NCBI GenBank assembly: GCA_001829185.1
Contig: MIAR01000044.1
Location: 1-36,088, forward strand
DNA length: 36,088 bases
From: Spirochaetes bacterium GWB1_60_80
GTDB taxonomy: Bacteria; Spirochaetota; Spirochaetia; Treponematales; UBA12059
Reading direction: 5' to 3'
Part shown: positions 1-36,088 of the stretch, one piece after another
Layout: each line of letters begins with the position of its first letter
How positions within the stretch are numbered: position 1 is the first letter of the stretch
Notes under the pieces: generated by a model
Seen by the model: the letters and a program-made list of their open reading frames with translations, nothing else
Database searches by the model: none
What the model was told of the DNA's origin: nothing
Translations under genes and position numbers: made by a program

Positions 1-31
1 TAAATCACCCCATGGTAGAGTCTACTCACAG

Positions 32-89
32 GGCTAGATTTTACTTATGAGTCAACCACTTTTTTTCGGCTAGATTAATTATGAGTCAA
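32..89. repeat. Imperfect direct repeat pair, possible insertion-sequence edge
   Basis: Two related blocks, GGCTAGATT...ATGAGTCAA at 32-55 and again at 68-89, are separated by 12 bp that include a T-run. They differ only in the AT-rich middle. Repeated 20-25 bp blocks near the tips are typical of IS21-family ends, so this could be the end of an element lying left of the window. No transposase is visible here, so the family is a guess. Confidence 0.35.
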
Positions 90-98
90 TGCGCCGGC

Positions 99-127
99 TT
101 GCCAAAGGCCGGGCCGTCCGCTACACT
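99..127 (+). promoter_or_regulatory. Leaderless-type promoter of the small Cys protein gene
   Basis: TTGCCA (99-104), a 17-bp spacer and TACACT (122-127) form a good sigma70-type promoter. Only six bases separate the -10 box from the ATG at 134, so transcription should begin at or next to the start codon. There is no Shine-Dalgarno sequence. The pepT promoter has the same layout. Confidence 0.55.
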
Positions 128-133
128 GCGCGA

Positions 134-328
134 ATGACGACCTTCCCCGACAAGGCGCCGAACTGCCTGGCCTGCCGCCACTTCAAGGTCAGCTGGGACG
201 CCGCCTTCCCCCGCTCCTGCCGGCAGTTCGGCATCAAGTCGCGCCAACTACCCAGCATCGAAGTCTTCCGCGCCACCGGCCAGCATTGCCCGGTCTTCGA
301 GCGCAACCCGGCCTACCGCGAGACGTGA
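134..328 (+). CDS. Small conserved cysteine protein, function unknown
   Basis: This gene encodes 64 residues. The ATG at 134 is preferred to the in-frame ATG at 89 because a promoter ends six bases before it and because the conserved part starts soon after. The protein has CLACRHF near residue 11, a third Cys in FPRSCRQFG and a fourth in GQHCPVFE, so four cysteines could bind a metal. Short proteins of this pattern (C-x2-C, FP-x-C, PS-x-EV, C-x2-F) occur in several phyla and are sometimes labelled uracil-DNA glycosylase-like. Nothing here supports that enzyme activity and the protein is far too short for it. The glutaminase gene follows 128 bp downstream on the same strand with its own promoter. 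Confidence 0.7.
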   Translation: MTTFPDKAPNCLACRHFKVSWDAAFPRSCRQFGIKSRQLPSIEVFRATGQHCPVFERNPAYRET

Positions 329-332
329 CCAA

Positions 333-388
333 AACTCGGTCGACCAGAACTCGGTCGACCAGAACTCGGTCGACCAGAACTCGGTCGA
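333..388 (+). repeat. 15-bp tandem repeat with GGTCGACC palindromes upstream of glsA
   Basis: About 3.7 head-to-tail copies of AACTCGGTCGACCAG. Each full unit carries the 8-bp palindrome GGTCGACC. The 9-mer GTCGACCAG recurs at 420-428, inside the glsA promoter. The array lies between the small Cys protein and the promoter, so it may be an operator array or a replication-slippage product. Confidence 0.85.
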
Positions 389-417
389 GCCGCGCCGGGC
401 AAGCCTCCAGTCGACTC

Positions 418-447
418 TTGTCGACCAGGTGGCCAGCAGCCTATACT
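418..447 (+). promoter_or_regulatory. Leaderless-type promoter of glsA
   Basis: TTGTCG (418-423), an 18-bp spacer and TATACT (442-447, five of six matches) precede the ATG at 457 by nine bases. No Shine-Dalgarno is present. Transcription starting about seven bases after the -10 box would leave a leader of two or three nucleotides. One GTCGACCAG repeat overlaps the -35 box and spacer. Confidence 0.5.
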
Positions 448-456
448 CCGCCTACC

Positions 457-1374
457 ATGCAGGCAATCCTCGAACAGATTTGGCGGGAGTCCCTCCCAGC
501 CGCGGCCGCCGGCAAACTGGCCAGCTACATCCCCGCCCTCACCCAAGCCGACCCAGCCAGCCTCGGCCTGGCCATCACCACCCGCGACGGGCAAAGCTTC
601 ACGGCCGGGGCGGCCGAGCGCAAGTTCACCGTCCAGAGCATCTCCAAAGTGCTGGCGCTGGCCTACGTCATCGCCGAACGGGGAACGGCAACCGTCTTCA
701 GCCGGGTCGGCAAGGAGCCGACCGGCGACCCCTTCAATTCGATTATCCGCCTGGAGACCAGCGCCCGGCGCAAGCCCTTCAATCCCTTCATCAACGCCGG
801 CGCCATCGTGGTATCCGGCCTGATGCCCGGCGCTTCGACCGGACAGCGCATCGAAGGCTTCTGCGATTTCGTGGCCGCTCTGGTCGGCGCCCAGGCCGTC
901 GTCCTGGACGCCGCCGTCTACCAGTCGGAAAAGACGACGGCGGCGCGCAACCGGGCCATCGCCTGGTTCCTGAAGGAATTGTCACTGATTGAAGGCGATG
1001 TCGAGGAAACGCTCGATGTTTATTTCCGGCAGTGCGCCGTGTTGTTGGACGCCGTGCAGCTGTCGCGTATCGGCGCCATACTGGCCCTGGACGGCTTCGA
1101 TCCAGTCCTCCAGCGGCAGATGCTGGCCACCGGCCAGGCCCGCCTCATCAAGAGCCTGATGATTACCTGCGGCCTGTACGATGGCTCGGGCGAATTCGCC
1201 TTCGATGTCGGCATCCCGGCCAAAAGCGGCGTCGGCGGCGGCATCCTGGCCACGGTGCGCGACCGCCTGGGCATTGGCGTCTACGGGCCGGCCCTCGACG
1301 AGCGCGGCAACTCCTGCGCCGGCCTAGAGGCTTTGCGCCGCCTGTCCGACCGGCTCGACCTGCGCGTGCTTTAG
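457..1374 (+). CDS. glsA: Glutaminase
   Basis: A serine-dependent glutaminase of the beta-lactamase-like fold, which hydrolyses L-glutamine to glutamate and ammonia in the cytoplasm. The protein has 305 residues, the usual bacterial length of about 300-310. The catalytic S-x-x-K pair is in QSISKV (S61, K64). Other family blocks are FNPFINAGAI, the CGLYDGSGEFA tyrosine region and PAKSGVGGGI near residue 255. The start at 457 is chosen because the upstream in-frame sequence is the low-complexity translation of the 15-bp tandem repeat and because a promoter sits just before it. Its stop lies 14 bp from the end of the convergent phosphatase gene. Identification is firm; the physiological role (nitrogen supply or acid tolerance) cannot be read from context. 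Confidence 0.93.
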   Translation: MQAILEQIWRESLPAAAAGKLASYIPALTQADPASLGLAITTRDGQSFTAGAAERKFTVQSISKVLALAYVIAERGTATVFSRVGKEPTGDPFNSIIRLETSARRKPFNPFINAGAIVVSGLMPGASTGQRIEGFCDFVAALVGAQAVVLDAAVYQSEKTTAARNRAIAWFLKELSLIEGDVEETLDVYFRQCAVLLDAVQLSRIGAILALDGFDPVLQRQMLATGQARLIKSLMITCGLYDGSGEFAFDVGIPAKSGVGGGILATVRDRLGIGVYGPALDERGNSCAGLEALRRLSDRLDLRVL

Positions 1375-1388
1375 AAGTCTGTCGGATC

Positions 1389-3629
1389 CTAGCCGCGATA
1401 GCGCAGCAGGACGGCGGTAACGTCGTCGGCGATGCGCGCGCCGGAGGTATGGAAACGCCACTCCTGCATGATAAAGTTAAGGGCGCTCTTGGCGTCTTCG
1501 GACGGCGCGCTGGACAGGGCGGTAATAACGCCATCCAGGCCGAACTCCTCGCCGTCGACATTGCGCTGCTCGCTGACGCCGTCGGTATAGATCAAGAGCG
1601 AGTCGCCCGGATTAAGCTTGAAGCGGATCGACTTATAAGGCACAGCCAGACCACCGCGGCCGATCGGGAAACCCTTGTAGGCATCAACGCCTTTCGGCTT
1701 CAGCTCCACCGCCCGCGGCCGGCCTAGCCCGCGGTACAAAATCTCGGTGTGGGCGGCGCTGGTGTATTCCACGTAGCCGGCCTCGTTGAGGCGCAGCAAG
1801 GCGACCGTCAGGTAATTGTCGACCGCTTCCAGCTCGGCTATCAATTCCTCGTTGATGGCGTCCATCACCTTGCCCAGGCTCAGGTTGCGGTATTCGTAGA
1901 AATTGCGGTGAAAGACCGAACGCGCCAGCACCGTAACCAGGCCGCTGGCGATGCCGTGGCCGGAAACGTCGCCTACGACCAAGCCGTCCAGGGTATCGGC
2001 TTGGCTGGTATAGAAATCGAAGAAGTCACCGGAAATGCCGGCTGCCGGCAGCAGCACGAAGGAGGCCTCCCAGCGGCTGGTGCGTGGCTGCTCCTTGGGG
2101 AAGAAGCCCTGTTGTACCTGGACGGCCATGCGCATGTCGGTGGCCGCCGCCTCGTTGGCACCCTTGAGCCGGGCGCTGGCCTCGGACAGCTTGACGTTCA
2201 GGTCGTCCTGCTCCTTCATCCGGTCTTCCAGCTGGTGGGTACGGCTCTGGACCTTGTTCTCCAGCACCACGTTGATGGCCGCCACCTCGCCGTAGACGTG
2301 CACGAACTGCGCCGCCAGGACGGTGGCCGCGCCGAAGGTCAGGGCGAAGAAGCCGTACTGGGCGATACTCTCGAAGACGCCGGTGGTGAAACTGAGCACG
2401 TTGAGGGCGGTGGTGGCGCCGATGACGGCGATGCCGAGCGCCAGCTTGGCGGCATTGAGTCGCCGCAGGCTCCGAAAAAAAATCAGAAAATAATTACGTC
2501 GGCCTTTAGCGGTGCGCCGGTAATGCCGCCATGACCGCCGCATGGGCAGCACCAGATCCATCACCAGGACGTAGGCCGCCGGCAGGAAGGCCACGACGCT
2601 CCAGATGAACTGGACGGTCTCCTTGGGAATGATGAATTGCAAAATCAGGGGAATCACGGCGGCGGCGCTAAACAGCTTGGTGAACAAGGTGGTGTGGTTG
2701 CGCACCGCGGTATCGAAAAAGGCCAGGAAGGCCGGCACCAGGGCGATCAGCGACATGATCTCGAGGCTTTTGACCACGGCGCTATTGATGATGATATCGT
2801 GGACGATATAGGTGCGGCAGAAGAGGTGCAAGGCCAGCAGGCCGATGCCGATCGAGTACATCAGGTAGGCCCGGTTGCGGCGCCGCAGCAGATAGAGCAC
2901 GAAGTGGTAGACGGCGAAGAAGGCGTAGGCGCCGATAAAGGCCAGCTGCACGTACTGCTCGCGCATCGTCACGATATTTTCGTAAGTATCAATCACGTAA
3001 GGCCCGGGCATGAAGAAGCCGGTGCGGTGATCCTGCGGGTCGCCTTCGATCATGAAGGCCAGTACGTTGAGGCCTTCGGTCAGCTGGGTGCTGGCGATAT
3101 CGACGATGGCGCCGCGCACCGCCCGCTCGACGCCCTCCTCGACGCTCAGGTAGCCGAAGCTGGCCTCGTTGCGGAAAATGGTGCCGTTAACGTAGACCTG
3201 CCAATTGGTGCCGACGCCGGCCAGGAAAAGGCCAATGCCGCTTTTCGATTCGATCAGCTCGCGCGGGGCGTCGAAGGGAATCAGGATGGTGTATTGATGG
3301 ACCGGATTCTTGCGGAAATTGAGCAGGTCCATCTCGAAGCGGAATTCCTGCGGGATGTCGTTGAGCAGAAACGACCGGTTGCTGATGCCTTCAAACTGCA
3401 TAAAATAAGTAACCGGGATGGCGCCGACCATGATCGGCCGGTTGCCCGGATTTGGCGGCAGTTCGACCAGGGTTGGATCGTCCGGGTTGAAGCCGCGCAG
3501 CAGCGAGGTGGCATTGAATCCGTCCTGCACGAAGGCTGGCAGGGCCGTCAGGTCGACCCGCTGGGCATGGAGGGCCGCCAGGCAGCCAAAGGCGAAGCAT
3601 ATCAATCCGGCAACACTGCGTCTCATCAT
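1389..3629 (-). CDS. Seven-TM SpoIIE-type PP2C serine phosphatase
   Basis: A membrane-bound serine/threonine phosphatase that probably acts in a partner-switching signalling path. The 746-residue protein has, in order: a signal peptide (about 1-22), an extracytoplasmic region to about 215 that resembles the 7TMR-DISM sensory domain, about seven membrane helices (roughly 225-440), a charged coiled coil (about 455-505), and a C-terminal PP2C/SpoIIE domain. The phosphatase motifs are intact: GDFFDF near 533, VGDVSGHGIASGL near 552-564, IYTDGVSEQ near 680 and DDVTAVLL near 737, which supply the metal-binding aspartates. The start codon overlaps the stop of the upstream bfn-like gene (ATGA), so the two are translationally coupled. 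The target protein (an anti-anti-sigma factor is usual) is not in the window. Confidence 0.9.
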   Translation of the reverse strand: MMRRSVAGLICFAFGCLAALHAQRVDLTALPAFVQDGFNATSLLRGFNPDDPTLVELPPNPGNRPIMVGAIPVTYFMQFEGISNRSFLLNDIPQEFRFEMDLLNFRKNPVHQYTILIPFDAPRELIESKSGIGLFLAGVGTNWQVYVNGTIFRNEASFGYLSVEEGVERAVRGAIVDIASTQLTEGLNVLAFMIEGDPQDHRTGFFMPGPYVIDTYENIVTMREQYVQLAFIGAYAFFAVYHFVLYLLRRRNRAYLMYSIGIGLLALHLFCRTYIVHDIIINSAVVKSLEIMSLIALVPAFLAFFDTAVRNHTTLFTKLFSAAAVIPLILQFIIPKETVQFIWSVVAFLPAAYVLVMDLVLPMRRSWRHYRRTAKGRRNYFLIFFRSLRRLNAAKLALGIAVIGATTALNVLSFTTGVFESIAQYGFFALTFGAATVLAAQFVHVYGEVAAINVVLENKVQSRTHQLEDRMKEQDDLNVKLSEASARLKGANEAAATDMRMAVQVQQGFFPKEQPRTSRWEASFVLLPAAGISGDFFDFYTSQADTLDGLVVGDVSGHGIASGLVTVLARSVFHRNFYEYRNLSLGKVMDAINEELIAELEAVDNYLTVALLRLNEAGYVEYTSAAHTEILYRGLGRPRAVELKPKGVDAYKGFPIGRGGLAVPYKSIRFKLNPGDSLLIYTDGVSEQRNVDGEEFGLDGVITALSSAPSEDAKSALNFIMQEWRFHTSGARIADDVTAVLLRYRG

Positions 3630-4246
3630 TCCCCCTGCAGGCGGTTCAAGGCGTCCCGCAACTCGGCCGCCCGCTCGTAATCTTCGCTCTCCACGGCGTG
3701 ACCCAAGGCTGTTTCCAGCGCTTGACGCTTTTCTTCAAGCGTACCGGCGGCCGGTTCACTGCTGCCCCCCGAGCTGACCGGCTCGTCGACCGACCCGATG
3801 CCCTGCCCGAAGCTCTGCCGGCTGACATCGCGGATCATGTCCACCGGCATGCCGGCCTGCTCGATGACGGCCTCGGCTATGAAGATGCGCGCGCCGGCCC
3901 GCAAGGCCAGGGCCAGGGCATCCGAAGGCCGGGCGTCGATGACCTGGTCGACCTGCCCTTGCCGGACAATCAGCCGGGCATAATAGGTGCCGTCCACCAG
4001 ATCGTTGATCTCGATCTGCAGCAAACTGGCATCCAGCTTGCCCAGTACCGCCAGCAAGAGATCGTGCGTCAGCGGCCGCGTCAACTCAATGTGGCCGAGG
4101 GCAATCAGGATGGCCTGGGTCTCGAGCTGGCCGATAAAAATCGGCACCACCGTGTCCGAGGCCTTGGGGCGTACGAATACCACGTTGCCCTGCTCGGTCT
4201 GTGCGACGGTCCAGATATCGGCTTCCACCAGTGTATTGGCACTCAT
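3626..4246 (-). CDS. Bifunctional nuclease (DUF151) domain protein with UvrB/UvrC motif
   Basis: The protein has 206 residues. The first 140 or so form a BFN/DUF151 domain (LVEADIWTVAQ, VVPIFIGQLETQAI, RPLTHDLL, the block around IDARPSDALALALRAG). The last 35 residues (EEKRQALETAL through DYERAAELRDALNRL) match the UvrB/UvrC motif helix hairpin, which mediates protein contacts. Some DUF151 members have been reported to have nuclease activity; this is not proven for the bacterial family as a whole. The ATG at 4246 is chosen over an in-frame ATG at 4312 because a perfect TATAAT lies at 4260-4265 between the two and the family N-terminus starts here. It is the first gene of a two-gene operon with the PP2C phosphatase. 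Its role there is unknown. Confidence 0.85.
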   Translation of the reverse strand: MSANTLVEADIWTVAQTEQGNVVFVRPKASDTVVPIFIGQLETQAILIALGHIELTRPLTHDLLLAVLGKLDASLLQIEINDLVDGTYYARLIVRQGQVDQVIDARPSDALALALRAGARIFIAEAVIEQAGMPVDMIRDVSRQSFGQGIGSVDEPVSSGGSSEPAAGTLEEKRQALETALGHAVESEDYERAAELRDALNRLQGE

Positions 4247-4259
4247 AACGTATGGTACT

Positions 4260-4265
4260 ATTATA
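4260..4265 (-). promoter_or_regulatory. -10 box of the bfn-like gene, near-leaderless
   Basis: On the minus strand a perfect TATAAT ends 13 bases before the ATG at 4246. The -35 region is weak (TTTTAT at a 17-bp spacing, 4283-4288). No Shine-Dalgarno is present. A start seven bases downstream would give a leader of about six nucleotides. Confidence 0.5.
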
Positions 4266-4374
4266 CGTGGCGTAGCCGACAAATAAAAGCCCTTTCCCGG
4301 CTTCAGGTTCATTATCGGCTAGTTGAAGCGCAAACCGCAGCCCTAGGCGCTATTTTGGGAGGAAGACAGGCACG

Positions 4375-4995
4375 ATGGCACGAAATTCATACGAAAAAGC
4401 CGACTTCTGGGCCTTGAAGGCCAGAAAAGAAGGCTACCCGGCACGCAGCGTCTACAAGTTGGCCGAGATTGCCCAAAAATTCGGTATCTTCAAACCAGGC
4501 TACCGCATTCTGGATATTGGGGCGGCGCCGGGTAGCTGGAGTCTGTGGCTGCTGCGCCAAATGGGCGGCCAGGGCTTCCTGGCGGCGGTCGACTTGTCGC
4601 CCTTGGCCATCAGCGGCCCGGCCGACCAATTTTCCTTCATGCAAGGCGACTTGTACAGCCCAGCCGTCCGGCAGCGCCTGCGCGGCTTCGGCCCCTATAA
4701 CGCCATCATTTCGGACGCGGCGCCGGCCACCAGCGGCAACCGCTCGCTGGATACCGACCGTTCCGAGGCCATCGTCGAGGCTGTCCTGGATTACGCCGAA
4801 GAAATGCTGGTAACGGGCGGTAATGTCGTCTGCAAATTATTCATCGGCGGCGGCCAGCGGGCGCTCTTGGACCGCATGAAGCTGAGCTTTCAGACCGCCC
4901 GGGCCTTCAAGCCCGAAGCCTGCCGCCAGGAAAGTTTCGAGACCTTCCTGGTCGGCCTGAACCGCCGCCCAGCACCGCCTTTAACAGGTTGTTGA
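4375..4995 (+). CDS. rlmE: 23S rRNA 2'-O-methyltransferase RlmE (FtsJ/RrmJ)
   Basis: Methylates the 2'-hydroxyl of a uridine in the 23S rRNA A-loop using S-adenosylmethionine. The 206-residue length is typical. The K-D-K-E catalytic set is visible: K in RSVYKL, D in ISDAAP, K in VVCKLF and E in ESFETF. The SAM-binding loop is LDIGAAPGSWS near residue 45. A GGAGG ribosome site lies upstream of the ATG. The last four codons (LTGC) and the stop lie in the TTAA flank and first bases of repeat copy 1. Removing the element and one TTAA would give an ending of LRP and a TGA a few bases into the opposite gene. The enzyme core is unaffected by this change. Confidence 0.95.
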   Translation: MARNSYEKADFWALKARKEGYPARSVYKLAEIAQKFGIFKPGYRILDIGAAPGSWSLWLLRQMGGQGFLAAVDLSPLAISGPADQFSFMQGDLYSPAVRQRLRGFGPYNAIISDAAPATSGNRSLDTDRSEAIVEAVLDYAEEMLVTGGNVVCKLFIGGGQRALLDRMKLSFQTARAFKPEACRQESFETFLVGLNRRPAPPLTGC

Positions 4996-5117
4996 AAAAG
5001 CCGGTTGCTTTCTCAACAACCTTAACAATTCCTCGCATAGCTTGCGCTATGCTGCGTAATTGTACCGGCTTTTGAAGTGTTGAAAAGCCGCATCCGCGTT
5101 TTTCAACACCCTGTTAA
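4981..5117 (+). mobile_element. 129-bp MITE-like element, copy 1, with TTAA flanks
   Basis: The element is 4985-5113, flanked on both sides by TTAA. Its ends are imperfect inverted repeats: CAGGTTGTTGAAAAA at the left and, read inward on the other strand, CAGGGTGTTGAAAAA at the right, with about 20 of the first 24 bases matching. Three hairpins follow one another: 4987-5021 (GGTTGTTGA with TCAACAACC), 5035-5052 (GCATAGC with GCTATGC) and 5077-5109 (GTGTTGAAAA with TTTTCAACAC). It has no coding capacity. It separates rlmE from the convergent PTS gene and supplies the stop codons of both. Confidence 0.9.
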
Positions 5118-5593
5118 GGCCCTGATTTGCGGCTTTCTATATAGGTGATCAATTCCGCCGTGCCGGCCTGGCTGAACAGCAAGGCGCGGAAAGCCGACTC
5201 CGAGCAGAGCCCGGCGATGGTCGACAGGATGGCCAGGTGAGCCTGGCGGCTGGCCGAAACCAGGAAAAAAGCCGCTTTTACCGACTCGACCGACTCGACC
5301 GACTCGACAGACTCATCCTTGCCCCAGGCCAAGGCGTACCGCGGATAGGCGACCGCTACCAGGCTATCGGCCTCACTACTAATAAGCAGACTGGCCGGAT
5401 GCGGCAGGGCGATGCCCAGGCCGATGGCAGTTGAAGCCGAGGCCTCCCGCGCCAGGGTTTCGCGCAGCAGCGCCGCCCGGTCCAGGCCGGCTGGCAAGCT
5501 CAGGCCCTGCACGGTTTCGCGGATAAACTGCTCGGGAGAGCCCGACGCGATGTTGTACCACACCCCGCCCCTGCGCAATAATTCTGCCAGCAC
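5114..5593 (-). CDS. PTS EIIA type-2 (PtsN/fructose-mannitol-like) protein
   Basis: A phosphotransferase EIIA domain of the fructose/mannitol/nitrogen class, which would be phosphorylated on histidine by HPr. The protein has 159 residues. The active-site block is IGLGIALPHP, with the expected His. The C-terminal region (FFLVSASRQAHLAILSTIAGL) matches the family. The GTG start is fixed by an in-frame TAG two codons upstream; a run of eight Gs sits in the ribosome-site position. The TAA stop lies within the TTAA flank of repeat copy 1. A 9-bp in-frame tandem repeat encodes VES repeated three to four times before the KAAFFLV strand. With no EIIB/EIIC nearby, a regulatory PtsN-like role is as likely as sugar transport. 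Confidence 0.82.
   Translation of the reverse strand: MLAELLRRGGVWYNIASGSPEQFIRETVQGLSLPAGLDRAALLRETLAREASASTAIGLGIALPHPASLLISSEADSLVAVAYPRYALAWGKDESVESVESVESVKAAFFLVSASRQAHLAILSTIAGLCSESAFRALLFSQAGTAELITYIESRKSGP
5279..5313 (-). repeat. 9-bp in-frame tandem repeat within the PTS gene
   Basis: On the minus strand GAGTCGGTC is repeated about four times and is translated as ESV units. It lies in a surface loop between two conserved blocks, so length changes would keep the frame. Confidence 0.8.
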
Positions 5594-5876
5594 AGCCTAC
5601 CCCCCCCGCCACCGGATTTTGTCTCCAATAGCTCGATAACAGCTTACGTTGAACTGTCCCCTTTGGCAAGTAGCCGAAACAGGCCCCGGCGGCTTGAAGC
5701 GAGCCGGCCAGCGGCCACCGCTAACGCATTATCCGTAACAAAATAGCCGAATCAGACTTTGGTAGTAGCAGCAGACGCCAAAATGCGTTATTTTAAGCTC
5801 TGCCCACTCAGTAAAACTAGGTTTGAATCGACCGAGCTGCGGCGCGGTTACGGTTCAAGACACACAGGAGTATTGT
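5594..5876. other. Intergenic region upstream of the M16 protease gene
   Basis: 283 bp without a convincing gene. It holds the C8 run at 5600-5607 before the PTS start codon and a perfect 9-bp inverted repeat, TAACGCATT (5722-5730) with AATGCGTTA (5782-5790), 51 bp apart. AGGAG lies just before the M16 ATG. I could not identify a confident promoter. Confidence 0.6.
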
Positions 5877-8768
5877 ATGACCAGACAAAATCTTTTCCGA
5901 ACCGGGCGCTTCCTGGCGGCTGGGCTTGTTTTGGCCCTGCTGGCCGGCTCGTTGCTAGCCTGTATCGGCACACCCAATCCGCCTATCACCGGCCAGCCTC
6001 AGGCCGGCAGCGCCTTGCCCGCCAGCATTAGCTATAAGCCGGAAGACCCGCTACCGCTGGCGCCGGAACTGTCCCGAGCCACCCTGCCCAATGGCCTGAC
6101 CACCTATGTGCGCTTCAATGGTAATCCGGGTGGACGCATTATCCTGTACCTGGTGATAGCGGCCGGCTCGGCCGACGAAACCGAGGAGCAGCTGGGTTAC
6201 GCCCATTTCATCGAGCACATGGCCTTCAACGGCAGCGCCAGCTTCCCGAAAAACGAGCTGGTCAATTACCTGCGCTCCATCGGCATCCGCTTTGGCGCCG
6301 AGATCAACGCCTACACCAGCCGCGAAAACACCGTCTTCCAGCTGGAAATTCCGACCGACCAGCGCCAATACCTGGAAACCGGCCTGCAAGTGCTGCGGGA
6401 CTGGGCCACGGCCATCACCTTTGACCCGGCCGAAGTCGAAAAGGAAAAAGGCGTCATCCTCGAAGAAATGCGGCTGCGCCTGAACCCGCATGAGGCCGCC
6501 CGCAACGCCGAGTTGCCGGTCTTGCTGGGCGATTCCCGGCACGCCTTCCGCGACCCGATCGGCAGCGAAGCCAGCATTCGCAACGCCACGGCCGAATCGC
6601 TGCGCGCCTTTTTCAGCGAACACTACCGGCCGGAGCGCATGGCGGTCATCGCCGTCGGCGACCTCAACCACGGCACCATGGTCCGGACCCTGCGCGAAAC
6701 CTTCAATTTCACCAATGCCGACGGCCAGACCAAGCCGCGCAACTTCTATCCGGTACTGCCGGCGGCCGAACTGGCGCTGCTGGCCAGCATCAATGACGAT
6801 TTTGACCAGGCCATCGTCCAGTACCAGAAGGTCGTCCCCTACCGGCCGGAAACCACCATCGCCGATTACTACCAACTGATGATCAACCGGGTGGCGGTGG
6901 AGGCTATCCGCCTGCGCCTGGCCAACCTGACCCGCTCCACCGACGTGCCCTGGCTGTCGGCCAGCTTTTCCAGTGATTACTTTTTCGGCCTGACCCGGAT
7001 CTACAACTTCTCCCTGAGCGCCAACCCGGGCGAAGAAGTGCGGGCCTTCAGCCAGCTGGCCACCGAGGTGGAACGCATCCGCCAGCACGGCTTTACGGCC
7101 AGCGAAGTGCAGCGCACCATCGATATGTGGCGCACCTGGCTAACCACCCTGGACATCGAGGACCAGGACGTGCGCAGCGACAGCTTCGCCGATGAGTACG
7201 TGCGCAACTTCATGTACGGCGAACCGGTGCCCGGCATCGTCAACGAACGGGTCTACATCCGCGACAGCCTGGATAGAATGACCCCGGCCAGCCTGCTGGC
7301 CGAAGCCCGACGCATCCTGAGCAACGACGAGGGCTTCGTCTCGGTGCGCACTACGCGCGGTCTCTGGAACAGCCAGCTGACTCGCCCGGTCTTCGACCAA
7401 GCCTTGGCCCAGGCTCGCCAGCAAGCGCTGACTGCCCTGGCGGACGGCGCCGGCCAGATCGGCCTGTTCGACAACCTGCCGAAACCGGGTCGCATCACGG
7501 GACAGGCCGCCCTGCCGGACGATATCCAGGAATTCCGCCTGTCCAACGGCGCCCGCGTCCTACTCAAGCCGACGCTGTTTGACCGCGACACCGTCCGATT
7601 CCTGGCTTTTGCCGAAGGCGGCTACACCAGCTGGCCGGCCGAGCTGCACGACAGCCTGTCACTGGCGCCCAGTTTGCTGGGCAGCGCCGGCTACGGCCAG
7701 CTGGACTCCCTGGCTTTCGATACCGTCACGGCCGCCTACCGCGCCAACCTCAGCTGGGGCTTCGACCAGGACGTGCGCCTGATTCATGGCGAAACCACCC
7801 GCCAGGACCTGGCCGCCATGTTGCGTCTGGTCTACCTGCTGGCGGCCGAACCCGGCCAGGACGTCGACTCCTTCAACCGCCAGCGCGACCTGCTGGCCAG
7901 CCAGTTTGTCGGCTATGCCAACGACCCGGACTACCGCTTCCAGACCGCCTGGAACCGTCACCTCTACGGCGACAACCCGCGGCTGGCCGGCCTGTCGGCC
8001 GACGTCGTCCGCGCCATCGACTTTGCCAGCACCCGTCAGGCCGTGCTGGACGGTTTTGCCAACGCGGCGGCCTTTACCTACGTCCTGATCGGCGACTTCA
8101 GCATCGAGGAAGTCAAACCGCTGCTTGAGCAGCACCTCGGCGCCATCCCGGCCGGGCAGTCCCATCCTAGTCAGCTGCTTAATCCGCTGACCCCGCGCGC
8201 CGACGGCAACGGCCGCCACGATTTCGCCTATGCCCGCGAGCCGCGCTCCAGCGTCCGCATGGTCTGGTCGGCCCCGGCCGAATGGTCGTACGACCGCCAG
8301 AAGACCCTGGAATACCTGACCTACGCCCTCAATAACCGCCTGCTGGACGCCCTGCGCGAAGACCTGGGCGGCACCTACGTGGTCAGTGTGGACAGCGACT
8401 TCCGCCGCTCGCCGGTCAGCCAGTTCTCGGTCATCGTCTCCTTCGACACTCACCCCGACAAGGTGGACAGCCTGGTGGCCGAGGTGGACCGCGAGATTGC
8501 CAGCCTGCTCCAGGACGGCCTACCGGCCATGTACATCCAGCAGATTCGCGCCGCCGTCGGCCGCAGCCTGCAAGGCCGTCAGAACACCAACGAATTCTGG
8601 TTGGGCGGCCTCTTGCAGGCCATGATAAACGGCCAGGACTTTAACCTAAGCCAGCGCGAGCTGGCCACCGTTAACCTGGTCGACGGCGAGACCTTCCGCA
8701 GCTTGGCGGCCGAAGTCTTCCAATCCGGCCAGCGCTTCGTCTACGTCATGAAGCCGCAAGCCGACTAA
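5877..8768 (+). CDS. M16 (pitrilysin/PqqL-like) zinc protease lipoprotein
   Basis: A two-half M16 metallopeptidase of 963 residues. A lipoprotein signal (LLAGSLLAC) anchors it outside the inner membrane. The zinc motif H-x-x-E-H is HFIEH (H110, E113, H114). The third ligand is one of the two glutamates in VILEEMRL near residue 196. The C-terminal half carries a second M16 domain without the zinc motif, as in PqqL-type single-chain members. The start follows AGGAG and precedes the signal peptide; in-frame sequence before it lacks a signal. A strong terminator follows at 8789. It is probably a single-gene unit that degrades peptides in the periplasm or at the membrane surface. The substrate is unknown. 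Confidence 0.93.
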   Translation: MTRQNLFRTGRFLAAGLVLALLAGSLLACIGTPNPPITGQPQAGSALPASISYKPEDPLPLAPELSRATLPNGLTTYVRFNGNPGGRIILYLVIAAGSADETEEQLGYAHFIEHMAFNGSASFPKNELVNYLRSIGIRFGAEINAYTSRENTVFQLEIPTDQRQYLETGLQVLRDWATAITFDPAEVEKEKGVILEEMRLRLNPHEAARNAELPVLLGDSRHAFRDPIGSEASIRNATAESLRAFFSEHYRPERMAVIAVGDLNHGTMVRTLRETFNFTNADGQTKPRNFYPVLPAAELALLASINDDFDQAIVQYQKVVPYRPETTIADYYQLMINRVAVEAIRLRLANLTRSTDVPWLSASFSSDYFFGLTRIYNFSLSANPGEEVRAFSQLATEVERIRQHGFTASEVQRTIDMWRTWLTTLDIEDQDVRSDSFADEYVRNFMYGEPVPGIVNERVYIRDSLDRMTPASLLAEARRILSNDEGFVSVRTTRGLWNSQLTRPVFDQALAQARQQALTALADGAGQIGLFDNLPKPGRITGQAALPDDIQEFRLSNGARVLLKPTLFDRDTVRFLAFAEGGYTSWPAELHDSLSLAPSLLGSAGYGQLDSLAFDTVTAAYRANLSWGFDQDVRLIHGETTRQDLAAMLRLVYLLAAEPGQDVDSFNRQRDLLASQFVGYANDPDYRFQTAWNRHLYGDNPRLAGLSADVVRAIDFASTRQAVLDGFANAAAFTYVLIGDFSIEEVKPLLEQHLGAIPAGQSHPSQLLNPLTPRADGNGRHDFAYAREPRSSVRMVWSAPAEWSYDRQKTLEYLTYALNNRLLDALREDLGGTYVVSVDSDFRRSPVSQFSVIVSFDTHPDKVDSLVAEVDREIASLLQDGLPAMYIQQIRAAVGRSLQGRQNTNEFWLGGLLQAMINGQDFNLSQRELATVNLVDGETFRSLAAEVFQSGQRFVYVMKPQAD

Positions 8769-8788
8769 CGCGACTCTGCCCACTGTTT

Positions 8789-8829
8789 AAAAAGACCGGT
8801 CAGCGCCTGGGCGTTAGCCGGTCTTTTTT
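8789..8829 (+). terminator. Rho-independent terminator after the M16 protease
   Basis: AAAGACCGG pairs with CCGGTCTTT around a GC-rich loop, followed by a T-run. It sits 21 bp after the M16 stop and 22 bp before the end of the convergent DUF554 gene. The A-rich left arm would also give U residues on the opposite strand, so it may serve both genes. Confidence 0.88.
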
Positions 8830-8850
8830 GGCTGCCTGATACCGACAAGC

Positions 8851-9621
8851 TCAGATAAACGGTATGTATTTGAAAAGAATCACCACCCCGACCATCACCG
8901 GCAGGGCGGGCAAAAAGTCGCCGGTCTTGATCTTCTTGAGCTCGAGCAGATTGAGGCCGATCATGATGACCAGGGCGCCGCCGATGGCCGAAAGCTCGGT
9001 CAAGAGCTCGGCCGAGACCAGCGGCTTCAGCCAGGTGGACAATAGGGTCAGGCCACCCTGGTAGACCAGCACCGACAGGGCGGAGAAGCCGACGCCGATG
9101 CCCATGGCGCCGGTAAACATGATGGCGATGAAACCATCCATGACGCTCTTTGTTATAAGCAACGTGTAGTCGCCCTCGGCGCCGGCCTTGAAGGAGCCAA
9201 CCAGGGCCATGGCGCCGACGCAGAACAAGACCGAGGCGTTGAGGAAACCGTAGGCGAAACTGGCCCGGGGCACGCTTGGGGCCGACTGGCCCGCGTCAAC
9301 CGTCAGAGCGGCTGCGCCGGCCCGGCCAGCCTGGTCGGCCTGGTCGGCCTGGCCAAAGCGCTTGCCCAGCCAGACGCCCAGGCGGAAGATGGCGGCCTCG
9401 ATGCCCAGGGCGTTGCCGATCAGGCCGCCGATAATCAGGCTGAGGGCCAAGGCGATCGGCTGCTGGCCGCCCAAGGCCAGCGAGAAGCCGATGATCAGGG
9501 ATATAACGCCGGTGGCCGCGAAAATGAGCTGGCGGGCGGCTTCGGACAAGCCTTTGCGTAAAAGCAGGCCGATAATGGTACCAAGTATGATGGTGCCGAC
9601 ATTGATGAAGGTGGCAATCAT
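8851..9621 (-). CDS. DUF554 (YdfK-type) membrane protein
   Basis: A 256-residue polytopic membrane protein of the DUF554 family. The typical N-terminus (MIATFINVGTIILGTIIGLL) and about six or seven hydrophobic segments are present, including a Gly-rich helix at IIGFSLALGG and a last helix near LVIMIGLNLL. The function of the family is not established; transport is likely. The ATG at 9621 follows AAGGAG at good spacing, and upstream in-frame sequence is not conserved. A loop near residue 90 carries a 9-bp tandem repeat encoding QADQADQAG (9331-9354), which lengthens the segment after the RFG stretch. The gene is divergent from the Cys-cluster gene at 9722. Confidence 0.88.
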   Translation of the reverse strand: MIATFINVGTIILGTIIGLLLRKGLSEAARQLIFAATGVISLIIGFSLALGGQQPIALALSLIIGGLIGNALGIEAAIFRLGVWLGKRFGQADQADQAGRAGAAALTVDAGQSAPSVPRASFAYGFLNASVLFCVGAMALVGSFKAGAEGDYTLLITKSVMDGFIAIMFTGAMGIGVGFSALSVLVYQGGLTLLSTWLKPLVSAELLTELSAIGGALVIMIGLNLLELKKIKTGDFLPALPVMVGVVILFKYIPFI

Positions 9622-9631
9622 TTCGTTCTCC

Positions 9632-9660
9632 TTGACCGGTGGCGAATGATTGGATAGTAT
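9632..9660 (+). promoter_or_regulatory. Candidate promoter of the Cys-cluster/TPR lipoprotein pair
   Basis: TTGACC (9632-9637), a 17-bp spacer and TAGTAT (9655-9660) lie upstream of the gene starting at 9722. The -35 box overlaps the ribosome site of the divergent DUF554 gene. The -10 match is modest. Confidence 0.35.
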
Positions 9661-9721
9661 GCTACAATAAAGCGCTTGAACAAGAGCGAACGCTGCCCGG
9701 CAGCGACAGGAAAGGCAGGCC

Positions 9722-10048
9722 ATGACCAATCCGTCGACCGAACGAGACGTGACCAACGCGTCGGCAATCGGCAAAATCTTCTGCGCCAATTGCATTCATT
9801 GCAAGCTGGTGCCCGCGCCGGCCGGACAGGGACGCTACTACCTGCGCGTCCGCTGCGCCGAAGGCAAATGGCTCAAAAAATCCGGCGAGGAGAAAATATA
9901 CAAGTATTTTACCGTGGCCCAACGCAGTATCCCCCATTGCCAGAGCTACGTCGATATGGGCGAAGGCCCCGAATTCCTGCGCGATCTGCGGACCAGCCTG
10001 CCGGGCGTGGACGAAATCTACCAGGTACCGCAAGGAGACAACACATGA
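9722..10048 (+). CDS. Small Cys-cluster protein, function unknown
   Basis: The protein has 108 residues and no signal peptide. The cysteines are arranged as FCANCIHCKLV (C-x2-C-x2-C near 21-27), RVRCAEG near 45 and IPHCQSY near 74, a likely zinc or Fe-S site. A basic stretch (GKWLKKSGEEKIYKYF) lies between. It resembles short conserved spirochaetal proteins of unknown role, from memory and not checked. The purine-rich sequence AGGAAAGG precedes the ATG. The stop codon overlaps the start of the TPR lipoprotein (ATGA), so both are made together. Confidence 0.72.
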   Translation: MTNPSTERDVTNASAIGKIFCANCIHCKLVPAPAGQGRYYLRVRCAEGKWLKKSGEEKIYKYFTVAQRSIPHCQSYVDMGEGPEFLRDLRTSLPGVDEIYQVPQGDNT

Positions 10049-10443
10049 AACTGCGCACCCTTCTTACCCTTGGCCTGATGGCCGGACTCGTCGCCCTGGC
10101 CGGATCGGCCTGTACCTCCACCCCACCCGAACCGGCCGTGGTCGAGAATCTGTCGGCGCCGGAAATGGTGCAACGCGCCCAGGAACGCAGCGACCTTAAC
10201 GATTACGAAGGCGCCGCCCTCTGGTATACGGCCGCCATCGAGAAATTCGCCGACGATGTCAACATCGTCACCATGTGCCGCTACGAAATCGCCTTCCTGC
10301 GTTACAAGCAGGGCAAGTACGACGAAGCCCGGCAATTGTTCCAGGCGCTGATCGACGACTACAACGGCCCGGACGGACGCAACATGCCGCCGCGCTTCTT
10401 TGCCCTGGCCCAGCGCGTCCTGCAGGGCATGGAAAACCAGTAG
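10045..10443 (+). CDS. TPR-like lipoprotein
   Basis: A 132-residue predicted lipoprotein. The signal peptide ends in a lipobox (LAGSAC, Cys near residue 23). The mature part carries two helical TPR-like units: SDLNDYEGAALWYTAAIEKF, then a unit beginning CRYEIAFLRYKQGKYDEARQ. Such proteins usually act as scaffolds for periplasmic or outer-membrane assemblies, but no specific partner is indicated. CAAGGAG precedes the start, which overlaps the previous stop codon. Repeat copy 2 begins 30 bp after the TAG stop and could end the transcript. Confidence 0.82.
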   Translation: MKLRTLLTLGLMAGLVALAGSACTSTPPEPAVVENLSAPEMVQRAQERSDLNDYEGAALWYTAAIEKFADDVNIVTMCRYEIAFLRYKQGKYDEARQLFQALIDDYNGPDGRNMPPRFFALAQRVLQGMENQ

Positions 10444-10473
10444 ACCGCGGCGCCTCCCAGTTCGTTCCCTGCC

Positions 10474-10610
10474 CTAGCAGGGTGTTGAAAAACGCGGATG
10501 CGGCTTTTCAACACTTCAAAAGCCGGTACAATTACGCAGCATAGCGCAAGCTATGCGAGGAATTGTTAAGGTTGTTGAGAAAGCAACCGGCTTTTTCAAC
10601 AACCTGCTAG
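10474..10610 (-). mobile_element. 129-bp MITE-like element, copy 2, with CTAG flanks
   Basis: The element is 10478-10606, inverted relative to copy 1. Read base by base, its reverse complement shows no difference from copy 1 over 129 bp. Here the flanking 4-mers are CTAG on both sides instead of TTAA. This is the key evidence that the 4-mers are target-site duplications and not part of the element. It lies between a lipoprotein stop codon and the promoter at 10642. Confidence 0.9.
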
Positions 10611-10641
10611 CCGTCCGCGCGCCTGCCCGGACGGCCATTAC

Positions 10642-10670
10642 TTGTCGAAGCCGCTCAAATGATCTAAAAT
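10642..10670 (+). promoter_or_regulatory. Promoter of the 10732/11115 operon
   Basis: TTGTCG (10642-10647), a 17-bp spacer and TAAAAT (10665-10670). The predicted leader is about 55 nt and contains GAGGAG before the ATG, so this is a normal leadered promoter, unlike six others in the window. Confidence 0.6.
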
Positions 10671-10731
10671 AAACCCGACTGGCTGCCGGTCGATCGGCCA
10701 ACGGCCAATCCGCCCAGACGAGGAGTGGCCC

Positions 10732-11118
10732 ATGCTCAAGGAATTCACTTCGCTGCGCCAACATGACCATGGATGGCGACGTTTATTTTTCGATGATTTT
10801 TTCGATCTCTATATCTGGTATGACCAGCCCCATGGCTCCATCACCGGCTTCCAGCTGGTCTATAATAAAGCCGAAAACCCCCACTCGCTCACCTGGTTGG
10901 CCGCCGAAGGCTACCTCCATAACCGCATCGACGAGGGCGAAAAACCAGGCTTGGGCATGAAAATGTCACCCATCCTGGTGCCCGACGGCTTGTTTGACCG
11001 GGTGAGCGTCGCCGCCCGGCTGGAAACGGCCATTGAACCGCTGGAGGCGGCCATCAAAGGCCTGGTATTGCGGCGGATCGGCGAATTTGACAACGACAAA
11101 CTGAGGAGTATGTTTTGA
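10732..11118 (+). CDS. Conserved-looking protein of unknown function
   Basis: A 128-residue soluble protein that I do not recognise. It is rich in aromatics (RRLFFDDFFDLYIWYDQPHG near 16-35) and ends in an amphipathic helix (LETAIEPLEAAIKGLVLRRIGEF). GAGGAG precedes the ATG. Its stop codon overlaps the TTG start of the DUF2007-M20 gene (TTGA), so the two are translationally coupled. The middle (FQLVYNKAENPHSLTWLAAEGYLHNRIDEGE) has a beta-strand-like pattern around charged turns. No signal peptide, membrane helix or known catalytic motif is visible. Confidence 0.7.
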   Translation: MLKEFTSLRQHDHGWRRLFFDDFFDLYIWYDQPHGSITGFQLVYNKAENPHSLTWLAAEGYLHNRIDEGEKPGLGMKMSPILVPDGLFDRVSVAARLETAIEPLEAAIKGLVLRRIGEFDNDKLRSMF

Positions 11119-12644
11119 AACAGATTTACGCTTGCCCCTACCAGGAGGAGGCGCTGGTCCTGAAAAGCCTGCTGGAATCGGCCGGTATCACGGTCGAACT
11201 GCTATCCGGCGGCAAGCTGGACTTCAACCCGCTCTTCGATGTCGAGATCAACGGCTGCCTTTTGCGGGTTCCGGACGAATTTGAAGCCGATGCCCTGGTA
11301 CTGGTGGCCGACTATCGCCGCACCCGGACCGACGCTGCGGCCAAGGCGGCGACGCTGGCCAAGCCGTTAACCAAGCCGCTGGGTAACGCTGGCCGGGCCA
11401 CAAACGCGGCTGACCAGTTCGCCGCACCAGCCGCCGACGCCGACGGGACGCTGGCTGCGGCGACCATCGCCGGGCTGTGCCGGGTGGCCGAATTGGCCGC
11501 CCGGCAAGCCGTTGCCCACCGCCGGGCCTTGCACGCCATTCCCGAGGCCGGGCTGGACTTGCCGGACACCGTCGCCTACATCCGCGCCGCCTTGCAGGCC
11601 GCCGGCTTGCAGCCGCGCGACTGCGGCCACGGCCTGATAGCCGACGTCGGCGCCAAGGGACCGCTCATTGCCATCCGGGCCGACATGGACGGCTTACCGA
11701 TGGCCGAGGCCACAGGTTTGGCCTTCGCCAGCCGCCGACCAGGCTTCATGCACGCCTGCGGCCACGACGCCCACTCCGGCGCCCTGTTGGCCGTGGCCGA
11801 GCAGTTCGCCAGCCGACCGCCGGAAGGCTACCGCCTGCGTTTCATCTTCCAGGCCGGCGAGGAAGGCTTCTTCGGCGCCCGCCACATGATTGATAACGGC
11901 TGCCTGGACGGCCTGAGCGCCATCGTCGGCGCCCACGTCGGCGACCTGTCCGAAGAACTGGGCCCCGGCCAGGCCGGCTTCATGGCCGGCCCGATGATGG
12001 CCGCCAGCGACCGCTTCGAGGCCAGCTTCACCGGTTCGGGCGGCCACGGCTCGGCGCCGCACCAGACCGTTGATCCCATCCCAGCTTTAGCCCAGTTCGT
12101 CATGGCCGCCCAGGTCATCCGCAGCCGCCAGCCCGACCAGCGACACCCCCTGGTGCTCAGCATCTGCCAAGTGGCCGGCGGCAGCGCCTTCAACATCATC
12201 CCGGACCGCGCCAGCTGCCTGGGCACCGCCCGGACCTTCGCGGCCGCCGACCAGGCACTGTTACGCCATAGCCTGGAAAAGGCCGGCCACGGCTTGGCCG
12301 CGGCCTACGGCCTGACTTTTCAACTGAACTGGATGGATGGCTATCCGGCCCTGGTCAACGACGCCGCCGCCACCGGCCAGGTAAGGGCAGCGGTGGAAGC
12401 GGCCTTCGGGCCGGGCGGCACCAGGCTGATGACGGCCCCGAGCATGGGCGGCGAGGATTTCGCCTACTACCTGCAGCAGGTGCCGGGCTGTTTCTGGTTC
12501 CTGAATACCCAGAACCCGGCGGCCGGCATAGTCCACCCCAACCACCACAGCCACTTCACCGTCGACGAAGCCCTGCTGCCGCGCCTGATGCTCGGCAACC
12601 TGGCCGGCGCCGCCGCCTTGGCCGCCGCCGCGATTAGGGGTTGA
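11115..12644 (+). CDS. DUF2007 domain fused to an M20D amidohydrolase
   Basis: A 509-residue fusion. Residues 1-70 look like the DUF2007 signal-transducing domain ([20 protein letters not shown], then [19 protein letters not shown]). An Ala/Pro/Lys-rich linker runs to about 115. The rest is a complete M20D amidohydrolase (hippurate/IAA-amino-acid hydrolase type): [13 protein letters not shown], the metal motif [11 protein letters not shown] near 212, [13 protein letters not shown] near 247, the dimerisation block with [10 protein letters not shown], and [14 protein letters not shown] near 445. It would cleave N-acyl amino acids or short peptides in the cytoplasm. The TTG start is supported by GAGGAG upstream and by the good DUF2007 N-terminus. 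The 3' end overlaps the convergent cyclophilin gene by 11 bp. Confidence 0.9.
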
Positions 12645-13257
12645 CGACCGTCACCTGCTGGATGACCACCGGCGTCACCGGGACGTTCTGGTAGCCGCCG
12701 CGGTTGGCGGTGCGTACCTTCTCGATGGCCAGCACCACGTCCAGGCCTTCCACCACGCGGCCGAAGACGGCATAGCCCCAACCCTGCGCCGTGGCGGCGG
12801 TGTAGTTGAGGAAGGCGTTGTCGGCGGTATTGATGAAAAACTGGCTGGTGGCGGAATTCGGCACGTTGGTGCGGGCCATGGCGATGCTGCCCCGGATATT
12901 GGGCAGGCCGTTGTTGGCCTCGTTCTGGATCGGCGCCAAGCTCGGCTGCTGCGCCATCTCGGCATTGAAGCCGCCGCCCTGGATCATGAAATTGGGGATT
13001 ACCCGGTGGAAGATAGTGCCGTTGTAAGCGCCGGCGTTGACATAGGCCAGGAAGTTGGCGACCGTCAGCGGCGCCTTGTCGCGATACAGGTCCAGGACGA
13101 TTGCGCCCTGACTGGTTTGGATGCGCACCCGCACCGTCGCGCCGGTCCACTGGCCGGCGGTTGGCGGCGTAGTCACCTGTTGCAGGGTAGTCTGGGCGGC
13201 CAGCAAGACCGTCATCAACCCGAACAGCAGTACAAAAACCGTCATTCTTCGTTTCAT
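12634..13257 (-). CDS. Exported cyclophilin-type peptidyl-prolyl isomerase
   Basis: A 207-residue cyclophilin that catalyses proline cis-trans isomerisation. An N-terminal signal peptide (about 1-21, [15 protein letters not shown]) sends it out of the cytoplasm. Family blocks: [37 protein letters not shown] (with the catalytic Arg), [31 protein letters not shown]. The active-site tryptophan or its equivalent is in the QGWGYAVFG segment. AAAGGAG precedes the ATG. The gene lies downstream of repeat copy 3, which separates it from the NYN gene on the same strand, so whether it is still cotranscribed is open. Confidence 0.93.
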
Positions 13258-13309
13258 TCAAGACTCCTTTCCATGGCGGCGGCCTTTGAAAAAGCCGCGA
13301 ATAAATGGC

Positions 13310-13446
13310 TTAACAGGGTGTTGAAAAACGCGGATGCGGCTTTTCAACACTTCAAAAGCCGGTACAATTACGCAGCATAGCGCAAGCTATGCGAGGAATT
13401 GTTAAGGTTGTTGAGAAAGCAACCGGCTTTTTCAACAACCTGTTAA
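13310..13446 (-). mobile_element. 129-bp MITE-like element, copy 3, with TTAA flanks
   Basis: The element is 13314-13442, in the same orientation as copy 2 and with no difference that I can see. It is flanked by TTAA on both sides. The TAA stop of the NYN-domain gene is made from its right TTAA flank. Here the element lies within a run of same-strand genes, 53 bp upstream of the cyclophilin start. Confidence 0.9.
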
Positions 13447-14213
13447 CGCTTACGGATATAAATCAGCTTGCCCTGGTCGACCAGGTTGGCGCGCTCTTCG
13501 ACCTCGAACCAGCCGCAATTCTTGATTAGCTCGCCCAGCTTGCGGAAGCCATAATTGCGCGGGTCGAACTCCGGCTGGCGGTTGGCGATGTACTGCCCGA
13601 CCGAGCCGAGATAGGCCCAGCCGGACTCGTCGGCCGAATCCTCCACCGCCGCCACCAGCCAGTTGCGCAGCTTCTTGTCCAGCTTGAGGTCCTGGTCGAC
13701 CGGCTTCTTGCGCGCCGTCTCCTTGTCTTTGGTGGCGACCACTTCCTCGTCCGGCGTACGCAGGATTTCGGTATAGGTAAATTTGTCGCAGGCCGCCACG
13801 AAGGGCTTAGGCGTCTTGCGTTCGCCGAAGCCCAGCACCAGCTTGCCGGCTTCGCGCAGCCGGGCCGCCAGCCGGGTAAAGTCCGAGTCGCTGGACACCA
13901 CGCAGAAACCGTCCAGCTTTTCGGTGTACAGAAGGTCCATGGCGTCGATAATCATGGCGCTGTCGGTGGCGTTCTTGCCGGTGGTGTAGGAAAACTGCTG
14001 AATCGGCTGGATGGCGTAGGACAACAGACGCTCCTTCCAGTGCTTCAGGTTGGTGGTGGTCCAGTCGCCGTAAATGCGCTTGACGCTGGCCACCCCGTAT
14101 TTGGCCACTTCGGCCAGCAGGCCCTCGGTGATGGGGGCCTGGGTGTTATCGGCATCGATCAGCACGGCCAGCTTGAGCTGGTGTCCGGTCTCGGCCTTCA
14201 GTGCAACAGCCAT
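13443..14213 (-). CDS. NYN (LabA/DUF88-type) nuclease-fold protein with C-terminal LOTUS/OST-HTH-like domain
   Basis: The 256-residue protein begins with a PIN-like NYN domain: AVLIDADNTQAP with the first acidic residues near 20, GKNATDSAMIIDAMDLLY near 80, and VVSSDSDFTRLAARLREAG near 105. These acidic positions form the metal site of the family, which is associated with RNA cleavage. After a Lys-rich linker (about 150-170) the last 85 residues (LRNWLVAAVEDS through FDPRNYGFRKLGELI) look like an OST-HTH/LOTUS RNA-binding domain. AGGAG precedes the ATG at 14213. The gene follows the helicase pair by 64 bp on the same strand. The stop codon is formed by the TTAA flank of repeat copy 3. Confidence 0.87.
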   Translation of the reverse strand: MAVALKAETGHQLKLAVLIDADNTQAPITEGLLAEVAKYGVASVKRIYGDWTTTNLKHWKERLLSYAIQPIQQFSYTTGKNATDSAMIIDAMDLLYTEKLDGFCVVSSDSDFTRLAARLREAGKLVLGFGERKTPKPFVAACDKFTYTEILRTPDEEVVATKDKETARKKPVDQDLKLDKKLRNWLVAAVEDSADESGWAYLGSVGQYIANRQPEFDPRNYGFRKLGELIKNCGWFEVEERANLVDQGKLIYIRKR

Positions 14214-14277
14214 GGTTTCTCCTGTCGGCGGCAAGCGGCCGCCCTTTAAAATTAGGTAATCATTCTATCAAGCCCGG

Positions 14278-16530
14278 TCAGAGGCCGAGCAGCAAGCGTA
14301 CCTTGGACAGTAGGCGCACGGCCACGGCGCGCCGCTCGCCAGACTTGCCCAGGGGAGCGTATTCCAGCGCCATGCCATCGCCGGCCTTGCCCAGGGCCAG
14401 CACCCGCCCCGTGCAGGTCAGGCGCTCGCCGTCGGGGCCGGTCCAGGACAGGTCCACCGGCAGCTTCTCCTGGCTGGCCCGTTCCAACAGCCGCAGCTTG
14501 CCTGGATAATCCATGGCGCCGGCCACCAGTTCGGAAAAGCCGTCCGCGGCCGGCAGTTGCTGGCGGTTGACGATGATCCGGCTGGCAATCCGCTCGGCCA
14601 GCACTTCCCGCACCGCCGCATCGTAGCCGCGCCCAGCCAATTCCGCCAGCAGGCTGTCCAGCCGGACCTGCACCGCCTGGTCGTTCCGGGCCAGGTCGGA
14701 GGGGGCGGCCGCAAAGGCCGGAAAGCCGGCGGCCAGCTCGCCTGTGAGGCTGGCATCCGCAGTGCCGCCAGCCTCAGCCAGGTTGGCGGCGCCGTCTACG
14801 GCCGGATTGCCAAAGATTTGCCGGGCCAGGCACAGATCATCGGCGCTGAGGCGCGAAAGGCCGCCGCGCGGCCGGCCGACCCCGCCATGCAATTGCCCGC
14901 GCACGTCGGTATGGATGCCCAGGCTGGACAGGTGCTTTTCGGCCTCCAGCAGGCTGTCGACATTTAGCAGGTAAACGCCAGGCGCCAGTTTTTCGCGGAC
15001 TAGCGTCTCGCCGGCCGGCGCGTGGTCGAGCAGCCCGGACAGATGTTCGTCCAGCACCACCACAAAGCCCTGACGCAAGCGTACCGCCGAGAATTCCCGA
15101 TACCAGGAGGCTAACGAAAAGCCGAGGCTCTGCGGCAAGTTTCGGCCGGCCAGCACCTGCCAGCGTTGGACATAGTCATCCAACCCATAACCGAAACCGA
15201 AGGCCGCCAGGGCGGCCGACTTGTCCAGCCGACCGGTCCAGACCAGTTCGACGCGCAGCGGATGGCACATCATGGCCACCCAGGCTTCGGCCTGGGCCGG
15301 CGCGCCGGGCAGGAGCTGAACTTCGTGTGAATTCTCGATAACAACGCTGCCCGCCGCAGCCGCCAGCGGATCGGCGCCGTCGCCGGGCGCGGCCGGCGCC
15401 GCCACGGCCTTGGCGCACTCGGCCAGCAGGTCCTCCAGCCAAACCGAAGCCTGCCAGCCGGACAAGCCGTACACCAGCAGGCCGGAGCGCTGCAAGGCGC
15501 TGACCACCAAGGCGGCCAGCTCGCCGAGACGGTCCGGCGGCAAGACCGGCGCCGAAGTCCCGTGATGGCCTTTTTGGGCATGGCCAGGCAGGCCGCTGGC
15601 CGGCGAGTTACCGAGTTGCCGCCGCAGGCAGACCAGGGCCAGACGCTGGCAATCGGCCTCGCTGAGGCCGTAGTGGCGGGGCCAGATCTGCAGCAGGCGG
15701 TGCAGCAGCCGAACGGTATCCACGGCGCTGGCTGGGAAGGCGGCCAGCGGCTCGCTGCCGGCCAATACGGCCAGCACCGTGTAGGCGCCAAAACAGCGGG
15801 CCAATTCCAGGAAAGCGGCCGGTTCGGGAACCACCACCGTCTCGTCGACCAAATGGAGGGCGCCGCACTGCTGCAAGGCAGACAGCCAGAACAGCAGTTC
15901 GTCGCGATCGGCGGCCAGTTCGGCGCCGCCCAGGTGGGTCAGGAAGGTTTCGGTTTTTTTGCCCGGCAGGCCGGCGCGCCGAAAGAACGGCCGAACGTGG
16001 GTGACGGCCGACATCAGCAGCAGGCAGCGCCGCCAGGGCGAGAGCCGCTGGCCGGCCAGGGCCGGCGCGCTCGGGTCGAAGGTTTTGGCCTGAGCAAAAA
16101 GATGGTCCGAACTCAAGCCGGCGACGATTTTTTCGTGCAGCACCGGATTGCAGAATACCAGCTGGCGGCCGTCGGGCAAGAGGCGGACGTGGATCAGCAA
16201 GCGTTCCTGCAGCTGCTCAAGGCTGGCCTGGGCTTGCCGCTCCGCCCAATGGCTGTCCGGGTCGGCCGCGCCGGCCGCCAGCAGGCCGGGCGGCAGGGGG
16301 CCGCCATAGTGTAGAATGGCTAGCAGTCGCAATTCGTGCCCGTACAGCGTGCCGATGATGGCTTCGCCATTCTCCGGCCGGCGCAGCCACGCCTCCAGGC
16401 TGGAGGCCAGTTGATGCTTGTTGAACGGCGTCTTGACCGGTCCCAAATAACGGCGGGCGGCCGCCAACAGCCGGTCGCCGGTATCGCCAATCAGCCAATC
16501 CCGCCAGGCTTTCAGTTCGTCTGCGCCCAT
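14278..16530 (-). CDS. Helicase_C_3 (XPB/Ssl2-like N-terminal) domain protein
   Basis: A 750-residue protein that commonly accompanies bacterial XPB helicases. The N-terminus (KAWRDWLIGDTGDRLL, NKHQLASSLEAWLRRPENGE) and winged-helix-like repeats follow the family. The C-terminal third contains an XPB N-terminal-like part (PPRGGL-type stretch and LSADDLCLARQIFG). It has no Walker motifs, so it is probably a DNA-binding or regulatory partner and not an ATPase. Its start lies 19 bp inside the helicase gene, a strong sign of translational coupling. The helicase and this protein are probably a repair or transcription-linked complex; the exact job is unknown. Long Ala/Gly-rich linkers near 370 and 600 look variable. 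Confidence 0.83.
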   Translation of the reverse strand: MGADELKAWRDWLIGDTGDRLLAAARRYLGPVKTPFNKHQLASSLEAWLRRPENGEAIIGTLYGHELRLLAILHYGGPLPPGLLAAGAADPDSHWAERQAQASLEQLQERLLIHVRLLPDGRQLVFCNPVLHEKIVAGLSSDHLFAQAKTFDPSAPALAGQRLSPWRRCLLLMSAVTHVRPFFRRAGLPGKKTETFLTHLGGAELAADRDELLFWLSALQQCGALHLVDETVVVPEPAAFLELARCFGAYTVLAVLAGSEPLAAFPASAVDTVRLLHRLLQIWPRHYGLSEADCQRLALVCLRRQLGNSPASGLPGHAQKGHHGTSAPVLPPDRLGELAALVVSALQRSGLLVYGLSGWQASVWLEDLLAECAKAVAAPAAPGDGADPLAAAAGSVVIENSHEVQLLPGAPAQAEAWVAMMCHPLRVELVWTGRLDKSAALAAFGFGYGLDDYVQRWQVLAGRNLPQSLGFSLASWYREFSAVRLRQGFVVVLDEHLSGLLDHAPAGETLVREKLAPGVYLLNVDSLLEAEKHLSSLGIHTDVRGQLHGGVGRPRGGLSRLSADDLCLARQIFGNPAVDGAANLAEAGGTADASLTGELAAGFPAFAAAPSDLARNDQAVQVRLDSLLAELAGRGYDAAVREVLAERIASRIIVNRQQLPAADGFSELVAGAMDYPGKLRLLERASQEKLPVDLSWTGPDGERLTCTGRVLALGKAGDGMALEYAPLGKSGERRAVAVRLLSKVRLLLGL

Positions 16531-18194
16531 TCGTCCGTCTCCCAGGCCTCGATGGTATAGCGGTAACCCTGCTCGGTCAGGAAGCGCCGCCGGTTGTCGG
16601 CGAAGTCTTCCTCCACGGTATAGCGCGATACCAGCGAATAGAAATATGAATTCTTTTCTTTAGGGCGCAGGATACGGCCCAGCCGCTGCGCTTCTTCCTG
16701 GCGCGAGCCAAAGGTGCCGGAAATCTGGATGGCCACCGAGGCATCCGGCAGGTCAATGGCGAAATTCGCCACCTTCGACACCACAATCACCTTGACCTCG
16801 CCCCTGCGGAAGGCCTCATAGATGCGCTCGCGCTCGGCATTGGGGGTAGCCCCGGTAATCAGCGGCGCGTGGAGCTCCTTGGCCAGCCGGGTAAGCTGTT
16901 GGATGAACTGACCGATGATCATCACCAGTTCGGTGCTGTGATTGTCCAGCAGTTCGTGGATGACCCGCGTCTTGACCAGGTTCTCGGCCGCGATGCGGTG
17001 CCGCTCGCGTTGGCTGGCGGCGGCGTAGCGCATCCGGTCGTGATCCAAGACCGGCACCCGGATCTCGCGGCAGAAGGCGGCGGCGATGAAGCCCTTGGCC
17101 TCGAGTTCCTTCCAAGGCACGTCGTAGCGCTTGGGGCCGATCAGGCTGAAGACATCCTCCTGCAGGCCGTCCTCGCGGATCAGGGTGGCGGTCAGCCCCA
17201 GGCGGCGAATGGCCTGGATTTCGGCCACCACCCGGAAAACCGGCGCCGGCAGCAGGTGAACCTCGTCGTAGATGATAAGCCCCCAGCGCTCGCGGCGGAA
17301 GAGGTCGAAATGCGGGAAGTCGGCGTGCTTGTCCGGACGCCAGGTCAGCACTTGGTAGGTGGCTACGGTGATCGGCCGGATCTGCTTGGCCGACCCGGTA
17401 TACTCGCCGATGTCTTCGGCCGGGATATCGGTCTTGTCGATCAGTTCGTCGATCCACTGATGCACCGCCGCCACATTAGTGGTGACGATCAGGGTCTTGG
17501 CGGCGATGCTGCGGGCGATGGCCATGCCGACGACGGTCTTGCCGGCGCCGCAAGGCATGACGACGACGCCATAGCCGGTGCCCGGCAGCTTGCGGCCGAT
17601 GAAGGCGTCCAGGGCGTCTTGCTGGTAAGGCCGCAGCCCAAAGGCTTGTCCGTTGTCGAGCTCGGTGCGCAGATTAAAATGGTAGGGGTCGCCGATCTGC
17701 AAGGGCGCCAAGTCCATGGCCGGCCAGCCTATCTTGATGAGTTCGCGCTTGACGGTTCCCCGGTCCACTAGCTGCAACTGGAAATGGTCGGCCTGGGCCG
17801 CCAAAAGGCCGCCCAGTTTGCGGCTGCCGCTAATCTCGGCCCGCACAAAGGGATCGTCGCAACGCAGCACTAGGCTGCCCTCGGTCTCGCCTGAATCGAT
17901 GGTGATGCGGCCGAAGCGGCCCATGGTAGCCTGGACCGACTGGGCCAGGGAAACCGGCAGCTCGTAGCGGCTATAGCGGCGCAGGGTTTCGACGACGGCC
18001 TCGGGCGTCAGGCCGGCGCTGGCGGCGTTCCAGAGCGACAAGGCATCCAGCCGATAGCTATGAAAATGCTCGGGGCTCTTTTCCAGGGTGGCGAAGGCCG
18101 ACAGAGCCGCCCGGGCTTCCTCGAAGGCCGGATCATGGGCGTCGAGCAGCAGGGACTGGTCGCTTTGGGCTATCAGCGGACGCGTATTTACCAT
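16512..18194 (-). CDS. XPB/ERCC3-type superfamily 2 DNA helicase
   Basis: A 560-residue ATP-dependent helicase. An N-terminal XPB-type region (about 1-190) precedes the motor domains. Motifs: Q-motif region LRPYQQDALDAF, Walker A MPCGAGKTVVG near 208, DEVH near 308, motif III LTATLIREDG, which contains the RED triplet typical of XPB, and motif VI QRLGRILRPK near 500. Bacterial XPB proteins unwind DNA in the 3'-5' direction; a role in excision repair is assumed from the eukaryotic homologue. The ATG is preceded by a -10 box only six bases away and no ribosome site, so the mRNA is probably leaderless. It heads the unit with the Helicase_C_3 protein and NYN nuclease. Confidence 0.93.
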   Translation of the reverse strand: MVNTRPLIAQSDQSLLLDAHDPAFEEARAALSAFATLEKSPEHFHSYRLDALSLWNAASAGLTPEAVVETLRRYSRYELPVSLAQSVQATMGRFGRITIDSGETEGSLVLRCDDPFVRAEISGSRKLGGLLAAQADHFQLQLVDRGTVKRELIKIGWPAMDLAPLQIGDPYHFNLRTELDNGQAFGLRPYQQDALDAFIGRKLPGTGYGVVVMPCGAGKTVVGMAIARSIAAKTLIVTTNVAAVHQWIDELIDKTDIPAEDIGEYTGSAKQIRPITVATYQVLTWRPDKHADFPHFDLFRRERWGLIIYDEVHLLPAPVFRVVAEIQAIRRLGLTATLIREDGLQEDVFSLIGPKRYDVPWKELEAKGFIAAAFCREIRVPVLDHDRMRYAAASQRERHRIAAENLVKTRVIHELLDNHSTELVMIIGQFIQQLTRLAKELHAPLITGATPNAERERIYEAFRRGEVKVIVVSKVANFAIDLPDASVAIQISGTFGSRQEEAQRLGRILRPKEKNSYFYSLVSRYTVEEDFADNRRRFLTEQGYRYTIEAWETDEWAQTN

Positions 18195-18200
18195 CGGTCA

Positions 18201-18230
18201 GTTATAGCACGAAGGCCGCTCTAGCCGCAA
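18201..18230 (-). promoter_or_regulatory. Leaderless-type promoter of the XPB helicase operon
   Basis: On the minus strand TTGCGG (18225-18230), an 18-bp spacer and TATAAC (18201-18206) end six bases before the ATG at 18194. Transcription would start at or beside the A of the ATG. Confidence 0.55.
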
Positions 18231-18274
18231 GCATAAGGTCCAAGGAGGGATCAGGTAATTCTTTCGCTCGAAAA

Positions 18275-18406
18275 ACAAAACTCCATTTTGTCATGATGCT
18301 CACTACCGAAACGGTTGACAAGAAGTAAAATTGATATTAAATTACCTATATACCGTTCACTCGATAGAACGAACCTCATTCGGCATCTGAAAATTTCAGG
18401 AATGCC
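18275..18406 (+). promoter_or_regulatory. Promoter with flanking palindromes upstream of the FMN-binding lipoprotein
   Basis: TTGACA (18315-18320, perfect), a 17-bp spacer and TAAATT (18338-18343) give a strong promoter in an unusually AT-rich stretch. Three inverted repeats surround it: ACAAAA-N5-TTTTGT (18275-18291), CGTTC-N8-GAACG (18354-18371) and CTGAAA-A-TTTCAG (18387-18399), the last extended by GGCAT and ATGCC to 18382-18406. They look like operators or leader hairpins. No specific regulator can be named. Confidence 0.6.
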
Positions 18407-18435
18407 ACGTCGCCACGTTCCTAATGGAGGAAAAC

Positions 18436-19323
18436 ATGCTCAAGAAACTGCTGCTCCTGCCCTTGGCCATCCTGCTCCTGGCTGGTTGCGCCAGGACCTT
18501 GGAAAGCGCTACCGCCACCAACTACTTCGTCGCCCATCAAGGCGGCTACATCGGCGAATCCACCGTCACCGTTGATAAAGACCAGAACGTCGCCGCCGCC
18601 AGCTTTGCCGAGTGGCAGGGTCCGGGCGGCTGGGCCGAGAACAACTCACCCGACGGTACAACCCTGGTCGACGGCGCCGTGGTGCGCGTGGCGGATCCCC
18701 TGGCCAATACCGGCCACAGCGATCCGGCCATCAAGGGCTACATGTTCTACATCTACAACGTCCAGAATGGCCTTGGCGTCTGGTCCCAGTTCACCCCCGG
18801 CGCCGAGGGCTTTGCCCGCCCCAGCCGCCAGTTCGAGCGTGACTTCGAAGGCCTGATGGGCAACCCGATCCGCGCCGCCGCCTACGTCGCCGCCGCCCGG
18901 GCCGATACCCTGGTTAACGTGACCATCGACGGCCTGACCGTCACCGTTGGCCGCCCGGCTTCCCAGACCGTGCACTATGGTCACATGAACAAGGCTGACC
19001 CGACTGCCACCTATATGCCGCTAAACGCCAATGCTATCGGCTACCGTTACAACTACCAGGCCACCATCGACTTCTTTATGGCCAATCCGGCCGCCAACTA
19101 CGCCGCCTTCACCATGGTCAAGGCCAAGATCGCCCTGACCGAAGACAAGGCCATTGACGCCAATGCCGACGTCGCCGCCTATACCGCCGCCGACGATAGC
19201 GTCTACATGGTAGCCGACGCTGTTTCCGGCGCTACCTATTCCGATTTCCCGCACTACGCCCTCGAGCTGCAGGCCGCCTACAAGATGGCCATCGCCGCCC
19301 AGTTGGTCGCTTTCCAGAAGTAA
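18436..19323 (+). CDS. FMN-binding-domain lipoprotein (PplA-like), probably covalently flavinylated
   Basis: The 295-residue protein starts after TGGAGG with a lipoprotein signal (LLLAGC, Cys near 18). Near the C-terminus it carries DAVSGAT (D261-T267), matching the D-x-x-S-G-A-T/S sequence where ApbE-type transferases attach FMN to threonine. A helix rich in Ala follows, as in FMN_bind domains. Only one such site is visible; Listeria PplA is recalled as having two. It would sit outside the cytoplasmic membrane and pass electrons from quinol to external acceptors. A strong terminator follows, so it may be made in excess over the downstream prenyltransferase, NDH-2 and polyprenyl synthase genes. 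No ApbE gene is present in the window. Confidence 0.75.
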   Translation: MLKKLLLLPLAILLLAGCARTLESATATNYFVAHQGGYIGESTVTVDKDQNVAAASFAEWQGPGGWAENNSPDGTTLVDGAVVRVADPLANTGHSDPAIKGYMFYIYNVQNGLGVWSQFTPGAEGFARPSRQFERDFEGLMGNPIRAAAYVAAARADTLVNVTIDGLTVTVGRPASQTVHYGHMNKADPTATYMPLNANAIGYRYNYQATIDFFMANPAANYAAFTMVKAKIALTEDKAIDANADVAAYTAADDSVYMVADAVSGATYSDFPHYALELQAAYKMAIAAQLVAFQK

Positions 19324-19358
19324 GACCGCGCCGCGCGGCACCTTCCGTAATTACCAGG

Positions 19359-19398
19359 CGGGTAGCCGGCACCCTGTGGTCCCGGCTACCCGTTTTTT
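19359..19398 (+). terminator. Rho-independent terminator after the FMN-binding lipoprotein
   Basis: CGGGTAGCCGG pairs perfectly with CCGGCTACCCG across a 12-nt loop and is followed by six Ts. It lies between the lipoprotein and the prenyltransferase gene and would reduce transcription of the downstream quinone and NDH-2 genes relative to the lipoprotein. Confidence 0.92.
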
Positions 19399-19468
19399 AA
19401 GCCGCCTCCGGGCGCAACCGGCCTTTGGGCCGGACAAACGTGCTGCGGCGCTGCCGAAAAGGATCGTG

Positions 19469-20416
19469 ATGAGTCTAAAAAGCTATCTGAAACTGGTCGA
19501 GATCCAGACCAAGGTCGCCAGCGTCATTCCCTTCCTGGCGGGCAGCCTGTACGCGCGCGGCCGCTTTGGCGCCATTGACTGGGTCAACGCCGGCCTGATG
19601 CTGGTGGCCCTGTTGGCTATCGATATGGCTACCACCGCCGGCAACAATTACATGGATTACAAACGGGCCTTTCAACGGCACGGCTTTGGCTACGAGGTGC
19701 ACAATGCCATCGTCCGTGACGGCATGTCCGAAGGTTTCGTCAAGCTGGTACTGATCCTGTTGCTGGCCGTGGCCACTGCTTTCGGCCTACTCCTGACCGC
19801 CCGGACCGACCTTTTGGTACTGGCGCTTGGCATCGGGGCTGGCCTGGTCGGCTTCCTCTATTCCTTCGGCCCGGTTCCCATCTCGCGCACCCCTTTCGGC
19901 GAACTGTTTTCCGGCGGCGTCATGGGCCTCCTCATTCCCTTCATCGCGGTCTACATTCAGGCTCCGGCCGGTTCCCTGCTGAGCTGGAACTGGACAGCGG
20001 CCAGTCTGCAACTGAACCTGAACTGGCCCGAACTACTGTACCTAGCCCTAGTCGACCTGCCCCTTTTCGGCGGCATCGCCAATATTATGTTGGCCAATAA
20101 CCTGTGCGACCAGGCTGAAGACCTGGCCAACCGGCGCTACACCCTGCCGCACTTCGTCGGCACCAAGGCTGGCTTGCTCCTATTCGCCGCCCTCTACGCC
20201 ATCGGCAGCCTGGCGGCGCTTAGCCTGGTGATCCTAGGCGTTTTCCCCTGGTGGTTCCTGGCCTTCGGCCTGACCATCGTCCCGGTAGCCGGCAACGTGC
20301 GGCGCTTTTTCGCCAAACAAAGCAAGGCCGAGACCTTCGCCCTGTCCGTCAAGAATTTCGTCCTGCAGGGCTTGGCCCTCTGCCTGCTACTGCTGGCCAG
20401 AGTCTTTATACAGTGA
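19469..20416 (+). CDS. menA: UbiA-family prenyltransferase (MenA/DmkA type)
   Basis: A membrane prenyltransferase of 315 residues that would join a polyprenyl chain to 1,4-dihydroxy-2-naphthoate, giving demethylmenaquinone. The two Asp-rich motifs are visible: NNYMDYKRA near 59 and NNLCDQAEDLANRR near 210. Eight or so hydrophobic helices are predicted (for example LVLILLLAVATAFGLLL and LALGIGAGLVGFLYSFG). The ATG at 19469 follows AAAAGGA and starts at the family N-terminus (KSYLKLVEIQTK). It lies between the FMN lipoprotein and NDH-2. No other menaquinone gene is in the window, and a different aromatic acceptor cannot be excluded. In Listeria the equivalent DmkA serves extracellular electron transfer. 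Confidence 0.85.
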   Translation: MSLKSYLKLVEIQTKVASVIPFLAGSLYARGRFGAIDWVNAGLMLVALLAIDMATTAGNNYMDYKRAFQRHGFGYEVHNAIVRDGMSEGFVKLVLILLLAVATAFGLLLTARTDLLVLALGIGAGLVGFLYSFGPVPISRTPFGELFSGGVMGLLIPFIAVYIQAPAGSLLSWNWTAASLQLNLNWPELLYLALVDLPLFGGIANIMLANNLCDQAEDLANRRYTLPHFVGTKAGLLLFAALYAIGSLAALSLVILGVFPWWFLAFGLTIVPVAGNVRRFFAKQSKAETFALSVKNFVLQGLALCLLLLARVFIQ

Positions 20417-20424
20417 ATCAACTG

Positions 20425-20469
20425 TCAGTCCGGGCAATCCCGGCCGGACTGGTTTAAGATACGGGTATC
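20425..20469 (+). other. Hairpin and 12-bp palindrome between menA-like and ndh genes
   Basis: CAGTCCGG (20425-20432) pairs with CCGGACTG (20444-20451) but lacks a T-run, so it is a weak terminator candidate. Just after it is the palindrome GATAC-GG-GTATC (20458-20469). The remaining bases up to 20559 show no clear promoter apart from the ribosome site AAGGAG. Confidence 0.45.
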
Positions 20470-20559
20470 GTTGGAACATCCTGAAAAGCCCCAGGCCAGG
20501 CCAGCACCGCGCAACCGGTGGCAGGGCAGTGTGGGCACCAAGAGCGCAAGGAGCTGAAC

Positions 20560-22656
20560 ATGAGCGACCAAACCAGAATTGTCATCCTCGGTGGCGGCTA
20601 CGCCGGCGTCGAGGCGGCCAAGAAACTGCACAAGCGCTACAAACGCCGCACCAATATTAACATCACGCTGATCGACCGAAATCCCTACCATACGCTGATG
20701 ACCGAGCTGCACGAGATCGCCGGCAGCCGCACCGAGCCGGAAGCCGTCCAGATCAGCTACAAACGCATCTTCGCCGGCACCAAGGTCAAGGTGATCATCG
20801 ACGAGATCGACGGCATCGACTTCCAGCAACGACGCCTCAAGTCAGGCATCGCGACCTACGACTACGATTACCTGGTGCTGGCCACTGGCGGCCATCCGGA
20901 ATTCTTCGGCGTGCCCGGCATCCAGCAGCATTCCTTTACGCTCTGGTCGCTGGAAGACGCCATCCGCATCCGCGAACACGTCGAGCTGATGTTCCGCGCC
21001 GCCGCCAAGGAGCCGAATCACGACAAGAAACGCAAGCAGCTGACCTTCGTGGTGGCCGGCGCCGGCTTTACCGGCATCGAGCTGATCGGCGAACTGATGG
21101 AGCGGGCCGACGTCCTCTGCCGCAAGTACCACATCGACCGCGCTGCGGTCAAGTTGATGGTGGTGGAAGCCCTGCCCCACATCCTGCCCATCCTGGCCGA
21201 GAAGCCGCGCGCGAAGGCCAAGAAGTACATGGAAAAACGCGGCGTGGAAATATTGACCAGCGCCCCCATCGTCAAAGGCGAAAAAGGCCGCTACATCCTC
21301 AAGGACAATCGAGTCATCGAAGCCGAAACCTTCGTCTGGACCTGCGGCGTGCAGGGTTCGGAATTCACCGCCAAGATCAACCTGACCAAAGGCCGGGTTT
21401 CCAACGACAAGTGCTCGGTGGCCACGCCCGAAGGCATCCACGGCATGGCGGCCTGCTACTTCGACGAGGAAGAAAAGAACATCGTCGGCGAACGCGGCCG
21501 CATCCTGGTCAACGAGAATATGCAATCGGTCGACCATCCCAACGTCTACCTGGCCGGCGACATGATCTGGTTCCTCAAAGACGAGAAGGTGATGCCGCAG
21601 ATCGTCGAAAACGCCCTGCAGAGCGCCGCTACCGCTGCCGCCAACATCGCCGCCCAGATTGACAAGATGGCCGCCAAGCCCTACCAGCCCAAGTTCCACG
21701 GCTTCATGATTTCAATTGGCAGTCGCTTTGCGGTGGCCTCGGTCATGAACATGAACCTGGCCGGCTTCTCGGCCATGGCCCTCAAGCACTTCGTCAACCT
21801 GCATTATCTGTGGGGCTTGGCCGGCTTCAACGCCTGCTGGGCCTACCTCTGGGAAGAGTTCCTCGACGTCAAGAATAAGCGCAGCCTAATCCACGGCCAC
21901 GGCGCCGCCCGGATCCCGGCCTTCTTCGCCCTGCCGGCCCGCTTGTGGCTGGGCCTGATCTGGGTCATGGAAGGCGTTAACAAGATCGGCGAAGGCTGGC
22001 TGAAGTTCGACAAATCGCGTTCCACCTGGATGTTCAGCCGCGGCGTCGTCCAGGCTGGCAGCCCGACGGCGGCCGTCAGCGCCGGCAACGTGGTGGTGAC
22101 CAGTGCCCAAACCGCGGCCGACGCCGCCACGGCGGCCACCGACGCCGGCTGGGAAACCGGCGCTGCCGCTGTCGAGGCCACCGGCGACACCCTCGTCGTG
22201 GTGGGCAACGCCGTCAGATCCAGCGCCCAGACCGTCCTCAAGAAAGTCTGGGACCTGGACAAGCCCATCCTGTCGCCCGATTCCGGCCTGGTCACCTGGT
22301 TCCGTACCACCTTCATGGATGGCATGGCCGCGCACCTCAACTTCGCCGCCTTCCAGGTAATGATCGTCTCGGTTGAGATCCTAATCGGCCTGGCCCTGAT
22401 GAGCGGCCTGCTGACCTTCCCGGCGGCCGGCCTGTCCATCATCATGTGCCTGGTCTTTACCCTGTCGGGTATGTTTACCTGGAACCAGCTGTGGTTCGTC
22501 TTCCTGGCCATCGTCATGATGGGCGGCGCCGGACACGCCTTGGGGCTGGATCACTACGCCCTCCCCTGGGTCAAGGACCGTTGGAACTCCAGCAAGCTAG
22601 CCCAGCGCAGCTACCTGTATTCAGGCGAGCCGCGGCTGCGCAAGAAAAAGCGTTAA
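20560..22656 (+). CDS. ndh: Type II NADH dehydrogenase fused to a DoxX-like membrane domain
   Basis: A 698-residue flavoprotein that would pass electrons from NADH to quinone without pumping protons. Residues 1-430 are the NDH-2 core: FAD-binding GGGYAGVEAAKKL at 10-22, NAD-binding VAGAGFTGIELIGEL near 163, and NVYLAGDMIW near 326. The usual C-terminal membrane helix is followed by a further membrane part starting at RIPAFFALPARLWLGLIWV near 450. That part has a DoxX-like pattern and several helices up to the C-terminus, interrupted by an Ala/Thr-rich soluble linker (about 497-552). Listeria EET Ndh2 also carries an additional C-terminal membrane domain. CAAGGAG precedes the ATG. The polyprenyl synthase gene follows directly. 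Confidence 0.9.
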   Translation: MSDQTRIVILGGGYAGVEAAKKLHKRYKRRTNINITLIDRNPYHTLMTELHEIAGSRTEPEAVQISYKRIFAGTKVKVIIDEIDGIDFQQRRLKSGIATYDYDYLVLATGGHPEFFGVPGIQQHSFTLWSLEDAIRIREHVELMFRAAAKEPNHDKKRKQLTFVVAGAGFTGIELIGELMERADVLCRKYHIDRAAVKLMVVEALPHILPILAEKPRAKAKKYMEKRGVEILTSAPIVKGEKGRYILKDNRVIEAETFVWTCGVQGSEFTAKINLTKGRVSNDKCSVATPEGIHGMAACYFDEEEKNIVGERGRILVNENMQSVDHPNVYLAGDMIWFLKDEKVMPQIVENALQSAATAAANIAAQIDKMAAKPYQPKFHGFMISIGSRFAVASVMNMNLAGFSAMALKHFVNLHYLWGLAGFNACWAYLWEEFLDVKNKRSLIHGHGAARIPAFFALPARLWLGLIWVMEGVNKIGEGWLKFDKSRSTWMFSRGVVQAGSPTAAVSAGNVVVTSAQTAADAATAATDAGWETGAAAVEATGDTLVVVGNAVRSSAQTVLKKVWDLDKPILSPDSGLVTWFRTTFMDGMAAHLNFAAFQVMIVSVEILIGLALMSGLLTFPAAGLSIIMCLVFTLSGMFTWNQLWFVFLAIVMMGGAGHALGLDHYALPWVKDRWNSSKLAQRSYLYSGEPRLRKKKR

Positions 22657-22732
22657 GGTAGTTGCCCTGAAAAAGCCAGAAAAAGCCGCCAGCCTTGACG
22701 CCATCTATAACCATGGCTGGGTCAAGGCCGAG

Positions 22733-23881
22733 TTGGCCTACGTCCGGTACTTGATGCGGGGCTTGTTCGAGGCCGAAGCCCGCCTGTCGCCCTTGGTGGC
22801 GCCAGCCCTGCACAGCATGACCATCGCCTCCGGCAAGCTGCTCCGCCCCTTTCTGGTTTTGCTCGGCGCCAGGCTGGTGAGCGGGCCAGACGGCGACTAC
22901 GGCCGTTTACCAGCCCCGCCGACCGCCTTCGACGATTCGATCCTGCCGCGGCTGACCGAGAGCATCTTCAGCCAAATGCGGCGGCACGGCGTCAAGCGGC
23001 CAGAGGACATCGATACCAGCTGGCGCGCTGCGCCGGCCTTCCCGGGCGGCCTGCCGCAGCGGATTTATATCCTGGCCGCCGCCCTGGAAATTCTCCATTT
23101 GGCGACGCTGACCCATGACGACGTCATCGACGACTCACCGGAGCGGCGCGGCCAACCCTCGGCCCGCCAGTCGGTCGGAGTACAACACGCCGTGCTGTTG
23201 GGCGACCTGCTCCTGACGCTCTGCTTCAGCCTGATCAACGAAACCGGCGACGCCCAGACCGGCCAACTGCTGGCCGGCATGGTGCGCCTGATGGTGCGCA
23301 GCGAGTTCATGCAGGCTATGAATCGCCGACAACTAGCTACGCTGCTTGAACGACCCAGCCTGCGCCAGCACAACCGTATCATCGGCGGCAAGACTGCTTT
23401 ACTCTTTACCCTGGCGCTGAGCTGCGGGGCCGCCGAACTGGCCGCCGACCGTACCAGCCTGGAGAAGCTGCGCCGCGCCGGCTACAACCTCGGCCTGGCC
23501 TTCCAGCTTGACGACGACCGCCTGGATTTCCTGGCCGATCGCCAGGCCTTCGGCAAGCCGCCGGGACAGGACCTGCGCGACGGCCAGCTGACCCTGCCGC
23601 TGATCAGCGCCCTTTTGGACAAGCGCCCGGCCAACCGGGCGGCACGCCGCGAACTGCGCGAATTGGTGCTGCGCTTTCATGAAGGCGACGAGGGCTGCTT
23701 CGGCCGCCTGGTGGAGCTGGTGGAGCGGCTGGGTGGCTTTGCCGCCAGCCGTCGATTGAGCGCCAATTACCTGGCCAAGGCCGACGGCGAGCTGCGCAGC
23801 CTGGTCGACCGCTACCAAAGCCGCCAGACCGGCGCGCTGCTCGGCCAGCTGCTCGGCTTCCTGGCCAGCCGAGACTACTGA
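22733..23881 (+). CDS. Polyprenyl diphosphate synthase (HepT/DmkB type)
   Basis: A trans-isoprenyl diphosphate synthase that lengthens farnesyl diphosphate for the quinone side chain. The first Asp-rich motif is HDDVIDD (128-134) and the second is QLDDDRLDF near 258. GKLLRP near 35 is the usual GKRLRP block. An insertion of roughly 45 residues lies between that block and the first motif. The start is uncertain: TTG at 22733 is given, but the reading frame stays open back into ndh and the conserved-looking helix continues upstream, so CTG at 22667 behind AAGGTAG is an alternative. No in-frame ATG exists. The gene follows ndh closely and probably supplies the tail for the MenA-like enzyme. Confidence 0.87.
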   Translation: MAYVRYLMRGLFEAEARLSPLVAPALHSMTIASGKLLRPFLVLLGARLVSGPDGDYGRLPAPPTAFDDSILPRLTESIFSQMRRHGVKRPEDIDTSWRAAPAFPGGLPQRIYILAAALEILHLATLTHDDVIDDSPERRGQPSARQSVGVQHAVLLGDLLLTLCFSLINETGDAQTGQLLAGMVRLMVRSEFMQAMNRRQLATLLERPSLRQHNRIIGGKTALLFTLALSCGAAELAADRTSLEKLRRAGYNLGLAFQLDDDRLDFLADRQAFGKPPGQDLRDGQLTLPLISALLDKRPANRAARRELRELVLRFHEGDEGCFGRLVELVERLGGFAASRRLSANYLAKADGELRSLVDRYQSRQTGALLGQLLGFLASRDY

Positions 23882-23954
23882 AACCGCTTTTGGACTTGGC
23901 TGGACGGCTACCGAAAACCGAGCCGGCCCCGGCTGGCCAAGCCAGCCGCAACTA

Positions 23955-24091
23955 TTAACAGGTTGTTGAAAAAGCCGGTTGCTTTCTCAACAACCTTAAC
24001 AATTCCTCGCATAGCTTGCGCTATGCTGCGTAATTGTACCGGCTTTTGAAGTGTTGAAAAGCCGCATCCGCGTTTTTCAACACCCTGTTAA
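23955..24091 (+). mobile_element. 129-bp MITE-like element, copy 4, with TTAA flanks
   Basis: The element is 23959-24087, in the same orientation as copy 1 and with no visible difference, flanked by TTAA on both sides. It lies between the 3' ends of the polyprenyl synthase (74 bp away) and the M29 aminopeptidase (58 bp away). No gene is interrupted. The three hairpins could terminate transcription from both sides. Confidence 0.9.
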
Positions 24092-24096
24092 AGCGG

Positions 24097-24143
24097 CTGG
24101 CGCTAGCCGGCCGACCGTGCCAGCCAACTGGCGCTAGCCGGCC
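24097..24143. repeat. 16-bp direct repeat CTGGCGCTAGCCGGCC
   Basis: Two perfect copies, at 24097-24112 and 24128-24143, just beyond repeat copy 4 and before the end of the aminopeptidase gene. Each contains a self-complementary GGC...GCC core. Possibly a small terminator-like repeat. Confidence 0.6.
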
Positions 24144-24148
24144 AAGCC

Positions 24149-25381
24149 TCAGAACAAGCCTGGATTGAAGTTGCCGCCGATGAACAACTCGGTCTCCCGA
24201 CCGTCGGCCGCTAGGCCGACGATGCGCAGGTCGGCCGTTCCTACCATGAAATCGATGTGAATCAGCGAATCGTTGACGCCAGCGGCCTGGAGCTGGTCGG
24301 CGCTCAGGTCCTCGCCGCCGGCCAGGCAGGTCGGATAGGCTTTGCCCAGAGCAAAGTGACAGGAGGCGTTCTCGTCGAACAGCGTGTTGTAAAACAGGAT
24401 GCGCTGATTGGAAATCGGCGAGTCGTAGGGCACCAGGGCTACCTCGCCCAGGCGCCGGGCACCGGGGTCGGTCCCGAGCAGCTCGGTGAGGGTTTCCTTG
24501 CCCCTAGCGGCGCTGTAATCGACCACCTGGCCGTCCTTGAACTCAAACCAGAATCGCTCGACCAGCTTGCCGTTGTAGTTGAGCGGCAGGGAGCTGACCA
24601 CCCGGCCGTTGACGCCGTCGGCCCGCGGCAAGGTAAAGACTTCCTCGGTGGGCATGTTGGCGACGAACATGTAGCCGGCTGGGGATTTGTCGCCGCCGCC
24701 GATCCAGATATGGTGGTCGGGCAGGTTCACGGTCAGGTCAGTCCCCAGGCTGTTGCGGTAGCGCAGGGCTTTGAACTGCCGGCCGTTCAGATAGTTAACC
24801 TGCTTGTCGAGCGCCAGCTGATGCTCCTGCCAGGCCTTGACCGGGTCGGGCTGATCGACCCGCACCGCCTTGAAGATAGCCTGCCAGAGGGCCGCCATGG
24901 CCTGGCTTTCGCTCAGCTCCGGGAAGACCTTCCTGGCCCAGGCCGGCACCGGCAGCGAGGCGACGCACCAGACATTCTTGTTGCTCATCAGGCGGCCGCG
25001 GTACACCCCGAGGGCCGCGCTGCGGACCTTGGCCTGCCGGCTGATCCGTTTGGGATCGACATCCTTGAGCAATTCCGGATCCTCGGCCGCGATGGACAGA
25101 AAGGCGGCGCCCTGTTCGGCATAGCCGTTGAAAAACTGCCGGCTCCAGTCCGGGAATTCGTCGAACACCGCCTCGTCGGCCATAAGGAAACGCTGGCAAT
25201 CGGTTTGCTCGTCGATCCAGCGCATCACCACCTCGCGGGCGCCGGCCTGGTAGGCCTTGACCTGGAGCAGACGCGCGAACGCGGCGCATTCCAAGGGGGA
25301 AGCCAGCACCAGGGTTTGCCCTTTTTGCAGGTTGAGGCCTACCCTGATCAGCAGGTCGGCGTATTTTTCCATAGCGTCCAT
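24149..25381 (-). CDS. M29 family aminopeptidase (AmpS type)
   Basis: A 410-residue cytoplasmic metallo-aminopeptidase that removes N-terminal residues from peptides, as in the thermophilic aminopeptidase family. Metal-ligand regions are visible: NMPTEEVF near 242, GEVALVPYDS near 308, FDENASCHFALG near 333 and DSLIHIDFMVGT near 370. The N-terminus (MEKYADLLIRVGLNLQKGQTL) is typical for the family. TCAGGAG precedes the ATG. The exported phosphatase-like gene lies upstream on the same strand with a 100-bp gap, so cotranscription is possible. Nothing unusual in length or motifs. Confidence 0.93.
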   Translation of the reverse strand: MDAMEKYADLLIRVGLNLQKGQTLVLASPLECAAFARLLQVKAYQAGAREVVMRWIDEQTDCQRFLMADEAVFDEFPDWSRQFFNGYAEQGAAFLSIAAEDPELLKDVDPKRISRQAKVRSAALGVYRGRLMSNKNVWCVASLPVPAWARKVFPELSESQAMAALWQAIFKAVRVDQPDPVKAWQEHQLALDKQVNYLNGRQFKALRYRNSLGTDLTVNLPDHHIWIGGGDKSPAGYMFVANMPTEEVFTLPRADGVNGRVVSSLPLNYNGKLVERFWFEFKDGQVVDYSAARGKETLTELLGTDPGARRLGEVALVPYDSPISNQRILFYNTLFDENASCHFALGKAYPTCLAGGEDLSADQLQAAGVNDSLIHIDFMVGTADLRIVGLAADGRETELFIGGNFNPGLF

Positions 25382-25483
25382 GGTAACTCCTGATAAAAAA
25401 TTTGTCGCCAGTTTACCATGATCGGCCGCATCCGTACAGCTAAAACCGGCCGCCGCGATAGCCGCCAGCTTTTGGCCGACCGG

Positions 25484-26518
25484 CTACGGCAGCAGCTGCA
25501 GCGTGGCCAAGACCGGCAGATGATCGGAGTAGCCGTCATTGCTTCGGCTGGACCAAGCCAGGGGACTGCCATCGGCGTCGAGCATGAAGCCGGCTGGCGT
25601 GGCGCTGAAGGACGCCAGACGCCAGCGCCCGCCGCCCAGCGCGCCGGCCGAGAGTAGCAGGTGGTCGATGCGTTCGTCCTGGCCGGCATAGCGGTAACTG
25701 AAACCAGCCGCCTTTGTCCAGGGGCAGAACAGCACCGGATAGGCGCTGTCGGCAGCCAGCTCGGCCTCGCTCAGGGCGATATTCAGCCAAGCGCCGTCGC
25801 CTTCCCCCACCGGCATCAGGGCGGTCGGCCAGGCCCGGCCGACCCGCTCGAACTCGTCGGGATTCTCGTTCAGGTCGCCGGCCAACACGATAGCCAGGCC
25901 GGGCCGTTCCGCCAGACGCCGCGCCATCAGGTCGCGGGCCAACACGGCGGCGCCTTGCCGGACGGGCTCGGTCGCCTCAGGGCCGCCAAGCTTACTTTTC
26001 CAGTGCGCGGCCAACACCACCAAGGGTTCGCCCTGGACCGCGAATTCGGCCTCCAGCATATAACGCGGCACCGAAGTGGCAACCGCGCCACCGGCCAGGT
26101 GGGCTCGGGCCGAGGTCAACGGGAAGCGGGCCAGCAAGCCGCAGGCCAGGATGGCCGGCTCGTCCGGCGCCATGACTTGGGCGCTGTAGCCGCCCAGCAG
26201 GCTGGCCAGATCGGCCAGGACCCGCTCGTTCTCGATCTCCACCAGCACCAGGATATCCGGCCCGCCGGGAACGATGGCCAGGATGGCCTCGCTCAGGCTG
26301 CGCAGGCGTTGCCGATAGCGGACTTCGTCCCAGTCGCCGGAGCGGACCGAAAACTCGCCGTATTCGCCGCCGTCGTCGACCGGATCGAATAGCGTCATAA
26401 CATTATAACTCATGATGGACACGGTGACAGACTGGGCTTGCCCGGCCGGCAAACCGCAGGCCGTGCAGGCACACAACAGCCAACAGGTAAAGGCGATTAA
26501 GAACCAGGAAACGCGCAT
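25484..26518 (-). CDS. Exported endonuclease/exonuclease/phosphatase-family protein
   Basis: The 344-residue protein has a signal or lipoprotein signal (residues 1-21, WLLCAC then TAC) and an EEP fold: MSYNVMTLFDP near 36, VLVEIEN near 92, AAHWKSKLGG, AGDLNENPDEF near 213, and YSDHLPVLA at the C-terminus, which holds the catalytic Asp-His. These are the Mg-dependent phosphodiesterase residues. GGAGGAG precedes the ATG at 26518; sequence upstream in the frame lacks a signal. The substrate (DNA, RNA or a phospholipid headgroup) cannot be deduced. Extracytoplasmic nucleases of this type can release nucleotides for uptake. Confidence 0.88.
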   Translation of the reverse strand: MRVSWFLIAFTCWLLCACTACGLPAGQAQSVTVSIMSYNVMTLFDPVDDGGEYGEFSVRSGDWDEVRYRQRLRSLSEAILAIVPGGPDILVLVEIENERVLADLASLLGGYSAQVMAPDEPAILACGLLARFPLTSARAHLAGGAVATSVPRYMLEAEFAVQGEPLVVLAAHWKSKLGGPEATEPVRQGAAVLARDLMARRLAERPGLAIVLAGDLNENPDEFERVGRAWPTALMPVGEGDGAWLNIALSEAELAADSAYPVLFCPWTKAAGFSYRYAGQDERIDHLLLSAGALGGGRWRLASFSATPAGFMLDADGSPLAWSSRSNDGYSDHLPVLATLQLLP

Positions 26519-26855
26519 GCTTGGACTCCTCCCCTTCGGCCAGCCAGCGCGAAAATCAAGCTCGCGCCTCAGCAGCCGAATACCTGCCATACAGACGCGC
26601 CAGGATGCGCGCTAAAAGGCAAAAGGCCGCGGCCGCTCGGCCGGTCCCTTTGTCCTGACTCTCGGCCGGTCCTTTTTTTTAAGCTATCGGCCGATCCTTT
26701 TTCTGCTATTTGACAATTTAACCCCCAGCGCTTACAATCGAGTCAGGTGGCCAAGTCCGCCAGCCAAGACGACGGACGGCCGAGGCTAGCCCACTTTGCC
26801 GGCTTCAAGCCCTTTTGGGCTGGTGCAACGATGTCGTTATCTTCCGGGTGGTGCA
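26519..26855. other. Divergent intergenic region with triplicated TCGGCCG(G/A)TCC blocks
   Basis: 337 bp without a gene. Three direct repeats, CTCGGCCGGTCCCTT (26636-26650), CTCGGCCGGTCCTTTT (26661-26680 including the T-run) and TATCGGCCGATCCTTTT (26685-26702), each hold a CGGCCG core. The third contains the palindrome ATCGGCCGAT. The T-runs make them look like degenerate terminators read on the plus strand. The rest holds the promoter at 26710-26738 and a leader of about 110 nt with a small hairpin (AGCCC-TTTT-GGGCT near 26808-26821). Confidence 0.65.
26710..26738 (+). promoter_or_regulatory. Near-consensus promoter of the MBL/CNB gene
   Basis: TTGACA (26710-26715), exactly 17 bp, and TACAAT (26733-26738). 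This is the best sigma70-type promoter in the window. The leader is about 110 nt and the ribosome site before the ATG is weak (GGGTGG). Confidence 0.8.
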
Positions 26856-28991
26856 ATGAGCGAAGCGACTATCACCAAACTTACCCGCGGCGGCTGGCTG
26901 GTCAAAGCCGTCGGCCGCCAGATCCAATTCGGCGTGCCGCCGGAAACCATCAAAGACACGATGGTATTGCCCGACTCGGTGCCCGATTGTTATGTCCTGC
27001 CGCGCGAGATGTTCAATTGGCACAAAGGCATCTGCGTAGCCGAAATCGAATTCCCGGTTTACTTCAATTTCTTTATCAAAAAGCGCAAGACCCGACTGAT
27101 TTGCCAGGCCGACCAGGCCGACGTCATCCGCAAGATACTCCAGGAATCGGTTTTTGGGCCGGAAACGCTGAACGTCCGCGAAGACTACGACGCCGACCCC
27201 GAGGCCCTCGACCTGATTGACCTGCAAGCCGAGATGAAATTTTTCCGCAGCAATTTCACCATCGACGACCTGGTGGAATTTATCCCGTTTGTCGACCAGG
27301 TGGCCGATTTAGGCGACCTGTCGATCCGCGCTACCGGCCGCAATTACTACCTACTGGAGCAGGGCCAGCCGATCGCTGAAATTCCCGACACCGTCGACTA
27401 CAACGCCGCCTACCGCATCGGCCAGCGCCTGGCCGAGCCCTTCATTCCGCCGCTGTTCGGCGTGACCTGCCTGGGCCCCAGCCACGGCTTTGACCCGACC
27501 AGCAACACTTCCGGCTTCATCGTGTGGCTCAACCACATTGGCCTGATGATCGATCCGCCGGTCAATTCTACCGAATGGCTGCTGGCTTCCAACGTCAACC
27601 CCAAGCTGATCGACGGCATCATCCTGACGCACTGCCATGCCGACCACGACGCCGGCACCTTCCAGAAGATCCTGGAAGAGCACCGCATCAGCATCTATAC
27701 CACCAAAACCATCATGGACAGTTTCATGCGTAAATACTCGGCCACCACCGGCGAGAGCGAAGACCGCCTGCGCAAGCTGTTCGACTTCAACCAGATTAAA
27801 ATCGACCGCAAGCTCTACATCCACGGCGCCGAATTCAAGATGTTCTACAGCGTCCACTCCATCCCGACCATCGGCTTTGCCATGACCTTCCAGGACCAGA
27901 GCTTCGTCTACACCTCCGACCACAACAACGACCCGGCCAAGCATCTGGAAATGCTCGACAAGGGCATCATCTCGGGTAACCGCTACCGGGAGCTCAAGGA
28001 CTTTCCCTGGAGTTTCAAGGTCATCTACCACGAAGCCGGCATTCCGCCCCTGCACACCCCGGTGGCCTTCCTCAATTCCTTAAGCGACCGGCTGCAGTCC
28101 AAGATCGTGGTCTACCACATCGCCGAAAAGGATTTCCCCAAGGACACCAAGCTGACGCTGGCCCGGTTCGGCATCGAGCACACCCTCCAGTTCAAGGTGC
28201 GCCAGCCGGACTTCGAGAAGGATTACCAGATCCTCGGCCTGCTCAAGCACCTGGACTTCTTCCAGGACATCAACATCGGCAAGGCCCAGGAATTCATCAC
28301 CATCGTCCAGGAAGAGCATTACCGCAAGGGTCAGCTGATCATCAAGAAGGACAGCCCCGGCGACAAGTTCTACATCATATACATGGGTAATGTTTCCGTT
28401 ACCGGCCACGACCTGGCCGAGAAGAAAATATACGGCTCCTTCGATTATTTCGGCGAGGTGGCGCTGGTCACCCAGAGCCGGCGGGCGGCCGACGTCTACG
28501 CCGAGACCGATGTGGTGCTATACACCATCGAGCGCGACAAATTCCTCAACTTCATCAGCGGCACCGAATTCGAGAAAATGCTGGTACGGCTGGCGCGCAT
28601 CCGCAACAGCGAAACCTGGAATCTATTGTCCAACAGCCCGCTCTTCCGGCTGTGCACCGCCACCCAGAAAACCTGGCTGGAATCGATGTTCGTGCCCACC
28701 GAGCTGGCCGGGGCGGGCTCGGTACTCGCGGCGGGCGACAGCCAGAATGATTTTTTCATTATTCGCCGCGGCGAAATCGAAGTCCGTAAAGATGGCCAGA
28801 CCATCGCCAGGCTCGGCAACGGCGACTTCATCGGCTCGATCTCGCGCATCTACTACGACCAACCGATCCGCTATGACTACCACCATACCAGCCAGGTATC
28901 GTTGTATACCATCCGGCGGGCCGACATTGTCAAGTTCGCCGACAAGAATCCGGGGCTGCTGATGCGTCTGCGCTACGAATTCGGCAACTGA
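26856..28991 (+). CDS. Metallo-beta-lactamase-fold protein with two cyclic-nucleotide-binding domains
   Basis: The 711-residue protein has an N-terminal region (1-200) that I do not recognise. Residues 200-460 form a metallo-beta-lactamase domain with the metal motif H259-C-H-A-D-H264, then SVHSIPT near 340, TSDHNND near 353 and YHEAGIPPLHTP near 396, so the metal site seems complete. Two cNMP-binding domains follow: one around RKGQLIIKKDSPGDKFYI near 490, with FGEVALVTQSRRAADVYA as its phosphate-binding cassette near 535, and a second around 620-700 with a weaker cassette. The hydrolase may be a phosphodiesterase or RNase-Z-like enzyme controlled by cAMP or cGMP. The ATG at 26856 is chosen as the first conserved-looking residue; the ribosome site is poor. 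Confidence 0.85.
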   Translation: MSEATITKLTRGGWLVKAVGRQIQFGVPPETIKDTMVLPDSVPDCYVLPREMFNWHKGICVAEIEFPVYFNFFIKKRKTRLICQADQADVIRKILQESVFGPETLNVREDYDADPEALDLIDLQAEMKFFRSNFTIDDLVEFIPFVDQVADLGDLSIRATGRNYYLLEQGQPIAEIPDTVDYNAAYRIGQRLAEPFIPPLFGVTCLGPSHGFDPTSNTSGFIVWLNHIGLMIDPPVNSTEWLLASNVNPKLIDGIILTHCHADHDAGTFQKILEEHRISIYTTKTIMDSFMRKYSATTGESEDRLRKLFDFNQIKIDRKLYIHGAEFKMFYSVHSIPTIGFAMTFQDQSFVYTSDHNNDPAKHLEMLDKGIISGNRYRELKDFPWSFKVIYHEAGIPPLHTPVAFLNSLSDRLQSKIVVYHIAEKDFPKDTKLTLARFGIEHTLQFKVRQPDFEKDYQILGLLKHLDFFQDINIGKAQEFITIVQEEHYRKGQLIIKKDSPGDKFYIIYMGNVSVTGHDLAEKKIYGSFDYFGEVALVTQSRRAADVYAETDVVLYTIERDKFLNFISGTEFEKMLVRLARIRNSETWNLLSNSPLFRLCTATQKTWLESMFVPTELAGAGSVLAAGDSQNDFFIIRRGEIEVRKDGQTIARLGNGDFIGSISRIYYDQPIRYDYHHTSQVSLYTIRRADIVKFADKNPGLLMRLRYEFGN

Positions 28992-29097
28992 GGCCGGCGG
29001 CGCTATCGCTTTTTAGGTTTTCCTGCTATCATTACCCTGGGTTTGGCAGGGTAACCGGCCAGACTGGCTACCACATCAAGCTATAACGAGGAAAACC

Positions 29098-29559
29098 ATG
29101 AAGAAAGCGTTATGTATCCTGCTACTGACCGGCGGTTTAGCCGCCAGCCTGATCGCCGAGCCGACCAAACTGGGACTAGGTATCTTCCTGGGCCAGCCCA
29201 GCGGCGTCTGCGTCGGCCTTGACCTGAATGCCGTCAACTGGCTTGATTTTAAGGCCGCCTGGAATTTCGCCGGTCCGGCCGACAGCGTCAATATCATCGC
29301 CCAGGCCAACTACGAGCTGGCCTTCCCCGGGCTCCTGGTTATCCAGGAACAGGACATCGTGCCCTTCGTGGGTATCGGCCTGGAGGTGTCCTTCGGCAGC
29401 GACCTGCCCCAGATCGGCTTCCGCATTCCGGTTGGCCTGAATTACCGCTTTAAGGACGCGCCGCTGGAGTTGTTCCTGGAAATCGGCATCGGTATGTACC
29501 TGTTCCCGGCCACCCAGTTCATGGGTTCCGGCGGCCTGGGCGTCCGCTACCGACTGTAA
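29098..29559 (+). CDS. Small exported beta-barrel-like protein
   Basis: The 153-residue protein has a clear signal peptide (about 1-20, ALCILLLTGGLAASLIAEP). The mature part alternates polar and hydrophobic residues in Gly-rich strands (LGLGIFLGQPSGVCVGLDL, VPFVGIGLEVSFG, ELFLEIGIGMYLF) and ends in RYRL, as in small outer-membrane barrels of about eight strands. GAGGAAAACC precedes the ATG. A barrel in the outer membrane is the likely fold; no specific family or ligand is recognised. The gene stands alone and converges on purC. Confidence 0.75.
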   Translation: MKKALCILLLTGGLAASLIAEPTKLGLGIFLGQPSGVCVGLDLNAVNWLDFKAAWNFAGPADSVNIIAQANYELAFPGLLVIQEQDIVPFVGIGLEVSFGSDLPQIGFRIPVGLNYRFKDAPLELFLEIGIGMYLFPATQFMGSGGLGVRYRL

Positions 29560-29596
29560 ACCGCAGCCGGCATCGCGCACGGCAACCATCGCGGCG

Positions 29597-29628
29597 CACG
29601 GTTACCGTGGCCGCGACGTTTCGTCGCG
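29597..29628. terminator. Tandem hairpins between convergent genes
   Basis: CACGGT-T-ACCGTG (29597-29609) and CGCGACG-TTT-CGTCGCG (29612-29628) lie between the stops of the barrel protein and purC. Neither has a T-run, so they are weak or Rho-assisted terminators at best. Confidence 0.45.
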
Positions 29629-29633
29629 CTGAT

Positions 29634-30626
29634 TCAGGCTACCAACTGGCGCAGGATGCGCTGGATGGCGGCTTCAGCCGCCTTGGGCAGCGGCATGACT
29701 GGCGTGAAGCCGGTACCGGTGATGGCTTCGTAAGCCTCGATGTAGCGACTGGCGGTTTTCAGCCGAACCGCGTCATCGATGACCGGGGCTTCGCCGTCGC
29801 CCGAGAAACCACGCTCCAGCAGCCAACGGCGGAAGGTTTCCTTGTCCAGTTCGCGCTGCTGGGCGCCGGTGGCGTAGCGTTCCAGATAGCTGTCGGCGTA
29901 CCAGTAGCGGCTGGAATCGGGCGTATGGATCTCGTCGGCCAGGGTCAGCTTACCGGCAGACAGGCCGAACTCGTATTTGGTATCCACCAGGATCAGGCCG
30001 CGTTCCGCCGCCAATTCCTGGCCGCGCCGGAACAGCGCCAGGCTGGTCTTTTCAACCTGCTGCCAGAGCTCAAGCTCCACCAGGCCGGAGCTGACGATCT
30101 GCGCGCCGGCTACCGGCTGGTCGTGGCCGGCGGCTTCCTTGGTGCTAGGCGTAACCAGCGGTACCGGAAATTTCTCGCAGTAGTTGAGGCCGCGCGGCAG
30201 TTGGATGCCGGAGACGGACCGGCCGGCCTGATAATCGCGCCAGGCGGAACCGGTCAGATAACCGCGCACCACCACTTCCACCGGCAGCATGGCGCAGCGC
30301 CGACCAACGACGCAGCGGCCGCTGAGCGTCAAGGCATCGAGGCCGCCGAAATCGGCCGCCGCCAACAGATGGTTGGGGATAATGTCGGCGGTGCGCTCGA
30401 ACCACCAGCTTGATACGCGGGTCAGGACCTCGCCCTTAAACGGGACGGTGGTCAGGACCCGGTCAAAGGCCGAAAGGCGGTCGCTGGCCACCAAGGCCAC
30501 TAGATCGCCGCTTGACACCACATCGCGGACCTTGCCGCGATACAGCTCAAGTCCCGCCGGGACGGCAGCCTGGTCTAGCCCGTCGTAACAGGCAACCAGG
30601 GCTGGCGGCAGCAGGCTGCTTTTCAT
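29634..30626 (-). CDS. purC: Phosphoribosylaminoimidazole-succinocarboxamide synthase
   Basis: Catalyses the ATP-dependent joining of aspartate to CAIR in purine synthesis (SAICAR synthase). It is the longer form of 330 residues. Motifs: LYRGKVRDVV near 28, DRLSAFDRVL near 49, EVVVRGYLTGSAWRDY near 117, IVSSGLVELELW, VDTKYEFGL near 213 and LADEIHTPDSSRYW near 229. The start codon overlaps the clpP stop (ATGA), so purine synthesis and protease genes are translationally coupled here. No other pur gene lies in the window. Confidence 0.96.
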   Translation of the reverse strand: MKSSLLPPALVACYDGLDQAAVPAGLELYRGKVRDVVSSGDLVALVASDRLSAFDRVLTTVPFKGEVLTRVSSWWFERTADIIPNHLLAAADFGGLDALTLSGRCVVGRRCAMLPVEVVVRGYLTGSAWRDYQAGRSVSGIQLPRGLNYCEKFPVPLVTPSTKEAAGHDQPVAGAQIVSSGLVELELWQQVEKTSLALFRRGQELAAERGLILVDTKYEFGLSAGKLTLADEIHTPDSSRYWYADSYLERYATGAQQRELDKETFRRWLLERGFSGDGEAPVIDDAVRLKTASRYIEAYEAITGTGFTPVMPLPKAAEAAIQRILRQLVA

Positions 30627-31249
30627 AAGGTCAGTTCGCTGCGATTGCGCACCACGCGCGAGACCAGGCCATAGGCCACGGCCTCCTCGGCGTTCATCCA
30701 GTAGTCGCGATCGGTATCCTTGACCACCCGCTCCAGCGACTGGCCGGTCTCGGCCACGATCAGTTTATTGATGCGATCGCGGGTCCGCTCCAGCTCCCGG
30801 GCGTGAATCTCGATATCGGTGGCCACGCCGCGCAGGCCGGACAGCGGCTGATGAATCAGGTAATGCGAATTGGGCAAGGCCAGGCGCTGCTGCTTGGGGG
30901 CCGCCAACAGGATGAGGGCGCCGGCCGAGGCCACCAGCCCCATGCCAATCATCCAGACCGGGGCGTTAATGAAGCGGGCCATGTCGAAGATGGCATAGCC
31001 GGCATCGACGTCGCCGCCGGGCGAATCGATCATGATGCGGATGGGCTCATGGCTGCGGGCTTCCAGCAGTATCAGCTGGCGGACCACCCGCTCGGCCAAC
31101 ACCTTGTCGACCTGACCAGACAGTATGATGGTGCGGGTATCCAACATGCGCTCCATCAGCGCGTCGCCGGATTTGCCTGCCTTGTTGCCGCATTCATCGT
31201 CGTCATCGTCGTCCTCGTCATCGAGGCGGAAATCAATCTGGCTTTTCAT
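30623..31249 (-). CDS. clpP: ClpP-family protease subunit with acidic N-terminal extension
   Basis: A 208-residue ClpP-like serine protease. The triad is S108 (LVASAG), H133 (LIHQPLSG) and D182 (TDRDYWM). The usual MG in the serine motif is AG here, and the sequence is diverged enough to be a second ClpP paralogue. An extension with ten acidic residues in a row (10-19) precedes the first family strand (RTIILSGQVD). ClpP N-termini line the axial pore where the ATPase docks, so this stretch could alter gating or partner choice. AGGAG lies 10 nt before the ATG; an adjacent GTG at 31252 is an alternative start. purC overlaps its stop codon. Confidence 0.92.
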   Translation of the reverse strand: MKSQIDFRLDDEDDDDDDECGNKAGKSGDALMERMLDTRTIILSGQVDKVLAERVVRQLILLEARSHEPIRIMIDSPGGDVDAGYAIFDMARFINAPVWMIGMGLVASAGALILLAAPKQQRLALPNSHYLIHQPLSGLRGVATDIEIHARELERTRDRINKLIVAETGQSLERVVKDTDRDYWMNAEEAVAYGLVSRVVRNRSELTL

Positions 31250-31281
31250 CACTCTGAATCTCCTGTACTACTAAAAACAAT

Positions 31282-31311
31282 CCGGAAACCCGCCCTAGGG
31301 CGGGTTTCCGG
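31282..31311 (-). promoter_or_regulatory. Perfect 30-bp palindrome in the clpP-purC leader, possible attenuator
   Basis: CCGGAAACCCGCCCT is followed directly by its exact reverse complement. On the minus strand the stem is followed by ATTGTTTTTAG, which resembles the U-tract of an intrinsic terminator. It lies between the -10 box at 31330-31335 and the clpP start, so it would be in the 5' leader. Confidence 0.7.
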
Positions 31312-31329
31312 CCGGACTTACCTGACTTG

Positions 31330-31335
31330 ATTATA
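31330..31335 (-). promoter_or_regulatory. -10 box upstream of clpP
   Basis: A perfect TATAAT on the minus strand, 80 bp before the clpP start codon. No convincing -35 box lies at 16-18 bp. Confidence 0.45.
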
Positions 31336-31384
31336 CTGATTTTACCGGCCTTCGGCTATGCTTGCCTGAAAAAAAGCGGGAACA

Positions 31385-31419
31385 GGGGACAGACCCCCGG
31401 GGATTGGGGACAGACCCCC
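31385..31419. repeat. Pair of REP-like GGGGACAGACCCCC repeats
   Basis: Two identical copies (31385-31398 and 31406-31419) 21 bp apart. Each has GGGG and CCCC arms. Sequences of this form occur as dispersed REP-like units in other bacteria, sometimes with IS200-like (RAYT) transposases. No such transposase is visible here. Confidence 0.65.
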
Positions 31420-31424
31420 TAGGC

Positions 31425-31453
31425 TTGCCAAAAGGCCCGGAACAGGGCATACT
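31425..31453 (+). promoter_or_regulatory. Leaderless-type promoter of pepT
   Basis: TTGCCA (31425-31430), a 17-bp spacer and CATACT (31448-31453) end six bases before the ATG at 31460. There is no properly spaced Shine-Dalgarno. The layout matches the promoter at 99-127 in boxes, spacer and distance to the start. Confidence 0.55.
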
Positions 31454-31459
31454 GATGCC

Positions 31460-32719
31460 ATGAATGACTTTACCACCATCCTCAAGCGACCATTTGCCGA
31501 CGAATTGGTCGAGCGCCTGGTGCGCTACGCTAAAATCGAGTCCACCTGTAGCCATGCCGTAGACACCACCCCGTCCACGCCTTGCCAATGGGACATGAAC
31601 CGCCGCCTGGAGCTTGAGCTCAAGGCGATGGGCCTCAAGGACGTTTGGCTGAACGAACATTGCTACCTGATAGCAACCATCCCGGCCAGCCCGGGCTGCG
31701 AAGACAAGCCGGCCATCGGCTTCATGGCCCATATCGACACGGCCGAGGACGTTTCCGGCAAGGGCGTCAATCCCAAGGTGGTGCGCGCCTATGACGGTAA
31801 GCCGCTTGCCTTGTCGCCGGGCTGGACGCTGGATCCGGCCGAGTTCCCCGAACTGGCCAATTACGTCGGCGATACCCTGGTGACTAGCGACGGGACTACC
31901 CTGCTGGGCGCCGACGACAAGGGTGGCGCGGCCATCATCATGACGGCCGTCAACCATATCCTCAAGCATCCCGAGATCAAGCACGGGCCGCTGTACGCCA
32001 TCTTCACCCCGGACGAGGAAAAGGGCACCGGCATGAACCTCTTCCCGCTGGACAGGATCAAGGCCGTGGCCTGCTACACCCTGGACGGCGGCCGCGGCGG
32101 CGAGATCGAGGCCGAATGCTTCAACGCCTACGCCGCGACGGCCCACTTTACCGGCAAGGCCTCGCACCCCGGCTACGCCCGCGGCGTCATGGTCAACGCC
32201 GGCAGCATGGCCGCCCACTTCGCCGCCCTGCTGCCCCGCGCCGAGAGCCCGGAGGCCACCGACGAGTGGTTCGGTTACTACTATATCACCGGCATTGAAG
32301 GCAGCCTAGAAAAGGCCAAGGTCGACCTCATCCTGCGCGACTTCCGGAGCGACGGCATGGACCGGCGCATCGCCGCGGTGCGCAGTTTCGCCCACGCCAT
32401 CGAGACACAGTTCCCCGGCGGCAAGGTCGAGGTCGAGTTCACCAAGCAATACCTGAACATGCGCCAGAAACTGGACCAAACGCCGCAGGTCACCGAGCTC
32501 CTGTTCAAAGCCGCCGAGCTGGCTGGCGCCAAGCCCTATTCCAAGCCGATCCGCGGCGGCACCGACGGCGCCCGCTTGACCGAAATGGGCATCCCGACGC
32601 CCAACCTGTTCGCCGGCATGCACAATTTCCACGGCCGCCACGAATGGGCCAGCGCCGCCGAAATGGTACAGGCCACGGACACCATTCTCAAACTGATGGA
32701 ATTGTGGACCCAGACCTGA
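31460..32719 (+). CDS. pepT: Peptidase T (tripeptide aminopeptidase)
   Basis: A 419-residue zinc tripeptidase of the M20B family that releases the N-terminal residue from tripeptides in the cytoplasm. Motifs: [10 protein letters not shown] near 91, [13 protein letters not shown] near 150, [11 protein letters not shown] near 190, [17 protein letters not shown], and the C-terminal [18 protein letters not shown] with the last metal His in [10 protein letters not shown]. The length is typical. The 3' end overlaps the convergent chemoreceptor gene by 32 bp. The promoter makes a leaderless mRNA likely. Identification is firm. Confidence 0.96.
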
Positions 32720-34544
32720 AGCCGGACGGCCCGGGACTGTCCCTAGTCTTGAAGCGGCCGATGCCGTCGGCCAGAGCCGCGGCATTGACCATTACCTGCT
32801 GAGCCGAGCCGGCCAGGCTAGCCAGCGAATGGTTGATTTCGGCCATGCCGCTGTTGATTTCCGTCATGCCGTTCAGATGCTCGGCCGAGATATTTGCCGC
32901 CTGGCCAATACTAGTGTCGATCCGGCCGATCTGTTCGTGGATGCCGTGCATGACGCCATACAACTCTTCATTCTTGCGCGACATTTCGGCCGAGGCCGTA
33001 GCCAGCGAGCTATTGGTGCTCTCCAGCCGGCTGAACCCATTTATCAGGCTCGTCATCCGGGTGGCGATTTGCCTGGTTTGGCCGATGCCCTGCTCGACCA
33101 ACTGGCTGGCCCGCTGGGCCACGCTCCAGGCGTTGCCGATGCGGCTCTGCATGACATCGAGCTCTTTGTCGATCGAGGCCGAACGCTCGGCCGTCTGCTC
33201 GGATAGGTTGCGGATCTCGTTGGCCACCACCGCGAAGCCGCGACCGGCCACGCCGGCATGAGCGGCCTCGATGGCGGCGTTCATGGCCAGCAGGTTGGTC
33301 TGTTCGGCGACATCGTTGATGGCGGCCGAAATCGGCCGGACAGTCTCGATTACCGCCTTAGCCGCCCCCAAGGCGCCAGATAATTCTTCCATGGCGGCCA
33401 GGCTGCTATCGGCACTGAGCTCCATCTGCTTAATTTCACCGGACCGGCCAGTAATTTCCAGGATCGACTGATGGAGTTCCTCAAAAAACTTGCCCAAGTC
33501 CTCCAACGAGCGGCGGCTCTCAGCCACATTTTGTTGGATAATGACTTCCGAGGCTTGGCCCTGGCTTTGTACCTGGCGCGAAAAACCGGCGGCCTCCAGC
33601 ATCTGCTGATTAAGTTGCCGGGTCTCGGTATGGATGGAAGCCAGATTGGCGGAAATTTGATTGGTAGCAGCCGACGACTGGGTGCCGGCCGCCGACAAAT
33701 GGTCGGCGATGGCCTTATTGTCGGCCGCGATGGCTTTGACGACGTTCACCCGCGCGCTCAAGTCACCCAGAAACTGGTTGAAGGCTACCCCAAGTTGGCC
33801 GACCTCGTCGCGGCTGGCCTCGGACAGTTTGATGCTCAGGTCGCCTTCCCCCTCGCCCAGATTACGGACGGCATGCATCACCGCCTGCAGGGGTCGTGAC
33901 AGTACCCGGCGCAGGAAAAGCCACAGCACGGCAAAAATGACTATCGCCGCCCCGGCCAAACCCAACAGACTGCGCGTCAGCGAGCGGGCGCGGGCCGCGA
34001 CGATTTCATCGCCGGCGATATCGCAGCCGACGATGCCAATCACCCGGCCGCGAGAGTCGATAATCGGGCCATAGGCCGACAGGAGCGTCCCCCAGTCTTC
34101 GCTGACGAAGATATCGTCGTCGACCGCGAAACGACCTTCCAGAGCTTCCAGTGTCCGCTCCGAATAGTTATCCAGGGTATCGGTATCACCGAGGGCGCTG
34201 AAATCGGCTGAATCAGGATCCATCCCATCGACTATGTACACGACTGTATCGCCGTCCAGGATCATGGTGTACAGGAAGACGGCCGTACCCAGTTCGTATA
34301 TGACGGCCAGTTCGTCGTGCAGCTCCTGGTAATAGGGATGGGTGGCGTCCATCGACCGGACCAGCTCGGCAAAGCGGTTGCCATCGATACGGGTAGCGGC
34401 AAACTTGGCGGTCAACATGGCCTGCCCCTTCAGTTCGGCCCGCATGCCTTGAAGGGACAAGGAGTACATGATGAGCAGTATGCCAACCGCAAAAACCACG
34501 AAGAAAAAGGCGACAAGCAGGCTGATTTTGGTGGTCAATTTCAT
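32688..34544 (-). CDS. Methyl-accepting chemotaxis protein
   Basis: A 618-residue transmembrane chemoreceptor that signals to CheA/CheW. TM1 is about 7-29, the periplasmic sensor about 30-190 (probably Cache-type, with [16 protein letters not shown] and VYIVDGMDP), TM2 about 192-211, HAMP about 212-264, and the long signalling coiled coil to near the C-terminus. The hairpin tip is [20 protein letters not shown], beginning near residue 415. The start at 34544 follows TGGAGG and begins at the TM1 leader. It lies 34 bp downstream of the double flavodoxin gene on the same strand and overlaps the pepT end. The ligand is unknown. Confidence 0.93.
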
Positions 34545-34578
34545 ATTATTACCTCCAGAGTGGCAGATTGGCCGGGCA

Positions 34579-35931
34579 TCACCGGCTCCAGTCAGTAACC
34601 TCATCATCGCTGGCCGCCGTTTGCGACAGGCCGGCCGTCTTGAATCCACGCCCTAGGTCGAGCCGTAGCCGGGCCGCCTGGCGACGGCGCAGCGCCGGGA
34701 TACGCAGCAGGCAGGATACAATACCATTTTTAAGACGGTCGAACCAGCGCTGCCCGGGAAAATCATATAGACCGTTCCGACGGTACCACTCATGCCAGCG
34801 CCACAAGACGGTCTGCAAGGCAAACACGGCGTCACGCTTGATCTTGTGGCTGGCCAGCGCCAAGAAATTGTCGCCGTAGGCAGCGCCGGAACGAACCATC
34901 CACTCCAGGTGGGCGGCGAAATGCGCCAGACCATCCGCGTTTTTGGCGTCGCGGCCCTTAGGCTCGTCCCAGACGCCGGCCCAACGGGCACCAAGGCTGG
35001 CCGAAAAGGCCTCGAAATACTGGCGGACTTCCGGCTCGTCATCCAAGCTTGAAGGCGTCAGCAAGGCCGACACCTTACCGCGCAGGATAGGCTGCAGGCC
35101 CCGGAAAAACCAGCGATCCAGGAAGGCCTTGAAACGGGTCGAGAAGAAATGGTTCTCCACCTCGCCGCACCAGACTATGGCCGCGGCCTGGTCAATCAGG
35201 GTGGAATGAACCTTGGCCACGGCGTCCGGTATGCGGCAGACGCCCGAACCCAGGCAGGTCAGACAGGCCCGGCAACCGGAGGACAGTCCGGGAGAAGCCA
35301 GATCGTATTGACGGACCGGCAGCTGGAGCTGGCCGGCCAGCGCCTCCACCAGGTGCATGACCCGCGGGTTGGCCATGTCGTCAACCAGGCAGAGAATAAA
35401 ATCATCGTTGGCGCTAGCGGCGGGCAGTTGAGGCAGAGGCACGGTCGACGGGGCGCCGGTTGCCGCCCAGAACAGGAAGGCGGCCTCGGCCGCCCGACGT
35501 TTGGCAAGGTCAAATAGATCGAATAGGCCCAAAGCCAAACCCAAACCCGGCACGGACTTGGCATCAGCCAAGCTGCGGCTAAACCAATCGTGGGCCAAAT
35601 TGTCGAAATGATGAAAGGAAACCGTTACCAGGAGCACGGGCTTGCCGACCAGCAATTTGGCTTCGGCGCGCAACAGGCCGAGCAAGCCGAGCACTTGGGC
35701 CGGCAGCATCAGCTGAAAAACCGGTGACACGAAAACAACGGCGCTGGCGGCCTTGATCTTGGCCACCAGGGTGGTAAAATCGTTGCGGTTTTTCTGCCAG
35801 GCTTCCGGCTCGCGGCCGACCAGCTCAATGGAACAATTGTCGACGCCCAGGGCGCGTTCAAAGAAACGGCAGTACTGCCAGGTAATACTATTCTGGCCGC
35901 CGGGGCTGGTGCACAACAGGAGGATGGACAT
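34579..35931 (-). CDS. Tandem flavodoxin-fold (NADPH-dependent FMN reductase-like) protein
   Basis: A 450-residue protein with two flavodoxin-like halves. The first starts [18 protein letters not shown] with [16 protein letters not shown] near 70. The second starts near 175 ([17 protein letters not shown]) and includes [18 protein letters not shown] near 220, a C-x2-C-x5-C arrangement seen in iron-sulfur flavoproteins, then [15 protein letters not shown]. The C-terminal 100 residues are basic and helical and not recognised. A redox role with FMN is likely; substrates are unknown. The ATG has no ribosome site and lies eight bases after a -10 box. It is followed by the chemoreceptor gene. The intron 3' end lies 70 bp upstream. 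Confidence 0.75.
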
Positions 35932-35939
35932 ATAAGGCT

Positions 35940-35968
35940 ATTGTAAACGCCCGGCCGACGCTGCGCAA
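35940..35968 (-). promoter_or_regulatory. Leaderless-type promoter of the flavodoxin-fold gene
   Basis: On the minus strand TTGCGC (35963-35968), a 17-bp spacer and TACAAT (35940-35945) end eight bases before the ATG at 35931. No Shine-Dalgarno. It lies just beyond the group II intron end. Confidence 0.55.
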
Positions 35969-36000
35969 GGGCAGGCTTCCGAGCCGCCTTGGGGGAAGGG

Positions 36001-36088
36001 GTCGAGTAGACCGGGGGAATCGCACCCCCAGCCTCTCACAGAACCGTACGTGACAGTCTCCCGTCATACGGCTCTTCTCATTCAACCA
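36001..36088 (-). mobile_element. 3' end of a group II intron (domains V and VI), truncated by the window
   Basis: On the minus strand 36074-36041 forms a 34-nt domain V: it opens with GAGCCGTA, which pairs with TACGGTTC at its end, contains the AGC triad, and has a GAGA tetraloop on an inner stem (TGACGG with CTGTCA). Domain VI follows (36040-36001), a GGGGG/CCCCC stem with a bulged A at 36007, seven bases from the 3' end. The intron ends ...CTACTCGAC at 36001. The rest, presumably with a reverse transcriptase gene, lies beyond the window. A short frame across 35888-36085 is not a gene. Confidence 0.88.

Follow-up and report, generated by a model that had tools for sequence, protein, structure and literature searches.

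A NADH dehydrogenase–polyprenyl synthase cassette next to a separate predicted flavoprotein gene in a spirochaete genome

Introduction

Four open reading frames, all on the + strand, occupy positions 18436-23881 of a 36,088-nucleotide stretch of DNA from Spirochaetes bacterium GWB1_60_80 (contig C44 of its assembly), hereafter referred to as the window. The original prediction, made from the sequence alone, was that these genes encode, in one row, an FMN-binding lipoprotein, a MenA/DmkA-type prenyltransferase, an NDH-2 with an extra membrane domain and a polyprenyl synthase, and that they resemble the flavin-based extracellular electron transfer (EET) locus of Listeria, with the lipoprotein in the role of PplA. 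Do the four genes form a single EET locus, or do they belong to separate units? We consider it probable that two independent units lie side by side: a stand-alone flavoprotein gene (18436-19323) and a quinone-reduction cassette (19469-23881), the PplA partner of which was not found.

The source organism is a spirochaete, as had been predicted, and its relatives belong to the Spirochaetales. Gene-presence counts were made in 99 genomes, the source genome included, and the neighbourhood of NDH-2 was studied in 80 related loci from GTDB genomes; a genome of the same genus (G001) was used as a genus-mate for comparison. Absences from the source genome rest on targeted searches, and they are uncertain because the assembly (3.6 Mb, 96% complete) consists of 59 contigs. 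No riboswitch or other Rfam RNA was found near the locus. The end of a group II intron is present at the contig edge (window positions 36001-36076, − strand; RF00029, 63.9 bits).

Genes of the cassette

The enzyme functions assigned to the last three genes by the original prediction were all confirmed. The first of these genes (19469-20416, + strand, with ATG 19469 as the better start) encodes a menA/dmkA-type 1,4-dihydroxy-2-naphthoate (DHNA) prenyltransferase, which scored 311.6 bits with NF004752 (cut-off 289) and 1.2e-16 with Pfam UbiA, and in which the NxxxD and DxxxD motifs are present. It is the only UbiA-family gene found in the source genome and was not found in the genus-mate, so that within the genus it has been seen only in the source genome. 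The strong UbiA matches of many relatives (about 1e-48 to 1e-55) are missing from the source genome, and none was found in G001.

The NDH-2 gene (20560-22656, + strand, better start ATG 20560) was identified by its homology to Bacillus YjlD (1.1e-59) and to solved NDH-2 structures (PDB entries 9pxk, 4nwz and 5na1, 1e-53 to 1e-59; chain 4nwz_A, 1.2e-59). The catalytic part is followed by an alanine-rich linker and by extra hydrophobic C-terminal segments, forming a membrane domain that scores as DoxX in relatives. The protein is 76% identical to that of the genus-mate. The last gene (22733-23881, + strand) encodes a long-type polyprenyl diphosphate synthase (Pfam 2.7e-50, two DDxxD motifs). Judging from the sequence, its true start probably lies upstream of TTG 22733, at about 22660: the frame is open upstream (22600-22733) and is similar there to the N-terminal part of the synthase in a related locus (L145). 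This upstream frame contains no ATG, GTG or TTG, which may reflect an unusual start codon or an error in the sequence. All three genes are intact, with their catalytic motifs present.

NDH-2 loci in related genomes

The synthase was found beside NDH-2 in 74 of the 80 loci, EetA in 15, ApbE in 10, and EetB and menA in 5 each; some loci also carry a PplA-like protein. In spirochaete EET-type loci, the synthase follows ndh2 in the same order as in the window. One spirochaete locus (L148) contains EetA, a PplA-like protein, ApbE on the opposite strand, NDH-2 and the synthase, and two others (L165 and L167) contain EetA, an EetB fusion, ApbE, NDH-2 and the synthase. The order in Clostridium prolinivorans (L216) is apbE, ndh2, eetA, eetB, synthase, and the window NDH-2, over its length, shares 44% identity with that of this locus. 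This identity and the shared pairing indicate that the NDH-2–synthase pair of the window is homologous to the EET core, and it is this pair that forms the conserved core of EET-type loci in Spirochaetales. The menA gene, which adjoins ndh2 and the synthase gene in five other spirochaete loci with differing arrangements, is a local addition to the cassette.

Three further settings were observed. In L102 (G026, 2300-9080) and L169, from another family, ndh2 and the synthase gene lie near apbE, ubiD and ubiA, and it is possible that a different quinone route feeds the same NDH-2 there. In a Treponema MAG (L208, 1765-3810), a protein combining FMN_bind with a fumarate-reductase-like FAD_binding_2 part occurs near EetA/EetB and NDH-2. 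The window itself contains a NYN/LOTUS-domain gene (13443-14234, − strand) 62-64% identical to the NYN genes of L145 and L154, which are located directly upstream of EetA and NDH-2; it is perhaps a remnant of an older gene order.

A profile built from spirochaete PplA-like proteins (A3) matched 62 of the 99 genomes, strongly in about 42. Strong matches were obtained in 40 of the 50 genomes with NDH-2, but in only two of the 49 without it (Fisher 9e-16, a test that ignores relatedness). With this profile, no PplA-like match was found in the source genome or in G001.

Quinone supply

A look-up of men genes elsewhere in the genome, proposed with the original prediction, yielded no match for MenD. 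The search for the classical and futalosine menaquinone routes covered MenD and MqnA/MqnD, and none of these was convincingly identified. PF02621 hit a single protein, an NMT1-like binding protein that was rejected as MqnA/MqnD: it also matches NMT1 families, and its gene is followed by those for an ABC permease and an ATPase. Since neither MenD nor a convincing MqnA/MqnD was found, MenA probably uses scavenged DHNA. Lactiplantibacillus is known to use DHNA although it makes no quinone of its own (PMC10746273, PMC9888254), and scavenging as in that genus is the simplest reading.

The lipoprotein family

The first gene of the row (18436-19323, + strand, better start 18436) is preceded by a predicted promoter-like site (TTGACA-17-TAAATT, 18315-18343, + strand; 10 of 12 consensus positions matched in a scan). 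Its product is a secreted lipoprotein with a signal peptide, a lipobox (LLAGC) and a DAVSGAT sequence, a predicted site of flavinylation by ApbE. Homologues (66-79% identity) are present in 24 of the 99 genomes, the source genome among them; in a phylum-wide sample they occur in only 11 of 393 genomes, including one further family. The protein family is lineage-restricted. The motif, in the form D[AV]x[ST]GAT (Dxx[ST]GAT), is invariant in all 23 aligned members, far beyond chance. A clear lipobox cysteine was observed only in the window protein and that of the genus-mate (possibly also in G010), most of the other homologues having a plain signal peptide.

No Pfam or NCBIfam profile matched the window lipoprotein, and the FMN_bind profile (PF04205, gathering cut-off 22 bits) gave no match up to an E value of 10; the search of the whole genome with FMN_bind reported only hits on contigs C32 (two) and C54, leaving the lipoprotein unreported. 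Likewise, no match was obtained in a sequence search of the PDB, and a profile comparison of the lipoprotein family with the FMN_bind proteins of the same genome detected nothing. The comparison with A3 extended over 23 columns, with a probability of 25%, and at the sequence level the family shows no significant resemblance to either PplA-like or FMN_bind proteins. The AlphaFold model was weak (pLDDT 58.8) and could not be improved, because the wider homologue search added only one further family. Foldseek returned nothing significant with this low-confidence model; the VIA comparison ranked 3o6u first (Z 7.0, rmsd 3.7, 108 residues aligned), followed by IscU (Z 6.1). The alignment with 3o6u, a structure recognized by an FMN_bind-type profile, covers the N-terminal strands and the motif helix.

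The lipoprotein shares with the FMN_bind (PF04205) proteins RnfG, NqrC, 2kzx and 3o6u an [ST]GAT flavinylation motif followed by a helix and, with 3o6u, a weak fold match, but it differs from them in the lack of detectable sequence similarity and in having a large additional segment that separates the motif from the N-terminal strands. As Dxx[ST]GAT is invariant and the best, albeit weak, fold match is to an FMN_bind-family structure, covalent FMN is likely. Taken together, sequence and model suggest that the protein is FMN_bind-like but has diverged and carries a large insertion, that it is likely to be flavinylated by ApbE, and that it possibly represents a new flavoprotein family. Of the designation "FMN-binding lipoprotein", the signal peptide, lipobox and motif are confirmed, whereas the family assignment it implies finds no match in Pfam, NCBIfam or PDB and weak support from the fold. 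Predicted covalent flavoproteins that form a conserved family hence escape the Pfam FMN_bind model and, for this reason, may be missed in surveys based on it.

Separation of the lipoprotein gene from the cassette

The position and strand of the four genes agree with their description as a row, but the row is interrupted before menA. An intrinsic terminator is predicted at 19356-19398 (+ strand), consisting of a perfect inverted repeat followed by TTTTTT (−30.2 kcal/mol, z −4.5); it is the only one in the window, with none expected by chance. Strong terminators also follow 18 of the 20 lipoprotein homologues checked (19 of 21 with the window included), and the same script found them in seven of 400 random stretches. 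Neither the menA-ndh2 nor the ndh2-synthase junction yielded a terminator; with 143 bases between menA and ndh2, menA may be transcribed separately. Because the predicted terminator splits it from menA, the lipoprotein gene appears to be transcribed on its own, although terminators can be leaky.

The relatives point in the same direction. None of the 23 lipoprotein homologues adjoins menA, ndh2 or the synthase gene (several contigs are short, and their ends limit some of these comparisons), and none of the 80 NDH-2 loci contains a homologue. In G001, the lipoprotein gene is on another contig, without menA, ndh2 or the synthase gene. Furthermore, PplA is present as well in 21 of the 24 genomes that carry the lipoprotein, so the lipoprotein is not normally a PplA substitute. 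The PplA role originally proposed for it is contradicted by the terminator, by its occurrence away from the cassette genes in relatives and by its membership of another, lineage-restricted family; what stands of the Listeria-like set is an NDH-2–synthase–MenA group of the Firmicute EET core kind.

Flavinylation genes and Rnf

The genome contains one ApbE, on contig C47, and EetB (PF07456, 1.7e-30) beside NusG_II (EetA, 2.8e-15) on contig C41, away from the locus. The homologues sought elsewhere in the genome were therefore found, and the absence of any ApbE, named originally as a ground for abandoning the EET interpretation, did not occur. However, two Rnf operons are also present in the genome, as is a small lipoprotein of the FMN_bind type; these offer other candidate substrates of ApbE, and the presence of ApbE is weak support for EET. 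EetB exports FAD for ApbE and has been linked to both Rnf and EET (PMC9973259); it is weak support too, being present in 35 of the 39 genomes of the order, including one (G032) that yielded no relative of NDH-2. As EetB and ApbE also serve Rnf, the presence of ApbE, EetA and EetB alone does not show EET, and the two Rnf operons can explain all three. Adjacency, or the presence of ApbE and EetB, is consequently a poor guide to EET where Rnf is also present. The RnfG of one Rnf operon (L129, 6639-7265) has the sequence ITAST, and that of the other has the flavinylation motif DGITGAT.

Discussion

If all four genes formed a flavin-based EET locus, the lipoprotein would replace PplA and pass electrons from demethylmenaquinol to outside acceptors. 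Adjacency on one strand, the lipobox and DAVSGAT of the lipoprotein, and the occurrence of ApbE, EetA and EetB elsewhere in the genome are all consistent with such a locus, as is the finding that the source genome and the genus-mate, neither of which yielded a PplA-like match, both have lipobox cysteines. We nevertheless regard it as decidedly unlikely, given the strong terminator before menA, the unlinked gene of the genus-mate and the coexistence with PplA in most carriers. Moreover, because spirochaetes are enclosed by an outer membrane, a lipoprotein of the inner membrane would be exposed to the periplasm rather than to the outside. A narrower version, in which, in the source genus, another flavinylated family has replaced the missing PplA and is fed by NDH-2 and menaquinone on scavenged DHNA, seems to us very unlikely; if true, the flavin carrier of an EET-type chain would have been independently replaced by a family that is mostly unlipidated in relatives.

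It is also somewhat doubtful that the cassette merely recycles NADH onto membrane quinone for a different quinol oxidase or reductase, unconnected with any flavinylated protein or outside acceptor. No ApbE, EetA or Pfam FMN_bind gene lies near the cassette, no PplA-like gene was found, and EetA/EetB and ApbE also serve Rnf (PMC9973259), all of which would fit ordinary recycling, but within the order, NDH-2 of the window type and PplA-like proteins strongly tend to occur together, and this NDH-2 adjoins EetA, EetB and ApbE in several relatives. Alternatively, the cassette could be a decaying relic, left once PplA and the usual UbiA had been lost and retained for other reasons, with menA gained by transfer. 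The lack of the strong UbiA of many relatives, both here and in G001, and the restriction of menA to the source genome within the genus would agree with this scenario. It is unlikely, however, since three intact genes with catalytic motifs, and an NDH-2 76% identical to that of the genus-mate, suggest that the cassette is under selection.

We therefore favor two independent units. The product of the first would be an exported protein, lipidated in the source genus and probably facing the periplasm, which probably carries one covalent FMN attached at DAVSGAT by the ApbE of the genome. In the second, the polyprenyl synthase would provide the quinone tail, MenA would join it to DHNA, probably taken up from outside, and NDH-2 would transfer electrons from NADH via FAD to (demethyl)menaquinone without proton pumping. 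It is possible that the lipoprotein receives electrons from the quinone chain, but genomic linkage does not support this. The core of flavin-based electron export, known mainly from Gram-positives, is widespread in the outer-membrane Spirochaetales, and the NDH-2–synthase core can apparently persist when the PplA partner is lost.

Comparison with known systems

The published operational rule for flavin-based EET calls for a NADH dehydrogenase with a transmembrane helix within a flavinylation-associated cluster (PMC8238504). The NDH-2 of the window has the membrane part, but ApbE (C47) and FMN_bind (C32 and C54) lie on other contigs and, to judge from Pfam matches, the locus would not be called an EET system under this rule. 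Among the other hallmarks of EET, a dedicated DmkA and DmkB (MenA and the polyprenyl synthase) are present in the cassette, and EetB with EetA on C41; a PplA-type flavinylated lipoprotein was not found in the source genome. Iron reduction by the source organism is not supported.

The FLEET system of Listeria and Lactiplantibacillus comprises Ndh2, DmkA, DmkB, PplA, FmnB (ApbE), FmnA, EetA and EetB. The locus resembles it in the adjacency of an NDH-2 with a membrane extension, a MenA-type DmkA and a polyprenyl synthase, and in the presence of ApbE, EetA and EetB homologues in the genome. It differs in that no PplA was found, ApbE and EetA/EetB are on other contigs, Rnf is present, and the first gene of the row belongs to another family and a separate unit. 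The same enzyme functions occur in a module described in 2019 and composed of cad (cAD1 pheromone precursor), apbE, NDH2, DHNA prenyltransferase and HepPP synthase (PMC7074142). A Spirochaete is listed among its carriers, and to call the setting "unexpected", as was done originally, was too strong. The cad-apbE linkage was found only in genomes without rnf (PMC7074142), whereas the source genome contains rnf operons, two in number, and gave no match to cad/PplA. With L148, L165 and L167, the window shares a homologous NDH-2 followed by the synthase, but it lacks their EetA, EetB, ApbE and PplA-like neighbours and has menA. The locus is a reduced and rearranged relative of a known system, located beside an unlinked predicted flavoprotein.
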